Assembly: GCA_903858115.1 (NCBI GenBank)
Contig: CAIOHR010000007.1
Span: forward strand, 1 to 64,000
Reading direction: 5' to 3'
Length of the DNA: 64,000 nt
From: an uncultured Pirellula sp.
Lineage (GTDB): Bacteria; Planctomycetota; Planctomycetia; Pirellulales; Pirellulaceae
This document shows, one piece after another, positions 1-64,000 of the stretch. The notes beneath the pieces are model-generated. The model searched no databases. It had not been told where the DNA came from and was given only the letters and a program-made list of their open reading frames with translations. How positions within the stretch are numbered: the first letter of the stretch is position 1; each line of letters begins with the position of its first letter. The position numbers were made by a program, and so were the translations under genes.

Positions 1-594
1 CCTTTGGGTATTTCGACCGAGCGCATCATAGAGCATGTCCGCACCGACATTGTTGGCGTCTCGAACGGACAGTTGGTTTCCGCCCGCATCGTAGGTCATG
101 ACCGTGGCGTTTCCAGCTTGATCGATCGACCTGAGGGTTCGACCGGCTCCGTCGGTCCAAGATTGGGTTGTCGATCCGAGTGGATCGATATTCTTGAGAA
201 CTAGCACTGTTCCGTACCCAGAGAGAGTATCGGTCGAATCGTGCTGAGTGCACGACCAAGTGGATAGCGTATTGAGTGCTGTCGCACCGGAACCGCGATA
301 GTTATTGAGTTTGCCCGACATGACGGATCGACCTGCGGCATCCGAAATACTGAAGCTGATCTCGTCTTCTGGGCTGACAGTGACCGTTGCTCGGCCAGGG
401 GCTGTTGCACTGAACGAGACCGAGGCTCCGCCACTCGCAGGCGTCGACGCTAGCTTCGCAATCGCGGCAGACAGATAGGAATGAAAACAAATTGGGCTCG
501 ATCGAAGTGCATCGCTACTTCTATCGATTTTCTCGTGCGGTTTGAGTGTCGTTTTCTGGCCAAACACTATCCAATACGAATAGAACTCCTGCAT
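1..594 (-). CDS. RHS/YD-repeat protein, N-terminal part, runs off left edge
   Basis: An open frame without stops runs leftward from an ATG at 594 to the window edge (198 codons), so the 3' part lies outside. The distal half reads like RHS/YD repeats: several G-R-x-x-x-S-x-D and T-Y-D-A-x-G-N-x-x-x-x-x-D-A-x-N motifs, ending in a Y-D-A-L-G-R unit. The first ~60 residues are not repeat-like and no signal peptide is visible, which is unusual because RHS proteins normally carry long N-terminal regions. No good ribosome-binding site precedes the ATG. A stop codon (598-600) lies just upstream in the same frame. It may therefore be a 5'-truncated remnant of a larger RHS gene rather than an intact one. 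RHS proteins elsewhere are wall-associated or toxin-delivery proteins; no function is assigned here. Confidence 0.6.
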   Translation of the reverse strand, partial: MQEFYSYWIVFGQKTTLKPHEKIDRSSDALRSSPICFHSYLSAAIAKLASTPASGGASVSFSATAPGRATVTVSPEDEISFSISDAAGRSVMSGKLNNYRGSGATALNTLSTWSCTQHDSTDTLSGYGTVLVLKNIDPLGSTTQSWTDGAGRTLRSIDQAGNATVMTYDAGGNQLSVRDANNVGADMLYDALGRNTQR

Positions 595-729
595 GATTCA
601 CAAAGATTTGCTGCCTTGGAGCGATCGCAAAGATTGATTACGCCTTAGGTTCAGTGGTTCTTCACGTTTGCATGCATTTTGAATAAACTGGAGCTAAGGT
701 ATCGGTTCACCCGCTAAGGACTTAGGTCG

Positions 730-1272
730 ATGATTACAGCCAGCGAGTATAGTAGGATGGTCGATTGCGGAGCATTTGATCATTTAGACCGAAGAGTCGA
801 ACTATTCCGTGGAGAGATACGCGAGATGAATCCCGCTGGACCTGTTCACAATGACTACATCGCTTATTTGAACCATTGGTCCGTCCGCAACACTACGGAC
901 GACAAAATTAGAGTCCTGGTCCAGCTTGATTTGGATTTAGGGGATCTCGATAGCAGGCCTGAGCCGGACCTACTTTGGGTACAAGCAGGAAGATATTTGA
1001 ATCGTCACCCAACCGCTGCGGATGTCCGATTAGCTATCGAAGTATCCGATTCGAGTTTGCAGGCCGACTTGATCGAGAAAGCAGAGCTCTATGGACAAGC
1101 TGGAATCGTGGAGTACTGGATCATCGATATCCAAGGGCGATGTATTCATGTCTTCCGTGCGCCAGTCCAAGGCAAGTATACGGAACGAAGCGTGTTCAAA
1201 CCGGGAGAATTGTTGCTACCAATTGCTGAGTGCAGCAAAGCGTTGGACATTGAAGACTTGTTCGGGAAATAA
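730..1272 (+). CDS. Uma2-family putative endonuclease (DUF820, PD-(D/E)XK fold)
   Basis: A 180-residue protein matching the Uma2/DUF820 family, which has the restriction-endonuclease-like PD-(D/E)XK fold. The visible signature is E-P-D-L-L-W-V near residue 80 (the PD element), followed by L-A-I-E-V-S-D-S and a Lys-rich helix ending E-Y-W-I-I-D, the usual Uma2 core. Family members are about 180-200 residues, so it looks complete. These genes are abundant in cyanobacteria and planctomycetes, often in many copies, and their biological target is unknown. It stands alone, 135 bases after the RHS fragment and just before a sulfatase gene, with no obvious functional partner. Confidence 0.85.
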   Translation: MITASEYSRMVDCGAFDHLDRRVELFRGEIREMNPAGPVHNDYIAYLNHWSVRNTTDDKIRVLVQLDLDLGDLDSRPEPDLLWVQAGRYLNRHPTAADVRLAIEVSDSSLQADLIEKAELYGQAGIVEYWIIDIQGRCIHVFRAPVQGKYTERSVFKPGELLLPIAECSKALDIEDLFGK

Positions 1273-1358
1273 CGAACCTCTGGTCAGTGGCTAGATACCT
1301 CATGAACTTACTGAAAGACGATGGATTGTTCATAACCCGCAGTGCATGTGAGAGACAG

Positions 1359-2837
1359 ATGGTCCCTCGCTCACGCTTCGGTTTGGGACATGTGTTTCGT
1401 CTACTCGTTGTTTTTGGGCTTGTCGTTCATGTTATTCATGGTTCGGCTGCGGCGGACCAGCAGCCTCCCAACATCGTGATGGTGTTCATCGACGATATGG
1501 GGTGGGGCGACTTTTCCTGTTTTGGGAATCGCGATGCGCAAACGCCTAATGTCGATCGATTGGCAGCGGAGGGGATTCGTTTCTCGCAGTTTTATGTCAA
1601 TGCTCCCATCTGTTCGCCGTCACGATGCGCCTTGATGACAGGTCAGTACCCGCATCGATGGAAGATCACCTCGTACTTGAATAACCGCAAAGACAACGAA
1701 CGACGAGGTGTGGCTGACTGGCTTGACACCAAAGCGCCGACGATGGCTCGCATCCTGCAAAGCCATGGATACGCAACAGGACATTTCGGTAAATGGCACT
1801 TGGGAGGCCAACGCGATGTCGATGATGCCCCGTCGATTGCAAGCTACGGCTTTGATCAGTCCCTTACAAATTTCGAGGGGATGGGACCAAAGCTTCTACC
1901 AATGACATTGAAGCCGGGAGAGTCCAAGCCCGGAAAGATATGGGCAGATGCGGAGCGGCTTGGCGGACCGGTAATTTGGAAACAGCGTGCGGAAATCACG
2001 AGCGGCTTTGTCGATGCGGCGATTCCGTTCATGGAACAATCGGTTAGGTCGAGCAAACCCTTTTTTATCAACGTCTGGCCAGACGATGTTCATAGTCCCT
2101 ATTGGCCATCGACCGAGAATTGGAAAGACGGTTCACGGAGGCAACTATATCTTTCTGTATTGGAAGAGATGGATAGGCAGATTGGTCGATTGTTCGATCA
2201 CATTCGGAACAGCGAATCGATGAAGGCAAACACGATCGTCTTGGTTTGCTCGGACAATGGGCCCGATGTCGATGCAGGAAGCGCTGGGCTTTTTCGAGGA
2301 ACGAAGGCGACCTTGTACGAAGGTGGTACCCGTTCCCCGTTGGTGGTTTGGTGCCCAGGTCTGATGAATGCGACTCGCGTCGGCCAACTCAATGAGTCCT
2401 CGGTTTTCTCTGCGATGGATCTGGTCACGTCGCTGCTGTCCGTAGCCAAGGTTCCGTTGCCTAGCGATGTACGCTTGGATGGCGAGAACTTGTCCGCCGT
2501 GCTCCTAGGGCAAAGCGAGGAGTCCCGAAAGTCCCCTTTGTTTTGGCGCAGGCCGCCCGATCGCAAGATGGCGTACGGCGCTGGCCCGATGCCTGACCTG
2601 TCGGTGCGCGATGGCCAATGGAAGCTTTTGTGCGAATACGACGGCAGCAAGGCGGAGTTATACGACCTAATGAAAGACGTTGGCGAGAAGCGGAACCTCG
2701 CGGCCGACCAACCAGAGATTGTTGAGCGGCTAACGAAGGCAGTGATTGCGTGGCATCAATCAATGCCACCAGACAATGGACCTGTGTTGGGAACGGAAAC
2801 AGAATCACGATCGTCGGATCGCAAAAAGAAAAAGTAG
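1359..2837 (+). CDS. Secreted sulfatase (formylglycine-dependent), first of four
   Basis: Type I sulfatase of the alkaline-phosphatase superfamily, predicted to hydrolyse sulfate esters outside the cytoplasm. The frame is open from 1287, but the ATG at 1359 is preferred. It has GAGAGA just upstream and gives a compact signal peptide with a hydrophobic run ending near H-G-S-A-A-A. The metal-binding D-D-M-G-W-G-D segment follows. The C-S-P-S-R-C-A-L-M-T-G motif holds the Cys converted to formylglycine, and G-K-W-H-L-G and C-S-D-N-G-P are the other family blocks. The C-terminus is Lys-rich (four Lys at the very end). The substrate cannot be read from sequence. It lies next to, but is unrelated to, the nuo operon 120 bases downstream. 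Confidence 0.92.
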   Translation: MVPRSRFGLGHVFRLLVVFGLVVHVIHGSAAADQQPPNIVMVFIDDMGWGDFSCFGNRDAQTPNVDRLAAEGIRFSQFYVNAPICSPSRCALMTGQYPHRWKITSYLNNRKDNERRGVADWLDTKAPTMARILQSHGYATGHFGKWHLGGQRDVDDAPSIASYGFDQSLTNFEGMGPKLLPMTLKPGESKPGKIWADAERLGGPVIWKQRAEITSGFVDAAIPFMEQSVRSSKPFFINVWPDDVHSPYWPSTENWKDGSRRQLYLSVLEEMDRQIGRLFDHIRNSESMKANTIVLVCSDNGPDVDAGSAGLFRGTKATLYEGGTRSPLVVWCPGLMNATRVGQLNESSVFSAMDLVTSLLSVAKVPLPSDVRLDGENLSAVLLGQSEESRKSPLFWRRPPDRKMAYGAGPMPDLSVRDGQWKLLCEYDGSKAELYDLMKDVGEKRNLAADQPEIVERLTKAVIAWHQSMPPDNGPVLGTETESRSSDRKKKK

Positions 2838-2957
2838 CGGTCCTGGGCAGCAGCTTGCTTTGGGAATGCTAGCTTTTTCAACCGATCGCTTTCCCGAAAA
2901 ATGATGAAACTGCCGATGACAAAAAGTCGCTCCTTCCTACAATAACTGCAGAAGTTT

Positions 2958-3380
2958 GTGAAAAATTTCACAAAGTCCCCATCCGCAGGACTCGGAAACG
3001 TGGCGAACTATTTACCAATTTTAATCTATCTTATTGCTGTGATTGGTTTTGCAGCAGTTTCTTTACTGGCCCCGCACATTGTTGCACCGCGAAAGCGGAC
3101 CCGTGTTAAGGACATGCCTTACGAATCGGGAATGGATCCGGTCGGGGATGCGAGGAAGCCGTTTGACGTCAAGTTTTACTTGATCGCCATCCTGTTTTTG
3201 GTATTCGACATCGAGCTTTTGTTCTTGTATCCGTGGGCTGTATCGCTTTTGGCACCGGACGGTGTGCCGACAGCTTTTCGTCCTGCAGTTTTAGCGGTTT
3301 TGACCGTCCTGATGGCAACGTTGGGTCTCGCTTACGTGGTTGCTTACCGCAAAGGAGTATTCGATTGGCGACGGAAATAA
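2958..3380 (+). CDS. nuoA: NADH-quinone oxidoreductase subunit A
   Basis: Small membrane subunit of complex I (three transmembrane helices), first gene of the 14-gene operon. The family hallmark M-P-Y-E-S-G-M-D-P-x-G-x-A and the following [18 protein letters not shown] block are present at residues 52-90. The length (140) is slightly longer than usual because of the first ~15 residues; translation could begin somewhat downstream. It overlaps nuoB by 16 bases, with nuoB's ribosome-binding site inside the nuoA reading frame. Confidence 0.95.
3352..3357 (+). promoter_or_regulatory. Ribosome-binding site deciding the nuoB TTG start
   Basis: AAGGAG lies 7 bases before TTG 3365, inside the last codons of nuoA. 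It supports a non-ATG start and translational coupling of the first two nuo genes. Confidence 0.75.
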
Positions 3381-3967
3381 ATAAAACAGTCGGGGACAAT
3401 GTTTTCTTGACGACATTAGACGCAGCAGCCTCTTGGGCCCGCGCAAATAGTTTGTGGCCTATGCCCTTTGCTACCGCTTGCTGTGGTATCGAATTGATGA
3501 GTACGGCAGCGAGTCGTCACGATTTGTCTCGCTTTGGTAGCGAAGTCATGCGATTCTCACCGCGGCAGTGCGATCTCATGATCGTTGCGGGGCGTGTGGT
3601 AATGAAGATGTTGCCTGTGCTTCAGCGCATTTGGTTGCAGATGCCTGAACCGAAGTGGTGCATCTCGATGGGTGCATGTGCTTGTTCTGGCGGAGTATTC
3701 GACACATATGCCGTAGTGCAGGGGATCGATCGGTTCATACCGGTAGACGTCTATGTGCCAGGCTGCCCACCAAGACCCGAGCAGTTGATTCGTTCGATCA
3801 TTGATCTTCAAGAAAAGATTCAATCGGGCGGAACGTACAATGCGAGAGAATTCAAGCTTCGAATTCTTCCGGAAGGTCCACAGCGATTCGATGAAGATGA
3901 GTTGATGCGCATTCGCGAGCGAAACGGGTTCAAGCTGGATCCGCCAACCTACGATCCTGTTCACTAA
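3365..3967 (+). CDS. nuoB: NADH-quinone oxidoreductase subunit B (TTG start)
   Basis: Carries iron-sulfur cluster N2, the last redox centre before quinone. The tandem Cys pair (C39-C40), C105 in the S-M-G-A-C segment and C134 in P-G-C-P-P-R-P-E are the four ligands. The start is assigned to TTG at 3365. A strong AAAGGAG at 3351-3357 sits 7 bases before it, and the resulting 200-residue protein has normal length and begins A-T-E-I-N-K. Farther-upstream starts would add nuoA-overlapping sequence unlike any NuoB. The second Cys in G-A-C-A-C (C107) replaces the Asn common in E. coli. Confidence 0.95.
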
Positions 3968-3992
3968 GCCATATATCACTGGGCAATTCTTT

Positions 3993-4514
3993 ATGACCAA
4001 CACGACAGCTAGCTCCGATGCAGGTAGTTTGCAATCGCGACTGTCCGGCGAAGTTCCGGGCGTTTCGCTTGCATGGTCGACGTATCAAGACCAGGCACGC
4101 GCGGTGGTTCCTGCCGCCGATCTGCTTTCGGTATTGCAGGCTTCGAAGAAGATTGGCTTCGACCAGCTTACGGATATCACTTGCGTAGATCTGTTGGAAT
4201 ATGGCAATGCGACGGATCGGTTTGAGGTCGTCTATCTACTCCTCAATATTGAAACGAGCGAGCGGTTGACGCTGAAGACTTATCTCAACGAGCCTGATTT
4301 GACGATTCCGTCAGCGACTTCGGTTTGGTTTGGGGCGGATTGGCTGGAGCGGGAAGTCTACGACATGTACGGCATCATCTTTGCAGGTCATCCGAATTTC
4401 AAGCGATTGTTATTGCCTCAAGAGTTTCAATCGTTCCCGCTTCGCAAGGACTATCCAGTCAAAGGTCGAGGCGAGCGGCACAATTTCCCAGTGATCACTC
4501 GAGCAGAAAGCTAA
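3993..4514 (+). CDS. nuoC: NADH-quinone oxidoreductase subunit C
   Basis: The 30-kDa hydrophilic subunit of complex I, part of the quinone-module connecting arm. The conserved C-terminal block W-L-E-R-E-V-Y-D-M-Y-G-I followed by H-P-N-F-K-R-L-L-L-P and F-P-L-R-K-D-Y-P-V is visible at residues 115-160. Length 173 fits an unfused NuoC; in E. coli it is fused to NuoD, here it is separate. It starts 25 bases after nuoB and is followed 12 bases later by nuoD, whose AGGAG ribosome-binding site spans the gap. Confidence 0.95.
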   Translation: MTNTTASSDAGSLQSRLSGEVPGVSLAWSTYQDQARAVVPAADLLSVLQASKKIGFDQLTDITCVDLLEYGNATDRFEVVYLLLNIETSERLTLKTYLNEPDLTIPSATSVWFGADWLEREVYDMYGIIFAGHPNFKRLLLPQEFQSFPLRKDYPVKGRGERHNFPVITRAES

Positions 4515-4526
4515 TAGGAGAAAAAA

Positions 4527-5747
4527 ATGCCATTAGAACTGATTGATCGCCCGGATTTGGATGCGGACCACAAAGAAGGCCTGTGGACTTTGAACTTCGG
4601 GCCTCAGCATCCGGCAACACACACCACGCTGCGATTGGTGTTGCAGTTGGATGGTGAAATGGTGATGGATGCGGAGCCAGACATTGGATTTTTGCACAGC
4701 GGATTTGAAAAGCTGGGAGAAGTTCTTGACTTCAATCAGTATGTCACGATCGTCGATCGGATGAATTACATTTCGCCATTGGCGAATGAGATCGCTTGGC
4801 ACCATGCCGTCGAGAAGTTGCTCAATATCGAGTTGACTCCGCGATGCAAATACATTCGCACGATCTTCGCAGAGTTGATGCGCATTCATGATCACTTGTT
4901 GTGCACAGGTACGTGCGTTCTCGACTTGGGCGGCGCGACGGCCTTCATGTATGCGTTCAATGAGCGTGAGTACATTTACGAAATTTGCGAGAGAGCATCT
5001 GGTCAGCGCTTTCATACGTCGTACACACGAGTCGGTGGGCTGCTCTACGATGTAACGGACGATTGGATCGAAATGGTCCGCAAGTTCTGCCGCACGTTCC
5101 CGAAAGCCTATCGAGACTTCGCAGGTCTGGTGATGAAGAATCGAATCTTCGTCGAGCGAACCAAGGGCGTTGGTGTATTGACTCGCGATGAAGCGATCGC
5201 TGGCGGTGCGACTGGCCCGGTTGCACGGGCGAGTGGTGTTGCCCGCGATCTGCGCCGCGATGAACCCTATTTGGCATACGAAGACTTTGATTTCGATATC
5301 TGTGCGGCACAAGGTGGCGACTGCTATGCACGCTTCCAAGTGCGTATGATGGAGATTCTGGAAAGCCTCAAGATCATCGAGCAAGCCATTGAAAACCTTC
5401 CTGCTGGACCGATCTATGCTGCAGGAACGGGGAAAGAAACCATTCCAGACAAACGAGAAGTGTACCGAAGCATCGAGGGTTTGATTCATCACTTTGAGAG
5501 CATCATGCCGAACCGGCAGATGCCTGCTCCGAAGGAATCGATCTACGCCGCAACGGAATCACCAAACGGAGAATTGGGCTATTACATCGTAGGAGATGGA
5601 ACGTTTCGTGCCTATCGAGCCCGAACGCGTCCACCCTCTTTGCTCCACTTTTCTCTTTTCTCTCGCATGATCAAGGGATGTATGTTGAGCGATGTGGTAG
5701 CTGTTCTCGGAAGTATCAATATTATTGCAGCGGAGTTGGATCGATGA
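4527..5747 (+). CDS. nuoD: NADH-quinone oxidoreductase subunit D
   Basis: The 49-kDa subunit lining the quinone site with NuoB. Family blocks are clear: N-F-G-P-Q-H-P-A-T-H (quinone-site His and Gly loop) near residue 25, D-I-G-F-L-H-S-G-F-E-K, and the C-terminal P-P-S-L-L-H-F-S-L-F. Length 406 is typical. Its TGA stop overlaps the nuoE ATG in an ATGA junction, suggesting coupled translation. Confidence 0.96.
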   Translation: MPLELIDRPDLDADHKEGLWTLNFGPQHPATHTTLRLVLQLDGEMVMDAEPDIGFLHSGFEKLGEVLDFNQYVTIVDRMNYISPLANEIAWHHAVEKLLNIELTPRCKYIRTIFAELMRIHDHLLCTGTCVLDLGGATAFMYAFNEREYIYEICERASGQRFHTSYTRVGGLLYDVTDDWIEMVRKFCRTFPKAYRDFAGLVMKNRIFVERTKGVGVLTRDEAIAGGATGPVARASGVARDLRRDEPYLAYEDFDFDICAAQGGDCYARFQVRMMEILESLKIIEQAIENLPAGPIYAAGTGKETIPDKREVYRSIEGLIHHFESIMPNRQMPAPKESIYAATESPNGELGYYIVGDGTFRAYRARTRPPSLLHFSLFSRMIKGCMLSDVVAVLGSINIIAAELDR

Positions 5748-6220
5748 GCGAACTTAGTCCGAACGCCAAGAAGGTGATCGAGGAGCACATCGGTCGCTAT
5801 CCGAGCAAACAGGCAGTGACCCTACCTGCATTGCATGTCGTTCAAGAAGAGCGTGGCTGCGTCAGCAACAAAGCGATGAAGGAGATCGCGGAGATTCTAG
5901 AACTGTCTCCCGCCCAGATTCATGACACCATGTCTTTCTACGGGTTCTTTCGCACGGAAGAAGACCCGCTGGGCAAGACTCGCGTTTGGATTTGCCGTTC
6001 TTTGCCTTGCATGCTGCGTGGTGGTGAAGAGTTGCTCGCGGAACTTTGCGAGCGATGGGGCATTCAGCCTGGCGGAACGACCGCGGATGGGAAAATCACA
6101 TTGGAATTGGCGGAATGCTTGGGCGCATGCGACGGCGCACCATGCATGTTGGTAAATGACGAACTGACATTACGAGTGACTGCGGATGACGTTGAGAAAC
6201 AAGTTCGAGGTGTTCAATGA
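5744..6220 (+). CDS. nuoE: NADH-quinone oxidoreductase subunit E
   Basis: The 24-kDa subunit of the NADH-input module with the [2Fe-2S] cluster N1a. The four ligands are C84 and C89 (C-x4-C) and C125 and C129 (C-x3-C), exactly the thioredoxin-like ferredoxin pattern. The start is ATG 5744, overlapping the nuoD stop. An upstream GTG would add residues from within nuoD and is rejected. At 158 residues it is normal length. It ends in another ATGA overlap with nuoF. Confidence 0.96.
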   Translation: MSELSPNAKKVIEEHIGRYPSKQAVTLPALHVVQEERGCVSNKAMKEIAEILELSPAQIHDTMSFYGFFRTEEDPLGKTRVWICRSLPCMLRGGEELLAELCERWGIQPGGTTADGKITLELAECLGACDGAPCMLVNDELTLRVTADDVEKQVRGVQ

Positions 6221-7551
6221 GCGATAGCGAATTCAAGCCTGTTTTGTTGGGGCGCGTGGGCAGACCGAATAGCCAGTCTCTGGAATCGTACAAAGCAGAT
6301 GGCGGATACAATGCGTTGGCCAAAGCATTGTCGATGGCAAACACCGATGTTATTGAAACAGTCAAAGCATCCGGGTTGCGAGGTCGTGGCGGTGCAGGAT
6401 TTCCAACAGGTCTGAAATGGACGTTTTTGCCCAAGGATCTCAATGGACCAGTTTATTTGTGCATCAATGGCGACGAAAGCGAACCAGGTACGTTCAATAA
6501 TCGAGTGTTGATCGAAGAAGATCCGCATCAGGTGCTCGAAGGGATCGTGATCAGCAGTTATGCAACACGGACGACGACTGCGTATTTCTACTTGCGGTAC
6601 GAGTATGGTCGTTGCTACCGAGTGTTGAAGGCTGCGATCGATGAGATGTACGCCAACAATTTGTTGGGCAAGAATATTCTTGGTTCGAACTACAGTTTGG
6701 ACATCCACTTGCACCGAGGTGCGTGTGCGTACATCTGCGGTGAAGAAACAGGTCTAATCGAAAGCCTGGAAGGCAAGCGAGCTTGGCCGCGAATCAAGCC
6801 TCCGTTTCCTGCGATCGAAGGTGCGTTTCGAAGGCCAACGGTCGTGAACAACGTCGAGACGATGGCATGCATCCCTCACATCATCGAACGTGGACCAGAG
6901 TGGTTTATGACGATGGGGATCCCCAAAGATCCGAACAATCCTCGCGATGCAGGTTCGTATGGACCAAAGCTATATTGCATCAGCGGACATGTGAACAAGC
7001 CCGGCTTGGTCGAACTTCCGATGGGAATCACGGCCCGCGAACTTATCGATAAGCATGCGGGTGGCGTTTGGAAAGGTCGAAAGGCCAAGGCGGTCGTGCC
7101 TGGTGGAATCAGCATGGGTTTCATGAGCGAAAAAGAGCTCGATACGCCACTTGATTTCGCAGGACCAGGACGAGTCGGTTGCCTCGGTTTGGGAACGGCG
7201 GCCGTCATCGTGATCGACGACCATACCAGCATGGTGGATGTCCTTTACAATGCTTGCCGATTCTTTGCTCACGAATCGTGTGGACAGTGCACACCATGCC
7301 GTGAAGGGACCGCTTGGTCCACCAAAATATTGGAGCGTGTTCGAGAAGGGCGGGGCAAATTGAGCGACATCGATTTGTTGTTGGAGATATCGTCTTCGAT
7401 CGGAACAATCCCTGGCTCCACGATTTGCGGACTTGCCGACGGTGCGGCTTGGCCGATGAAAACGGCCATCAACAAGTTCAGGCCTGAGTTTGAAGAGTAC
7501 ATCAAGAGCGGACGAAAGAGTGAAAGCCGTCAATTGGCTGGCGCTCATTAG
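6217..7551 (+). CDS. nuoF: NADH-quinone oxidoreductase subunit F
   Basis: The 51-kDa subunit that binds NADH and FMN and passes electrons to cluster N3. The glycine-rich G-R-G-G-A-G-F-P-T-G-L-K-W (residues 56-68) is the FMN/NADH site, with N-G-D-E-S-E-P-G at 84-91. N3 ligands are C355, C358 and C361 in S-C-G-Q-C-T-P-C, plus C404. Length 444 is typical. A 113-base gap follows before nuoG, the first sizeable gap in the operon; no promoter was recognised in it. Confidence 0.97.
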   Translation: MSDSEFKPVLLGRVGRPNSQSLESYKADGGYNALAKALSMANTDVIETVKASGLRGRGGAGFPTGLKWTFLPKDLNGPVYLCINGDESEPGTFNNRVLIEEDPHQVLEGIVISSYATRTTTAYFYLRYEYGRCYRVLKAAIDEMYANNLLGKNILGSNYSLDIHLHRGACAYICGEETGLIESLEGKRAWPRIKPPFPAIEGAFRRPTVVNNVETMACIPHIIERGPEWFMTMGIPKDPNNPRDAGSYGPKLYCISGHVNKPGLVELPMGITARELIDKHAGGVWKGRKAKAVVPGGISMGFMSEKELDTPLDFAGPGRVGCLGLGTAAVIVIDDHTSMVDVLYNACRFFAHESCGQCTPCREGTAWSTKILERVREGRGKLSDIDLLLEISSSIGTIPGSTICGLADGAAWPMKTAINKFRPEFEEYIKSGRKSESRQLAGAH

Positions 7552-7664
7552 TCCCGTTTCCTGACCCTATAGAACGTATCGTGTTCATCGAATCGAGAGA
7601 ACACGATACTTACACAACGTAGTTTCCAATCCAAAACTAGTTCTAATTTTACGAAAGCAATCCA

Positions 7665-9371
7665 GTGCCAAAGGTCATCGTTAACGATATCGAAGTCGAC
7701 GCAGATCCAAAGGACAATTGCATCCTCGCAGCTCGTAAGGCTGGGGTCGAGATCCCGCACTATTGCTGGCACGAAGCGTTGTCCGTGGTTGCTTCCTGCC
7801 GCATGTGCTTGGTCGAGGTCGGTGAGAAAAAGCCGGATGGAACTGTCGTGATGGGACCTAAATTGGTTCCAGGTTGCCAGACACCGATCAAAGATGGAAC
7901 GGTGATCAAGACTGACACGCAAAAGGTGAAAACCTCGCAGGCATTGACGCTCGAATTGCTATTGTTGAATCATCCCCTCGATTGCTCGATTTGCGATCAA
8001 GCGGGAGAGTGCTATCTTCAAGATTACACTTATAAGTTCGGCAAGGCGCAAAGCAGGTTAGACGAACCCAAGATTCAGCGTGAAGACAAGTACCATATCG
8101 GCGAGCAGATCGCGTTGTTTACTGATCGTTGTGTGATGTGCACGCGTTGCGTTCGATTCACACGCGAAGTCAGTGGTACCGCAGAGTTGCAAGTCGTGGC
8201 GCGTGGCAGCCACGAAGAGATCGATGTTTTCCCAGAGACACCGTGCGACAACAAGCTTGCTGGGAACGTAGTAGATCTATGCCCCGTGGGCGCGCTTTGC
8301 AGCAAAGATTTCCTTTACAAGAAGCGAGTTTGGTGGCTCAAGAGCGCGGACAGCGTTTGCACAGGCTGCTCGACAGGATGCAGTATCCACATCGATCAGA
8401 ACGATGACAAGGTTTATCGTTTGAGACCCCGCACGAATCCGCTAGCCCAAGGTCACTTCATGTGTGACGAAGGGCGGTTCGGATTTAAGTATATTTCGGA
8501 CGAACGAAGATTGACCAAGCCGAGAGTTTCGGAAGCGATCGCGTTGAGCAGAAAAACAAGCGGCTCAAAAGTAGGTGGACTTGGCGATCTAGATTTCTCC
8601 GATCCATGGACCGACGTTTTGGAAGTCACTCGCACCAAGATCAAAGAAGCGATCAAAACAGATGCACGTGGATTCGTCGGTGTCCTGTCACCATTCATGA
8701 CCATCGAAGAAGCATACTTGCTCGCCAGCTACTTGAAGCAACTCGATGCTCGTGTTCGATTGGTATTGGGACCGGTTCCTATGGTCGGTACAGATGATAT
8801 GTATCCTAAGGGACCAAAGGGTGAAGCTCCCGAAGCTGGCAAAGTGAAGTTTACGATTCGAGCAGAGAAATGCCCGAACCGATTGGGTGTCGAGGCCGTT
8901 CTACGACACTTTGAAGGACAAGTGATCTCGGTTGCACAAGTCGCAGCAAAGGCCGATGCTACGTCATGGTATTTCGTAGGAGGATACCAGCATGGTTGGG
9001 TCGACGAGTCGATCGATCGAGGTGTTGGAAAACCATCGCTCTTGATTGTCCAAGATCTGTTCCCATCTCCGTTAAGCGATCGCGCCGACATCGTGTTGCC
9101 TTCGGGTAGTTTTGCGGAAAGGGATGGAACTTATGTCAATCATTCCGGTCTTGCTCAAGCAGCGAACGCCGCAGTCCGGCCACCGGCTGATACGCGTTCC
9201 GATGGACGGATCTTGATGGAGTTGACGGAGCGCAAAGGACTTTACAACGCTATGGCGATTCGCAAAGAGATTGGCGGAGTGATTCGTTCCCTCGCCGCAC
9301 TTGGAGTAGGTGACCTAGGTGAGAACGGTACTAAATTGAATGCTTCCAACCGTGAACCGGTCTTTTCATAA
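7665..9371 (+). CDS. nuoG: NADH-quinone oxidoreductase subunit G, short form (GTG start)
   Basis: Iron-sulfur scaffold of the NADH module. Ligands visible: [2Fe-2S] N1b at C34, C45, C48 and C71; N5 at H103, C107, C110 and C116 (three Cys, one His); N4 at C156, C159, C162 and C206; and an extra N7-type set C232-x2-C235-x3-C239-x27-C267, as in E. coli and Thermus. After that the molybdopterin-oxidoreductase-like region is greatly shortened: 568 residues against roughly 800-900 in E. coli. The reading frame is intact and ends cleanly 24 bases before nuoH, so this looks like a natural short form rather than a truncation. Start is GTG 7665. Confidence 0.95.
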   Translation: MPKVIVNDIEVDADPKDNCILAARKAGVEIPHYCWHEALSVVASCRMCLVEVGEKKPDGTVVMGPKLVPGCQTPIKDGTVIKTDTQKVKTSQALTLELLLLNHPLDCSICDQAGECYLQDYTYKFGKAQSRLDEPKIQREDKYHIGEQIALFTDRCVMCTRCVRFTREVSGTAELQVVARGSHEEIDVFPETPCDNKLAGNVVDLCPVGALCSKDFLYKKRVWWLKSADSVCTGCSTGCSIHIDQNDDKVYRLRPRTNPLAQGHFMCDEGRFGFKYISDERRLTKPRVSEAIALSRKTSGSKVGGLGDLDFSDPWTDVLEVTRTKIKEAIKTDARGFVGVLSPFMTIEEAYLLASYLKQLDARVRLVLGPVPMVGTDDMYPKGPKGEAPEAGKVKFTIRAEKCPNRLGVEAVLRHFEGQVISVAQVAAKADATSWYFVGGYQHGWVDESIDRGVGKPSLLIVQDLFPSPLSDRADIVLPSGSFAERDGTYVNHSGLAQAANAAVRPPADTRSDGRILMELTERKGLYNAMAIRKEIGGVIRSLAALGVGDLGENGTKLNASNREPVFS

Positions 9372-9395
9372 CCCGATAGGCTGAAGAACGAATCC

Positions 9396-10580
9396 ATGAT
9401 TGAGTACATGAAAGAACTATGGCCGACACTTTGGCCAACGCTTGGTGCGATCGGTGTGATTTTGGCTTTTGTGCCGATCCTCGGTCTTTATATGACGTTC
9501 ATCGAACGCAAAATTGCGGCTTACATTCAGGACCGAGTGGGTCCTAACCGCGTAGGGCCGTTTGGGTTGTTTCAAGCGATCGCTGACGGGATCAAGATCT
9601 TCTTGAAAGAGCAAGTGATTCCGGACCACGTTTACACGTTTCTTTACTTCATCGCTCCGACCTTTAGTTTGATGACCGCGATGTTCGCACTGGTTGTCAT
9701 GCCGTTTGGGCCCGTGCCAGTAGAGTACGAATCTGGGTTCCGGTATGTCGTCGCCCCAGGCATCGATATCGGGATCATCATGATGTTCGCGATCAGTTCC
9801 TTGTCCGCATACGGGATCATCCTCGGTGGTTGGGCATCGAACAACAAGTATTCTTTGTACGGAGCCATTCGCTCGTGTGCCCAGTTCATCAGCTATGAAA
9901 TCCCTCTCGGGCTTTCGATCATTGGAGTGATTGCCGCGACGGGTTCGTTGAACATTGAAAAGATCGTAGCCGCGCAAGGTGGATCGCTGTGGGACTGGAA
10001 TCTGTTCTGGCAACCACTGGCATTGCTCGTGTTTTTCACGAGTGCACTGGCTGAGACAAACCGTTTGCCATTCGACTTGCCAGAGTGCGAACAAGAATTG
10101 GTGGGTGGGTTTCATACAGAGTACGGCGGAATCAAGTTTGTGCTCTTCTTCCTTGCAGAGTACACGCACATCGTCACGGTAAGTTTCTTGACCGTGCTGC
10201 TTTTCTTCGGTGGGTGGCACTTTCCTGGTTTGACGGGGCCTGTGGATGCTTCTCTCGGTGGTATGTTGCTGAGAACATTTGTATTGGTTGCCAAAGTGTG
10301 CGGAGTTGTGTTGTTTATCATGATCCTTCGCTGGGCATTGCCACGTTTCCGATTTGATCAGTTGATGGGATTGGCCTGGAAAGGTTTGATTCCGTTGGGA
10401 TTGGTAAACTTGTTTTTGGTAGCGGTCGTTTTGACGCTCGGTTTGCCAAAGCACTTGCTTGCCGGAACAGCGATTTTGTTGTTTGTGGCTGCGATGATTA
10501 GCACTTATCAGTTGCAAAGAACTCTCAATCAATCGAATCCGCGTGTGATGGACGGTGGAATACGAGGAGTGTCAGCATGA
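9396..10580 (+). CDS. nuoH: NADH-quinone oxidoreductase subunit H
   Basis: Membrane subunit at the quinone-entry side of complex I (eight or so helices). Conserved E-R-K-I-A-A-Y-I-Q-D-R-V-G-P-N-R-V-G-P-x-G near the N-terminus and P-F-D-L-P-E-C-E-Q-E-L-V-G-G-F-H-T-E-Y in the middle are the family signatures, with acidic residues for proton-quinone coupling. 394 residues, slightly longer than average at the C-terminal end. It overlaps nuoI in an ATGA junction. Confidence 0.96.
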   Translation: MIEYMKELWPTLWPTLGAIGVILAFVPILGLYMTFIERKIAAYIQDRVGPNRVGPFGLFQAIADGIKIFLKEQVIPDHVYTFLYFIAPTFSLMTAMFALVVMPFGPVPVEYESGFRYVVAPGIDIGIIMMFAISSLSAYGIILGGWASNNKYSLYGAIRSCAQFISYEIPLGLSIIGVIAATGSLNIEKIVAAQGGSLWDWNLFWQPLALLVFFTSALAETNRLPFDLPECEQELVGGFHTEYGGIKFVLFFLAEYTHIVTVSFLTVLLFFGGWHFPGLTGPVDASLGGMLLRTFVLVAKVCGVVLFIMILRWALPRFRFDQLMGLAWKGLIPLGLVNLFLVAVVLTLGLPKHLLAGTAILLFVAAMISTYQLQRTLNQSNPRVMDGGIRGVSA

Positions 10581-11200
10581 CCACGAAGAGCAAAAGAGAA
10601 AAAACGGTAAAGTGGGGCGAAGAGCCCAAGATTGGCTGGATGGAAGCCATGTATCTGCCCGCAGTCATGTCCGGAGTCGCCACAGCGGTTCGGCATGCTC
10701 TCTCTGGCAAACCGATGACGCGACAATACCCCGAGGTGGAACCTGAGATTCCTGCGAATTATCGCGGAGTGCATCGCCTCAACCGTGATGAAGAGGGACG
10801 GGTAAAGTGCGTGGCATGTTACATGTGCCAAACAGCATGTCCCGCCAATTGCATCGAGATCATCGCCGCACCGGCCCCGAAGGACGATCCGCATTGGGAG
10901 AACCGCGACAAGTATCCGGCCACCTTCACCATCGACGAATTGAGATGTATCTATTGCGGAATGTGCGAAGAAGCATGTCCCGTGGATGCGATCGAGTTGA
11001 CGAGTATTTATGACCTGACGGGCATGACTCGCGAAGAGATGATCTTCGACAAAGAAAAACTGTTGTCGGTATTCGATAAGACGATCCAATCGGGGCAGGA
11101 TCCAGTGCGCACGAATCGTGGCGCCCTGGGACCAGCTTCGGAGGAAGCAGAAACCGCCAAGCAAGGTCCACCACCTCCGGGTCGCGGACGAAAAGGATAG
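10577..11200 (+). CDS. nuoI: NADH-quinone oxidoreductase subunit I
   Basis: Ferredoxin-like subunit carrying clusters N6a and N6b. Two C-x2-C-x2-C-x3-C-P motifs are seen: C78, C81, C84, C88 and C124, C127, C130, C134. Beyond the usual end it has a ~50-residue Pro/Gly/Lys-rich tail (G-P-P-P-P-G-R-G-R-K-G) not expected in the family. A 116-base gap separates it from nuoJ. Confidence 0.95.
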   Translation: MTTKSKREKTVKWGEEPKIGWMEAMYLPAVMSGVATAVRHALSGKPMTRQYPEVEPEIPANYRGVHRLNRDEEGRVKCVACYMCQTACPANCIEIIAAPAPKDDPHWENRDKYPATFTIDELRCIYCGMCEEACPVDAIELTSIYDLTGMTREEMIFDKEKLLSVFDKTIQSGQDPVRTNRGALGPASEEAETAKQGPPPPGRGRKG

Positions 11201-11316
11201 CCATTCGCCTTTATTGTTCACCAATCTCGATTGGGAACCTACAGTCCATGGGAGTGCAGTAAATACTCCTTCCCTTTATGAATCCTTAGCAAATTTTCAC
11301 ACGCGAAAGTACTTCC

Positions 11317-12186
11317 GTGACAGACTTACTACCAACCTTGAGCACTGCAAGCCTGCGGAACACCTGGCTTTTTGCTCAGACCAATGCAGAGTCGTTGGCG
11401 AGTCGAGTTGAGGGCACTTGGTCTTGGACCATGGTGATCCCGATCATCTTTGGGGCTGCAGGCTATTTGCTCGTTCAAGAAGGGATAGTTCGACACAAAT
11501 TCATGTTGGGGTTGGGGCTTGTCTCACTGGCTGCATCGGCCATTTTTGCAGCCCGATTTTTGCCTCCGACATTGGATGCTTATATCGTCTTTCTGTTTTG
11601 TCTCGTAGCAACCGGTGGTGGCGTTGGTTTTTTAACAGCCCGCGAGCCGGTGTACGCGGCCTTGGGGTTTGCTACGGCTGTCTTGTCGACATGCGGAATA
11701 TTGTTCATGCAGTCAGCAATGTTCATCGCGGCAGCGACAATGATTGTTTACGCGGGAGCGACGATCATCATCTTCTTGTTTGTGCTCATGTTCGCCCAAC
11801 AGACAGACTTGCGAGTTTACGACATCAAGCTGACCAACCCCTACTTGGCGGGTGCGATTGGGACCGTGATGATGATTACCATCACGTACTGTGTGACGCA
11901 TGACGGATCCTTTCCGCTGCGGAAAGTGGACTCCAGTCGTTTGATGAGTGAAGCATTGCTACCAGATGATTTGCAGAGTGAACAAGCAAAAATCGAATTC
12001 GATAGTCAGAAGCTTCAGTCGGCGAACAGTGGCCCCGGCATCGTGCCACAAACGACGGCCGGTTTGGGACGATCGCTCTACACTGACTATTTGATTGCTG
12101 TGGAACTAGCTGGAACAGTGTTATTGGTTGCGACGATCGGTGCGATTGCTTTGGCGACGAAACCGACAGCGGAGGCGGGATCATGA
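11317..12186 (+). CDS. nuoJ: NADH-quinone oxidoreductase subunit J, N-terminally extended
   Basis: Antiporter-like membrane subunit. The canonical NuoJ region starts around residue 88 (I-V-F-L-F-C-L-V) and includes I-V-Y-A-G-A-T-I-I-I-F-L-F-V-L-M with the conserved pi-bulge helix. Before it lie roughly 85 residues with two further hydrophobic segments, giving 289 residues against about 160-200 in most bacteria. A hydrophilic stretch of ~60 residues also separates the last two helices. GTG 11317 is used as start; a shorter start inside the extension cannot be excluded. It overlaps nuoK (ATGA). Confidence 0.9.
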   Translation: MTDLLPTLSTASLRNTWLFAQTNAESLASRVEGTWSWTMVIPIIFGAAGYLLVQEGIVRHKFMLGLGLVSLAASAIFAARFLPPTLDAYIVFLFCLVATGGGVGFLTAREPVYAALGFATAVLSTCGILFMQSAMFIAAATMIVYAGATIIIFLFVLMFAQQTDLRVYDIKLTNPYLAGAIGTVMMITITYCVTHDGSFPLRKVDSSRLMSEALLPDDLQSEQAKIEFDSQKLQSANSGPGIVPQTTAGLGRSLYTDYLIAVELAGTVLLVATIGAIALATKPTAEAGS

Positions 12187-12686
12187 ACGATGTGATGACA
12201 CAGAATATGCTCGTATTCGCGGGCTTGTTGTTTAGTGCAGGGTTTGTGGGTTTTCTGACTCGCAGATCCCTTATTCTAATGTTCTTGTCTTTGGAAATGA
12301 TGCTTGCAGGTGTGAGCATCAATCTCATCGCCTTTGCACGACACTACGGTAACTTTCAAGGTCAGGTGCTTGCCATTATGGTTTTGACAATCGCAGCTTG
12401 CGAAGCGGCGATTGCACTGGCACTGGTCGTTTCGCTTTATCGCAAGAAAGCAACGTTGGACATCAAGGCTTGGGATGAACTGAGCGAAACACTTGTCCCC
12501 AAAGAAGTGGAAGCACCGATGTCGATGTCGACGGCTGAGCAAGTGTTCCCGTCCCTTACACCTTCGGGCCTTGACCCATTGCAAGATCCAGTACCTTCGG
12601 AGTTCACGGCCAACCTTAACGTTGGGGAGACTGCTGGCAACCCACTTGTGAAAGAGAAGAAAGCGGAGGTATCCAACAATGCCTAG
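12183..12686 (+). CDS. nuoK: NADH-quinone oxidoreductase subunit K with C-terminal extension
   Basis: Small three-helix antiporter-like subunit. The core (residues 1-100) has the family's L-S-L-E-M-M-L-A-G-V-S-I-N segment with the essential membrane Glu, and a second Glu in A-A-C-E-A-A-I-A-L-A. Bacterial NuoK is about 100 residues. This one carries ~65 extra residues rich in Pro, Ser and Glu with no recognisable domain, cytoplasmic or periplasmic by inference. The frame overlaps nuoL by 8 bases, so the extension is not a frame artefact. Confidence 0.94.
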   Translation: MNDVMTQNMLVFAGLLFSAGFVGFLTRRSLILMFLSLEMMLAGVSINLIAFARHYGNFQGQVLAIMVLTIAACEAAIALALVVSLYRKKATLDIKAWDELSETLVPKEVEAPMSMSTAEQVFPSLTPSGLDPLQDPVPSEFTANLNVGETAGNPLVKEKKAEVSNNA

Positions 12687-14634
12687 TTTGTTTGCTTGGG
12701 TGGTTCCGATGGCCCCGCTTGTCGGTTGCATAGTCTGTGCAGTTTTGTCGTTTCGCGGCGATAGAAAGATAGCGCATTTCCCAGCTATCCTATCGTTACT
12801 CTTTGCTGCCGTGTCTAGTTTGTGCTTGGTTTTTTTCGGTGGACAAGGGGAGGCGGGAACGACGACCTATGAAGGGTATCGTTACTTGCATGTCGGAGGC
12901 TTGACGCTCGATATCTCGTTGAAGATCGACACACTCTGCCTCACATTGCTTTGCGTAGTCACGTGTATCTCAGCGATGATCGCAATCTATTCGAAAGACT
13001 ACATGCATGACGATCCTGGATATGCACGGTACTTCTCCGTGTTCTGCGGATTCGTTTTCTGCATGACCATGCTCGTGCTCTCCCATAATCTGCTCATGAT
13101 GTATGCCTTTTGGGAAGGCGTTGGGACCTGTTCGTATTTGCTGATCGGTTTTTGGTTTCGAAAGCCGAGTGCAGCGAGAGCGGCAACCAAGGCGTTCTTG
13201 GTAAACCGAATTGCGGACTGCGGATTCTTGTTTGGGATATTGCTGCTCGGATATGCCATGGGGCAGGTTGCTGGACCAGCCTCGGATAGCTTTTTCGCTC
13301 GATTGAACTTTGACAATATCTTTACTTCGCTGCCGGCACTCGCTTCGCAGCATCCAGACCTGCTAGGTTGGATCAGTTTGCTGTTGATGATTGGGGCGAT
13401 TGGCAAATCGGCTCAATTTCCGTTCCATGTGTGGTTGCCAGATGCGATGGAAGGTCCAACGCCGGTGTCTGCGTTGATTCACGCGGCGACGATGGTGACG
13501 GCGGGTGTTTATTTGATGGCCAGGTTGTCGCCATTGATGGAATACACTCCGTGGGTGTTGTCCGTCGTGGGATGGCTTGGAGGCATCACCGCCTTGATCG
13601 CGGCGCTCATGGCATTGTTTCAGGATGACCTTAAGCGAGTTCTCGCTTATTCGACCGTGAGTCAATTGGGATATTTGTTCATGGCACTGTCGGCTGGATC
13701 CATCAAAGGTTTCATGGCTTTAGCGGTGACGGCAGCGATGTTCCACTTGGTAACGCATGCGTTCTTCAAGGCTTTGTTGTTTTTGGCGGCTGGCAACGTG
13801 ATGCACGCGATGGGCGATGTGATCGATATGCGAAAATTCAGCGGCTTGAAACGCGTATTGCCAAAGACGAATTTGTTGTTTTTGGTTGGCGCCGCTGCCC
13901 TCGCAGGTATTCCGCTATTGTCTGGGTTCTTTAGCAAAGATGGAATCTTGGCCGTACTTTACGATGCCAGTTCCGATGGCGAATATGGCTTTCAGTTCAA
14001 AGTGCTGTTGGGAATTGGATTCTTGACCGCCTTCATGACAGCCGTCTATACGTCGAAGGCATACTTCCGAACGTTTCATGGCACTGAACGGATTCCGGAA
14101 GAAGCTGGACATCATGCACACGAATCGACGAATGTCATGTTGGCTCCGATGGCATTGTTGGCAGTGGGTGCATTAGTCGTCGGTGGTGCATTAGGGCCGA
14201 CCCATATCTTGGCCGACTATTTGGGCAAATCGCCTACGTTGGCATCGCACAGCGAACATCACGAGTCGCTGTTGATCATGATTGCATCCGGCATTGTCGG
14301 TATTGCTGGTTGTGCTGTGGGTTTCATGCTCTCAAAAGCACAACCAAGTACGCGTACCGACGGCACGATGGCGACGATCGCTGATTTTGGCAAGAATCGG
14401 CTCTACATAGACTGGGCTTATAGCCGCTTCATTGTATTGCCGCTCGAATTCTTGGCTGGCGTGTTGGGGTGGTTAGACACGAACCTCGTGGATGCCTTCG
14501 TCATGAAAATCGCAGATCTGCCACGATTGGCAGGTTTGTTGGGGCAACGCTATCAGAACGGTCGCGTTCCAGCATATACCTTTGTAACAGCAGTCGGTGT
14601 TGCTGCTGTGGCGATCTGGATTGTCTCTCGCTAA
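12679..14634 (+). CDS. nuoL: NADH-quinone oxidoreductase subunit L
   Basis: Distal antiporter-like proton-pumping subunit of complex I with the long lateral helix at the C-terminal end. Characteristic blocks: W-E-G-V-G-T-C-S-Y-L-L-I-G-F-W near residue 150 (proton-path Glu), S-A-Q-F-P-F-H-V-W-L-P-D-A-M-E-G-P-T-P-V-S, and L-K-R-V-L-A-Y-S-T-V-S-Q-L-G-Y. 651 residues is typical. It is followed 12 bases later by nuoM. Confidence 0.96.
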   Translation: MPSLFAWVVPMAPLVGCIVCAVLSFRGDRKIAHFPAILSLLFAAVSSLCLVFFGGQGEAGTTTYEGYRYLHVGGLTLDISLKIDTLCLTLLCVVTCISAMIAIYSKDYMHDDPGYARYFSVFCGFVFCMTMLVLSHNLLMMYAFWEGVGTCSYLLIGFWFRKPSAARAATKAFLVNRIADCGFLFGILLLGYAMGQVAGPASDSFFARLNFDNIFTSLPALASQHPDLLGWISLLLMIGAIGKSAQFPFHVWLPDAMEGPTPVSALIHAATMVTAGVYLMARLSPLMEYTPWVLSVVGWLGGITALIAALMALFQDDLKRVLAYSTVSQLGYLFMALSAGSIKGFMALAVTAAMFHLVTHAFFKALLFLAAGNVMHAMGDVIDMRKFSGLKRVLPKTNLLFLVGAAALAGIPLLSGFFSKDGILAVLYDASSDGEYGFQFKVLLGIGFLTAFMTAVYTSKAYFRTFHGTERIPEEAGHHAHESTNVMLAPMALLAVGALVVGGALGPTHILADYLGKSPTLASHSEHHESLLIMIASGIVGIAGCAVGFMLSKAQPSTRTDGTMATIADFGKNRLYIDWAYSRFIVLPLEFLAGVLGWLDTNLVDAFVMKIADLPRLAGLLGQRYQNGRVPAYTFVTAVGVAAVAIWIVSR

Positions 14635-14646
14635 TCGATCATTGAC

Positions 14647-16302
14647 ATGGACTACTTGATTCCCATTACGATTTTGCTCCCGCTCCTTTCGGGGCTGGCC
14701 ATTTTTTTGGCTGGTTACCAAGGACGGAAGTTGGTTCCTTTCGGCATAGCAGCGTCACTAGCGACGTTTCTACTCAGCGTCGGCGTCGTCTATGCGACCT
14801 TCAATGGTGCAAAGGCTGATCCGAATTCGCTCGCAACCGTTGCATCCGCTATCGAGTTCGCACCGAGTTGGTTGAGAATTCAGTTGCCAGTATCGATTTC
14901 CAATCATCTTGTCCGCTGGCAATTGCAGTTTGGAGTAGATGGTATCGGCGCGTTGATGGTGTTGTTGACAGGGATCGTTACGGCTGCAGTTTGCATCTTT
15001 TCCCTCCAGCAGATTCGCGATCGGTTGCATCAATACATCGCCTTGATCTTGATCAGCGAATCGATGCTGATGGGTGTATTCATGTCCATGGACTTGGTCT
15101 CTTTCTATCTGTTCTTTGAAGCCGTTTTGCTACCTCTGATTTTGTTGATCAACGGATGGGGGAACCCCAAAGAAGCATTGTCTGCGTCCCGCAAATTCTT
15201 GTTGTTTACGTTAGCCGGCAGCGTACCAATGGTGATTGGTTTTATCGGGATCGCTCTCCAGTCCGCATCGATTGCCAACCCTTCGACGGTCGACCTCGAA
15301 GTCCTTTCGGCGATGGCGCACCAACAACAAATAGAGGCTGTTGCTGGTGGAGCGGAAATGGTTTCAACGTTGGCGACGAACCAACAGTGGATTCTATGGC
15401 TGTTGCTCCTCGGTTTCGGCATCAAGCTAGCCGTATTGCCTCTACATACTTGGTTGCCAAGCACCTATGCGGTTGCGAATCCAAATACGACAGCATTGAT
15501 TGCTTCGGTGGTTGCAAAACTCGGGGTGTTTGGAATTGTGCGAATCGTATTGCCCATGACTCCGATTGGATTGGCCAGTGAAGCTCAAATACTGTTTGCA
15601 AGCCTCGGCGCGATCGCAATCGTTTATGGAGCATTCGTAGCATTGAGCCAAAGCGACTTGAGGAAGGTCTTCGCTTATAGCTCCATAAGCCACATGGGTT
15701 TTGTGACCGTGGGGCTGATGAGTTTGAATACCGAAGGGATGTCAGGAGCTGCCATTCAAATGTTCAATCACGGGATCATCACCTGCGCGATGTTCTTGCT
15801 GCTGGGCATGCTGGAGCAAAGGCGTGCCAATCTAACCTTTACGATGGAAGATTTGGGCATGGCGGCACTTTATCCTCGAATCAGTGTGCTACTGATTTTC
15901 TTCACGTTGGCGGGAGCTGGCTTGCCGGGCTTGAACGGATTCGTCGGTGAATTGCTGGCCATGATGGGGATGACGAGAGTCAATGCCGCGATCACCGCGA
16001 TCGCTGTTTTAGGAACCGTTTTGGGTGCATGGTACGGATTGAGAATTGTGCAACGACTGATGTTCGGCAGCGACGGTCATTCGAAGCACAAGCCGCTGAT
16101 CGAAGGGCAAGGAGACTGTGCGTCTCTCGAACTGACAACTCTTGCTTTCATGGCGATTGTGTGTGTGTACATCGGCGTGAGGCCTTCGGGCCCGATGAAG
16201 ATGATCGAACCTGATATCGCGAGATTGGCCAAAGTGACAGAACCAGCCTCCAAAATCATGCATCCCGATGTAGATACCCTCGCCCAAACTGCCGCGAAGT
16301 AG
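14647..16302 (+). CDS. nuoM: NADH-quinone oxidoreductase subunit M
   Basis: Second antiporter-like pumping subunit. Visible: the F-F-E-A-V-L-L-P segment with the conserved membrane Glu near residue 157, V-L-P-L-H-T-W-L-P, and D-L-R-K-V-F-A-Y-S-S-I-S-H-M-G-F. A hydrophilic insertion of ~50 residues (218-245 region, Gln/Ala-rich) sits between helices and is longer than in E. coli. 551 residues. Confidence 0.96.
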   Translation: MDYLIPITILLPLLSGLAIFLAGYQGRKLVPFGIAASLATFLLSVGVVYATFNGAKADPNSLATVASAIEFAPSWLRIQLPVSISNHLVRWQLQFGVDGIGALMVLLTGIVTAAVCIFSLQQIRDRLHQYIALILISESMLMGVFMSMDLVSFYLFFEAVLLPLILLINGWGNPKEALSASRKFLLFTLAGSVPMVIGFIGIALQSASIANPSTVDLEVLSAMAHQQQIEAVAGGAEMVSTLATNQQWILWLLLLGFGIKLAVLPLHTWLPSTYAVANPNTTALIASVVAKLGVFGIVRIVLPMTPIGLASEAQILFASLGAIAIVYGAFVALSQSDLRKVFAYSSISHMGFVTVGLMSLNTEGMSGAAIQMFNHGIITCAMFLLLGMLEQRRANLTFTMEDLGMAALYPRISVLLIFFTLAGAGLPGLNGFVGELLAMMGMTRVNAAITAIAVLGTVLGAWYGLRIVQRLMFGSDGHSKHKPLIEGQGDCASLELTTLAFMAIVCVYIGVRPSGPMKMIEPDIARLAKVTEPASKIMHPDVDTLAQTAAK

Positions 16303-16326
16303 TTTCCAACAAACTCGAGAATAACT

Positions 16327-17772
16327 GTGGATACATTAACAACGATAAAATCTTCGCTCGCACAGATGACCCCGGCTATCGTCTTGATCCTGGGTGGCTC
16401 TGTGTTGCTTGCGGCATCGATGGTACTCAAGGGCGGTCCACAACGCGATGTTTACGGACAACGGAACGCAATGGGTCTGCTGTCGATCTTTCTGATCGTC
16501 CTGGCGGGAGCTTGTGGGTTCTTCCGAGAGTTGCCAACCGATCTTGGGAATGGATTGTTTCGATTCGATGACTCAGCACTGGCTTCCGAGCGACTCGCTT
16601 TGCTTGGTGGTTTTCTATTGGTTTTGATATCTTGGTCCACCGCCCCGAAGGATTTTTTGGGCGAGTACTACGGATGCTTGATCATCATGTTGGGAGCGAT
16701 TCCTGTGGTCGGCGCCTCCAATGATCTTGTGTCGCTGTTCTTGGGGCTGGAACTGATCAGCATCCCGACCTACATCATGTTGGGTATTTGCAAGAATGAT
16801 AATCCTGGAGCAGAAGCAACGATCAAATACTTTTTGTTGAGTGCCTTCGCCTCGTCGTTCTTCTTGATGGGCCTAAGCTACTTGTACGGTGTGAGCGGGT
16901 CGACGAACCTGCAACTGATCCACGAAGCTCTCGGTTTCGAGGGTGGCAAGTTAACCATGCTCGCCATTGTTTTGGTGTTGTGCGGATTGGCATTTCGAAT
17001 CACGGCCGTACCCTTTCACTTTTACGCTCCTGATGTGTTCGAAGGAACCAGTCTCACGATGGCAGGAGCGATGAGCTACCTCCCAAAAGTCGCTGGCTTT
17101 GTGGCGATGATTAGGATACTAGGTCCAGATATGAGTCCATCGGCCATGTCGGCTGTTATTCCTGTACTGTTGGTATGTGCGGGTTTGACGATGGTGGTTG
17201 GCAACTTTATGGCATCGGCACAAAACAATCTTCGTCGATTGCTTGCGTACTCCAGTGTTGCACATACGGGCTATCTGTTGTTGGCAATCACGGCGCTGCT
17301 TCGCGATAACGCCGAGCCGAACGTATTGTTCTCTTATCTAGCAGCCTATGCCGCCATGACACTCGGATTCTTTGCCTGCTTGGGAGAAATCGAAGCCGCC
17401 GGTGGACGAACGCAATTGGTTGGGGATCTGTCAGGTATGTTTTATCGACGACCAGCGGCATCGATAGGTTTAACCGTATGCTTGATCAGTTTGATTGGGT
17501 TGCCTTTGACGGCTGGCTTCTGGGCAAAGTTCATGGTCTTTATGGGGGCATCGGCGGCGGGGATGACCGATCCAATGAGTATCTTCATGGCGGTACTCAT
17601 GGCATTTAATGCCGTGATTGCCGCGGGTTACTATTGGCGAGTCATGAGCAAGCTTTATGAAAAGAGCGATGCAAACGTTCCATTGCGAGTCTTCCGCCCC
17701 AGTTTATTCTTGGCGTACACGATTTGCGTTGTGCTTACTCTCGTCTGGTTCTTCGTGCCAGCGGTTATGTAG
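16327..17772 (+). CDS. nuoN: NADH-quinone oxidoreductase subunit N (GTG start)
   Basis: Third antiporter-like subunit and last gene of the nuo operon. Family blocks: G-L-E-L-I-S-I-P-T-Y-I-M-L-G near residue 140, P-F-H-F-Y-A-P-D-V-F-E-G, and L-R-R-L-L-A-Y-S-S-V-A-H-T-G-Y. 481 residues, start GTG 16327, 24 bases after nuoM. The gap to fabI is only 48 bases, so fabI may be read from the same transcript. Confidence 0.96.
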   Translation: MDTLTTIKSSLAQMTPAIVLILGGSVLLAASMVLKGGPQRDVYGQRNAMGLLSIFLIVLAGACGFFRELPTDLGNGLFRFDDSALASERLALLGGFLLVLISWSTAPKDFLGEYYGCLIIMLGAIPVVGASNDLVSLFLGLELISIPTYIMLGICKNDNPGAEATIKYFLLSAFASSFFLMGLSYLYGVSGSTNLQLIHEALGFEGGKLTMLAIVLVLCGLAFRITAVPFHFYAPDVFEGTSLTMAGAMSYLPKVAGFVAMIRILGPDMSPSAMSAVIPVLLVCAGLTMVVGNFMASAQNNLRRLLAYSSVAHTGYLLLAITALLRDNAEPNVLFSYLAAYAAMTLGFFACLGEIEAAGGRTQLVGDLSGMFYRRPAASIGLTVCLISLIGLPLTAGFWAKFMVFMGASAAGMTDPMSIFMAVLMAFNAVIAAGYYWRVMSKLYEKSDANVPLRVFRPSLFLAYTICVVLTLVWFFVPAVM

Positions 17773-17820
17773 AATACTCGTTGCACACCAACATACTCCT
17801 CTAGCTAGATCGCAGCAGCA

Positions 17821-18648
17821 ATGAAATTATTCGAAGGCAAAAAAGGGCTCATTCTCGGGGTCGCAAATGATCGCTCCATCGCTTGGGCAGTCGCCAAAGA
17901 AATCCTGGATCAAGGTGGAACGTGCGGTTTTTCTCATCTCCCTGATAAGCCAGAAGATGAAAAGCGAAAGAACCGCATGCGAGTGTCGAAGTGCGTGGAT
18001 AGTTATCCAAACCAAACCGCATTTTTGGAACCGCTGGATGTACAAGATGATGTGCAAGTCACCGAGTTCATGAAGATGGCAGGCGAAAAACTTGGCAAGA
18101 TCGACTTCTTGTTGCATTCGATTGCCTTCGCCGATCGCGATGATCTATCGCGTGATACTGTCGAGACTAGCCGAGCCGGATTCAAACTGGCAATGGACGT
18201 TAGTGTTTATAGTTTGATTTCGGTAACGAATGCGGCCCGCCCTTTTTTCAACTCAAACGCATCGGTTTTGACGATGACCTATTTTGGTGGTGAGAAGTGC
18301 GTTCCTGGCTACAACGTCATGGGGATCTGCAAGGCGGCATTGGATGCAACGGTTCGCTATCTTGCGAACGACCTCGGCCCTCAAAGTTATCGCGTGAATG
18401 CCGTGAGTGCAGGACCTCTCAAAACGTTGGCAGGTGTCGCTGCGGGCGTCGGGGAAATGCAAGACTATTATGGTTATGTTGCTCCGCTAGGTAGATGCGT
18501 GACCCATGAAGAAGTGGGGCGATCCGGTGCGTACCTATTGAGTGGTTACAGTGGCGGAATCACCGGCGAAATCTTGCACGTCGATGCAGGCTACAACATC
18601 ATGGGCAGCCCAGGCCGATTGCTTTACGAGTTCAAGAAACCTTCGTAG
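17821..18648 (+). CDS. fabI: Enoyl-[acyl-carrier-protein] reductase (NADH)
   Basis: Short-chain dehydrogenase reducing enoyl-ACP in the last step of each fatty-acid elongation round. The N-terminal G-V-A-N-D-R-S-I-A-W nucleotide loop (13-22) is the FabI form of the Rossmann motif. Tyr154, Tyr164 and Lys171 (in G-Y-N-V-M-G-I-C-K) correspond to E. coli Tyr146, Tyr156 and Lys163, the catalytic set. 275 residues, normal length. Placement directly downstream of nuoN links membrane lipid synthesis and respiration by position only. Confidence 0.96.
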   Translation: MKLFEGKKGLILGVANDRSIAWAVAKEILDQGGTCGFSHLPDKPEDEKRKNRMRVSKCVDSYPNQTAFLEPLDVQDDVQVTEFMKMAGEKLGKIDFLLHSIAFADRDDLSRDTVETSRAGFKLAMDVSVYSLISVTNAARPFFNSNASVLTMTYFGGEKCVPGYNVMGICKAALDATVRYLANDLGPQSYRVNAVSAGPLKTLAGVAAGVGEMQDYYGYVAPLGRCVTHEEVGRSGAYLLSGYSGGITGEILHVDAGYNIMGSPGRLLYEFKKPS

Positions 18649-18764
18649 AGCTTGGTCAATCCGTGAAAATCGCGTTACTTGGAGAATGAAGTCCAAGCCT
18701 TCCATCCGGGCTCGGCCCCGGTGGAGGCAGCAATTGGCGGCTACAACCAAAGCTAGCTTCCTCG

Positions 18765-18806
18765 GGCTCTCCGATCGGCTTGTCCGGCCAAGCCAGACGG
18801 AGAGCT
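18765..18806. terminator. Nested hairpin between convergent fabI and the 2012-residue gene
   Basis: An outer stem pairs GGCTCTCCG (18765-18773) with CGGAGAGCT (18798-18806). It encloses an inner stem GGCTTG (18777-18782) / CAAGCC (18789-18794). It sits in the 271-base gap between two converging genes, where a bidirectional terminator would be expected. No clear T-run follows on either strand, so this is a structural candidate only. The rest of the gap shows nothing recognisable. Confidence 0.4.
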
Positions 18807-18919
18807 TAGGATTCATTATTGAAAGACGTTTGATTCCCTTCAGGACTCACGCGTCGCTTTGCGACCCGAATCACGCAGAGACCGAGATAGCAACACGGAA
18901 AGAATGGCTCCATCGCCGT

Positions 18920-21900
18920 CTATTTGCCGGAAGCTGCGTCGCCAATGGCTTGATAGTAAGCTCGAATGGCTTGATCAAACTCGGGATCGAAGGATTCCCT
19001 TGTCCCTTCCTTTACATCGACCGCGCGTTGCGTTCGAAGCTTGCCCCAGTCTCGATCGTTCGAGGATTGACTATTGGGAAGGAAATAGTCTTCCGCTCTT
19101 TCCATCGGGTTAGGTCCCTTGGCTCCTTCGCTGTCGGATTGCGCGCCCTTTTGATTTCGCATATAGGTCTGACCGCCTGGATTGCGATTCTTGTTTTCCG
19201 TTCTCGTTTGGTTCATTTCCGATGCGAGTTGTTGTGCACTCGATTCGATTGCTGATTGCCTGGCGCTAGACATGTTCCCTTTTCCATTTCGAATCTTGTT
19301 GCTACCCGGGCTCGGATCGCTGCGAGAGACGTCGGTTTCTCCGTTTTGCTTGGAGTCTCCCGTCTCGGTCGGTGATTGCTGCGCATAAATATCACGATCC
19401 AATTGGTCGAGCATTCTGGCTGAATCGGAAGCCTTTTGCTGCACTGCACCACCAGGAGACTGGGATTGGTTTGCGGAGGTTTGCTCCGCCGAAGACGTCG
19501 GAGTGGATGGGTTCGACCGGGAGGGAGTATCTGCCGAGGGACTTGCGGAACCATTCGGTGGTTGCGATGATCCGTCAGATAGTTGTTCCGCCCCAATTGG
19601 GCTTGATGGCCGTTTCTCAGCGCCACCAAGTGCTGGTACTGGACTGCTTGCAGCTAACGAAGCCAAATCCTTGGATCGAGCCTTTAGTGCCTCTTCAGCC
19701 TGTCCTAGCTGCTCTCGCGCAGTGGCTGCTGATGGGCGAGTCAAACGTTGTGAGACATTGCCCTTGGCATCTGGTTTCGACTGGGTCCATTCGGCATTCT
19801 TCGCCTCTTGTGATTTGTCCAACAAACTCTTCTCTGCCGTCTTCACGATCCCGTTTTCTGTTTCACGAATAGCTTTCGATTGTTCCAGTAATTGAGAGCT
19901 TCCCTGATCGTTCCCGAGACGTTGTTCATGCCGAGCGCTTCGATCAACATCAGCGGCGATTCGGGCCAAGTCTAGCCGAAGATCCGTCTGGGCTGCAGCC
20001 GATGGTTCGAGGCTAGAAGCCACTGGAGCAGGAGGTTTCGTACCAAGGGGCTGTGCTTCGAGTTTGCGGGCTTGTCGGACCAATTCGTCCAGCCACTTGT
20101 TCGCGTTTGCAAGTTGTTCGGTTGCCAACGCTGCATAGGGATTTGGTTGATCCAACGAGGCTCGATCTTGAATCGAACTCTTCCATTGCGTCTCAACGAG
20201 GCCAGACAACTCTTCAAAAGTCTTTTCCGAAAGACTAGCATCCTTCCATCTAGCGATCGACTGGTCGAGCCGTGATGTCCATTGCCGAAGCTCTTCTTGA
20301 ACACTTTCCTGACCAAGGTTTCCCTTTTGGCTTTGCAGCCACTTACTGCGTTGACTTTCGATCGTATCCGCTTCCTTTCGCAGTTGCGTAACTCTCTGCT
20401 GTGAACGCTTGCTTGCATCACGCCATTGGTTTGTGATCTGCTTCACATTGTGGGCCATTTCGTCTCGAATCGAATTTTGTGCATTCTTTGCTTCGTTTAC
20501 CTTGTTGATGCGATTCTGTTCGCTTTTCTCGCTCGGTCTATTGATGCTGCGCTTGGACATTTCCGCCGCGGATTGTGTGGCGACGGCTATCTCTGCAAAA
20601 CGCGACGCCAGCTTGGCAATCGCCAGATCTTGCTCGGCCGCAGGGGTTTGTTCGTTCAGTTGCCGTGCATCGTCGATCGCGTTCCTGAGTAGTCGATGCG
20701 ATGATTGGATTGTCGTTTGATTCTCGTCAAGGTTAGCCCGCTGGCTCATTTGCGCAGCTCTTTCCAGCATCTTGGCAGCGGTCCGCTCCGCAAGTACTGC
20801 CAGAGAATTCAATCTATCCGACTTGCTCTTCTTCGCTTCGAACAGTTCCGCATCGTCGTTCTCAATACGTAACCTCAAGTCTTGTTCGGTATCGGCTGCA
20901 CGTCTGAGTTCGGCAGCGGCATTCGAAGCCTGCGTTTTTGAGATGGCAGACAGTTCATCTTGCATCAACGGACTCTTGCGAAGTTCAGCCTCCAATTGCT
21001 TCAATGTCTCTTCAGGAGATTCTCGTAGCTGTCTTTCGAGTGCCTCAGCTCGTTGGTATTCTTCGGTCTTCCGTTCATGAGAGGGATCCAGCGTAGCGAG
21101 TTGGTCCGCCAGGGACGCAGACGAAGTTTCGGGCTGGCTTACCTGATCTTGGGGAGAGGTAGGCGTCTGGTTGTCAAAGTGCCTTGCAATACTTTCAAAA
21201 GCTTCAATTGCTTTCTGCTGATCTGATTTTGCTTGATTTATAGCGTTCTCGCGATTCGAATCACCATTGGCATTCTTTGGTTGGGAAATGTCTGATGGAG
21301 ACTCTTGGTTCGCTTCGAATGCGTCGGCTAACGATTCATTCATCTTCTTGGTGACGTCCTCCAGAAGACTGAGGGCACGATCACTATCTCTCGCTAGTTC
21401 ACGTTGCGACTGTTGCAGCAGATTTTGCTGAGCGGCCTGTTCGATGAGCGCATCTTCCAGTATCTTTACTTGCTCGAGCACGCGGTTTTGTTGTTCACGT
21501 ATCTGCTCATTCGATTCGTTGCTTTTTGCCGTGGCTTCGGGCTTTTCCCAAGCTGTGGTTTGCTGTTGAAGCTGTCGCGTGCTATCGGCCGCCCTCGTGG
21601 CCAAATCAACAATCGAAGGAGCAAATTGAGAAAGTAGACGTCTGGCCTCTTCGATCACGGGTTGGGCCAAGCGGTCCTGTTCTTTCCACATGCCGAGGAG
21701 CGTGTCTACTTCTTGAGCTGCCGATAGAAGATTTTTGTTTTGTGGGTCGTGGCGCGATGCGAGCTTTGATTGCGCTGAAACGAATGGCTTGCTTTGGCGA
21801 ATCGCATTGTACCGATCGGAAATGCCAGTTGGAAAGTTGGCAGCGCGCATCCATTGCTGAGCAATATCCAGCCGAGAGGATATACTCTCCCACTGGCGGT

Positions 21901-24900
21901 AGTGTTGCAGTTGTCCATTCAGTGATTGAAAATCATATCGTTCAGAGGACTGCAGCAACGTTAGGGCCAACTTTGCTTCTGCAACTTCATGAGCGGCTTC
22001 GAGGGTCCGATAGGCTCCGTAGATGACCTTTAGATCATTGGCCAATCGATCGACATCGCCAGCGGCTTCTGTCTTCCAAAGAACAAAGACGGCATTCCAT
22101 GCACGCCAAGCCAGTCCCATATCCGAACCAAACTTTGGATCCTGATGTTTTCGCAGTGCATGTATATCGCGACGATCCGTTAGTTGGGCGATGGAATCGG
22201 TGGTCGCCTCGGCGTTCCGAATCAAGTATCGATTCTGAACGGCAAGTTCGAGAGAAGACAGATTCTGATTCCTTTGCAAATGCTTTCGGCGTGTATGGGT
22301 CTTCAAGAGTGCATCAAATTGAGAAGCGAGGGAACCAGATTGCAACAAAAGCTCGCTCCGAAGTTCGTTGGTACTCCAAAGAAGCGAACCGTCGTAGTTG
22401 TAGATCCACCGTTGGCCTTCTAATTCTTTTGCATCGCGGCGAATCCGGTCGATGAGTAATGTTCTTGAGTTAGCATCATCGTTTTGAAGGCATAGATCGC
22501 GAATCTCCTGTCGAGAATTTCCCATCCAATCTTGCCATTCGGGAATTCGCTTGGCAAACTCTGGGCGAACGAACGGTGCCATTCGAATGGCTAGCTCATT
22601 GGTCAGTTGCCAATAGCGATCCGCAACGCGCTGAGATCGCACCAGACTTGGCATGTCTCGATTGGACGGAGACATCGATTGTTTTTGTTGGTGGCCCCAT
22701 AAGTAACTCATATCTTTCGTCAGAGCGGTTTGTAATTCTAGACTGACGAGAGAGCGATAGATCTCGAATAGACGTTCCGCATCTCGACTGGCGGCTTTTA
22801 ATTGTTTGGTCAATCGATCGCATGTTTCTTTGTGAACGGAATCAACCCATTCCGGTAGTTTCTCTTGCCACCGCTTCCGCTCCGCATAGAGTTTTTGGTT
22901 GCAATCGAATCGTATTGAATTTAGTCTCTCTTTTTGAATTCTTGATACACTTCGCGCGACAAGCTCAAGCTCATTCTGATTCATATACCATTCGACTTGC
23001 GGCATCAGTGTTTGGATTGCGTTCTGAACGTCGTTAGCGATGGAAGATGCGGATTCCACCCATTCGCTTATTCTTTGCAATGTAGGCTCGTTGTCCGTTG
23101 GTTCCCTTTGAGAAGAATCGTTTACTCGGAATTGGTGAATCTTTTTCAATAACTCTTCTTGGTCCGTATTCAACGCAATTTTGAGTTTCTCAAGAAGAGG
23201 GATCAGTGCGGCTTGCTTTTCGAGGACTGCATGACGATCCTTACCGAACCCGATTCCGCCGACAACGAAGTGTAATGGAGAGCTGTAGGATGTATTCTCC
23301 GCGCGATCGACTGCTTTCAGTCGCAATGATACAAAGTCATCTGGAGAAACTTTACATGACGCAACATCCCACCTTAGCGAAGGTTTCCATTGGTAGCTTC
23401 CATCCATGTTTCGGATGGTGTCCGAGGAATCCATACGTTGAAGATCGATTTCTGTCCAACCTTGCTCATTGATCGATACTTCTGAGGAAAGCGATATGAT
23501 GGGTAAATTGTCTCGAACGTGGCTTGTCAATTCGATCAAGTCATCGGGTTGAGTCATCCTTGATTCGCTGGCGCGAGGCGTCTGAGTCGATGCCGTCTCG
23601 GGCGTTGCAATCCAATCGACTACCGCAGGTGGGTCAGGCAAAATGTCCAGTTTGTACCAAGGGCTAAACGTATTTCGTATGTACTCTCCAAGAAACTGAT
23701 TCTTGGATTCGAGGTTTACTTGAAAGCGGCTGGAATACGCTGAATCTACTTCGCAGTACCAAACTTCGATGGCATTGGAAGGGCCAACTTCATCTATCGG
23801 GATCGGACTTTTTTGCAAGTCAATACGTTGCTGCTGGCCGGTGTCAGCATTTTCCACCAGAAGGGAGACTGCTTGGAGATGCTGATCGACTTCGATGCTC
23901 AACTCCAATCGGCTATCCTTTAGAACTCGAAGATCACCGAGATCGCTGGTTCTAAGCTCGTTGGGTAAAAGAGTGTACTCAGGATATTCAATTTTCCATT
24001 GAAATTTGGTTACATTCGGACGTGGTGCCGGCGAGATTTTTTGCCATTTCGTTTTCGAACCTCCGAAAAGAAAACGATATTCGACGGGCGTATCACCGAC
24101 TGGAGCCATCGTCGTGTAGTTGCTCGAGCCCGCACTCTCGAGTTTCAATGGAAACACCTTCAGAGTCGTTTTTCGCGAAGAAGCTCGCGGTGACTCTTTC
24201 CACTCCAGAATAGCTTGTTGTGGTAGCAAGTCGTTCTCATGCAAGGAAGTAGCCTGCACCCGAAACAAGACGTTTTGATCCGAAGGCACAACAAAATCGA
24301 AGGTGTCAGGGCTTAGGATGCGCAGACTCCATCTTGAAGGAGCATCGATTTCCACAAACGGTAGCATCGCTCGGGCCAATCTGGTAGGAAACTGCAATCC
24401 AGAAATGCAACCGAGCACGACGTAAGTGATCAAAAGAAAGCACGGCACTACGAACCAGCGACGCAGAGATTGCCAGGGCACGAATCTGTTAAGATTGACA
24501 CGTTTCAATTCCTGAAACGCTTGCTTGTGAATGGTATCGACAAAGATCGAAGCGCCTGCTGTTTGATAGGTTGGAACCGCGTTCAATTCAACACTGGAAG
24601 AAAGACACTCCGCGAAATGCGGGTGCCGTTTCTCGATTTCATTGGCGAGTTGAATTGTCGAAGGATAATGGAGCAGGCGATTCCCTCCCAAACGCCACCC
24701 GAGAGTCAGGGATAGAGCATAGATTCCAAGACTTGCGAACCAACGAAAAACATCCGCCATCCATCCGCTCGAATCCAATAGGATCAGTATGTAGATACCA
24801 ACAAGAAGAGTTGTTGTGGCGGCCATGAATCCGCGACAGATAGCAAACCGAGAAGTCAGAGAACCGAAGTGGGTCAATAGGCCGAGGACGAGAAGAAATG

Positions 24901-24958
24901 AATCCGGTTTTTCATCTTGGAAAGAGGCCGCCGACATGGATGTATAGCTTTCAATCAA
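18920..24958 (-). CDS. Very large membrane-anchored coiled-coil protein, function unknown
   Basis: 2012 residues. The N-terminus has two close hydrophobic helices (about 42-61 and 67-87) and a third near 168-188, so it is membrane-anchored. Residues ~190-620 resemble beta-rich extracytoplasmic repeats. From ~620 the protein is dominated by Gln, Ala, Glu, Arg and Ser with long heptad-like stretches (coiled coil). The last ~300 residues are low-complexity Ser/Pro/Asn/Gln, ending in a short ordered segment (F-D-P-E-F-D-Q-A-I-R-A-Y-Y-Q-A-I). The architecture recalls the DUF4175-like giant proteins of planctomycetes, but this is a resemblance, not a match I can prove. It starts at TTG 24958, overlapping the stop of the upstream regulator (TTGA junction). 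An ATG at 24937 is the alternative start. Confidence 0.8.
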   Translation of the reverse strand: MIESYTSMSAASFQDEKPDSFLLVLGLLTHFGSLTSRFAICRGFMAATTTLLVGIYILILLDSSGWMADVFRWFASLGIYALSLTLGWRLGGNRLLHYPSTIQLANEIEKRHPHFAECLSSSVELNAVPTYQTAGASIFVDTIHKQAFQELKRVNLNRFVPWQSLRRWFVVPCFLLITYVVLGCISGLQFPTRLARAMLPFVEIDAPSRWSLRILSPDTFDFVVPSDQNVLFRVQATSLHENDLLPQQAILEWKESPRASSRKTTLKVFPLKLESAGSSNYTTMAPVGDTPVEYRFLFGGSKTKWQKISPAPRPNVTKFQWKIEYPEYTLLPNELRTSDLGDLRVLKDSRLELSIEVDQHLQAVSLLVENADTGQQQRIDLQKSPIPIDEVGPSNAIEVWYCEVDSAYSSRFQVNLESKNQFLGEYIRNTFSPWYKLDILPDPPAVVDWIATPETASTQTPRASESRMTQPDDLIELTSHVRDNLPIISLSSEVSINEQGWTEIDLQRMDSSDTIRNMDGSYQWKPSLRWDVASCKVSPDDFVSLRLKAVDRAENTSYSSPLHFVVGGIGFGKDRHAVLEKQAALIPLLEKLKIALNTDQEELLKKIHQFRVNDSSQREPTDNEPTLQRISEWVESASSIANDVQNAIQTLMPQVEWYMNQNELELVARSVSRIQKERLNSIRFDCNQKLYAERKRWQEKLPEWVDSVHKETCDRLTKQLKAASRDAERLFEIYRSLVSLELQTALTKDMSYLWGHQQKQSMSPSNRDMPSLVRSQRVADRYWQLTNELAIRMAPFVRPEFAKRIPEWQDWMGNSRQEIRDLCLQNDDANSRTLLIDRIRRDAKELEGQRWIYNYDGSLLWSTNELRSELLLQSGSLASQFDALLKTHTRRKHLQRNQNLSSLELAVQNRYLIRNAEATTDSIAQLTDRRDIHALRKHQDPKFGSDMGLAWRAWNAVFVLWKTEAAGDVDRLANDLKVIYGAYRTLEAAHEVAEAKLALTLLQSSERYDFQSLNGQLQHYRQWESISSRLDIAQQWMRAANFPTGISDRYNAIRQSKPFVSAQSKLASRHDPQNKNLLSAAQEVDTLLGMWKEQDRLAQPVIEEARRLLSQFAPSIVDLATRAADSTRQLQQQTTAWEKPEATAKSNESNEQIREQQNRVLEQVKILEDALIEQAAQQNLLQQSQRELARDSDRALSLLEDVTKKMNESLADAFEANQESPSDISQPKNANGDSNRENAINQAKSDQQKAIEAFESIARHFDNQTPTSPQDQVSQPETSSASLADQLATLDPSHERKTEEYQRAEALERQLRESPEETLKQLEAELRKSPLMQDELSAISKTQASNAAAELRRAADTEQDLRLRIENDDAELFEAKKSKSDRLNSLAVLAERTAAKMLERAAQMSQRANLDENQTTIQSSHRLLRNAIDDARQLNEQTPAAEQDLAIAKLASRFAEIAVATQSAAEMSKRSINRPSEKSEQNRINKVNEAKNAQNSIRDEMAHNVKQITNQWRDASKRSQQRVTQLRKEADTIESQRSKWLQSQKGNLGQESVQEELRQWTSRLDQSIARWKDASLSEKTFEELSGLVETQWKSSIQDRASLDQPNPYAALATEQLANANKWLDELVRQARKLEAQPLGTKPPAPVASSLEPSAAAQTDLRLDLARIAADVDRSARHEQRLGNDQGSSQLLEQSKAIRETENGIVKTAEKSLLDKSQEAKNAEWTQSKPDAKGNVSQRLTRPSAATAREQLGQAEEALKARSKDLASLAASSPVPALGGAEKRPSSPIGAEQLSDGSSQPPNGSASPSADTPSRSNPSTPTSSAEQTSANQSQSPGGAVQQKASDSARMLDQLDRDIYAQQSPTETGDSKQNGETDVSRSDPSPGSNKIRNGKGNMSSARQSAIESSAQQLASEMNQTRTENKNRNPGGQTYMRNQKGAQSDSEGAKGPNPMERAEDYFLPNSQSSNDRDWGKLRTQRAVDVKEGTRESFDPEFDQAIRAYYQAIGDAASGK

Positions 24959-25665
24959 CTCGCCATATCGGTTCGATTCGCTTCATCCCATTGCCTGACA
25001 AGAAGATGAAAACGGACCAAATCCGGTACATTTTTGAGTCCCAATTTTTTCATAAGTTTGGAGCGACGCGCTTCGATCGTTCGTTCTGCAACTCCAAGTT
25101 TCTTCGCGATCGTCTTGTTCATATCCCCCGCAACAACGTTCTCCACGACTTCCTTTTCATTCTCTGTCAGCAACCCCCAGCGTGCAAGTATCGTTGGGCC
25201 ATCCATCGTATGATTGAACATTACGGACGAACTTTGAAACATCTGACTGACGCTCGGAAGCATTCGAGCAATGCCAATAACACCGACAGGTACTTTGTCC
25301 GAAAGAATGATGGTACGGCGAACTTCCAATTGAATCGTTTTGCCAGAATCGCCATAGATTTCGCATCTCAACACTTGGATTTCATCAGGTTTGAGGGCGC
25401 GATCTGACAAATGGCGATAGTTGGTATTCCATGGATGCGGAGTGAACATCAAATCAAAGTTCTTCAATCTCCAATTCTCAAAACTTAAATCGCAAACGGT
25501 TTGAGCGGAGTCACTCAGGTAAGTCAAGCGTCGCTCCATATCGTGAACATACAACACAAGATCGCAATTAAACGCATTGAAAAAGCTGGCCAATATTCGT
25601 TGCGGGTTGCAAAGGAGAGCTTCGAGAGTGGACTCTCGCACCGACGAAAAATTCGGAATGTCCAT
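24955..25665 (-). CDS. LuxR-type response regulator with PAS-like sensor domain
   Basis: 236 residues. The first ~130 look like a PAS sensor: N-C-D-L-V-L-Y-V-H-D near residue 33, a central F-D-L-M-F-T-P-H-P-W, and V-P-V-G-V-I-G-I-A near the end. The C-terminal 65 residues are a LuxR/FixJ helix-turn-helix: L-T-E-N-E-K-E-V-V followed by K-T-I-A-K-K-L-G-V-A-E-R-T-I-E-A-R-R-S-K-L-M-K-K-L. No receiver aspartate domain is present. Its stop overlaps the start of the 2012-residue gene by the TTGA junction, so both are probably one transcript, and it may act on that gene or on a stress response sensed by the PAS part. The ligand is unknown. Confidence 0.88.
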   Translation of the reverse strand: MDIPNFSSVRESTLEALLCNPQRILASFFNAFNCDLVLYVHDMERRLTYLSDSAQTVCDLSFENWRLKNFDLMFTPHPWNTNYRHLSDRALKPDEIQVLRCEIYGDSGKTIQLEVRRTIILSDKVPVGVIGIARMLPSVSQMFQSSSVMFNHTMDGPTILARWGLLTENEKEVVENVVAGDMNKTIAKKLGVAERTIEARRSKLMKKLGLKNVPDLVRFHLLVRQWDEANRTDMAS

Positions 25666-25759
25666 TTTTACTTACGTGTCGTGAAAGATTGTACACGAAC
25701 CGAGCCACCCCCCCAGGTTAGCGGTGGGCTGGTCGTCGTGTCAAGTATTTGCTTAGCGA

Positions 25760-26614
25760 TTATCGCTTGGTTGTCGAACTCTCTCGATCGGCAATTAGAG
25801 GTTTCTCTGCCGTGTCTTTCTCTTCGGATAGGATTCGACTGGCGAACAGAAAACGGCGACGATAGTCAATGGCGTTCGCCATTTGAGAGGTTGAAAGTTG
25901 ATCCGTGGACGCGGATGATGCTCGAAATTTCTTTCCCGCAAATCGCGAGCCATCGTAGATCGAACCTTGTTGCAAGGGGCCGATGCCGAGGACCCATGTA
26001 TCTCGGGCACTGCTACCTGCTTGAGCGATTCCAGACTGCCAGACCGGCTCTCGCGTTTCTCGGTCGTAAGCGAACACTGCAATTTTTGCAGCTGCACTTT
26101 TCATTTCACGTTTTGCGACCGAAATTTCTGGAATTGAGGGCAACATTGGAGTGCCCGGAAGGACGGCCGTTGCGGTGGACAAAAAATTATTCGCCGGTAG
26201 CCCGTATGTCACGCTATGTCCATCCGTACCGAGAGCACCGCATCGTGCTTCGCACACGAGCTCGGCCGCCTCGCGATTGTCTACCAACATACATCCAGCC
26301 GCTGTCAATTGTTGTCGTAGCGCGCTGATGATGTAATCGGAAGTTACCAAGTTGGCAGGCATCGGAACACCTGGGATCACTTTTCCTGCTGCCGCAACGT
26401 ATGTCGTGTCTAGGAAGATTTTTTGCCCGGATAAGGCTCGAAAGTCCATTTTCGTAATGGTCGAGTCGACTGCATCGGACATCAGCAACTGCTCCGTGGC
26501 TGTGAACGACTTGGTTGCACCACAGCCCATCAAGGACGCTACGGAACAGACGCACGCAGCTAGGACAAACGGGTACCGAATGTTGGAGTCGAACAAATTC
26601 TTCAGGGAGAGCAT
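25760..26614 (-). CDS. Lipoprotein of unknown function (DUF6655-like, tentative)
   Basis: 284 residues with a type II signal: hydrophobic stretch ending L28-M29-G30-C31, so the mature protein would be lipidated at Cys31. The body has a mixed alpha/beta pattern with conserved-looking motifs G-Q-K-I-F-L-D-T-T-Y and Y-I-I-S-A-L-R-Q-Q-L, then a cluster A-K-I-A-V-F-A-Y-D-R-E-T-R-E-P-V-W-Q-S-G typical of planctomycete lipoproteins of the DUF6655 kind. That assignment is from memory and unconfirmed. It is transcribed toward the LuxR-type gene on the same strand, ~94 bases upstream of that gene's start. Confidence 0.75.
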   Translation of the reverse strand: MLSLKNLFDSNIRYPFVLAACVCSVASLMGCGATKSFTATEQLLMSDAVDSTITKMDFRALSGQKIFLDTTYVAAAGKVIPGVPMPANLVTSDYIISALRQQLTAAGCMLVDNREAAELVCEARCGALGTDGHSVTYGLPANNFLSTATAVLPGTPMLPSIPEISVAKREMKSAAAKIAVFAYDRETREPVWQSGIAQAGSSARDTWVLGIGPLQQGSIYDGSRFAGKKFRASSASTDQLSTSQMANAIDYRRRFLFASRILSEEKDTAEKPLIADRESSTTKR

Positions 26615-26811
26615 AGTTGGCAGGGGGGTTGGAGCGATGGACGAACAATACCTTACTCACTGCTTGGCACAAAGACAGTCTGGAGAGTTTAGGGAGTTTG
26701 CGTGATCTGAACCTCATCTCTGCGAACCAACGAATGTTCACTTTTCGACTACAATACGCAGGTGTTGATCAGCTAGCTATTTTCCTACTCATTGTTGACT
26801 CCTCCTCACTC

Positions 26812-28173
26812 ATGCAGATTGTTCATCACGGCGGGCACACAGGTGTAACTGGATCCTGCCATCAGCTTTTCCTTTCGGATACGCGATCGGTGCTAGTCGA
26901 CTGCGGGATGTTTCAAGGGGTCGACGCTAGTAAACGCAATGGAGAAATGGAGATCGATTTCCCATTGGATGGAGTCGAAGGATTAGTTTTGACCCACGTA
27001 CACATCGACCACGTAGGACGGATCCCACATTTGTTCGATGCAGGTTTCAATAAACCGATCTACTGTACAAAGCCGACGGCAAAAATGCTGCCCATCATGT
27101 TAGAAGATGCGATGCGGCTTGGGATCACTCGCAATCGTCAGGTGATTAAGGCCTTCTTGAGCGATTTGAAGCAACTGCTTCATCCGATGAAATATGGTGA
27201 GTGGATGAGCCTGGGGGGAGCGTCGCGATTCCGTTTTCAGCCAGCGGGACACATTCTAGGATCAGCTTATGTCGAGTTTGATCATGAAGATGAACGGTAT
27301 GTTTTCAGCGGAGACTTGGGATCGCGTTGTACTCCTATTCTCAAAGAGCCTCGTAGCCCAGAACGCGCCGATGTGTTGGTACTAGAAAGTACCTATGGGG
27401 ATCGCATCCACGAGGGGCGAGAAACCCGTCTTCATCGACTAGAGTCGATACTTTGCGAAACGCTCACCAATCATGGCGTGACCATTGTTCCCGCTTTCAG
27501 TTTAGGACGCACGCAAGAGCTGCTCTTTGAATTGAATGTGATTCTCGAAGGCATTGGGCATAAGACGCAGTGCGACATGCTAAAACGAATCGACATCATT
27601 ATCGATTCTCCATTAGCACTCAAACTGACGGATATCTACGATTCGATGCAAGAATTCTGGAGCGAGGAAGCGCACCAAGTCTTGTCCGTCGACAACCAGC
27701 CGTTTGTTTTCAAGAACTTGGTCGAGATTGATTCCGGAGCCGATCACCGAGAGACGGTAAAGTATTTGCTGAAAAGCGGCAGGCCGGCTGTGGTCATCGC
27801 GGGCAGTGGCATGTGTACCGGAGGTCGTGTGGTAGACTATTTGAAGGCGTTTCTAGGACGAGAAACGACAGATGTTTTGTTCGTGGGATACCAGGGGCTC
27901 GGAACCCCTGGTCGTGCGATTCAGGAGTGCTCCGAGGGCAAATGCGCTGTTGATATCGACCGAATGCAGATCGATGTCAAAGCGAAGACTTACACGTTGA
28001 CCGGCTACTCAGCCCACGCAGATCAAAGTGATTTGATTCGTTTTGTCGAGGGAATACCTGTCAAACCGAGAGAGATCCGATTAGTTCACGGTGAGGAACC
28101 AGCTAAAACCATTCTTGCTGAGAAACTCTCAGCACTTGGCTACCAAGTTACTTGGCAAGAGTCTGCTACCTAG
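26812..28173 (+). CDS. MBL-fold beta-CASP metallo-hydrolase, putative ribonuclease
   Basis: 453 residues from ATG 26812. The frame is open farther upstream, but the upstream part is not protein-like and the family starts with this metallo-beta-lactamase strand. Zinc motif H62-x-H64-x-D66-H67 is present. G-D-L-G-S-R, L-E-S-T-Y-G-D-R, P-A-F-S-L-G-R-T-Q-E-L-L, S-G-M-C-T-G-G-R and the C-terminal G-Y-S-A-H-A-D-Q are the beta-CASP blocks A-C. Members of this subgroup (COG1236) act on RNA, which suggests an RNA-processing or decay role. The end overlaps the convergent kinase gene by 8 bases. Confidence 0.92.
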   Translation: MQIVHHGGHTGVTGSCHQLFLSDTRSVLVDCGMFQGVDASKRNGEMEIDFPLDGVEGLVLTHVHIDHVGRIPHLFDAGFNKPIYCTKPTAKMLPIMLEDAMRLGITRNRQVIKAFLSDLKQLLHPMKYGEWMSLGGASRFRFQPAGHILGSAYVEFDHEDERYVFSGDLGSRCTPILKEPRSPERADVLVLESTYGDRIHEGRETRLHRLESILCETLTNHGVTIVPAFSLGRTQELLFELNVILEGIGHKTQCDMLKRIDIIIDSPLALKLTDIYDSMQEFWSEEAHQVLSVDNQPFVFKNLVEIDSGADHRETVKYLLKSGRPAVVIAGSGMCTGGRVVDYLKAFLGRETTDVLFVGYQGLGTPGRAIQECSEGKCAVDIDRMQIDVKAKTYTLTGYSAHADQSDLIRFVEGIPVKPREIRLVHGEEPAKTILAEKLSALGYQVTWQESAT

Positions 28174-29638
28174 CCGTAAGCTTGGCTAGGGCTTGTCGTA
28201 ATTCTCGCACCTTAAGGGGCATCGGTAGCAAAACGTGAATGGGGCTCGTGTTGGCTCCACGGATGATATGTTGCTGTTTTGGATCGACGAGCATAACGGC
28301 GGGGATCGTCTTTGTGTGATCTTGCTCCGCGAATCTATTGAATGCGTCGAGCGCAAGATTACCTAAATCCGGTGCGCAAATCACCAAACAATCTGCAGGG
28401 CTCGATTCGTCTGGAGAAAACTTGCTCAATGCTCTTTCCGGGTCGCCAAAAATCAAAACTTTATAGCCGCGTTTTTTCAACTTTTCGCGAAGCACATCCT
28501 GCAATTCCTGCTTGTTCTCAACGACCATTACGGTCTTGCCTTCACCCTCTTTCGCGTCCTCTTCATCTACAGCGATGAAATCATGCCGATTTCCGATCCG
28601 TCTCTCCACACGGTTCGGATTCTCAAGGCTTTTGAGGGCGACCTGAATATCAGCCAACATAGCGTTAGGGGTTTGGTACCGTTTGTCTGGGTCGAACTCG
28701 AGAGCCTTGTTGCAAATCGTATAAATTTGCTCAGGCAAATCTCGACAAACTTCTGAGAGAGACGGAAAATCGTGAAATCGTGTAACGTTCAGCCGTTGAG
28801 ATCGTTCGCGAGTATCCACCAGCGCTTGCTTGCCTGAGATTACGTTATACATCATCACTCCGACGAAATAGATATCGCTTCGAGTGTCTCCTTTACGAAC
28901 GCCTGTCCCACGTTCCAAAGCAGCATAGTCGATCGCGCGCGCGCTTGGACAATCTGCAATTGCTTTGTCAGACGACGTATCCGCCATCGCTGCAAGTCCA
29001 AAGTCAACTAGCTTGCACTTTCCACTGGAATGAACCAACACGTTGGACAACTTCAAGTCACGGTGCGTGATCCCTTTTTGAAACGCAAAGTCCAGCCCTG
29101 AACAAATATCATGAACGACATTCAATCCATCGATGGGACCAAACTGTTTACGGATCTTGAGGATCTCACGGAGTGTTTCCCCTTCGACGAATTCCATGAC
29201 CAAGTAGGGAGCCCGAGGATCATTCTGAATATCGTGTATCGTCACAATGTTTGGATGCTTCAATTGAAGACCCATTCGGCCTTCACGCAGGAATTGTTCA
29301 ACCTCTGCGATCTGACCTCGATGTCTACTGCGCAGGACCTTCACTGCAACGACTCGTCCAGTATCACGATGCACGGCGCGAAACACACGCGCAAACGTAC
29401 CAGCACCGATCATGTAGAGTACTTTGTATGGTCCGTAGAAATATCCAAGACGTTCGCCTGTGAGCATTCGCTCCAGTTGAAAGTTGGTCAATAATCCTTT
29501 GCGTAACAAGACAGACTTTACGTCTTCTAAGCTGACGTTCTCAGTTCGAAACTCCGCCCAGATCTTGTCAACTTCAGATCCCGAAGCGAGGTCCAAATCG
29601 ACGATTCGCTGTGTCAGGGATCGCGGCGTAAAGTCCAT
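28166..29638 (-). CDS. Serine/threonine protein kinase with degenerate receiver-like C-terminus
   Basis: 490 residues. Residues 1-65 are an N-terminal adapter region found in planctomycete kinases (ending L-L-T-N-F-Q-L-E-R-M-L). The kinase domain spans ~70-345: glycine loop 78-85, Lys100, H192-R193-D194 with D-L-K-L-S-N, and D212-F-G. After a linker comes a segment (about 365-490) shaped like a CheY receiver (beta strand V-M-V-V-E-N, then L-V-I-C-A-P-D-L-G and a terminal helix). However, the acidic pair is E-N, the phospho-acceptor position holds Cys/Ala rather than Asp, and the strand-5 Lys is missing. No transmembrane helix is seen. Confidence 0.9.
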   Translation of the reverse strand: MDFTPRSLTQRIVDLDLASGSEVDKIWAEFRTENVSLEDVKSVLLRKGLLTNFQLERMLTGERLGYFYGPYKVLYMIGAGTFARVFRAVHRDTGRVVAVKVLRSRHRGQIAEVEQFLREGRMGLQLKHPNIVTIHDIQNDPRAPYLVMEFVEGETLREILKIRKQFGPIDGLNVVHDICSGLDFAFQKGITHRDLKLSNVLVHSSGKCKLVDFGLAAMADTSSDKAIADCPSARAIDYAALERGTGVRKGDTRSDIYFVGVMMYNVISGKQALVDTRERSQRLNVTRFHDFPSLSEVCRDLPEQIYTICNKALEFDPDKRYQTPNAMLADIQVALKSLENPNRVERRIGNRHDFIAVDEEDAKEGEGKTVMVVENKQELQDVLREKLKKRGYKVLIFGDPERALSKFSPDESSPADCLVICAPDLGNLALDAFNRFAEQDHTKTIPAVMLVDPKQQHIIRGANTSPIHVLLPMPLKVRELRQALAKLTAR

Positions 29639-29790
29639 GGATTCGTCTACGAGAGGGAGGATTCAGGTGGAAAAGCTAGTAGGTTCACACTTCTAGCATA
29701 ATTCAAAAAGCGACCGATCGCTATGAAGTTGCACGATAGATCGCTGAGACGACTTCAAAAAAGAATACAAACCTGTACCGGAAACGAAGC

Positions 29791-29833
29791 AAGCGGATTG
29801 CAAAGTGAGTGGCGACTCCTTGGCAATCCGCTT
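29791..29833. terminator. Perfect 11-bp inverted repeat between divergent genes
   Basis: AAGCGGATTGC (29791-29801) pairs perfectly with GCAATCCGCTT (29823-29833), loop 21 bases. It follows the stop of the small minus-strand gene at 29913, so it could end that transcript, or act as an operator for the kinase gene starting at 29638. A second, shorter dyad CATGAGA (29846-29852) / TCTCATG (29871-29877) lies between it and the gene. Confidence 0.4.
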
Positions 29834-29912
29834 TACTTTCAAACACATGAGAATCACGTCGGAGTGTGAGTCTCATGCTAGGGCGATCGGCCAACGCGCC
29901 GACCCAACGATA

Positions 29913-30248
29913 CTATTGATCTTGTCCGTCTTCTGGTGGCAATTCTTCATTGCCATTGGAGTCGCCGAACGTTTCTTCAATTTGCTTTTGGTAGCTATCG
30001 CGTTCACGTCGAGTCGCTTCCAAGTCGAATACTAGGTACTTCATATCCAAACGGAGTTGGCCAATCGAATCCTGCACCAATTGCAAAATTTTGCGTCTAC
30101 GATTGGTGCTTTCCACCACTCTTTGAAATGCTGGCTGAATCGTCAATCGCTGTGCTGGCGGCAACGCTTCGATCACTCGTTGTAGATCCAACAGCTCGCT
30201 GGGGATGTCATTGAGTAAGTTATCCGAGGTTTGAGCTGCTTGACTCAT
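29913..30248 (-). CDS. Small hypothetical helical protein (111 residues)
   Basis: No family recognised. The protein is largely alpha-helical: a first half around L-L-D-L-Q-R-V-I-E-A-L-P-P-A, and a second half with heptad spacing (L-Q-L-V-Q-D-S-I-G-Q-L-R-L-D-M-K-Y-L-V-F-D-L-E-A). It ends in an acidic, unstructured tail rich in Glu, Asp, Gly and Asn. A credible ribosome-binding site (AGGA, 8 bases from ATG 30248) supports translation. It stands alone between the kinase and the divergent large secreted protein. Confidence 0.65.
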   Translation of the reverse strand: MSQAAQTSDNLLNDIPSELLDLQRVIEALPPAQRLTIQPAFQRVVESTNRRRKILQLVQDSIGQLRLDMKYLVFDLEATRRERDSYQKQIEETFGDSNGNEELPPEDGQDQ

Positions 30249-30527
30249 GCGATGATTCCTGATGGATTGCTAGTGACGGCTTTGCCGTGGGGATGGTTAC
30301 CGAAGATATTCCTCAAGAATTGCAGCTTGCATGCCGGTGTCCAATGAGGCTAGATAACATTGTCGCTAAACCCATGCTAGTCAAGGAGTTAGGAAAATCG
30401 AGACAATCCTTACAAATTTCGCAGGCCATCTAGATTGATGCTTTTCTTCAACAGGAACTCACCTGGATTCCATCGCTAAGTCTTGCTACAAGAAAGACTT
30501 AAGGATTATGTACCGGGTGAACTAGGG

Positions 30528-33242
30528 ATGATTCCGTTTCTCCACTTACTCTTCGAGCTTTGTTGCAAAAAGTCAACCATCCGTCCGTCTATTCCATTTG
30601 GGAAAAAGACGACGCTGATATGGCTTTTTGTTTTGTGGACTCTCAGCTCCATCTCGCATGGACAGTTTGTAGAGACGTTTGATAGACCCGGGAACTACTT
30701 TCAGCTTTGGCGACACGATTGCAAAGCAAAAGTCCTTCGACCAGAACGCATAGAACCGGGTGTTGAAACGCTTGAAGTCTATTTTTCTCAAGGGTCTTAT
30801 CTCTATTTCGTTTACCCCCTCGAACCATGTGCGGTTGTCGATGATTTGACAGCGAGTCTTCGCATCCGTTGCGGGCACGAGGGACTCCGGATAGGGTTTC
30901 GAATCGTCTTTCCGCGAAGTGCACATCCTGCCACCAACAATCCTCTTGACTGCGTGGTGTTCGGTACAGCCTCCGAGGGCAAAGGGCAATGGTCCACTTC
31001 ATCGGTTCGAAAGATCAGTAACGATTTTGAGGCGCAAGGACGCGTTTTCCGCGCTCGCTATGGATCCGACATCGACCTCTCCGACCCCTACGTGGATGCT
31101 GTCGTTCTCGATGTTTATCGGATTCCAGGAACCACCAAACTCCAAGTCGACGACCTACTTGTGGAAGGTATGCTTCCACCCAGTACCGGATTCCTCCCCA
31201 GTACCAGCGCATCACCAACATCGGAACCTCGCACGGTTGCCGATCGCCTCCAAGAAATGCAATCCTCGGTCCCTAGGTGGATTCAGTTTCATGGAGAAGG
31301 CTTAGCGCATCTACAGTCTTTGGGGTTTAATGGTGTGGTAGCTCCACGTGCCAATGATGCGTTGTTAATAGAACAAGCGGTATCGACCGGGATGGCTGTG
31401 GTTGCACCTCCTCCCGAGGGTGTCCCTGCGGATTCAATCGCTGCCTCCTATCAACATGTGCAAGCGTGGATGTTGGGCTGGGAATTGAACGAATCGCAAC
31501 TTAGCAATACGCGACAACAAGTGTCCAATCTGGCTCGTTTCCCTAGATCGATGGCAAGGCCGACAATCGGGGAAGCGATGGAGATGTACGGATCCTACAG
31601 TCGGATAACGGACTGGTTAGCTATACCCACACCGCACTCGACGCGTGTACGCTCCTTTGACGAATCAGACACAATCCTCATGTCGGATTCAAGAACTTTA
31701 ACAGGTCGATCGATGCCACTAACGTCCATGGTGACCCAAATGTCGAGCGAGTGGATCGAACAGAAGGCGATGCTTCAACGAACCCTCGGAGGAGATCCTG
31801 TTGGCTTCCCCGATTACGATCTCGTTCAAACACGCTTGAGTGTTTATCGTGCGATGATGCAGGGAACCCGAGGCTGGATCTTTCGTTCTTCTGGACCGTT
31901 GGATCGTGGTGACCCCACCAGCATGGCTAGAGGGCAGGGTTATGCTGCCATCAATAACGAAATCGATCTTTTTTCACCGTGGATTAAGTCGAATCAATCG
32001 CTTTGGAAAACGATTACAACGGATTCTCAAGATCACCGGGCAGCCCTGCTTTCGACCACGAATAGCCAACTTGTCATCATGGTCTCGAATGGGCCGATGG
32101 ATCAGATATGCGCAATCTCGCCAACGACGGAGCGAGTGAAGATTGCTTTACCAACGACAGGGCAGGCTCGCAATGTTTTTCGAGTCACCTATGGACAACT
32201 GGAGCGTCTGGTACCAGATCTACGACCTGATGCTACCTATGTGACGATCGAAAGACCTAGCTTGATCGAGCAGATCGTGACGGTCGTCGATCCAAAACCT
32301 ATTGAGTATCTTCGAGAGCAGTTTGCCCAGCGAGCTCCGATCATTATGGAGTCGAGGATTGATGCTGCCCAACAGTCCCTGCAATTGGCTCAAATGGCAA
32401 CCGCGGCACAGCGACTATCCGATCGGCATGAACATTGGGAGTGGATCCGACAATCGCAGTCATTGTATCGCGACGCGATGCATCAGATGTCACGTTCCGA
32501 CATTACGCGAGCACTGATTTCGGCGGATCGCTCGCTGCTTCTTTCGCAACGCGTACTGCGTCGATCTTGGGAAGAAGCCGTGAAGCAATTTAGCTCGTTT
32601 CAAAGTAGCCCTTTTGTCGCTTCTCCGCTTGCATTACCGCTCCATTGGGATTTGCATCATCGACTCGCAGGTCGGCCATGGCAGAGTCTAGGAGTGCCTG
32701 GCACCTCCGCCACCAACACTTGGGAATCGATGCAACAGGCTGGGTGGTTTGTAGATCAACGGCTTGAGGGTTTGATTGCCACCTTGGTCGATGTTCAGCC
32801 TAACGGAGTCGATGGCCAACCCACTTTGGTTCTAGCCTCTGCCCCAGCAACCCAGCAACCCATTCCGTCAGGGTACGCTGGGGCTGCGATGCGAGTGACG
32901 TCCGGCCCCATCATCGCGCCAGTCGGTTCGCTGGTACACATCAAGGGTCTTGTCAACATTGAGTCTTCTCCTAGCGAAACACAAAGCGGACTGCTCATCA
33001 GCGATTCCTTAGGAGGAGAGTCCCTCGGTCAGCTAATCTCCTCGGCAGATCCATCGAAAGAAACATGGAGACAATTCGGGCTGTCGCGAGTCGTAACCGA
33101 CCCCAACGGATTCCAATTGTTCTTCGAAACGCGAGGTCAAATGGTGGCTCGTATCCAAAAGATTGAAGCGGAAATGATCATTCCCGCAGTTCCTCCCGGG
33201 CTCCCCGTGCGACAACTGGAAGACGGCGAAGTTACTCGCTAA
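30528..33242 (+). CDS. Large secreted protein of unknown function
   Basis: About 904 residues from ATG 30528 (frame open from TTG 30483). The hydrophobic core T-L-I-W-L-F-V-L-W-T-L-S-S-I-S-H-G acts as signal peptide with a likely cut before Q-F-V-E-T-F. The first ~180 mature residues look like a beta-sandwich carbohydrate-binding-type domain (L-E-V-Y-F-S-Q-G-S-Y, I-D-L-S-D-P-Y-V-D-A-V-V-L-D-V). The middle (~230-560) has alternating strand/helix segments reminiscent of a degenerate TIM barrel (F-N-G-V-V-A-P, M-A-V-V-A-P, W-M-L-G-W-E-L-N). The tail is again beta-rich. No catalytic motif was recognised; glycosidase-like function is inference only. Confidence 0.75.
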   Translation: MIPFLHLLFELCCKKSTIRPSIPFGKKTTLIWLFVLWTLSSISHGQFVETFDRPGNYFQLWRHDCKAKVLRPERIEPGVETLEVYFSQGSYLYFVYPLEPCAVVDDLTASLRIRCGHEGLRIGFRIVFPRSAHPATNNPLDCVVFGTASEGKGQWSTSSVRKISNDFEAQGRVFRARYGSDIDLSDPYVDAVVLDVYRIPGTTKLQVDDLLVEGMLPPSTGFLPSTSASPTSEPRTVADRLQEMQSSVPRWIQFHGEGLAHLQSLGFNGVVAPRANDALLIEQAVSTGMAVVAPPPEGVPADSIAASYQHVQAWMLGWELNESQLSNTRQQVSNLARFPRSMARPTIGEAMEMYGSYSRITDWLAIPTPHSTRVRSFDESDTILMSDSRTLTGRSMPLTSMVTQMSSEWIEQKAMLQRTLGGDPVGFPDYDLVQTRLSVYRAMMQGTRGWIFRSSGPLDRGDPTSMARGQGYAAINNEIDLFSPWIKSNQSLWKTITTDSQDHRAALLSTTNSQLVIMVSNGPMDQICAISPTTERVKIALPTTGQARNVFRVTYGQLERLVPDLRPDATYVTIERPSLIEQIVTVVDPKPIEYLREQFAQRAPIIMESRIDAAQQSLQLAQMATAAQRLSDRHEHWEWIRQSQSLYRDAMHQMSRSDITRALISADRSLLLSQRVLRRSWEEAVKQFSSFQSSPFVASPLALPLHWDLHHRLAGRPWQSLGVPGTSATNTWESMQQAGWFVDQRLEGLIATLVDVQPNGVDGQPTLVLASAPATQQPIPSGYAGAAMRVTSGPIIAPVGSLVHIKGLVNIESSPSETQSGLLISDSLGGESLGQLISSADPSKETWRQFGLSRVVTDPNGFQLFFETRGQMVARIQKIEAEMIIPAVPPGLPVRQLEDGEVTR

Positions 33243-33250
33243 TCCGTTCA

Positions 33251-34231
33251 TCAAACGTCCATCACCATAGCGCCATGCCGTAGTGATTGGACCGGATCCT
33301 TCCAAGTGGGAATAAACTCCTGCGCCACAAACCCCTTGTATCCTGTTTTCAAAATCGCATTCAAGATCGGGGGGTAGTTGATCTCCTGTGAGTCATCCAT
33401 TTCACCACGCCCCGGACAACCTGCGGTATGGTAGTGCCCGATCATTGCGTGCTTGTTTTCGATTCTACGAATGACATCGCCATTCATAATTTGCACATGG
33501 TAGATGTCGAATAGAAGTTTGAAATAGGGTGAATCCATTTTCTTCACCAATTCAAAACAACGATCTACATCGTCGCCAAAATAGCCAGGGTGCCCCTTCA
33601 TCGGATGAGAGCTATCTCGCGAGTTGAGATGCTCTAACACCAGCGTAATTTTTTTCGATTCGGCCAATTCAATCACTTGTTTCCAGCAATCAATGCAATT
33701 CCGTTCAGCGATGCCATCGAGCATGTCTTTCACCCGCATCCCTGTGAAAGTGATGACACTCGGTGCGTTGAATTCGACGGCCAATTGAATACCTTTGGTT
33801 AGCTTGGCGATGCACTCGGCATGATTCGATCGATCGGTTGGTCCGTTCGCAAACCCGTGGCTGCCTACCAATGCAATCTTAAGCCCCTTCTGAATCACTT
33901 CCGGATAAAACTTGGAATCGATACCCTCTACAGCTTCAATTCCTATCTTGGCGCAAAGCTCGAACAGCGTTCTCTCTTCCATGGGCTTGTAACACCAACC
34001 CATCACCGACTGACGAATGCGACGGTTTGCAACTTGGAAATCGTCTTTCGACGAAGACATCGGGATTTGGCGAGCGGCGGATGCAACACCAGCCCCGACT
34101 GTCATCCCGGCAGAGACGCCGATGGCCGATAAGCCTGCTGTCCATGTTCGGGCCATGAATGCTCGCCTGTCGCGCGCCGCCAGTTCTGCGAGGGCTTCAA
34201 ATTCGATGATTGGATACATACAGGTCCTCAT
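33251..34231 (-). CDS. Tat-exported TIM-barrel protein, hydroxypyruvate-isomerase family
   Basis: 326 residues with a twin-arginine signal: R-D-R-R-A-F-M near residue 21 followed by a hydrophobic stretch ending A-S-A. The body is a xylose-isomerase-like TIM barrel. Metal/substrate-site features are L-V-L-E-H-L-N-S-R (Glu), L-L-F-D-I-Y-H-V-Q-I, G-H-Y-H-T-A-G-C-P-G-R-G-E (His), and Q-E-F-I-P near the end, the pattern of the Hyi/IolI group. Export of such enzymes is common in planctomycetes; the substrate is unknown. A paralog lies at 46633-47511. Lies 3' of the exporter gene on the same strand. Confidence 0.87.
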   Translation of the reverse strand: MRTCMYPIIEFEALAELAARDRRAFMARTWTAGLSAIGVSAGMTVGAGVASAARQIPMSSSKDDFQVANRRIRQSVMGWCYKPMEERTLFELCAKIGIEAVEGIDSKFYPEVIQKGLKIALVGSHGFANGPTDRSNHAECIAKLTKGIQLAVEFNAPSVITFTGMRVKDMLDGIAERNCIDCWKQVIELAESKKITLVLEHLNSRDSSHPMKGHPGYFGDDVDRCFELVKKMDSPYFKLLFDIYHVQIMNGDVIRRIENKHAMIGHYHTAGCPGRGEMDDSQEINYPPILNAILKTGYKGFVAQEFIPTWKDPVQSLRHGAMVMDV

Positions 34232-34305
34232 GTCTAGATAGGAAACGGCCCTATTCTACTTAACAGTGACCTTCAGAAGAGAGACGAAAGTCACGTCTTG
34301 AAAGT

Positions 34306-34329
34306 AGCTCGGGACCAGCGTCCCGAGCT
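34306..34329. repeat. Perfect 10-bp hairpin (REP-like) in intergenic repeat patch
   Basis: AGCTCGGGAC (34306-34315), four-base loop, GTCCCGAGCT (34320-34329): a perfect stem-loop that could be a terminator or REP element. It belongs to a 246-base gap (34232-34477). The gap also contains a related imperfect hairpin around 34358-34378, a six-bp ACACAG/CTGTGT dyad just after it, and a 17-bp tandem repeat. Confidence 0.6.
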
Positions 34330-34431
34330 GATGGATTTTGCAATGAGTTAGTGACGGCCGGGACTATGGTCCGAGCCTACACAGACTGACGTCGGCTGTG
34401 TCCATGGCATACTAACGATTCGCACTACGGC

Positions 34432-34477
34432 CGACTTTGGCCTACCGTCGACTTTGGCCTACCGTCGACTTTGGCCT
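34432..34477. repeat. 17-bp tandem repeat, 2.7 copies
   Basis: The unit CGACTTTGGCCTACCGT occurs at 34432-34448 and 34449-34465, and its first 12 bases at 34466-34477, ending directly at the stop of the exporter gene. A diverged copy precedes it (ACGG-C-CGACTTTGG at 34428). No protein is encoded here. Confidence 0.85.
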
Positions 34478-37414
34478 TCAGGCAGCGCTTTGGAGTTTCG
34501 AGCCAGACTTGTCTTTCTTGTCTGTCTCCGTTGTTCGTTCGAACCGCTTTCGGAACTGATATCGAAAGATCAACATCATGCGGCCAATTGCTGTATGCCG
34601 AACTTGACGCGGTTCAAAAACCTTCCCAAGAGGACCGGCCAAAATCGCAGGCAACAAGATCAATTCTGCTACAACACCTGCAATCAAGATCGTCAACATC
34701 AGCCAGCCGAATCGCTGCGTCGGCGTAAAAGTGCTCAGAGCGAAAACGGAAAGCCCCAAACCGCTGATGCATGCCGCCTGTAATGTTGGGGTCGCGCATT
34801 TCGCATAGCAGGAGATGATGGCGTTATTGCGATTGCGATAATGATGGACATCCCCCCGGAACCAAGAAAGGAAGTGAATCGTATCGTCCACCGCAACGCC
34901 CAAAGCGATACTTGCTGTCATCATCGACCCGATGTCGATCGGAATGCCGAGCCATCCCATGGTACCAAAGATAACGATCACAGGCACTACGTTCGGGATC
35001 ATGGCGACCAAACCAGCTCGAAAACTCCTTGTGACAAAAATCATCAATGGTGTGATGGTCAAGAACGACCACAAGGTGCTTTCCACCAAACTGGTCAACA
35101 ACGCCCGCTGTGCCTTGTAAACAATCGGAACCACACCCGTATAAACGGAGTTCACCCATTGCTTTGGCGTCTTCGAGTCATCCGACTTTAGATCGATTAC
35201 TCGATCTAAAGTCACGCCCAGTGTTCCAACTTCACCATTGGAAAAGCTGCCTGTCATCACAACGGCATCGACATCGTTGAGCTTCTGCATTTGAACGAGA
35301 GGAATCGAAGATGGAGAAGCCTCGAGTCTAGAAACCTTGACGCGAGATTTCGCCAACAAGTTTACGAGTTCGTCGGACCGTAGTTTGGATTTGGTCGCTT
35401 CCTCTTCAGAAAGCCCACGGATCATCGGATCCCATAGAACGATCTCTTTCCCAACCATCTTGGCTTCACCGGTCCAAGCTGCGACCTGACGCAGTATTCG
35501 AACTCGATCGTGCTGTGCCTGGATGATAGGGAACAATGAATCCTTTAGTTCGGTAACGAATTGTCCGTAATCTACGCCCTGGAATGCAGCAACTCGGAGG
35601 CTAATTCTCCATAATTCGCTCCCCGATTGATCATCCATACGCAGAAAACCAGACTTCATAAACTCCTCTCGATTGCTTTCGAGAGTCTTGTTGTAAGTTC
35701 TTCGCGTCAAATAGGTCTGAGTGCTTGTGCCGCTCGATGGCAAACTGGAGGCGAACGTGGCAGCAGACATGCTACGTCCCACAATCTTGGTACCATCTTC
35801 GCCGAACTTTTGCTTGATCACATCTTGGATGCGGACCACAGTCTCCATCCGCTCCAAGAAACTCAAACGCGTCAAATCATCGTTGATGGCTTCTTCAGTT
35901 TTGGTCGCATCTGCCGATTTTGCTTCGTTGGTTCTGACTTCTGTTTTGGCTATGCTGTCTGGGTCAAACTCGACAACAATCTCCAAAGGAACCAACATGC
36001 CAAGCTTTTCTTCCAGCCAACGATAGTCCTGTAGAATTTTCGCTTGCGAATCGAAGAGCTCCAAAAGATCGATGCTTGTTTTGGTCTTGCCAAGCCCAAA
36101 ACCGATAAAGCCGACCAAGAACACCGTTCCTAACGATACGCCGAAATGGTTCCGGACAATGAAGCTCGCAACCGTCGCCCAAAATCGCTCCCCTTTTGTC
36201 GTCGCGTTTGAAGGAGTCTTCGCTGCCTCGGCTGGCTTTTCATTCGCCCAGCGCTTGGCATAACGGATCACATGCAACGCGGCAGGAAGGATCAAAAACA
36301 GAATAACATTCAGGATCATGACCCCAGTTGCAGAATACAGTCCAAACTTTCGAATGGGAACCAACTCGCTAGCACAAAGCGAAATCAGACCGATGGCAGT
36401 CGTTACGGAGCAAAGAATTGCGGGCTTTAGTGCATGAATCACCGCGCGCTCGGTGGCACCATGCAACCCGCCCTCGCGAACTGCATCCTTGTAATAGTTG
36501 ATAAAGTGGACGGCCCCGGAAATGGCAAGCACATAAACAAGCGATGGCATCGACAAAACAATCGCGTCGACCGTTTCACCGGTTGCCCAAATCATTGCTA
36601 GGGATGCTGCAGCACTAGTAACCGCACAGCTGAATACGATCCATGTCAGAACAATACTTCTCAGCGACCACCAAGCCAGAACCAAGCCCAGAAGTCCGGA
36701 GAATCCAGCAAGCCGGATAAGGGTTTTCTCTCCTTCCTCATCGATGGAAATATTGTCCACCGGAGGACCTCCCAGGTGAAGTTCAGCGTCCTCGATTCCA
36801 GCCTTAGCGATCAACCGTCGCAAAACACCCGGGGGAACGTTCGGTCGAAAAATGCGCATCTGGCCATGACCGAGAATTGGCTTCAGTTTTGCCGTGGTTG
36901 CTGGATCCAGAGATACGATCACACATGTCTGCCGACCGTCCGGACCAATCACCGACCCCTTTAATCTCTCGATGGCTTCTGTGTAAGAAAGTGGATGCTG
37001 CCCTGTGGTGAGTTGGCTGATGAGAGATCTTGCCGAAGTCGCTCCCTTGAAATATTTTTTGGCTTCGACCGAATCCTGGTCTGACGGGTCAGCAACTGAA
37101 GGAGCCACCAATTCCAAGAGCTTCGCAATGCGAGGGTCGTCTCCTGCAGAGCTACCATCCGCAGCATCGCTTAATTGGCAACCATCCCAGCTGATGAGAA
37201 CGAACTGGTCCGAAGGGAAGTTCTTCCGAAACCAAGAAAGCTCATTCGTTTCGGCGTATCCTTTGGGAAGCCAATCCTCGACCTTATTCACATTGCTCTG
37301 AACCGCATTTCCGGCCCCGATAAAAGCGAACGGAATACAACAGAAGCAGGCGATGAGAATTAACCACCCGAATCGATCGTAGAAGGTTTTCTTACCCGAC
37401 TTGCTGTGCCGCAC
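34478..37414 (-). CDS. RND-superfamily exporter (MMPL type)
   Basis: 978 residues with the two-repeat layout of the family. There is an N-terminal helix near residues 17-35, a large extracytoplasmic loop, then six helices (about 215-395), a second loop and six more helices at 750-930. Both helix bundles contain family-like segments, including G-V-A-V-D-D-T-I-H-F-L-S-W in the second bundle (conserved Asp pair for proton relay). No periplasmic adaptor or outer-membrane partner gene is adjacent, which fits the MMPL/hopanoid-like exporters that work alone. Cargo unknown; lipids are the usual inference. Confidence 0.9.
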   Translation of the reverse strand: MRHSKSGKKTFYDRFGWLILIACFCCIPFAFIGAGNAVQSNVNKVEDWLPKGYAETNELSWFRKNFPSDQFVLISWDGCQLSDAADGSSAGDDPRIAKLLELVAPSVADPSDQDSVEAKKYFKGATSARSLISQLTTGQHPLSYTEAIERLKGSVIGPDGRQTCVIVSLDPATTAKLKPILGHGQMRIFRPNVPPGVLRRLIAKAGIEDAELHLGGPPVDNISIDEEGEKTLIRLAGFSGLLGLVLAWWSLRSIVLTWIVFSCAVTSAAASLAMIWATGETVDAIVLSMPSLVYVLAISGAVHFINYYKDAVREGGLHGATERAVIHALKPAILCSVTTAIGLISLCASELVPIRKFGLYSATGVMILNVILFLILPAALHVIRYAKRWANEKPAEAAKTPSNATTKGERFWATVASFIVRNHFGVSLGTVFLVGFIGFGLGKTKTSIDLLELFDSQAKILQDYRWLEEKLGMLVPLEIVVEFDPDSIAKTEVRTNEAKSADATKTEEAINDDLTRLSFLERMETVVRIQDVIKQKFGEDGTKIVGRSMSAATFASSLPSSGTSTQTYLTRRTYNKTLESNREEFMKSGFLRMDDQSGSELWRISLRVAAFQGVDYGQFVTELKDSLFPIIQAQHDRVRILRQVAAWTGEAKMVGKEIVLWDPMIRGLSEEEATKSKLRSDELVNLLAKSRVKVSRLEASPSSIPLVQMQKLNDVDAVVMTGSFSNGEVGTLGVTLDRVIDLKSDDSKTPKQWVNSVYTGVVPIVYKAQRALLTSLVESTLWSFLTITPLMIFVTRSFRAGLVAMIPNVVPVIVIFGTMGWLGIPIDIGSMMTASIALGVAVDDTIHFLSWFRGDVHHYRNRNNAIISCYAKCATPTLQAACISGLGLSVFALSTFTPTQRFGWLMLTILIAGVVAELILLPAILAGPLGKVFEPRQVRHTAIGRMMLIFRYQFRKRFERTTETDKKDKSGSKLQSAA

Positions 37415-37841
37415 TAAAATTCCCCTCTATTGGAATAGGCCAGAAAATACTTGGTCTGGCGTCGCTATCCTCCTGACAGCGTCTGTAGTGTACTAACTTC
37501 TTTGCTCGCCCAAAAGTTCGAAAAGGCTGGCATTACAATATTCCTTCGCAACGTTCACACTAGGAAGTTTGGGTGATGTTTCCGCCCTGCGAAAAATAGC
37601 CAACCCTGCGCGATCGTGTATTGAGTCCTATCGACCTAGCTACCCCGGGGGATTCGCAAGAAATCTATTTCATTTCCTTGTTTTTATCTCGGCCAAGAAT
37701 TGCATGCTGTTTTCACAGCGGAGGATGCGAAAATTCTTTCAAAATCAGAAAAGTCGTTGTTGAGATCACTTCTCAATTGCGCCGAGATTAGCTATAGTTC
37801 AGGTAAGTGGTTGGAAACCTTTTTCACCTAGCGACCTTTCT
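37415..37841. other. 427-base non-coding gap, feo promoter region
   Basis: Between the divergent exporter and feo genes. A perfect inverted repeat TTGAGA (37760-37765), five bases, TCTCAA (37771-37776) lies about 65 bases before the first feo start and is the best operator candidate. The remainder shows no RNA gene or conserved coding frame that I could recognise. Confidence 0.5.
37760..37776. promoter_or_regulatory. Putative operator upstream of the feo operon
   Basis: Palindrome TTGAGA-N5-TCTCAA, 66 bases before the first feoA ATG. It is not a match to the E. coli Fur 19-mer, but position and symmetry suit an iron- or metal-responsive repressor. This is inference. Confidence 0.4.
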
Positions 37842-38081
37842 ATGTCAGCAAACTCAGTCCCTCTCGATTTGCTTCACCCAGAAGATCAAGGGGTCATCGT
37901 TGATATGTGCGGGGACCCTTGCCATCTTAAGAGATTGCAAGAAATCGGCGTTCAAATCGGGTGCAGTGTTCGTATGGTTTGCCCTGGTACACCGTGCATG
38001 ATTTGCGTCGAGGGACGTCGCCTTAGTCTCCGACTAGACGAACAAGCAGAAATTTTTGTCTCCCCCGCAGGTAATGAGTAA
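37842..38081 (+). CDS. feoA: FeoA-family protein, unusually Cys-rich
   Basis: 79-residue SH3-like FeoA protein, part of the ferrous-iron transporter. The L-K-R-L-Q-E-I-G-V-x-I-G segment and the C-terminal beta strand with G-R-R-L-S-L-R-L-D-E-Q-A match the family. Six cysteines (C23, C27, C41, C47, C52, C55) are unusual for FeoA and form C-x3-C and C-x4-C-x2-C spacings that could bind metal or an iron-sulfur cluster; this is inference. It overlaps the second feoA by 8 bases. Confidence 0.88.
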   Translation: MSANSVPLDLLHPEDQGVIVDMCGDPCHLKRLQEIGVQIGCSVRMVCPGTPCMICVEGRRLSLRLDEQAEIFVSPAGNE

Positions 38082-38322
38082 TCGAGGCACTCTGTTGACT
38101 CTCTCTGAGTTGTCGCCCGGACAATCGGCAGTTGTCGACGAAGTGGTCGGCGACGATTCTCTTGCAAGCAGATTGATGGAAATGGGAATTCTGGACGGAG
38201 AAGCGATCGAAGTAATCGGCCGCGCTCCTATGGGCGACCCTACTGAATATGCCCTGAGAGGGTATCGCATCAGTCTGCGACGAAACGAATCAGACCGCGT
38301 TCTAGTTAGTTTGGTGTCATGA
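38074..38322 (+). CDS. feoA: Second FeoA-family protein
   Basis: 82 residues from ATG 38074, a canonical FeoA SH3-like domain: L-S-E-L-S-P-G-Q-S-A-V-V, then L-A-S-R-L-M-E-M-G-I-L-D-G-E and R-G-Y-R-I-S-L-R-R-N-E. It lacks cysteines, in contrast to the first FeoA. The ATG sits inside the end of the upstream gene, and its stop overlaps the feoB start (ATGA), giving tightly coupled translation. Two adjacent feoA genes are known in other phyla. Confidence 0.9.
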   Translation: MSNRGTLLTLSELSPGQSAVVDEVVGDDSLASRLMEMGILDGEAIEVIGRAPMGDPTEYALRGYRISLRRNESDRVLVSLVS

Positions 38323-40541
38323 GTACCCGTCGCGTTGGGTCGAGCGAAACTTCCGTGGCTCTCATCGGAAACCCAAACACGGGGAAGAGCAGTCTTTTCA
38401 ATGCACTTTGCGGAACATCCGCTCGAGTCGGAAACTATCCTGGCGTTACTGTTGAACAAAAAGTCGGAAGACTTGTTGGTTCCGAACAGCCCATTGAGAT
38501 CATTGACCTACCTGGGACTTACTCTCTCGCAGCACGTTCCGCAGATGAAGCCGTAACCATCGATGTATTGTGCGGCTCCCAGAAAGGCGTTGCTAGACCC
38601 AACGCAATCGTCGTGATCGTGGATGCGACAAACCTAGAACGCAACCTATACCTTCTCAGTCAAGTCATCGAGCTTGAGCTTCCCGTATTGATCGTCTTCA
38701 ACATGTGGGACCGTGTCCAAGAGGAAGGGCACAAAATCGATGTCTCCGCATTGTCGACTCGAATCGGGCTTCCGATCTTGTGTACTTCCGCAAGCAAGCG
38801 CGAGGGAATCGATCAAGTACGACAGGCCATCATCGCAATGACCACTGGTGGAATCAAAGCATTGGCTACCGACAAAACCGCCAGAAGCTCATTTCCGGCT
38901 GCTTTTCTAGCCGAGTCAGAATCCCTCGCAGCCTCACTGAAATCCAAAGGTATCGATACACCGCGCATTGAAGTCGATCGCATGTTGATCGACAAGGACG
39001 GACATTTTCAAACGATAGCGTCCAAGGCTGGCGGTTCAGATATTGTTCAAGAGATAGAACACGCTCGAACGCGATTGGAGGATGCAGGCTGCAAAATCCC
39101 TCTCTTCGAAACCAAACATCGCTACGGATGGGTGAGGCAGCAGATCTCCGGGCTCGTCGAGCGACCGCCTGCCAACCGCGTCAATTCTAGCGACAAGATC
39201 GACCGGTGGCTCACTCATCGATGGATCGGCATGGCATTCTTTGTGTTGCTCATGTTCCTTATTTTTCAATCGATCACGTTGATCGCGAAATGGCCAATGG
39301 GCTGGATCGAGTTTTCGCAAGGCTGGACGCAAGGAATCATTGAACAATGGATTGCACCTGGGGCACTCCGAAGTCTATTAAGCGACGGAGTGATCGCTGG
39401 TATTGGTTCAGTACTGATCTTCTTGCCACAGATCGCCATCCTTTTCTTGTTCATCGCTATCCTGGAAGATTGCGGCTACATGTCGAGAGCAGCTTTCGTC
39501 GTCGACAAAATGATGTCGACGATCGGTCTAAGCGGCAGGTCCTTCTTGCCATTGATGTCCTCGTTCGCATGCGCCGTACCAGGCATTATGGCAACGCGAA
39601 CGATCGAAAGTGTGAAGGATCGGATGGTCACCATTCTGATCGCTCCACTGATGAGTTGTTCCGCGAGGTTGCCTGTCTATATTCTTCTGGTATCTGCGTT
39701 TGTCCCGGATGCAACTTACCTCGGAGGATGGCTATCTCTTCAAGGGGCTGTCCTATTCGCCATGCATTGCGTCGGCGCATTGGTAGCGATTCCTACCGCA
39801 TGGTTTTTGCGTAAGTTCTTTTTTCCGGGTGCAGCTTCGACATTCTTGATGGAACTGCATAGTTACAAATGGCCATCGTGGTTTGTGCTATTCCAGAGAG
39901 TTCGTGAACGGGTGGTCGCGTTCGTTTCGCGAGCCGGAACACTGATATTCTGCACATCGATCTTGGTATGGGCTGCGGGGTATTTTCCTGGCGACCACCA
40001 GGGACTAGAACAAGCACAATCCAACCTGGCATCCCTGAAAGCATCCGGAGATGCAACCGATCCACAAGCCATCGACGAAGCGACCGCCTCCATCAACGCA
40101 GCCAGACAGAAGCTCATTGATGAGAGCTTTCTCGGAATGGCGGGAAAGACGATTGAACCCTTGGTCAAACCGTTGGGATGGGATTGGAAGATTGGAGTGG
40201 CTGCAATTGCGTCGTTTCCCGCTCGCGAAGTCATCATCGCAACACTTGGAACGATTTACTCTTTGGGATCCGAAGAAGATGAAAGTAGCGATAGCCTCAA
40301 AGATCAAATGAAAGCGGAACGTTGGCCCGACGGTCGGCCTGTTTACTCCCTGGCCACGGCCCTTTCCATCATGGTTTTCTTTGCCCTGTGCGCTCAATGC
40401 TCTGCGACTTTGATGACCATCAAACGCGAGACAAACTCTTGGAGGTGGCCTATCTTTTCTTTTGTCTACATGACAGTCCTCGCGTATATTGGAGCGTGGC
40501 TAACATTTACAATCGCCACATGGCTAGGGATGGGGAGCTAA
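38319..40541 (+). CDS. feoB: Ferrous iron transporter FeoB
   Basis: 740 residues. The N-terminal G domain has G-N-P-N-T-G-K-S-S (G1, 17-25), G-N-Y-P-G-V-T-V-E (G2/switch I), D-L-P-G (G3, 63-66) and N-M-W-D (G4). A helical linker precedes the membrane domain, which contains F-A-C-A-V-P-G-I-M-A-T-R-T-I and S-C-S-A-R-L-P-V-Y, the conserved gate motifs. Two more helices follow the second half. An unusual Ala/Asp/Gln-rich stretch (~565-600) lies in the second half between helices. Confidence 0.96.
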   Translation: MSTRRVGSSETSVALIGNPNTGKSSLFNALCGTSARVGNYPGVTVEQKVGRLVGSEQPIEIIDLPGTYSLAARSADEAVTIDVLCGSQKGVARPNAIVVIVDATNLERNLYLLSQVIELELPVLIVFNMWDRVQEEGHKIDVSALSTRIGLPILCTSASKREGIDQVRQAIIAMTTGGIKALATDKTARSSFPAAFLAESESLAASLKSKGIDTPRIEVDRMLIDKDGHFQTIASKAGGSDIVQEIEHARTRLEDAGCKIPLFETKHRYGWVRQQISGLVERPPANRVNSSDKIDRWLTHRWIGMAFFVLLMFLIFQSITLIAKWPMGWIEFSQGWTQGIIEQWIAPGALRSLLSDGVIAGIGSVLIFLPQIAILFLFIAILEDCGYMSRAAFVVDKMMSTIGLSGRSFLPLMSSFACAVPGIMATRTIESVKDRMVTILIAPLMSCSARLPVYILLVSAFVPDATYLGGWLSLQGAVLFAMHCVGALVAIPTAWFLRKFFFPGAASTFLMELHSYKWPSWFVLFQRVRERVVAFVSRAGTLIFCTSILVWAAGYFPGDHQGLEQAQSNLASLKASGDATDPQAIDEATASINAARQKLIDESFLGMAGKTIEPLVKPLGWDWKIGVAAIASFPAREVIIATLGTIYSLGSEEDESSDSLKDQMKAERWPDGRPVYSLATALSIMVFFALCAQCSATLMTIKRETNSWRWPIFSFVYMTVLAYIGAWLTFTIATWLGMGS

Positions 40542-40741
40542 TGGACACACAAACACTTATCGCGTTGTTGATTGTTTTTCTATCAGCGATCGTCGTCGCT
40601 TCGCGGATGAAGGAATCGATGTTAGGCTGGTTCAGCAGCGATTCCGCGAAATCCTCCTGTGGTAGCTGCACAGGTTGCGCCGCAAAGAATAGTGACGCAT
40701 TGATTCAGATTCAGCCCTTCGTTCGCCACTCGCAAAAATGA
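40541..40741 (+). CDS. Small Cys-rich FeoB-associated membrane peptide
   Basis: 66 residues whose ATG shares its A with the feoB stop. One transmembrane helix (residues 6-20) is followed by C40-G-S-C43-T-G-C46 and a short polar tail. Size, order and the Cys triad fit the FeoB-associated Cys-rich membrane protein family (PF12669-like). The triad may bind iron or a cluster at the cytoplasmic face; this is inference from the family. Confidence 0.82.
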   Translation: MDTQTLIALLIVFLSAIVVASRMKESMLGWFSSDSAKSSCGSCTGCAAKNSDALIQIQPFVRHSQK

Positions 40742-40793
40742 GATTGACGCTTTAGGGCAATCTTTTCAAGCGGATGTTGAGGCGTCAACGTCG

Positions 40794-41312
40794 CTATCGC
40801 GTCGGTTTGCGCCAGGCGGCGTTGGGGTCTTCTGCGAAGTTGTTCGCTCCTTGATCGTTGATGTTTCCGACCGGTTGGGCTGCCTCGGAGAGAATCGCAC
40901 CCGCTTGCACGACCCCTTGCCCGAATCGATCGATACGACCACCTGCGGCTTCCACGCTCGAGTTGATATCTTCGGCAGTTCGATTCACCGTATCGCGAGC
41001 TTGGCTAGTCACTTGCTGAATTCTGGACTGAGCGCTGTTGATCGAAGATAGAAACTGGCTAGCAGGTTGCTCGACAGGATTGAATTGCGAGGTTTTCGGA
41101 GCAGTAGTCGTTGGCGACGTGGCAGCGGGAGCAGGGCTCGCATTCGCTCCAGATCCATTGTTTGTATAGTTGTTAGGGGTCGCAAACGAACCCGTTCCAG
41201 GTGGCGGAACACGAGCGGAACGGTTGATTCCTAAGGCCTGAGGAATAGTGTTATTCAACCCAGTGCACCCCGACATGGAAGTGACAACCGCGAACGCGAT
41301 ACCAATGACCAT
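40794..41312 (-). CDS. Small lipoprotein, low-complexity
   Basis: 172 residues from ATG 41312 (frame open upstream to 41375, but that gives a poor signal). The signal ends M-S-G-C16, a lipobox. The mature part has a Ser/Thr/Pro/Ala-rich linker (S-P-A-P-A-A-T-S-P-T-T-T) and a helical segment with Q/S/R heptads (about 95-145). No family recognised. It faces away from endonuclease IV across a 188-base gap. Confidence 0.7.
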   Translation of the reverse strand: MVIGIAFAVVTSMSGCTGLNNTIPQALGINRSARVPPPGTGSFATPNNYTNNGSGANASPAPAATSPTTTAPKTSQFNPVEQPASQFLSSINSAQSRIQQVTSQARDTVNRTAEDINSSVEAAGGRIDRFGQGVVQAGAILSEAAQPVGNINDQGANNFAEDPNAAWRKPTR

Positions 41313-41500
41313 GTTGTTATTGCGTTTACGGGGAATATGTGTTTGGTAGACTACCCCAAAATGGTTCAATTGCATCTCAATGGCCTCAGTTGGAAATGCT
41401 CCAATACGGAACTCGACTGTCCAAACGGGGTTGTAGAATCTCGAACTCTAAAGAATCAAGACAGAATTATTGGTCTTGGCAAGATAGGCAGAATGGCGAC

Positions 41501-42358
41501 ATGGCAAAAATAGGTGCTCACATGAGTGTAGCCGGCGGGTTCTACAAAGCGGTAGAAGCGGCCAAGGCTCTTCAAATGGATGTGGTTCAAATTTTTACGA
41601 AGAATAATAACCAATGGGCAGCCAAACCCATCACATCCGAAGACGAAAAACTTTTTCACGATGCATTGAAGTCGACTGGAGTCACGCGACCTTTGGCTCA
41701 TGCGTCGTACTTGATCAACCTCGCCTCTCCGAAGGATGAACTGTGGGAAAAATCGATCGATGGCATGGTGATCGAATGGCAGCGCGCGGATCAACTGGGA
41801 CTCGATGGAGTTGTCATGCACCCCGGGGCATTTGTCGAGTCCAATGAGGAGATCGGACTTCGCCGTATCGTCGATGGCCTGAAAAGGGTTCACGAGAAAG
41901 CGAATCCGAAGCGAGCATGGCTGCTCTTAGAAAACACTGCAGGCCAAGGTTCAACGCTCGGCTGGAACATGGAGCAGTTAGGATTCCTTCTTTCCGAAAC
42001 AGGGGTGTCGATGCAAATCGGAATTTGCTTCGATACGTGCCATGCGCACGCTGCGGGTTACGATATGTCAACTTCAGAAGGGATGAAGGCTTGGGAAAAA
42101 GATGCAAAGAAGCATGGAGTTCTTGACGCCATTCGCGCCCTGCATTTGAACGATAGCAAGAAAGCTTGTGGATCGAGAGTTGATCGGCACGAACATATCG
42201 GCTTCGGCTCCATCGGATTGGAAGGTTTTCAAAGGGTCTTGAAACACAAAGTTCTCAAACAACATCCGATGTACCTGGAAACAGACAAAGCGACCAACGA
42301 CGAAGGTGTAGAATGGGACTTGATCAATATGCAGACATTACGCAATCTAGACATCTGA
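41501..42358 (+). CDS. nfo: Endonuclease IV (AP endonuclease)
   Basis: 285 residues from ATG 41501; the frame is open farther left but the added sequence is unlike the family, whose start is I-G-A-H-M-S-V-A-G-G. Metal-ligand blocks seen: G-A-H, H-P-G-A-F, L-L-E-N-T-A-G-Q-G, C-F-D-T-C-H-A-H-A-A-G-Y-D, H-L-N-D-S-K, R-x-D-R-H-E-H-I-G-F-G and L-E-T-D. All match the trinuclear zinc site. It cleaves 5' to abasic sites in base-excision repair. Confidence 0.97.
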   Translation: MAKIGAHMSVAGGFYKAVEAAKALQMDVVQIFTKNNNQWAAKPITSEDEKLFHDALKSTGVTRPLAHASYLINLASPKDELWEKSIDGMVIEWQRADQLGLDGVVMHPGAFVESNEEIGLRRIVDGLKRVHEKANPKRAWLLLENTAGQGSTLGWNMEQLGFLLSETGVSMQIGICFDTCHAHAAGYDMSTSEGMKAWEKDAKKHGVLDAIRALHLNDSKKACGSRVDRHEHIGFGSIGLEGFQRVLKHKVLKQHPMYLETDKATNDEGVEWDLINMQTLRNLDI

Positions 42359-42371
42359 GAACGAGCTTCGG

Positions 42372-42845
42372 ATGAACGAACCAGCGATCAATCCCTACGA
42401 AGCTCCTGTTTCTGAAGCTCCTAGATCATTGGGAATCAGCCAGGGTGAGCTGATCCGCTATTTCATTTGCGTGTTGATTCAATGCGGAGTTGCGACATGG
42501 TTGCATACCCTTTGGATGAATAATCCGAAAGCAAACATGGCAAAGGTGCTTGATGATCCGTGGGATTGGTTTGTAGCTGGTTTTGCTTATTGTTTGCTCT
42601 TTATTTTCCTAAACCTGTGCGTCGTAAAGATGCGTCGTGTTCGCGAAGGTGATCACCCAGGTATCGACAATTACCTTCGATTGGCTGTGCGGCTTTTGGT
42701 GCTGATGGTCGCTGCCGTTTTTGCTATCTTCGGATTCGCCATGGCATTGGGAAGTCCACAAGCAGCCTACTTCATGTGGTCCCTTTCGGGGATGACATTG
42801 TTCTCGTTGCCATGGAATTGGCCCCGATCTTCATCCACATCATGA
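42372..42845 (+). CDS. Hypothetical membrane protein with N-terminal NPYEAP motif
   Basis: 157 residues, starting 13 bases after nfo. Begins M-N-E-P-A-I-N-P-Y-E-A-P, a signature tail motif of planctomycete membrane proteins of unknown role. Three to four hydrophobic segments: about 27-48, 64-83, 106-126 and 128-150. No catalytic residues. Probably a small inner-membrane protein cotranscribed with nfo by spacing. Confidence 0.75.
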   Translation: MNEPAINPYEAPVSEAPRSLGISQGELIRYFICVLIQCGVATWLHTLWMNNPKANMAKVLDDPWDWFVAGFAYCLLFIFLNLCVVKMRRVREGDHPGIDNYLRLAVRLLVLMVAAVFAIFGFAMALGSPQAAYFMWSLSGMTLFSLPWNWPRSSSTS

Positions 42846-42866
42846 ATTCAGAATTGAAATTGTGAA

Positions 42867-44390
42867 ATGATTCGCCTCCTCTCCTTTGCCTTCATACTCG
42901 TATCCGCCCATGCAATCCACGCGGCAGAAAAGCCCAACATCATCGTGATCATGGCGGATGATCTCGGATATGGTGATGTATCGTGTTACGGTGCGACAGC
43001 TATCCAGACGCCGGCGATCGATCGACTCGCCAACGAAGGAGTTCGGTTCACGAGCGGTTATTGTTCTGCGTCGACTTGCACGCCCACTCGATTCTCTCTG
43101 TTGACTGGTACTTACGCCTTTCGCCAAAAAGGGACCGGTATAGCCCCCCCAAACGGCCCTGCCATTATTCGCCCCGGAACAGACACGCTTCCATCGATTC
43201 TAAAGCGAGCTGGGTATGCAACGGCGGTCATTGGCAAGTGGCATTTGGGGCTTGGTGACACGGCTCCCGATTGGAATGGAGAGTTGAAACCAGGGCCACT
43301 CGAGATCGGATTCGATCATTGTTTTTTATTGCCTACTACCAACGACCGCGTCCCTCAAGTTTACGTCGAAGATCGACGTGTCAAGAATCTTGATCCCAAA
43401 GATCCGTTATGGGTCGGGAGCGACAAACCAGCAGAAGACCATCCGACTGGTATCACCCATCGAAGTATATTGAAGATGGACTGGTCCCATGGACACAATC
43501 AAACCATACACAATGGAATCAGCCGGATCGGATTTTACACCGGTGGAAACAAAGCTAGATTTCGTGACGAAGACGTGGCCGACCAATGGGTTAGCGAATC
43601 CAATCGTTGGATCGAAGCCAACCAAGATCGACCTTTCTTCCTTTTCTTCGCCTCGCAAGACATCCATGTTCCTCGTATCGCGCATGAACGATTTCAAGGT
43701 AAATCCAAACTTGGCCCTCGCGGTGATTGCATCCTGCAACTCGACTGGTGTGTGGGTGAGTTGACGAAGACCATCGAACGGCTCGGACTCTCAAAAAACA
43801 CGCTGATCGTTTTTTGTTCGGACAATGGACCAGTCCTCGACGACGGCTACAAAGATGATGCCGTGGAAAAGCTCGGAAACCACGAACCCGCTGGCCCTTT
43901 TCGTGGAGGCAAGTACAGCGTCTGGGAAGGAGGAACGCGAACCCCTTTCATCACGCGGTGGTTGGGACAAATTTCACCGAGCGTTTCGAAGGAAGTTGTT
44001 TGTACGATCGACTTAGCAGCCAGTTTCGCATCCCTCTCAGGGCAAACACTACCGCACGAGTCTTGCCTTGATAGTTTAAATGCAATGGATGCGTTGATGG
44101 GTAAACCGGGAACGACTGGGCGCGATCATTTGATACAACAAGATAACGGCAGTGGAAACTTTGGCTTGCGCTCGGGGGAATGGAAGCTCGTGCGTCTCAA
44201 ACAGCGAGGAAAGTCACAAGCGACGGTGAGCCTTAAGGAGCAAGCCATGCCCACGGGGCAACACAGCTTGTATCGCCTCACCGACGATCCAGGCGAGCAA
44301 AACGATTTATCTGCCGAAAATCCAGAGATCGTCCAACGATTGACCAAAATGCTAGACAAAATGATCAATGACGGCAGAAGCCGCCAGTAG
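42867..44390 (+). CDS. Secreted sulfatase, second of four
   Basis: 507 residues, clean signal peptide (cut after A-I-H-A-A). Metal-site D-D-L-G-Y-G-D follows directly; formylglycine motif C71-T-P-T-R with L-L-T-G after it. Other blocks are G-K-W-H-L-G-L-G, C-S-D-N-G-P-V-L and a C-terminal E-W-K-L-V-R-L-K. Contains an extended loop (about residues 85-100, I-A-P-P-N-G-P-A) not seen in the first copy. 477 and 489 residue paralogs exist in this window. The substrate is unknown. Confidence 0.93.
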   Translation: MIRLLSFAFILVSAHAIHAAEKPNIIVIMADDLGYGDVSCYGATAIQTPAIDRLANEGVRFTSGYCSASTCTPTRFSLLTGTYAFRQKGTGIAPPNGPAIIRPGTDTLPSILKRAGYATAVIGKWHLGLGDTAPDWNGELKPGPLEIGFDHCFLLPTTNDRVPQVYVEDRRVKNLDPKDPLWVGSDKPAEDHPTGITHRSILKMDWSHGHNQTIHNGISRIGFYTGGNKARFRDEDVADQWVSESNRWIEANQDRPFFLFFASQDIHVPRIAHERFQGKSKLGPRGDCILQLDWCVGELTKTIERLGLSKNTLIVFCSDNGPVLDDGYKDDAVEKLGNHEPAGPFRGGKYSVWEGGTRTPFITRWLGQISPSVSKEVVCTIDLAASFASLSGQTLPHESCLDSLNAMDALMGKPGTTGRDHLIQQDNGSGNFGLRSGEWKLVRLKQRGKSQATVSLKEQAMPTGQHSLYRLTDDPGEQNDLSAENPEIVQRLTKMLDKMINDGRSRQ

Positions 44391-44531
44391 TCAGCGAGCG
44401 TTAGATCTGTGTCAAAGGTATGCGTGTATGTGTATCCACAGTGTATGTTGTATGCACCGGTTCGAACGTTTCTTCGTTTAACAGTCAGCCACAGGCGTAC
44501 TCGTTGTCCGAACTTCGCGTACGCCTTCGGC

Positions 44532-44561
44532 TAACGGTTAAACGCGATTAACGGTTAAACG
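44532..44561. repeat. Direct repeat of a 13-bp palindromic element
   Basis: TAACGGTTAAACG at 44532-44544 and 44549-44561 (17-base period). The core TTAACGGTTAA-like sequence is itself partly palindromic. It lies in the 197-base gap between the two sulfatase genes, where no gene is seen; possible operator or dispersed repeat. Confidence 0.6.
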
Positions 44562-44635
44562 AGTGTTGCCCGAGTCCCGCTACATCAGTGATCATGATTG
44601 CAAAAATGCTATTCAAACAAGATGAAATCCAAACC

Positions 44636-46057
44636 ATGATTTATTATCCCATGCGTCTCTTCCTAATCTGTCTGTTGTTCGTCCTAGGCCTAGGAACGAA
44701 TCGATCGAGTGCGGCATCCTCGAGCGAGCGGTACCCGAACATTGTGATTATCTTTTGCGATGATCTTGGTTGGGGGGACTTGGGTTGTTTTGGTAACCCA
44801 ACGATTCGTACTCCGAATCTAGATCGAATGGCCGCCGAAGGGCAACGATGGACTCAGTTTTACGTCGCAGCTCCCGTCTGTACCCCGAGCCGAGCCGCAT
44901 TGATGACGGGGCGATTGCCAATTCGAAACGGAATGACCGGCAAGCGGGCCGTGTTGTTTCCAAATTCTGGAGGTGGATTGCGTCCTGAAGAAATCACACT
45001 GGCAGAGCTTCTCAAACAAAAGAACTACGCCACAGGAATGTTCGGCAAATGGCACCTCGGACATTTGCCAAAGTACCTGCCTACATCGCAGGGGTTTGAT
45101 ACCTATTTTGGTATCCCGTATTCGAACGACATGGATAAAGTTGGAGGACCTGGCTATCGGGCAGAAGCGGCGAAGGACCCGGACTATTACCCCGACAGCG
45201 CGCACTTCAATGTACCGCTGATGCGTGGCACGGAGATCATCGAACGCCCCACAGACCAGAATACCATAACCAGACGTTACACCGAAGAAGCGATTCAATT
45301 CATTCGCGATAAAAAAGACCAACCCTTTTTTGTGTACCTACCGCACTCGATGCCGCATATTCCTTTGTTTGCCTCGGAGGCCTTTCGAGGCAAGTCGAAA
45401 CGCGGCTTGTACGGGGACGTGATCGAAGAGATCGACGCTAATGTAGGCAAGGTTCTCGATACATTGCGAGAACTGAAAATCGAAGAGAACACGCTGGTCA
45501 TGTTCAGTTCGGACAATGGCCCTTGGTTGAGCTTTGAAACACATGGCGGTTCCGCTGGATCATTGCGAGCAGGCAAGGGCACCACCTTTGAAGGAGGGCA
45601 ACGCGTTCCGACGATCTTCTGGTGGCCTGGGAAAGTCAAGCCGGGCATCGTTCATGAACTCGGTTCGACGCTCGACATGATGGCAACATTGGCCTCCTTG
45701 ACCGGTAGCAATACACCGACCGATCGCAAGCTCGATTCGTACAACTTAGCACCGACACTGTTAGGGAACGGGGGCAGCCCGCGCAAAGAGATGTTTTACT
45801 GGACCAATGCGGAGCTCCATGCTGTTCGATCGGGTCCGTGGAAGCTCCACGTGAAGATGCGAGAGCCGATCAACTATGGGAAAGAAGTAGTGCTATCCAA
45901 ACCCGAGCTATATCACGTTGAACGCGATATCTCGGAATCGTATGATGTGGCAGATCAGCATCCTGAAATTGTGGAACGACTCTTGGCTATGATGCAAGCA
46001 CATCAATCCGACATCGAACCCCATCAAGATATGTTGGCAATCCCATTAACCGAATAG
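44636..46057 (+). CDS. Secreted sulfatase, third of four
   Basis: 473 residues from ATG 44636; other in-frame starts at 44588 (GTG), 44594 and 44651 are possible. The signal sequence L-F-L-I-C-L-L-F-V-L-G-L-G is plain. Metal-site D-D-L-G-W-G-D and G-C-F-G-N, then formylglycine motif C-T-P-S-R-A-A-L-M-T-G, G-K-W-H-L-G-H and S-S-D-N-G-P-W. More like an arylsulfatase A type by the W-G-D-L-G motif. Same strand as the sulfatase before it, so the two may be read together. Confidence 0.92.
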   Translation: MIYYPMRLFLICLLFVLGLGTNRSSAASSSERYPNIVIIFCDDLGWGDLGCFGNPTIRTPNLDRMAAEGQRWTQFYVAAPVCTPSRAALMTGRLPIRNGMTGKRAVLFPNSGGGLRPEEITLAELLKQKNYATGMFGKWHLGHLPKYLPTSQGFDTYFGIPYSNDMDKVGGPGYRAEAAKDPDYYPDSAHFNVPLMRGTEIIERPTDQNTITRRYTEEAIQFIRDKKDQPFFVYLPHSMPHIPLFASEAFRGKSKRGLYGDVIEEIDANVGKVLDTLRELKIEENTLVMFSSDNGPWLSFETHGGSAGSLRAGKGTTFEGGQRVPTIFWWPGKVKPGIVHELGSTLDMMATLASLTGSNTPTDRKLDSYNLAPTLLGNGGSPRKEMFYWTNAELHAVRSGPWKLHVKMREPINYGKEVVLSKPELYHVERDISESYDVADQHPEIVERLLAMMQAHQSDIEPHQDMLAIPLTE

Positions 46058-46115
46058 CTGGCAGATGATATGTCCCTACCCGTCGCAGAGCAGACACCAA
46101 ATCTGAGTTTGCGCT

Positions 46116-46592
46116 TTATGTCGGATTGCTTTCGTTGAAAAACTCTTCTGGCGCATAACGGAAGATATTTCCGAATCCGCCAACAACGTAAACTTGCTCA
46201 GGCAACAGCAGCCAAAAGTGAAAGTCACCAAAGTCCGCGTACATCCTCGAATATTCATGCCGGGAAAGATATCGTTCGGCATTCGCGCGACTCGAGGTTA
46301 TCTCGACGCGTCCCGAAATCGTTAGTCGACAAGCGGTCAAGGGATCTCCCGCACTTGACGGAACAGGTGCGACCAACAAACTGACGCGGGGATCCTGCGA
46401 TATGCACTTGGTATGTCGAGCAAGACCGGAAAGCAAAAAAAGAGGATGACATCGTTCATCCAGGCCAATATTGACCCACGATGCAAAGGGGGCACCGTTT
46501 TCGAAATCGATACTGGCCAATGTTCCTGTCTTCACATGCTTGAGAAGCTGCTTTGATTCCACGAGCGTCAACTGCTTAGGCGAGAGATTCAT
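46116..46592 (-). CDS. HugZ-like pyridoxamine 5'-phosphate oxidase-fold protein
   Basis: 158 residues. Split-barrel flavin-binding fold of the HugZ kind: L-A-S-I-D-F-E-N-G-A-P-F-A-S-W-V, P-L-F-L-L-S-G-L-A-R-H-T-K, D-P-R-V-S-L-L-V and D-P-L-T-A-C-R-L-T-I-S-G. Relatives bind FMN and are linked to heme degradation or iron use; that role is family knowledge, not shown here. It ends with P-E-E-F-F-N-E-S. Convergent with the sulfatase gene 58 bases away. Confidence 0.82.
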   Translation of the reverse strand: MNLSPKQLTLVESKQLLKHVKTGTLASIDFENGAPFASWVNIGLDERCHPLFLLSGLARHTKCISQDPRVSLLVAPVPSSAGDPLTACRLTISGRVEITSSRANAERYLSRHEYSRMYADFGDFHFWLLLPEQVYVVGGFGNIFRYAPEEFFNESNPT

Positions 46593-46632
46593 AGGTGCAA
46601 CAATATGTTTAAGAAAAAAGGATCTATTAACT

Positions 46633-47511
46633 CTAGACTATACACTGCCGAATCGCATCTGCGAGTCCTGCCATTGGGTCACCTTTGGGTATAAACTCAT
46701 GAGCGAAATAGCCGTCAAAACCAGTTTCTGCAATGGCTCTCGCAATGGGTGGGTACAGCAATTCTTGCTGATCGTTTAGTTCATTCCTTCCGGGATTGCC
46801 AGCGGTATGGTAATGGCCGAAGTACTGATGATTGTCGCGAATGCTTCGAATGATGTCCCCCTCCATGATCTGCATATGGTAGATGTCGAACAACAGCTTA
46901 AAATTGTTCGACCCGACTTCCTTGACCAATTCGATACCCCAGTCCGAGCGGTCGCACATATAGTCTGGATGGTTGACACGGCTATTGAGTAGCTCCATGT
47001 TCAGGATGACGTTCTTCTTTTCTGCAACGCCAACAATCTTCTTCAAAGCAGCAGCACAATTTTTAAGTCCCGTCTTGCGGTCGATTCCGCGAGCATTTCC
47101 GGAGAAGCAGATTACATTTCGGAAGCCAGCAGTGGACGTAGCTTCGATCATTTCGTTCAACTTCGTCAATGCAACCTCGTGATACTTCTCGTCGCAAAGG
47201 CCGTCGGTCAACGAGTGAGAACTCACCATCGTGCAAACGAGTTTATGCTTCTTGAGTGTGGGAAAATCGGACGGTGTTAACAAATCGATTCCGACCAATC
47301 CCAATTTGACGGCAGTCTCGCACATCTGGTCCAAACTCCATTTGCTATAGCACCATTTGCAGGCGGATTGCTGGAGTCGTCCCTTTTTCGTATCGGCAGA
47401 CGGAACGACCGTCGCAGCAACTGCCGACGGGCTAGCGAACTCGGATGAGGCAATCGCACCGGCCGCCGCAGCAATACCGAAGTTTCTTCGAGAGAGGTTT
47501 TCTGGATTCAT
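46633..47511 (-). CDS. Tat-exported TIM-barrel protein, paralog of 33251-34231
   Basis: 292 residues from ATG 47511; a longer frame (to 47634) is rejected because the Tat motif S-R-R-N-F-G should be close to the start. The signal A-A-A-A-G-A-I-A-S-S-E-F follows. Xylose-isomerase-like barrel with N-M-E-L-L-N-S-R, L-L-F-D-I-Y-H-M-Q-I, G-H-Y-H-T-A-G-N-P-G-R-N-E and A-H-E-F-I-P, the same site pattern as its paralog. Substrate unknown; family names include hydroxypyruvate isomerase. Confidence 0.87.
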   Translation of the reverse strand: MNPENLSRRNFGIAAAAGAIASSEFASPSAVAATVVPSADTKKGRLQQSACKWCYSKWSLDQMCETAVKLGLVGIDLLTPSDFPTLKKHKLVCTMVSSHSLTDGLCDEKYHEVALTKLNEMIEATSTAGFRNVICFSGNARGIDRKTGLKNCAAALKKIVGVAEKKNVILNMELLNSRVNHPDYMCDRSDWGIELVKEVGSNNFKLLFDIYHMQIMEGDIIRSIRDNHQYFGHYHTAGNPGRNELNDQQELLYPPIARAIAETGFDGYFAHEFIPKGDPMAGLADAIRQCIV

Positions 47512-47679
47512 AATCGATTCATTTTTTGCAATCAGGGAGTTCCATGGAAACAGAGCTTCAAATGGTTTAAAGCATAGCACACGGCAATCCCATCGTCGAT
47601 TCATGGCGGCTAACGGCGAAGGAGCTGGTTGCACTTACCTTTTCGAATGGTCCTATCGTTCCTTGGCTCGATCTACCTG

Positions 47680-48540
47680 TTACTTCGCACCGCGCTTTGC
47701 AGATTCGATTGCGAATTCGACTAGCTTGGGTTCGCGAAAGAATCCTTCCCAGAAATTGTGTCCTTGGCCGTCGGCGACAATAAGCTGAACCAGTCCTTCT
47801 TGTCCAACTGCTTTGTAGCGCCGCAACAACTCTTGCGAATTCTCTTCGAGCGGTACCACTTTGTCTTGATTGCCGTGAATGATCGTGAACGGAATCTTTG
47901 CATGGGCCAATTTTTCGATGCGTTCGATCGGATTGAACTCGCTGCTGCGGCTTTCCAATTCGGCGGCGGTCAATCCGTATGCAGGGGCTGCTTTGTCTAG
48001 TTTGGGATAAGTCTTGAAATCGTACACGGGATAGATTCCTATAACACCAGTGATTCGTTCTGGGTGCGCGAGCGCCCAGCTACTGACCCACAAACCCCCG
48101 CGGCTTCGGCCGAACAAACATAACTTTTTGGCAAAGCCACGTTTCTCTGTCAGTTCCGAATACAACGCATTGAAGGCATCATGACTCGTGGGGCTGCCAT
48201 AGGCTTCTCCAACATCGATGCCTGCGACGGCGACTCCAGCCTCGAGGAACTGTGTATGCATCCATCGCTCTGCTTCGTCGGGATACGGAGCAAGTGTCGG
48301 AGCATAGAAAATCCACGGCTGCGGCGAAGTTCGTTTTGCGGGATCGGGCAAGAAGAGAAAGGCCGGTTTGTCTTGGATCGTAAGCTTTTCGCCCGGCAAC
48401 TCGATGCGTGTTTTTGGCGAAGGAACGCTTTTCGCTGTACCTTGTCCAAGGACATGGCAGTCGAGCCCCAACAAAAACAAGCCAAAGACTCCCACCATAT
48501 AGCAGCCAGCGCAACAACAACTTTTGATCACTTGTTTCAT
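47680..48540 (-). CDS. Secreted alpha/beta hydrolase (dienelactone/acetylxylan-esterase-like)
   Basis: 286 residues, signal peptide with hydrophobic core 14-26 and a Cys-rich N-terminus. Catalytic triad visible: S146 in G-R-S-R-G-G, D226 in G-N-Q-D-K, H261 in G-Q-G-H-N-F. The A-E-L-E-S-R-S-S-E-F-N-P segment is a lid-like insert. Substrate could be an ester on a polysaccharide, consistent with neighbouring sulfatases, but this is inference. Stop is 46 bases upstream of 47634. Confidence 0.85.
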   Translation of the reverse strand: MKQVIKSCCCAGCYMVGVFGLFLLGLDCHVLGQGTAKSVPSPKTRIELPGEKLTIQDKPAFLFLPDPAKRTSPQPWIFYAPTLAPYPDEAERWMHTQFLEAGVAVAGIDVGEAYGSPTSHDAFNALYSELTEKRGFAKKLCLFGRSRGGLWVSSWALAHPERITGVIGIYPVYDFKTYPKLDKAAPAYGLTAAELESRSSEFNPIERIEKLAHAKIPFTIIHGNQDKVVPLEENSQELLRRYKAVGQEGLVQLIVADGQGHNFWEGFFREPKLVEFAIESAKRGAK

Positions 48541-48620
48541 ATTGCAAAATCCCGCAGGTCAAGGTCGATTTCATTTCTTGAGGCAGGAGCACGTTGCTTG
48601 GATCCACGCCTTGCTAATCA

Positions 48621-50261
48621 TCATCGTCGAAATCGATTCCAGTCGATAGATAGCTTGCGCATTTTGGCTCGAAGTGTATGCGGATTGATCCCTAGCAAAT
48701 GCGCAGCTCCTCGCCCACCTTCGATTTGCCCACTCGTGGCCGCCAAAGCGCGTTCGATGTGTCGCACCATAGCCGAATCGAGCGAATCCAGCGGTGCTTC
48801 ATCGTTGGGTGGCAATTGCGTATGGCTCTTGGAACTCTGGCGAACGGGTGATTCCGGTATGACTTCATAGAATGTAGGTTCATCTGTCTCGGGAAACGAA
48901 GCTGTTGGTTGAACAAAAGCATTCCCTAACGACATAGCAACATCTAATCGAGTGCCACCCCCTAAGATAACCGCTCGATCGATAACCGCTTGAAGCTCTC
49001 GAATGTTTCCCGGCCAACGATAGTCCATCAGTTGTTTGATGTCAGCCAGCGAAGGTTCTACGTAAGGCAATCCGAATCTGTCTGCAGCTCGCTTGGCAAA
49101 ATGCCTAGCCAACGCGGGGATATCTTCGACTCTCTCACGCAATCCGGGCAACAAGATCGGAAACATATTGATTCGATACCAGAGATCTTCTCGAAACGAT
49201 CTGCGATGCACCATGGCCGATAGATCGCGATGGGTTGCCGCGATGATTCGCACGTCCACGTGAATATGGTTCTGACCACCGACTCGTTCTATTTGGTGAT
49301 CCTGCAAGACTCGCAACAATCGTACTTGGGCGGCTAAAGGGAGTTCTCCAATCTCGTCGAGAAACAATGTTCCTCCATCGGCGCGTTCAAACCAACCTTT
49401 GCGTTGATCCGACGCGCCAGTAAAACTGCCACGCTCGTGACCAAACAATTGCGAGTCAATCAACTCCGTTGGAATGGCACCGCAGTTGACCCGAATAAAA
49501 GGCCGCGAGTTTCTGGGTGAGCGTCCGTGAATCGCTCGTGCGACGACTTCTTTTCCCGTTCCTGTTTCTCCCAAAATCAAGACCGGCATATCCGAGGGAG
49601 CCACGATTCGAACACGCTCCATGACAGCGCGAAGGCCTGTTTCGGAGCCAACGACTGCTTCGCGGCCCTCATCAGACTGTTCAGTAGGGACGTCGCTCGA
49701 ATTGGAATCGGAATCGCCGTTCGATACTTCCGGCCAACGATGTCGAACCGATCGCTCCAAAACCAACCAGAGGATCGGCCCCCATCGTTCGAGCCATGGA
49801 TAGTGTTCTTCGCGCAGGGTTCGGCCTGATTCGATCTCAAAGATGCCTGCGCCGACAACAACATCCCGTTCGATACATTGGTCACGATTCGGCCGAAGCG
49901 GTACAGCAAAGGTCTCGTTCGTGATGGAATCTGGTGTCAACGAATGCAGTTTGCCCGTTCGCTTCATGCCTGTTTGACGAAGAAGTGCTCCGGTCCTGCA
50001 CCATTCATTCACGTTTGTCCATTTCGCTTCGGAGCAAACGACCGAAGCTTGCTCTGCTCCCATTGCAGCCTGCCCCCCTGCTACCTCTGCAACTCGGAAT
50101 GTCTTCGTTTTGGAATCGACAAACTGCAACACGATCGACTCGATCGGGACGATTCTTTGCAATATTTCCAGTTGCCCGGTCAATGGGTTGCCGGCGGCGC
50201 AAGGCTCCACCCCCTTTTCCCATGCGTTCAACAGGACCATCAATTGTTCCAAATCGTTCAA
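48621..50261 (-). CDS. Sigma-54-dependent transcriptional activator
   Basis: 546 residues: N-terminal GAF-like sensor (~1-175), AAA+ central domain (~200-445) and Fis-type HTH at the end (518-546, [15 protein letters not shown]). Walker A G-E-T-G-T-G-K-E at 231-238; G-S-F-T-G-A at 278-283 (sigma-54 contact loop, normally G-A-F-T-G-A, here Ser for Ala); Walker [12 protein letters not shown] at 296-306. The gene faces away from sbp across a 248-base gap holding a -24/-12 promoter, so it is the likely regulator of the sulfate importer. Confidence 0.93.
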
Positions 50262-50322
50262 AATCTAGTCTCCAAAGCCCATCAGGCGATCCAGCAAATA
50301 AAACGGCCGCCTGTTTAATATA

Positions 50323-50338
50323 ACGGTCATTCCGTGAC
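50323..50338. promoter_or_regulatory. Candidate activator-binding dyad upstream of sbp
   Basis: GTCA (50326-50329), five bases, TGAC (50335-50338), overlapping ACGG (50323-50326) / CCGT (50332-50335). It lies roughly 110 bases before the expected start point, a usual distance for a sigma-54 activator site. A second dyad AATGC-AG-GCATT is at 50353-50364 and CCAA-A-TTGG at 50375-50383. Assignment to the activator at 48621 is inference. Confidence 0.4.
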
Positions 50339-50419
50339 ATTTGCTGGTTAAAAATGCAGGCATTCGTGGTTTTGCCAAATTGGGAAGACTTTGCAGGTCC
50401 GATTGTAGGGGATTTGAAT

Positions 50420-50435
50420 TGGCCCGCAGGTTGCG
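50420..50435 (+). promoter_or_regulatory. Sigma-54 (-24/-12) promoter of the sulfate importer
   Basis: TGGCCCG-CAGG-TTGCG at 50420-50435 matches the sigma-54 consensus TGGCACG-N4-TTGC(A/T) with correct spacing: the second G of GG at 50422 and the C of GC at 50434 are 12 bases apart. It reads toward sbp, whose ATG (50510) lies 75 bases downstream. Confidence 0.72.
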
Positions 50436-50509
50436 TTACCTGACATCTACGCGAAGTCAAATCGCTTTTGTTTCTTATTCAGCACTCTCACACCGTCAGT
50501 CACTCCACC

Positions 50510-51610
50510 ATGAATGCCGTTCGAAGCAACGCATTTTTCATACCGCTTTTTCTTGGATGCATACTGGGATGCGACAGCGGGAACAGCTCCTCCAGTTCAA
50601 ACGCTTCGGGTGGCAAAACCATCAAGCTACTGAATGTCTCTTACGATCCGACACGGGAGTTGTACCTCGATTTCAATGAGTCCTTCGCAAAGCACTGGAA
50701 GGAAAAAACCGGCGACACGGTCGAAATCGATCAATCCCACGGCGGGTCTGGAAAACAAGCGCGCGCCGTGAATGAAGGGCTCAAAGCGGACATTGTATCG
50801 TTGGCTTTGGCGGGTGATATTGCCACGATTGCCAAATCAGGACTGATCGATGGGGATTGGCAATCGAAGTTTCCGAATAACAGTTCTCCCTACACTTCGA
50901 CGATCGTGTTCTTGGTCCGCAAAGGAAACCCTAAGAACATCAAGGACTGGGACGACTTGGTTCGCGATGGAGTCGAGGTCATTACGCCAAACCCGAAAAC
51001 CGGTGGTGGAGCGCGTTGGAACTATCTTGCGGCATGGGGGTATGCGCTCCATCGAGAGCTCGGAGTTTTTGCCGTGCTGAAAGATCCGTCTAAGAAAGCC
51101 GAGGTCGATGCAGCGGTTGAAAAAGCAAAAAAGTACATGGGGGATTTGTATCGCCATGTACCTATCTTGGATGCCTCAGCGCGAGCGGCCACCAACACCT
51201 TCATTCAGCGCTCGATCGGCGATGTGCTGTTGGCTTGGGAAAACGAAGCGTTCTTGGCGTTCAAGGAGCTCGGAACCGATCAGGTGGAAATGGTGGTCCC
51301 GCCAATGAGTATTTTGGCCGAACCGCCAGTCGCCGTGGTGTCGAAGAACGCGCAAGCCAATGGGACGACCGAGGTGGCTGCTGCGTACCTTGAATACCTT
51401 TACACACCGGAGGGGCAGCGAATTGCAGCCAAGCACTACTACCGGCCTCGTGCGAGCGAATTGCTAACGGAGGAACAAAAAGCCGTGTTTGGCAAGCTGA
51501 CTCTTTTTCAATTGACCGACGTGCTATCGGGATGGGACGAGGCGCACGAGGTTCACTTTAAGGATCGCACTGGGGTGTTTGATCAGATCTATCAATCGGA
51601 CAAAAGATAA
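50510..51610 (+). CDS. sbp: Sulfate ABC transporter substrate-binding lipoprotein
   Basis: 366 residues from ATG 50510 (frame open to 50468). Lipobox I-L-G-C21, so lipid-anchored. Family blocks: [37 protein letters not shown] and [15 protein letters not shown]. These match Sbp/CysP, which bind sulfate or thiosulfate; the sequence does not decide which. First gene of the operon. Confidence 0.93.
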
Positions 51611-51656
51611 TTCTCTCCTATGAAATCAAACCTGATGCTAGAAAAGCAAGGGACCC

Positions 51657-52493
51657 ATGAACATGCATAGCCGTTCCAAAGCCATGTTGCCCGGATTCGG
51701 TATAACGATGGGTTATACGTTGCTGTACCTCTCTGTGATTGTGCTGATCCCACTCGCGGCGCTATTTCTCAAAGCGGCGACCATGGATTGGAACGATTTC
51801 TACAACACCATCACATCTCCTCGTGTGCTGGCTGCGTATCGATTGACCTTTGGCGCATCCTTCATTGCAGCGATGATCAACACGATCTTTGGAGCGTTGG
51901 TGGCATGGGCAATTGTTCGGTATCGTTTTACCGGTCGACAATTGTTGGACGCGATCATCGATCTGCCTTTTGCTATGCCAACTGCAGTGTCGGGTATCGC
52001 CCTGATGGCCATCTACGGTCCAACGGGCTTGATTGGGAAACACTTGGTTCCCTTCGGAATCAAGACCGCGATTTCACCGTTAGGGATTGTGATCGCGTTG
52101 ACCTTTATCGGATTACCCTTTGTCGTAAGGACTCTCCAGCCAGCCCTCGAGGAACTCGATGGCGAAGCAGAACAAGCGGCGGCCAGTTTGGGCGCGAGTC
52201 GTTGGCAGACCTTTTGGCGCATTATTGTTCCATCGCTTTTGCCATCTCTGCTCACCGGTTTTACCCTTGCTTTTGCGAGGGCGCTCGGTGAATACGGCAG
52301 CGTCATTTTCATCGCAGGGAACATTCCGATGAAGACCGAGATCGCATCGTTGTTGATCATCAGCAAGCTCGACGACAATGATGTTCCAGGAGCCGCCGCG
52401 ATCGCGGTCGTGATGTTGGTTGCGACACTTTTGATCCTATTGTTGGTACAAGGAATTCAATCGTGGTCGCAGCGAATTACAGGGAGGAATTGA
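51657..52493 (+). CDS. cysT: Sulfate ABC transporter permease
   Basis: 278 residues, six predicted helices. The A-A-S-L-G-A-S-R-W-Q-T-F-W-R-I-I-V-P-S-L-L-P-S coupling loop (EAA motif) in the C-terminal half contacts CysA. G-E-Y-G-S-V-I-F-I-A-G-N is the CysT/CysU signature. Follows sbp by 46 bases; cysW starts 3 bases after its stop. Confidence 0.93.
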   Translation: MNMHSRSKAMLPGFGITMGYTLLYLSVIVLIPLAALFLKAATMDWNDFYNTITSPRVLAAYRLTFGASFIAAMINTIFGALVAWAIVRYRFTGRQLLDAIIDLPFAMPTAVSGIALMAIYGPTGLIGKHLVPFGIKTAISPLGIVIALTFIGLPFVVRTLQPALEELDGEAEQAAASLGASRWQTFWRIIVPSLLPSLLTGFTLAFARALGEYGSVIFIAGNIPMKTEIASLLIISKLDDNDVPGAAAIAVVMLVATLLILLLVQGIQSWSQRITGRN

Positions 52494-52496
52494 CCA

Positions 52497-53378
52497 ATGA
52501 CGCAAAACGCAAATCGCACCCGTCGTGAAATGAATGATCCCTGGTGGGTCCGTTCGATCGTCATCTTCCTTTCGATCGGCTTCGTTGCATTGATGCTCGT
52601 ATTACCACTGGGCGTCATCTTCTTCGAAGCCTTTCGCAAAGGAGCCAAACTCTATTTTGCTGCATTTCAAGATCGCAACTCCATCCGCGCCATCACTATG
52701 ACGTGCTTGGCTGCTGGCATCGCGGTTCCATTGAATTTGGTTTTTGGAATCGCTGCTTCATGGGCGATTGCAAAATTCAGCTTTCGAGGCAAGGGTTTGT
52801 TAATCGCACTGATCGATTTGCCGTTTGCGATCTCACCCGTGATATCTGGGTTGGTCTACATCCTTGTTTTCGGCATGCAAGGATGGTTGGGCAAATGGCT
52901 GGAGGGTTATGGAATTCAAGTCATTTTTGCAGTGCCAGGCATTGTGCTGGCCACGATCTTTGTCACTTTTCCATTTGTCGCTCGCGAATTGATCCCGCTG
53001 ATGCAAGAACAAGGAAGCGAGGAGGAATGGGCAGCGATTTCCTTAGGTGCAAATGGATGGCAGACCTTTTGGCGAGTTACGTTGCCCAACATCAAATGGG
53101 GTGTTTTGTACGGCGTGCTGCTTTGCAATGCGCGGGCGATGGGTGAGTTCGGAGCAGTCTCGGTTGTGTCTTCGAATATTCGCGGAGGAACCAACACATT
53201 GCCGCTTCATATCGACGCCCTTTACAACGACTACAACTCTGTGGCAGCCTTTGCGATGGCATCGATCTTAGCGTTGCTCGGCATCGTCACATTGGTTGGG
53301 AAAAGTTTGCTGGAAAGAAAACTTGAACAGGAATCGAGTCTCTCGCTTGAGTCGACAACGACAGAGGTATCCAAATGA
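52497..53378 (+). CDS. cysW: Sulfate ABC transporter permease
   Basis: 293 residues, partner of the previous permease. EAA loop: [23 protein letters not shown], followed by [14 protein letters not shown], a CysW hallmark. ATGA overlap with cysA. A second start at residue 12 is possible. Order sbp-cysT-cysW-cysA is the standard sulfate operon order. Confidence 0.93.
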
Positions 53379-54451
53379 GCATTGAAATTCAAAACATTAG
53401 CAAGAGCTTTGGCTCTTTCACGGCGTTGCAAGATATCTCCCTGAAGATAGAAAACGGCGAGCTCGTGTCGCTACTCGGTCCCTCGGGATCAGGAAAAACC
53501 ACTTTGTTGCGAGTCATCGCCGGGATGGAAGCGCCCGATCCAGCGCCGAACAGCCATGTCTATTTCTTTGGTGAGGATGTCGCCAACAAGCCTGTTGGAG
53601 ATCGCAAAGTCGGATTTGTATTTCAGCATTACGCTCTCTTCAAGCATATGAGTGTTTTCGAGAATATTGCATTCGGGCTGCGAGTGCGTCCACGTTCCCA
53701 GCGTCCATCGGAATCTGCGATTCGCGATAAAGTACATTCTCTATTGAACCTCATTCAACTAGAAGGTTTCGGAACACGCTTTCCAAAACAGCTTTCAGGC
53801 GGTCAACGGCAACGTGTTGCATTGGCTCGTGCATTAGCGATTGAGCCACAAGTTTTGTTGCTCGACGAACCGTTCGGAGCGTTGGACGCCAAGGTTCGAA
53901 AGGGATTGCGAGACTGGCTGCGAGGACTTCACGACGAATTAAACACGACAACCATTCTGGTCACACACGATCAAGAAGAAGCACTGGAGGTTTCCGATCG
54001 TGTGGTGGTGATGAATCAATCGAGAATCGAACAAGTGGGTGCACCTGCTGACGTTTTCCATCACCCAGCGTCCGAGTTTGTGATCGATTTCCTCGGGAAT
54101 GTCAACGTATTTCATGGTCGAGTCAATCAAGGGCAAGCGGTGTTGGACAACATTCGCGTGAATTTGTCCAACCCTGCCATACGAGATGAAGCACAAGCCA
54201 AAGTCTACGTTCGGCCTAGCGAAATGTCGATTGGTCACTCTCCAATTGACTCTTCCAGTATGCCCGCGCGCGTTGCTCGTATCAATCGAGCTGGTGTGGT
54301 TGCGAAGATCTCGCTGGAGTCAAAAAACAAAGAGGAAATCCGTGTCGATGTCAGCATGGAGCAACTTTTGGAACTCCAATTGCAACTAGGGGACGAGGTG
54401 TTTGTGCACCCAAACCATGCGCGCGTTTTTGTTCCTGACTACACCATTTGA
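53375..54451 (+). CDS. cysA: Sulfate ABC transporter ATP-binding protein
   Basis: 358 residues. Walker [10 protein letters not shown] (35-43), signature [10 protein letters not shown], Walker [13 protein letters not shown]-loop T-H-D-Q-E-E-A, and a C-terminal TOBE-type domain typical of CysA (residues ~240-358, with V-Y-V-R-P-S-E). ATPase that powers sulfate import. Confidence 0.95.
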
Positions 54452-54515
54452 CAACAAGCTGATTTGCACTGATTGATCGGATCCTATTCGATCGTCCAAA
54501 ATTGAAAGGCCACAT

Positions 54516-54728
54516 ATGAGTAACGAATACCCTTCAAGATCATCGAAAGAAAATTCGACAAAAGGCCAATCTTCGGAACAAGAATTGCAATCTTCACTTG
54601 AGCAAATCGGCGGAGCACTTCGCGGTCTCAAATTTGGGAGCGTGAATGTTATTGTTCAGGATGGTGTCGTTGTACAAATAGATCGAACTGAAAAGCTTCG
54701 ATTGCGCAACCCCACTCGGTCTGGTTAA
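54516..54728 (+). CDS. DUF2292/YezD-like small protein
   Basis: 70 residues. The first ~35 are polar and Ser/Glu-rich. The second half, L-R-G-L-K-F-G-S-V-N-V-I-V-Q-D-G-V-V-V-Q-I-D-R-T-E-K-L-R-L, is the DUF2292 core (a short beta-hairpin-like fold). Relatives such as B. subtilis YezD are linked to sulfur metabolism genes, and this copy follows cysA by 64 bases, suggesting cotranscription. Biochemical function is unknown. The start is ATG 54516. Confidence 0.85.
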   Translation: MSNEYPSRSSKENSTKGQSSEQELQSSLEQIGGALRGLKFGSVNVIVQDGVVVQIDRTEKLRLRNPTRSG

Positions 54729-54868
54729 CTCCATGTTTTTGCTCCGCGGATTGCTTTATAGAAAAGCCCCTCATCCGACTCGGCTAACGAGAGGATTTTT
54801 ATGTTTTTGCAATTGAAGTCCTGCAGCAACTGGGATACCAGAGTTTATGGAAAAGTTAGGAAAGTATC

Positions 54869-56014
54869 GTGAGAAGATTGAAGGAATTGAGAGCCGCCTT
54901 TACGTTGGTTGAGTTACTAGTTGTGATTGCGATTATAGGTATCTTGGTTGGGTTATTACTACCTGCGGTGCAGGCTGCCCGAGAAGCGGCACGTCGGATG
55001 CAATGTTCCAACAATCTGAAGCAACTCGGTTTGGCAGTACACAATTTTGAGAGTGCTCGGCGTCAATTGCCCACCAGTCTTCGTCCGCCATCCAATGTGG
55101 CGAGTTCCGGAGAGCAAAGCCGAGTATCCGTGCTGACCGACTTGCTTCCTTACTTGGAGCAAACCGCAATTTTTGATCGCTACAACAAAGCGATCAATTG
55201 GAATCAGGGCGTCAACATTCCACTTTCCCAAACCCGCATTCCGGCATTCATTTGCCCGTCCAATCCCGATGGTGGGGTTTTGGATACGGCACCTCCAGGA
55301 AGCACGGCAGTCTACATTCCTGGAATTGCCTCAGCGACGGACTATTCCCCGATTTTCGGAATTGCACCAGGAGTGTTCACGCAACTCTTAGGAATTCCTG
55401 CTCAGGATTTGTTTCGCGATCCTGCTGAAATTTTTGCGGGAGTGAATCCTCCTTACACGTACGTCCGCGGATTCTTTCCAAAGAATGCAACGATCAATTC
55501 TGGTACTGGATTGCAGACGAGCAAAGGTGCAACGTTTAGCAATGTATCCGACGGACTTTCAAACACGATTGCGATTGCAGAATCGTCAGGTCGCCCCTTC
55601 GTTTATGTAAGGCGAAGGAAGCTCGGTGGGGGGAATGCGTTAACCGATACGGACGCCTCTTCGTCGACCACAGACCGACTCAATTCGGGTGGATGGGCAC
55701 GTCCTGCCAGCGACATCATTCTCTTTGGTTCGACCAACGATCCACGTGGAGTGCTTGGAGGAACGATCGCTTTCAATACGACCAACGGTCACAATCTTCG
55801 CGGGATAACGTACACCGCACAAGGAGTTGCTCAGACCATTCTTGGGCTTCCCATCGCTACACATGGAACAGGCGCCCCCTATTCGTTCCATACCGGTGGA
55901 GCAAACTTCACACGTGGCGATGGATCAGTCCAATTTCTCAGTGTCAGCATCGACTTTAGGTCGTTCATCAGCTTGGCGACCGTAAGTGGTGGTGAAACCA
56001 TTAACGAGCAATAG
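54869..56014 (+). CDS. DUF1559 protein with prepilin-like N-terminus (GTG start)
   Basis: 381 residues. N-terminus [18 protein letters not shown] is a type IV prepilin/pseudopilin signal with methylation Phe after Ala10, followed by [17 protein letters not shown]. The body is typical of DUF1559, abundant in planctomycetes, with the C-terminal H-x9-D-G element seen as [20 protein letters not shown] lies before GTG 54869. Function unknown; extracellular structural role is inference. Confidence 0.9.
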
Positions 56015-56120
56015 TCGTGCACTGTGGTCTAGGGAGAAATGGATGAAGTTTCTTGGTGGGGCTGACATAAAGTTCAGCCCCTTATCCATTTTCCAGCATC
56101 AACAAAGGAAATCGAAATAT

Positions 56121-56573
56121 ATGTTTTGGATTCAAATGGCAAGTCGATCGAAACGACATTTGACTCATTTTGTTTCATTGATGTGCCTGGCCTCACTTGC
56201 AGGATGCAATCCGACTCCTGTTTGGGAGGCTACTCATCCTACGACAGGGCAAGTGACATTGAAAGGTCGCCCCATCTCGGATGTTGAGTTGTCCTTTTTT
56301 CCAGAGGATAAATCATTCCCCGACTCTATCCGTCCAAGAGCAAAGACGAAGGAAGACGGCACCTTTGCCGCTTGGACGCACGCGGAGGGAGATGGAGTTA
56401 CCGTGGGAAGCTACAAGGTAACCCTCATTCATAACGAGGTCGCAGTATCGAAAGGCACCATAGTCGCGAAGCCAAATGATTTGCCATCCAAGTACTCGGC
56501 GCGAGACACAACGGACATTTTGGTGCAAATCAAGGAAGGAAAAAATGAGATTCCGACCATCGAATTGAAGTAG
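56121..56573 (+). CDS. Small lipoprotein, transthyretin-like, paired with DUF1559 gene
   Basis: 150 residues from ATG 56121 (AAAGGAAAT upstream); the frame is open to 55986 but that overlaps the previous gene. Lipobox L-A-G-C29. One beta-sandwich domain (residues ~40-150) of the carboxypeptidase-regulatory/transthyretin type: G-Q-V-T-L-K-G-R-P-I-S-D-V-E-L-S-F-F-P and D-G-T-F near 80. Such genes follow DUF1559 genes in planctomycetes. Role unknown. Confidence 0.82.
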   Translation: MFWIQMASRSKRHLTHFVSLMCLASLAGCNPTPVWEATHPTTGQVTLKGRPISDVELSFFPEDKSFPDSIRPRAKTKEDGTFAAWTHAEGDGVTVGSYKVTLIHNEVAVSKGTIVAKPNDLPSKYSARDTTDILVQIKEGKNEIPTIELK

Positions 56574-56616
56574 AAGTTTCGACTTTCGGATCTGTCGAAA
56601 CGGTAGTTTCCCGTTA

Positions 56617-56828
56617 CCACGTTGCTCGTCAACGTGGGACGATAGCCGAAACCAGCCGCGAGAAGGTGAGTTCGCACATCACTGCGTTGCTTGCCAACGT
56701 AGGATGCTGGTCGGGTCCCTGTGTGCCATCTGGCCAGCGCTCCACGCTGACGAGCAGCGTGGTGGCGTCGTCCGGCAAAGGTCCGTTGTCTGGTTGCCGC
56801 TATAGCCCTACGCTGACGAGCAGCGTAG
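56617..56828. repeat. Cluster of four related stem-loop repeats
   Basis: Four hairpins with 8-bp stems and 5-base loops: 56617-56637 (CCACGTTG / CAACGTGG), 56682-56702 (CTGCGTTG / CAACGTAG, one G-U pair), 56742-56762 (CCACGCTG / CAGCGTGG) and 56808-56828 (CTACGCTG / CAGCGTAG). The loop is ACGAG in the last two, CTCGT (its reverse complement) in the first and CTTGC in the second, so copies 1-2 point opposite to 3-4. Base changes at paired positions are compensatory. Flanks are also similar. The 830-base gap 56574-57403 contains these and no other gene that I can recognise. Confidence 0.85.
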
Positions 56829-57403
56829 TAGCTTGTGTACGACATGCCTTCATCACGCCCGAGATGATGGCAAAGTTTACTGAGTTGGCTTACGCAATGG
56901 ACATGGAGTTCCACGTATGCCCAATCAGATCGTATTTCGGAAGTCAATGATGTTCCGCTTCGTGCAAGAATCGATGATGCAAAGAATCGGTTCGTCTTCG
57001 CTCGCATTTATTGATGGTTGCTGTTGTCGTTCGTAGAGTGGTCGCCCTTGGCTTTACATCTCTGCGTCTACCGTGTGGGTCGACGAAATCTTTTCCTTGA
57101 TTGTTTTACTCGATTTGCGTTACCGAAAAGTTCATTGTGAAGTTACAGAATCTCATTCGCATTCTTGAAATCAAATCCAAGAGTCACTTGGCTCGTCCTT
57201 CGAGTCTTTCCAATACAACACCGGCTGTGATCAAGCCCAAGACACGCTGTGGTATTCCAAATCTAGTCGCTTTGGTAGACGCTTCGAATAGCAATACCTC
57301 TCGTTGTAATTCACCGGAGCGTTCGCGACTGCACTATACAAACTCAAGTGATCAGCATTTCGTTTGCCGATCCTTTTCCCCCTCGTTCATGAAGGATATT
57401 CCT

Positions 57404-57842
57404 ATGTCCCGTCTTTTTTTTTTCCGTTCCGTTCGGCCCACTCGAACGCGCCGTGGCTTTACGCTCGTAGAGCTTTTGGTGGTTATTGCCATCATCGGTA
57501 TCCTCGTCGGTTTGCTTTTGCCTGCAGTGCAAGCTGCACGCGAGGCAGCTCGACGAATGCAATGATACGATTGAGCTCCGATCGCAAGCTGACAGTAAGC
57601 AGCTTGCATTTGGTGAGATCAAGGCTGACGGAAAATTCAAGATCGACTCTTTGGTCAACAGTTCAGTCGTCCAAGGAACAACGCCCGGCGTGTACTCCGC
57701 GCGGATTGTGATCTCCGATGACGATTATGAGCACAAAAAGCTGGCGGCCAAATCGATACCCAAGAAGTATTTTCAATTTGAAACTTCAGGCCTCAGCGTG
57801 ACCGTCCCATCAACAGGCGTCACGTTGCAGATCTCCAAGTAA
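57404..57842 (+). pseudogene. Truncated DUF1559 gene fused to remnant of a lipoprotein gene
   Basis: 57404-57565 encodes the prepilin-like N-terminus of a second DUF1559 protein ([16 protein letters not shown]... A-R-R-M-Q) and then stops at TGA 57563, exactly where the intact copy continues C-S-N-N. In another frame, 57566-57842 matches the second half of the paired lipoprotein type: G-E-I-K-A-D-G-K-F-K-I-D, then P-G-V-Y-S-A-R-I-V-I-S, ending G-V-T-L-Q-I-S-K. By comparison with the intact pair (54869-56573), about 1.3 kb appears deleted, leaving a frameshifted junction. Confidence 0.8.
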
Positions 57843-58045
57843 GGGCCTTGAGTGGATGTTCGTGCAAGCTGGCGACAGCAGCGTAACCAAACAACGTGTG
57901 CGGCACTTTGGAGAGTTTGTCGCAATAAAATGGAATGACAGAGTGGAATGAAGACAGCGGCCACTTCGAAGTCGCTGCAGTGTCGTGTCAGCGTAGTAGG
58001 GTTGTAGATGATGCGCCGAGGCCCAGTTTTTGCTGAACTACCTCT

Positions 58046-59473
58046 TCAGTCTCGACGAGGCGCCTTGCCGTAGTATGGAAATTTATCCCATTCATCGTAG
58101 GTTGGATCGATTCGCGGGTCGTTTGTTTGCATCATCCAATTATCGACACGCTGCCGGCACTGTTGTAATGCGTCAGAATAGTCCGTTTTGTGAGCGACAT
58201 TGTACAGTTGATCCGGATCACTCTTTAGGTCATAAAGTTCCTCTGCAGGACGCTTCCCAAAGATGAGAGAAATTTTCTTAGCAAAAGCAGGATCGCCTTC
58301 GTGCGCGAGCAGAAAGTCCTTGACATGCGTTGTGTCCACATCGCCATAGGGTCGTCCGTGCAGGAACAGAACGTCAGGATCTCCAGCGGGCCAGCGGTCT
58401 GGGCGAAGATTGCGGAGATACAGGTATTCGCGAGTGCGCACGCCACGAATCGGGTAGCTCATGTTTTCCTTTCGGACATTGGCATGTCGCTCTCGCTCGA
58501 TAAAGACGGCGTCACGCTTAAATGAATCAGGCTTGCCAAGCATAAGATTCTTGATGCTGTGCATACTCATCAGAGGCGGCGGTATCAATCCAGCGAGTTC
58601 GAGGAACGTAGGACCTAGGTCGGCGACGTTAACGAAGTCGTCCACGATGCGACCCGCTTGAAGATTCTTGCCCCAACGGATCGCGAGCGGAACGCGTGAG
58701 CCGGCGTCGTAGCAGTTGGCCAGGCCACGCGGCAACTGCCAACCATTGTCGCTAGTGTAGATGACTACCGTGTTGTCGAGTTGACCTGCTTTCTCGAGCA
58801 CCGCGACGGCTTGAGCAGCTTCGTTGTCGAGCTTCATTACACCACCGTAGTAGTTCAACAAATCGTCACGAACTTCAGCACAATCGGGAAGTTCCGGTGG
58901 CACGTTGAGCTTGCCGATATCAAGCTTCTCTTTTGCATCCGCCAAATACGGTAGCTTGCCAGCTTTGGTTGCAGTGTCGGTGTTGCCAAGCCAGAACAAG
59001 AACGGCTTGGCCAAGTCATGTTTCGAATGGAACGCTTCGAAGCTCGCGAATTTCGCTCCGACGGGATTCTCAGTCCAGCCAGATGCCTCGTGATTTCCAG
59101 GCGCCCAAGCCTTTCCTGCATATCCGATTTCATAACCTGCATCGCGCAGTAAAGTCGTGACTACGGGCGTGTCCATCGGAAAGCCGCTCCACAAACTCGC
59201 GCGCTCGCCCAATTCATGCGCCGTTCTACCGGTGAGCAAACAGGAACGAGTCGGTGAACACGACGGAACGGGATTGAACGTGTGTGTAAAAAGCACTCCT
59301 TCACTCGCAATACGATCGAACACAGGTGTCTTCGCCATCGGATCACCCAGGATACCAGCGGTCGGATAACGCCAATTGTCCGCGAGGATAAAAAGGATGT
59401 TCGGACGCTCTGCTGCCTGTACCGTAGGTGCAGCGGCACATATGGCCAACAAGACGAATGAAAGATAATTCAT
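58046..59473 (-). CDS. Secreted sulfatase, fourth of four
   Basis: 475 residues from ATG 59473 (open frame to 59608). Signal peptide ends A-P-T-V-Q-A-A. The metal-binding start, usually D-D-x-x-x-x-D, is A-D32-N33-W-R-Y-P here, a noticeable change; formylglycine motif C72-S-P-T-R is intact. S-D-N-G-W, G-Y-A-G-K-A-W and E-L-Y-D-L-K-S-D-P-D-Q are present. Resembles the heparan-sulfatase/sulfamidase side of the family; the substrate is unknown. Divergent from the glycosidase-like gene. Confidence 0.9.
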   Translation of the reverse strand: MNYLSFVLLAICAAAPTVQAAERPNILFILADNWRYPTAGILGDPMAKTPVFDRIASEGVLFTHTFNPVPSCSPTRSCLLTGRTAHELGERASLWSGFPMDTPVVTTLLRDAGYEIGYAGKAWAPGNHEASGWTENPVGAKFASFEAFHSKHDLAKPFLFWLGNTDTATKAGKLPYLADAKEKLDIGKLNVPPELPDCAEVRDDLLNYYGGVMKLDNEAAQAVAVLEKAGQLDNTVVIYTSDNGWQLPRGLANCYDAGSRVPLAIRWGKNLQAGRIVDDFVNVADLGPTFLELAGLIPPPLMSMHSIKNLMLGKPDSFKRDAVFIERERHANVRKENMSYPIRGVRTREYLYLRNLRPDRWPAGDPDVLFLHGRPYGDVDTTHVKDFLLAHEGDPAFAKKISLIFGKRPAEELYDLKSDPDQLYNVAHKTDYSDALQQCRQRVDNWMMQTNDPRIDPTYDEWDKFPYYGKAPRRD

Positions 59474-59976
59474 AAACCGAAAAAGCTTTCCATTGAAAAT
59501 AGTAGGAGTAAGGCAAAGCCAATATCGTTTGGACGCGATCACCTCACCGGATGGTTTACGTTCAATGCCATTGAGCCTAGCAAACTTTGTGGCAGAGAAA
59601 AGCCCCACGGTGCTAAGTCGCGAACAACGCCTTATGGCTGTCTAATTCGCAGCCGCAGTTGTCGTCCAAAACCAAATGCTACCAGATTTAACCTGCATGA
59701 TACTCCATACTTCGTTAGTAACTTAGAGCGAGTCCCCTCAAGCCTGTCCAACAAAGAAACAGCCTGTCCAGCAAAGAAACATCTTCCCTGACTGTCGAGT
59801 AATCCGATTCACTGAAGCTGCATCGACTGCATCATTTCAACCGTCAACACGCTGGATTGCTCGCAATCGCATAGACCTTCTGAAGTCCCGTCCGGTGTGA
59901 TATGTTGAATGTACTGGTCGTCTTTTTACCTTCCCAACGCAATGATCGCTCAGCGATTTCAACGGCGGATTCAACT
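59474..59976. other. 503-base divergent promoter region with tandem 20-bp repeat
   Basis: Between the divergent sulfatase and glycosidase-like genes. AGCCTGTCCA[A/G]CAAAGAAAC occurs twice in direct tandem at 59741-59760 and 59761-59780. No RNA gene or ORF of interest was seen. Confidence 0.7.
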
Positions 59977-62652
59977 ATGCGGATCTTACTCGCTCTTCTG
60001 TCGATATCATCTCTCTTTGCAACAGCTCCAATGGCTCAAGAGGCGATTCAACTGCCAGTGACCAAAGACAACTCGATCGTCATGGTTGACGGTGAATGGG
60101 ACTTGAACGCCGGACAGCAAGGGCGCATCCGAATCAAAGGCAACCAGCACATGGTTTCCATGGCGTTCGACACGCGTGCGATCGCCGGGAAACGAGTGAG
60201 GAGAGCGACGCTAGTTTGCGTGAAAGGAGAACAGGAGATTTCCGGCGTCAGCATTTCCACCATCGCCACGCCGTGGGATGAGTATCGCTCCAGCGGTCTG
60301 ACAGCGGGAATGGATGGCGTTGCAGATTGGGGCTACCAGGGAGCCAAGTTTCCGGCCGTCTGCGGTGGCAATGCATTTACATTGGTTCATCAGACTAATT
60401 CAGCGATTCGCGATGGTAAATATCACTGGGACGTGCCGCCGGATATGATTCATGCGATGGCGATAGGCGTCGCACATGGGCTGGCCATTCATGAACATGA
60501 CTCAGACACAGGACGCAACCCGACAATCTTTGCGCGTGAGCAGTCTGGAAAGATGCCGTATCTGATCGTTGAGGTTGATGATCAATTTGAAGCCAAAGCA
60601 GAGGCTGCGACTCAGCTTCGATTGGACTCGGCGGATAGTGGTTCGGCGCGGCTTAGGCTGAAGTCGCCAATGCATGGATTCGCCTACGAAGTCAGCGTTG
60701 ATGGTAAGTTGCTTGGTCGGCACAACATCCCGCTTGTTATCAACGGTCGCGAGCAAACGTTCCAGCTGCGAGACCTCTCGTCGTCGATCGCCGCAGACCA
60801 ACCTCATGAAATCAAGGTCGTCACTTTAAGTCGTACAGGTCAGCGATCGCAGCCTGCGGTGCTCCGCAGCGTGATTCTGAAATCAGGTTCAATCGAGAAA
60901 CCGGCAGTGTCTTTGGCACCTCTGCATTCGTCACTGGCAGCAGACCTTTGTGTGATTCCGATCCTGGATAAGTATGACGCAGCCGGAAAAGCGGTCGGTG
61001 ACCTGCCGCCGGATTACCGAACTCACAATTCGATCTTCGACGGTCACAGGGTGCGCCTCAGCGCTGCTGCGGGGGAGGTCATCGGATTTCAGCTACTGCT
61101 GCGAAGTCACCAAGGCAAACGCGATGAAAAAGTGTCCGTCAAAGTTCAGCTAGACGAAGTGGAGCCACGTATCGATTTGCATCAAGCCGTATACGTTCCG
61201 GCAAACGCAGAGGCTGGGGGACGCTTGATTCCCGATCCGCTGCTTCCGATGCCGGATTTGATTTCGCTTGAGCCCAATGTGGATCGCTCCGTCGTTGCCG
61301 ATGTCTATATTCCATTTGACGCTATTCCAGGCCTCCGCACCGGTAAGATAACGATTTCCGATGGTCGCGTTGTGCCGCTAGAAATCAAGGTACTTCCTTT
61401 CGCGTTACCTCGTCAGGCGACTTTCTTCTGCGAGATGAATGGCTACGGCTTGCCCGATCATGTCAACGAATACTATGCCTTACAGCAAGTCGCGTACGAC
61501 CATCGAGTTCACGCGAACATTTTGCATTACTCGCACAATACGGCAGCCCCTGGATCAAGGAAGAGTAATCTCGATATGCGTCTTCGTTCCGGGCGGCGAA
61601 TGGACAACAAAAAATACGATAGCTTTGAACCGGGTGCCACGACAGGATATTGGGACGATTTTGTGGAAGCCTTCGGGCCGTACCTTGATGGCTCACTTTT
61701 CAAAAACGGACATCGCGGACCGATTGCGGCGCCAGGCTTCTATCTGACGTTTCATGAAAGCTGGCCTTTGAATTGTCGACAGTACTTTAACGGCAATCCG
61801 GACGCGTATCAATCGTTTGTCGATCGGCCTGAGTATGCTACGACGTATGTCAACATTCTGCAGGATTTCGCTCGACTTGCCGACTCCAAAGGATGGAAGC
61901 AAACCGGCTTTCAGGTATATTTTAACAACAAGGGATCACTCAACGAAAAGACGAAAGCACCGTGGATTCTGGATGAACCATCGAGTTTTTGGGATTACCG
62001 GGCATTGCAGTTTTATGGGGAGTTGACCGATCGCGGCCGTAGAGTTGCGCCCGACGTCCAGATCAATTATCGCATCGACATTTCACGTCCTGAATACTGC
62101 CGAGGCCAGTTGGATCGACGTAATGACTTGTGGATTGTGTCCTCATCGGCGTTCCAGAGTTATCGTCGACTGGTAACCGACCGCATGCAGAGTGACGGTC
62201 TGAAGGCGTGGGTTTATGGGACATCGAATCACATCCATGAGACGAATCGCAACATCCAGGCGTGGGCGCTGGACGCCTGGCAAGATGGAGCGACTGGCAT
62301 TGTTCCCTGGCAGACGGTCAATAAATCGGGGAGTGCATTGAAAGAAGCGGATCAGCTTGGCTTGTTCATCTTCGACAAAGATGCTGCTGGCGAAACTGTT
62401 ATTCGTCATTCGATGAGACTTAAGGCCTACCGCGATGCTCAACAGTTGATCGAGTATCTCAATCTACTAAAACAACGCCGACGCTGGTCACCGGATCAGA
62501 TGCGTAGTTTCGTCAATCACTATGTGGATTTGGAGTCTCAGGTCAACAAAACGAATGTTGAGGACGCTGGCACGACGGCGTATGGTCGGTTGTCAGCTTT
62601 GGGGCTTGAGACGCTCAAGTTGGCAACGGCCGAACTATTGGAAGAAAAGTAG
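59977..62652 (+). CDS. Secreted putative glycoside hydrolase (DUF4091-like)
   Basis: 891 residues from ATG 59977. Signal peptide (L-L-A-L-L-S-I-S-S-L-F-A) cut before A-P-M-A-Q. The first half is a set of beta-sandwich domains: one around residues 20-200, then a fibronectin-like stretch, then V-Y-V-P-A-N-A-E-A-G-G. The second half has a TIM-barrel pattern: F-F-C-E-M-N-G-Y-G, N-I-L-H-Y-S-H-N, F-H-E-S-W-P and V-Q-I-N-Y-R-I-D-I-S-R-P, then A-L-D-A-W-Q-D-G-A-T-G-I-V-P-W. This is the DUF4091-type putative glycosidase architecture. Acidic catalytic residues cannot be fixed from sequence alone. Confidence 0.78.
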   Translation: MRILLALLSISSLFATAPMAQEAIQLPVTKDNSIVMVDGEWDLNAGQQGRIRIKGNQHMVSMAFDTRAIAGKRVRRATLVCVKGEQEISGVSISTIATPWDEYRSSGLTAGMDGVADWGYQGAKFPAVCGGNAFTLVHQTNSAIRDGKYHWDVPPDMIHAMAIGVAHGLAIHEHDSDTGRNPTIFAREQSGKMPYLIVEVDDQFEAKAEAATQLRLDSADSGSARLRLKSPMHGFAYEVSVDGKLLGRHNIPLVINGREQTFQLRDLSSSIAADQPHEIKVVTLSRTGQRSQPAVLRSVILKSGSIEKPAVSLAPLHSSLAADLCVIPILDKYDAAGKAVGDLPPDYRTHNSIFDGHRVRLSAAAGEVIGFQLLLRSHQGKRDEKVSVKVQLDEVEPRIDLHQAVYVPANAEAGGRLIPDPLLPMPDLISLEPNVDRSVVADVYIPFDAIPGLRTGKITISDGRVVPLEIKVLPFALPRQATFFCEMNGYGLPDHVNEYYALQQVAYDHRVHANILHYSHNTAAPGSRKSNLDMRLRSGRRMDNKKYDSFEPGATTGYWDDFVEAFGPYLDGSLFKNGHRGPIAAPGFYLTFHESWPLNCRQYFNGNPDAYQSFVDRPEYATTYVNILQDFARLADSKGWKQTGFQVYFNNKGSLNEKTKAPWILDEPSSFWDYRALQFYGELTDRGRRVAPDVQINYRIDISRPEYCRGQLDRRNDLWIVSSSAFQSYRRLVTDRMQSDGLKAWVYGTSNHIHETNRNIQAWALDAWQDGATGIVPWQTVNKSGSALKEADQLGLFIFDKDAAGETVIRHSMRLKAYRDAQQLIEYLNLLKQRRRWSPDQMRSFVNHYVDLESQVNKTNVEDAGTTAYGRLSALGLETLKLATAELLEEK

Positions 62653-62688
62653 CTACTCTGTCAATTCCCTCCGCAAAGATCGCCCAGG

Positions 62689-64000
62689 CTATCGAAGGAA
62701 AGAAATAACGTCTGCTAGATCCTGCATGGTAAGGATCGACTCAAGTCCTTCGGGCATCAGCGATAGATTCGAATTGCGTAGTTGCTCGATCTCGAGACGC
62801 GAGACCGTTTGCGTGATACCTTTGGCCGATTTGATGGAAACGCTGTTGGCGGTCTCGCCCACAAGCAAACCCGTTAAAACTTCGCCGCTCTCAAGCAAGA
62901 CGTTGTACGCTTGAAAACCTGGCTGAATGTCTGCATTGGGATCGAGAATGTTGACCAGAAGCTTTTCATTAGTATGTTCGGCGACGGTCGCCATGTTGGG
63001 CCCCACTTCATTGCCAAGTTTGTCTTTACGATGGCAACTCGCACACGCCCGCTCAAAGACGACGCGTCCTTTGGCTACATCACCGCGAAGCTCAAACGCT
63101 TGCCGATAGGCCACGATGATGTCTTGTCGTTTCGCTGAGTTTTTGGATTGAAACAGCATGGCTGCACGCTCTGCAATAATCTTGTCAGGATATTTCAAAA
63201 GCCGATCACGCTGCCCAAATTCAATACCGCTTGCATGAATCACACCATGATCTATTTGGTCGAGTAAATCGCGAGCCCAGGTGGTGCGCGACATCCAAAC
63301 ATCGATCGCTTGCGCCCGAAGAGTTGGCGTAAACTCCGACCATGCGGATGCTAGATACTTTAGAGCGTCGTCATGACCACTTTCAATAAATATCGCGAGG
63401 ATCTGTTGCTGGAATTCTAGCGCAACGTTCGGCTTTAACCCTTGGGAAAGTATCAAAAGGACTTGCTCTCGATGCTTTTTTGTCCGGCATAAAGGCTTCG
63501 CGGCAGCGATTCGATCGCCCCACTCCAACCGATCATTTTTCGCGTCCACAGACAACTGTTGCAATGCAGTCTCCAACTGTTTCAAACTGGCAAGCAGCTT
63601 TTGATCCGCATCGTATGCCAGGAAATCCTCTAAGCTCACACCCACGCGCTGTAGTGTCCAAAGCAATTCGTCGAGCTTGTGCGTCTTGTCCTTGCCCACA
63701 GAACTCAATGCATCGACGAGCAGAACGTTCAGTACCTTGGTGTCTTTAAGCCCCACGGACTGACGCACGATCGGCTCCCGAAACGCCTGAACAACTTGCA
63801 ACTCGCTTTGGGCAATCCCAATCGCAAAGGTGCTCGCATGTTCCAATGCTGAACTCATGATCGCGGATTGGATCATCGGTTCTCTATAGAATCGCTTTGC
63901 TAGGGACACCAACGCTTCGCCATTGATCTTTCCAGGCCACTGGCCAAGCGTGAATGCCAATTGGAGACATACCTTTTCATCCGGATCATTCACCAGCCTT
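62689..64000 (-). CDS. PVC-type cytochrome, C-terminal part, runs off right edge
   Basis: The frame stays open to the right edge (R-L before GTG 63993), so the N-terminus lies outside. The visible 436 residues start with alpha-helical HEAT-like repeats (about 1-290). They end in a c-type heme domain with C-A-S-C-H, then L-G-N-E-V-G-P-N-M, I-L-D-P-N-A-D-I-Q-P-G and L-M-P-E-G-L-E (Met as likely sixth heme ligand). That C-terminal pattern is the planctomycete heme-binding domain, usually joined to a membrane-bound dehydrogenase N-terminus. Confidence 0.9.
   Translation of the reverse strand, partial: RLVNDPDEKVCLQLAFTLGQWPGKINGEALVSLAKRFYREPMIQSAIMSSALEHASTFAIGIAQSELQVVQAFREPIVRQSVGLKDTKVLNVLLVDALSSVGKDKTHKLDELLWTLQRVGVSLEDFLAYDADQKLLASLKQLETALQQLSVDAKNDRLEWGDRIAAAKPLCRTKKHREQVLLILSQGLKPNVALEFQQQILAIFIESGHDDALKYLASAWSEFTPTLRAQAIDVWMSRTTWARDLLDQIDHGVIHASGIEFGQRDRLLKYPDKIIAERAAMLFQSKNSAKRQDIIVAYRQAFELRGDVAKGRVVFERACASCHRKDKLGNEVGPNMATVAEHTNEKLLVNILDPNADIQPGFQAYNVLLESGEVLTGLLVGETANSVSIKSAKGITQTVSRLEIEQLRNSNLSLMPEGLESILTMQDLADVISFLR

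Follow-up and report, generated by a model that had tools for sequence, protein, structure and literature searches.

A candidate sigma-54 switch with upstream palindromes at the sulfate importer operon of an uncultured Pirellula and its relatives

We identified three 16-bp palindromes of the pattern CCRKNAWATWTNMYGG between a sulfate ABC importer operon, sbp-cysT-cysW-cysA, and a divergently encoded sigma-54 activator gene in the genome of an uncultured Pirellula sp. We consider it highly likely, from sequence comparisons, that a dedicated sigma-54 switch, with the divergent activator acting on these three palindromes, drives sbp-cysTWA. Such a switch had been proposed in an earlier note on this DNA; its promoter element, palindrome array and activator are indeed seen again in relatives, both within the family and beyond it, in further families of the order.

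The locus, its activator and its candidate operators

In the window (the whole stretch of DNA analysed, 64 kb), the importer operon lies on the forward strand and the activator gene on the reverse strand. Profile models bear out the gene assignments of the earlier note. The features are as follows.

48621-50261, reverse strand: sigma-54 activator (enhancer-binding protein), 546 aa; Pfam PF00158 at 1.7e-71 and AAA_lid_14 at 6.5e-18, both above cut-off
50291-50306, no strand: predicted upstream activator site 1, CCAGCAAATAAAACGG; matrix score 18.2, 17.2 refitted
50311-50326, no strand: predicted upstream activator site 2, CTGTTTAATATAACGG; matrix score 16.1, 15.1 refitted
50326-50338, no strand: GTCA-N5-TGAC dyad; overlap of sites 2 and 3, unconserved
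50332-50347, no strand: predicted upstream activator site 3, CCGTGACATTTGCTGG; matrix score 17.6, 17.8 refitted
50420-50435, forward strand: sigma-54 promoter element TGGCCCG-CAGG-TTGCG, TGGCCCGCAGGTTGCG; GG and GC at fixed spacing
50510-51610, forward strand: sbp, sulfate-binding protein, 366 aa; NCBIfam NF008022, 438.9 bits (cut-off 288)
51657-52493, forward strand: cysT permease; TIGR02139, 381.7 bits (cut-off 246.1)
52497-53378, forward strand: cysW permease; TIGR02140, 394.1 bits (cut-off 329.1)
53375-54451, forward strand: cysA ATPase; TIGR00968, 373 bits (cut-off 342.75), and a CysA_C_terminal match

All four importer proteins scored best with sulfate models, and the four subunits exceed sulfate-family cut-offs, in the case of CysA that of a subfamily model (its best-scoring model, the equivalog NF008105, gave 422.5 bits, below its cut-off of 502). 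Sbp narrowly clears the cut-off of the CysP thiosulfate model too (310.7 against 308 bits). On either side of the locus lie genes that we take to be sulfatase-like (42867-46057 and 58046-59608 of the window), and a matrix scan of the 64 kb placed no operator site near them. The genome contains one PF04552 match (207.5 bits), corresponding to rpoN, and the window has no Rfam match.

The activator combines a GAF-like N-terminus (residues 1 to about 180), an AAA+ sigma-54 interaction domain (204-369) and a Fis-type helix-turn-helix near 501-537. Its loop reads GSFTGA, and either GSFTGA or GAFTGA is present in all 18 aligned rows. The HTH_8 model gave 21.7 bits for the window protein, just under the cut-off of 22, and matched 18 of 18 rows at a lax E ≤ 1. 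At E ≤ 1 the Pfam GAF models matched up to 5 of the 18 rows, the window protein remaining unmatched; the structural model of its N-terminal 200 residues (pLDDT 60.8) had GAF domains as top matches (best E 1.4e-4, TM by query about 0.4-0.5). The best NCBIfam models all scored below their cut-offs: NifA 336.3 (cut-off 528.85), NorR 324.9 (476) and NtrC 317.4 (558.6). In a phylogenetic tree, a long branch with 100/100 support separates 30 sbp-linked activators, two gammaproteobacterial ones included, from 8 unlinked ones (five of the six in the own genome and three others). The tree contains several long branches of unsure placement.

The palindromes became apparent when upstream regions were compared side by side, as repeats related to CCGTNATATATNACGG. 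In the window, the step from site 1 to site 2 is 20 bp and that from site 2 to site 3 is 21 bp, and the first base of site 3 lies 88 bp ahead of the T of the -24 element. Sites 1 and 2 start upstream of the interval considered in the earlier note (50323-50510). When the matrix was refitted on 23 loci and 48 sites, leaving out the window and its three nearest relatives, the window sites ranked 1-3 in the 64 kb (17.8, 17.2 and 15.1), and the next place scored 9.6. The same three places led in an earlier left-out test, which reused sites chosen with the full matrix.

The dyad that the earlier note had taken for the operator, GTCA-N5-TGAC, does not stand: it straddles two real sites and is best seen as their chance overlap. 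Of the 27 family upstream regions, each 750 bases long, only that of the window contains it, and it is altered in all three nearest relatives. Its single occurrence in the window is about what 64000/4^8 predicts.

The -24/-12 element is present with the GG-to-GC spacing that had been claimed for it. It is on the same strand as sbp, 90 bases ahead of the ATG at 50510, and the start point expected from it is at about 50446. Taken alone, this element is unremarkable and constitutes weak evidence; the window holds 21 matches at two mismatches or fewer, for 11.45 expected and a maximum of 20 in 100 shuffles. There was no sigma-70 type match at 50200-50560, which we counted in favour of the sigma-54 switch. 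Comparison with relatives places the element in a conserved regulatory unit.

Conservation in the family, in the order and beyond

We searched 199 genomes of the family and found an Sbp relative at E ≤ 1e-20 in 27, among them the own genome with two copies. This gave 28 stretches and, with the window, 29 regions. The activator was found in 23 of the 29, and 20 have it upstream in divergent orientation; L061 and L062 have it at a distance of about 2.2 kb, and L065 has a fragment of it. The matrix was trained on the 27 family loci that remained without L063 and L065 (L064 and L065 are fragmentary). It detected 58 sites in 20,250 upstream bases, at 25 of the 27 loci, against 4 sites in 105,805 bases from sbp onward, counts that are partly circular because the seed for the fit had been picked by eye in an alignment of these loci. 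We defined an array as two sites within 62 bp. Seven of the 27 training loci have no array, and L061 and L062 have no site at all, which counts against the switch. Adjacent site pairs (n = 58) are mostly separated by 20-23 bp (37 pairs) or 41-43 bp (11 pairs), the others by 17-19 bp (7) or 53-62 bp (3). The two main classes (48 of 58 pairs) correspond to two and four helical turns, which puts the sites in helical phase.

Arrays are also frequent in the same order outside the family. With the family-trained matrix, 20 of 21 loci had one no more than 1 kb ahead of sbp (shuffles: mean 0.01, maximum 1); the 21 loci were the best-scoring among the Sbp matches listed, and 17 come from one family. 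The activator was present in 13 of the 21 within the 1.5 kb upstream examined, divergent each time. We then considered 20 more diverged loci of the order, chosen from the remainder of 120 matching genomes, and found arrays within 1 kb in only 4 (shuffles: mean 0.02), which weighs against the switch. For the array count, L225 was dropped (no upstream sequence), L214 had a short upstream region, and the array of L212, at -1266, was scored as a miss. The stretches of the diverged loci span 3.4-3.6 kb, and 8 of the 20 include the activator. Up to 2.8 kb upstream, arrays were present in 7 of these 8 loci and in none of the 12 without the activator.

Some loci depart from this association, and we counted them against the switch. 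Arrays without an activator in the stretch occur in L051, L053 and L057 and in 8 of the 21 out-of-family loci (1.5 kb examined), while L206 encodes an activator of the clade and has no recognisable array. The activator genes of L231 and L243 are co-directional, with the array immediately before them and the candidate sbp promoter some 1.5 kb away; this arrangement has no simple explanation and was also counted against.

Outside the order, none of 26 loci had an array within 1 kb, and one had a single site. Among the 80 best named Sbp loci, from many phyla, arrays were found within 700 bases in four, all planctomycete and seemingly family loci already counted. A pattern scan of eight relatives included G097, where 43 sites were found and the sole pair within 60 bp is the one at sbp.

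The promoter survey covered 52 loci (27 of the family, 21 of the same order and 4 of the 20 diverged ones), 44 of them with an array. An element was counted if it kept both GG and GC, agreed with the consensus at 9 or more of 12 letters and lay 30-260 bp past the array. Such an element was present in 38 of the 44 array-bearing loci (shuffles: mean 1.9, maximum 8; antisense of the same windows: 8). The other six (L041, L053, L056, L183, L186 and L197) count against the switch. In 11 of the 38 loci, among them the window, the last site has its first base 88 bp before the T of the -24 element. This distance is 86-89 bp in 16 loci, several of which are close relatives, and 57 to 252 bp in the remainder.

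The own genome encodes a second divergent activator-sbp-cysTWA unit (L043; contig C343, 105-6556), in which two palindromes are spaced by 42 bp and the sigma-54 match is weak. A palindrome search allowing one mismatch returned 31 forward matches in this genome, versus 9 for the reversed control pattern. We scored 28 of the 31 (L066-L080 and L161-L180; those on C306, C332 and C350 were left out) and found no wider regulon among them. The zero-mismatch sites at C193:25,565 and C432:170,103 are both solitary, the latter preceding an elongation-factor-G-like gene. The only close pair among the scored matches, besides the two sbp units, is at C7:69,431-69,488, with sites 42 bp apart. This pair (L161 1932-2164; about 69.4-69.7 kb) is followed by a weak -24/-12 element, TGGCACCAAAAACGCA, ahead of a DUF1254/DUF1214 gene. 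The pair is not clearly conserved at four same-genus homologues, with none in three of them and two weak sites (9.7 and 9.2), 29 bp apart, in L260. There was no array at the own-genome cysDNC, second PAPS_reduct gene or sulfite-reductase-like gene, and at most one weak site (9.6-9.7), which we counted against the switch. For example, cysD-cysNC (L252 4021-9167, on C432) has one weak operator-like site (9.7) and no array; the genes ahead of it are presumably rpsB and tsf.

The arrangement is also found in more distant genomes. In another planctomycete, from outside the order (L253), the activator, three sites and a sigma-54 element are followed by a cysK-like gene, sbp, cysT, cysW and cysA. The cysK-like gene is the first of the operon, and Pfam assigns it only to the PALP family. 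In two Phycisphaerales the activator and two sites 42-43 bp apart are followed by a cysteine-dioxygenase-like gene, a gene for an FAD protein, and sbp.

L093, 3446-5349: Phycisphaerales operon, cysteine-dioxygenase-like and FAD protein genes between promoter and sbp
L095, 3526-5486: Phycisphaerales operon, same gene order

The Pfam CDO_I score is above the cut-off in L095 and just below it in L093. L095 has a -24/-12 match, and L093 has a variant, read by eye, with GT at -12.

In two gammaproteobacterial records, one from Pseudoalteromonas piscicida (L265) and one from another genome (L266/L267), the activator is divergent from an operon of a porin-like gene, sbp, cysT, cysW and cysA (L265 2074-5990; L267 7212-14001); we take the first gene to encode an outer-membrane porin-like protein. 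The candidate operator of L265, TCGTTAAATATAACGA, has a low matrix score (9.8), and a second imperfect palindrome was seen by eye; the promoter of this record, TGGTCAGTTCTATGCA, also read by eye, has 8 of 12 consensus letters. The low score and this promoter were both counted against. The candidate operator of L266, TCGTTAAATAAAACGA, scores 7.9, under the limit, and was counted against as well; the promoter, TGGCACGAATATGGCA, has 11 of 12 letters. Both records keep the operator core CGTTAAATAWAACG and differ in the outer bases, and the helix-turn-helix motif NPHTLR reads NPNTLR. The unit seems rare in gammaproteobacteria: when the top three candidates per genome were scored, at least 1 of 395 genomes passed the chosen limit. 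The earlier idea of a dedicated sigma-54 switch is retained, and the unit is not restricted to this lineage; it also occurs in the Phycisphaerales, in L253 and in the two gammaproteobacterial records.

Proposed mechanism and competing explanations

We propose that sigma-54 RNA polymerase would wait at 50420-50435 and that the activator would bind the three palindromes, which are in phase and have their centres about 147, 127 and 106 bp ahead of the expected start point. The bound activator would then oligomerise, loop the DNA and open the promoter through ATP hydrolysis. Its GAF-like domain may gate activation by a small molecule, presumably a sulfur metabolite, so that the switch would be on when sulfate or cysteine is short. 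We infer sulfur limitation as the natural signal because the target is sbp-cysTWA and because of the cysK-like gene in L253. The sample names of some of the nearest named relatives point to fresh water (LacPavin, pond, Loclat), and habitats of this kind may often be sulfate-poor. Site 1 lies 30 bp from the first start codon of the activator, and autoregulation is therefore plausible.

This architecture could be right and the signal another. The importer would then serve or answer a different oxyanion or sulfur compound, for instance thiosulfate, sulfonate or sulfate-ester products, and the system would work by substrate induction. The narrow pass of Sbp over the CysP model (310.7 vs 308) is in line with this, as are the operon partners, which vary with the lineage (Phycisphaerales have cysteine-dioxygenase-like and FAD proteins, gammaproteobacteria a porin-like protein), and the presumed sulfatase-like genes in the window. 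Nevertheless, sulfate models are best for all four importer proteins, the leading cysK-like gene of L253, a PALP family member, points to cysteine synthesis, and the sulfatase-like genes have no site near them. We regard another signal as a minority possibility.

Alternatively, the palindromes might be operators of an unrelated regulator, e.g. a repressor, with the neighbouring activator acting elsewhere. The pairing of palindromes and activator is itself read from sequence, and the stretch of some loci includes an array but no activator. Yet in the diverged loci of the order arrays go with the activator (7 of 8 with, 0 of 12 without), and the array stays beside the activator when the latter heads longer operons (L253, L093 and L095). 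Related palindromes occupy the same place in gammaproteobacteria, and an enhancer would fit the recurrent spacing from the -24 element, which is 86-89 bp in 16 of 38 loci and exactly 88 bp in 11 of these. An unrelated regulator is consequently improbable in our view, and the palindromes are very probably used by the adjoining activator. Even less credible is chance, i.e. a degenerate -24/-12 element and AT-rich repeats ahead of a constitutive operon: a match such as that of the window is not rare by itself, but the conservation of arrays and promoter outside the family and the left-out ranking contradict this explanation, to which we give almost no weight.

Relation to known control of sulfur acquisition

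Sulfate uptake is controlled by CysB, acting on cysPTWA and sbp, in proteobacteria, and by CymR and the S-box in firmicutes. These systems concern the same kind of transporter or pathway and presumably the same purpose, but they use sigma-70 type promoters or a riboswitch, neither of which was matched here (50200-50560 for the promoters; Rfam, in the window, for the riboswitch). Activators of the NtrC, NorR and NifA type bind upstream sites and open -24/-12 promoters by means of their ATPase. The system predicted here resembles them in domain plan, in-phase upstream palindromes and ATPase-driven opening, and they provide its best NCBIfam models. It differs in that these scores are below the cut-offs and in its target, and to our knowledge the operator CCRKNAWATWTNMYGG is not one of NtrC, NorR or NifA.

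The closest known system is SfnR, whose targets are genes for dimethyl sulfone and related organosulfur compounds. Both would be sigma-54 activators of sulfur-acquisition genes, but SfnR acts on organosulfur genes whereas the target here is a sulfate ABC importer, a distinction drawn from descriptions. In the part of the source available, SfnR of Pseudomonas is a sigma-54 activator of sulfur-acquisition genes tied to sulfate starvation (PMC8234197), and a title in its reference list indicates that SfnR is itself CysB-regulated. In Paraburkholderia phymatum nodules, the expression of sulfate ABC genes is lower in an rpoN mutant (PMC5979394). RpoN thus affects the same kind of genes there, but in the accessible part of that text this concerns symbiosis expression, and neither a dedicated activator nor a -24/-12 element is named. 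Within the portions of texts returned by our literature search, we found neither a sulfate ABC importer with a dedicated sigma-54 activator nor an account of the control of sulfate uptake in Planctomycetota; Studholme and Dixon 2004, on the activators of Pirellula strain 1, may discuss an orthologue.

Against the literature available to us in part, the machinery is standard, and the target, the operator and the activator clade look new. We give about even chances to a broader reading, in which these loci represent an undescribed class of control of sulfur assimilation. Under this reading a clade of GAF-AAA-Fis sigma-54 activators would have a 16-bp operator peculiar to it, would accompany sbp-cysTWA throughout Planctomycetota and in some Gammaproteobacteria, and would sense a sulfur metabolite directly through its GAF-like domain. 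The arrangement differs from textbook control of sulfate uptake and suggests that one transporter may be placed under different regulatory machinery in different bacteria. The conserved operator is a concrete candidate binding site, which would tie an orphan activator clade to a nutrient and may enable the prediction of regulons in many genomes.
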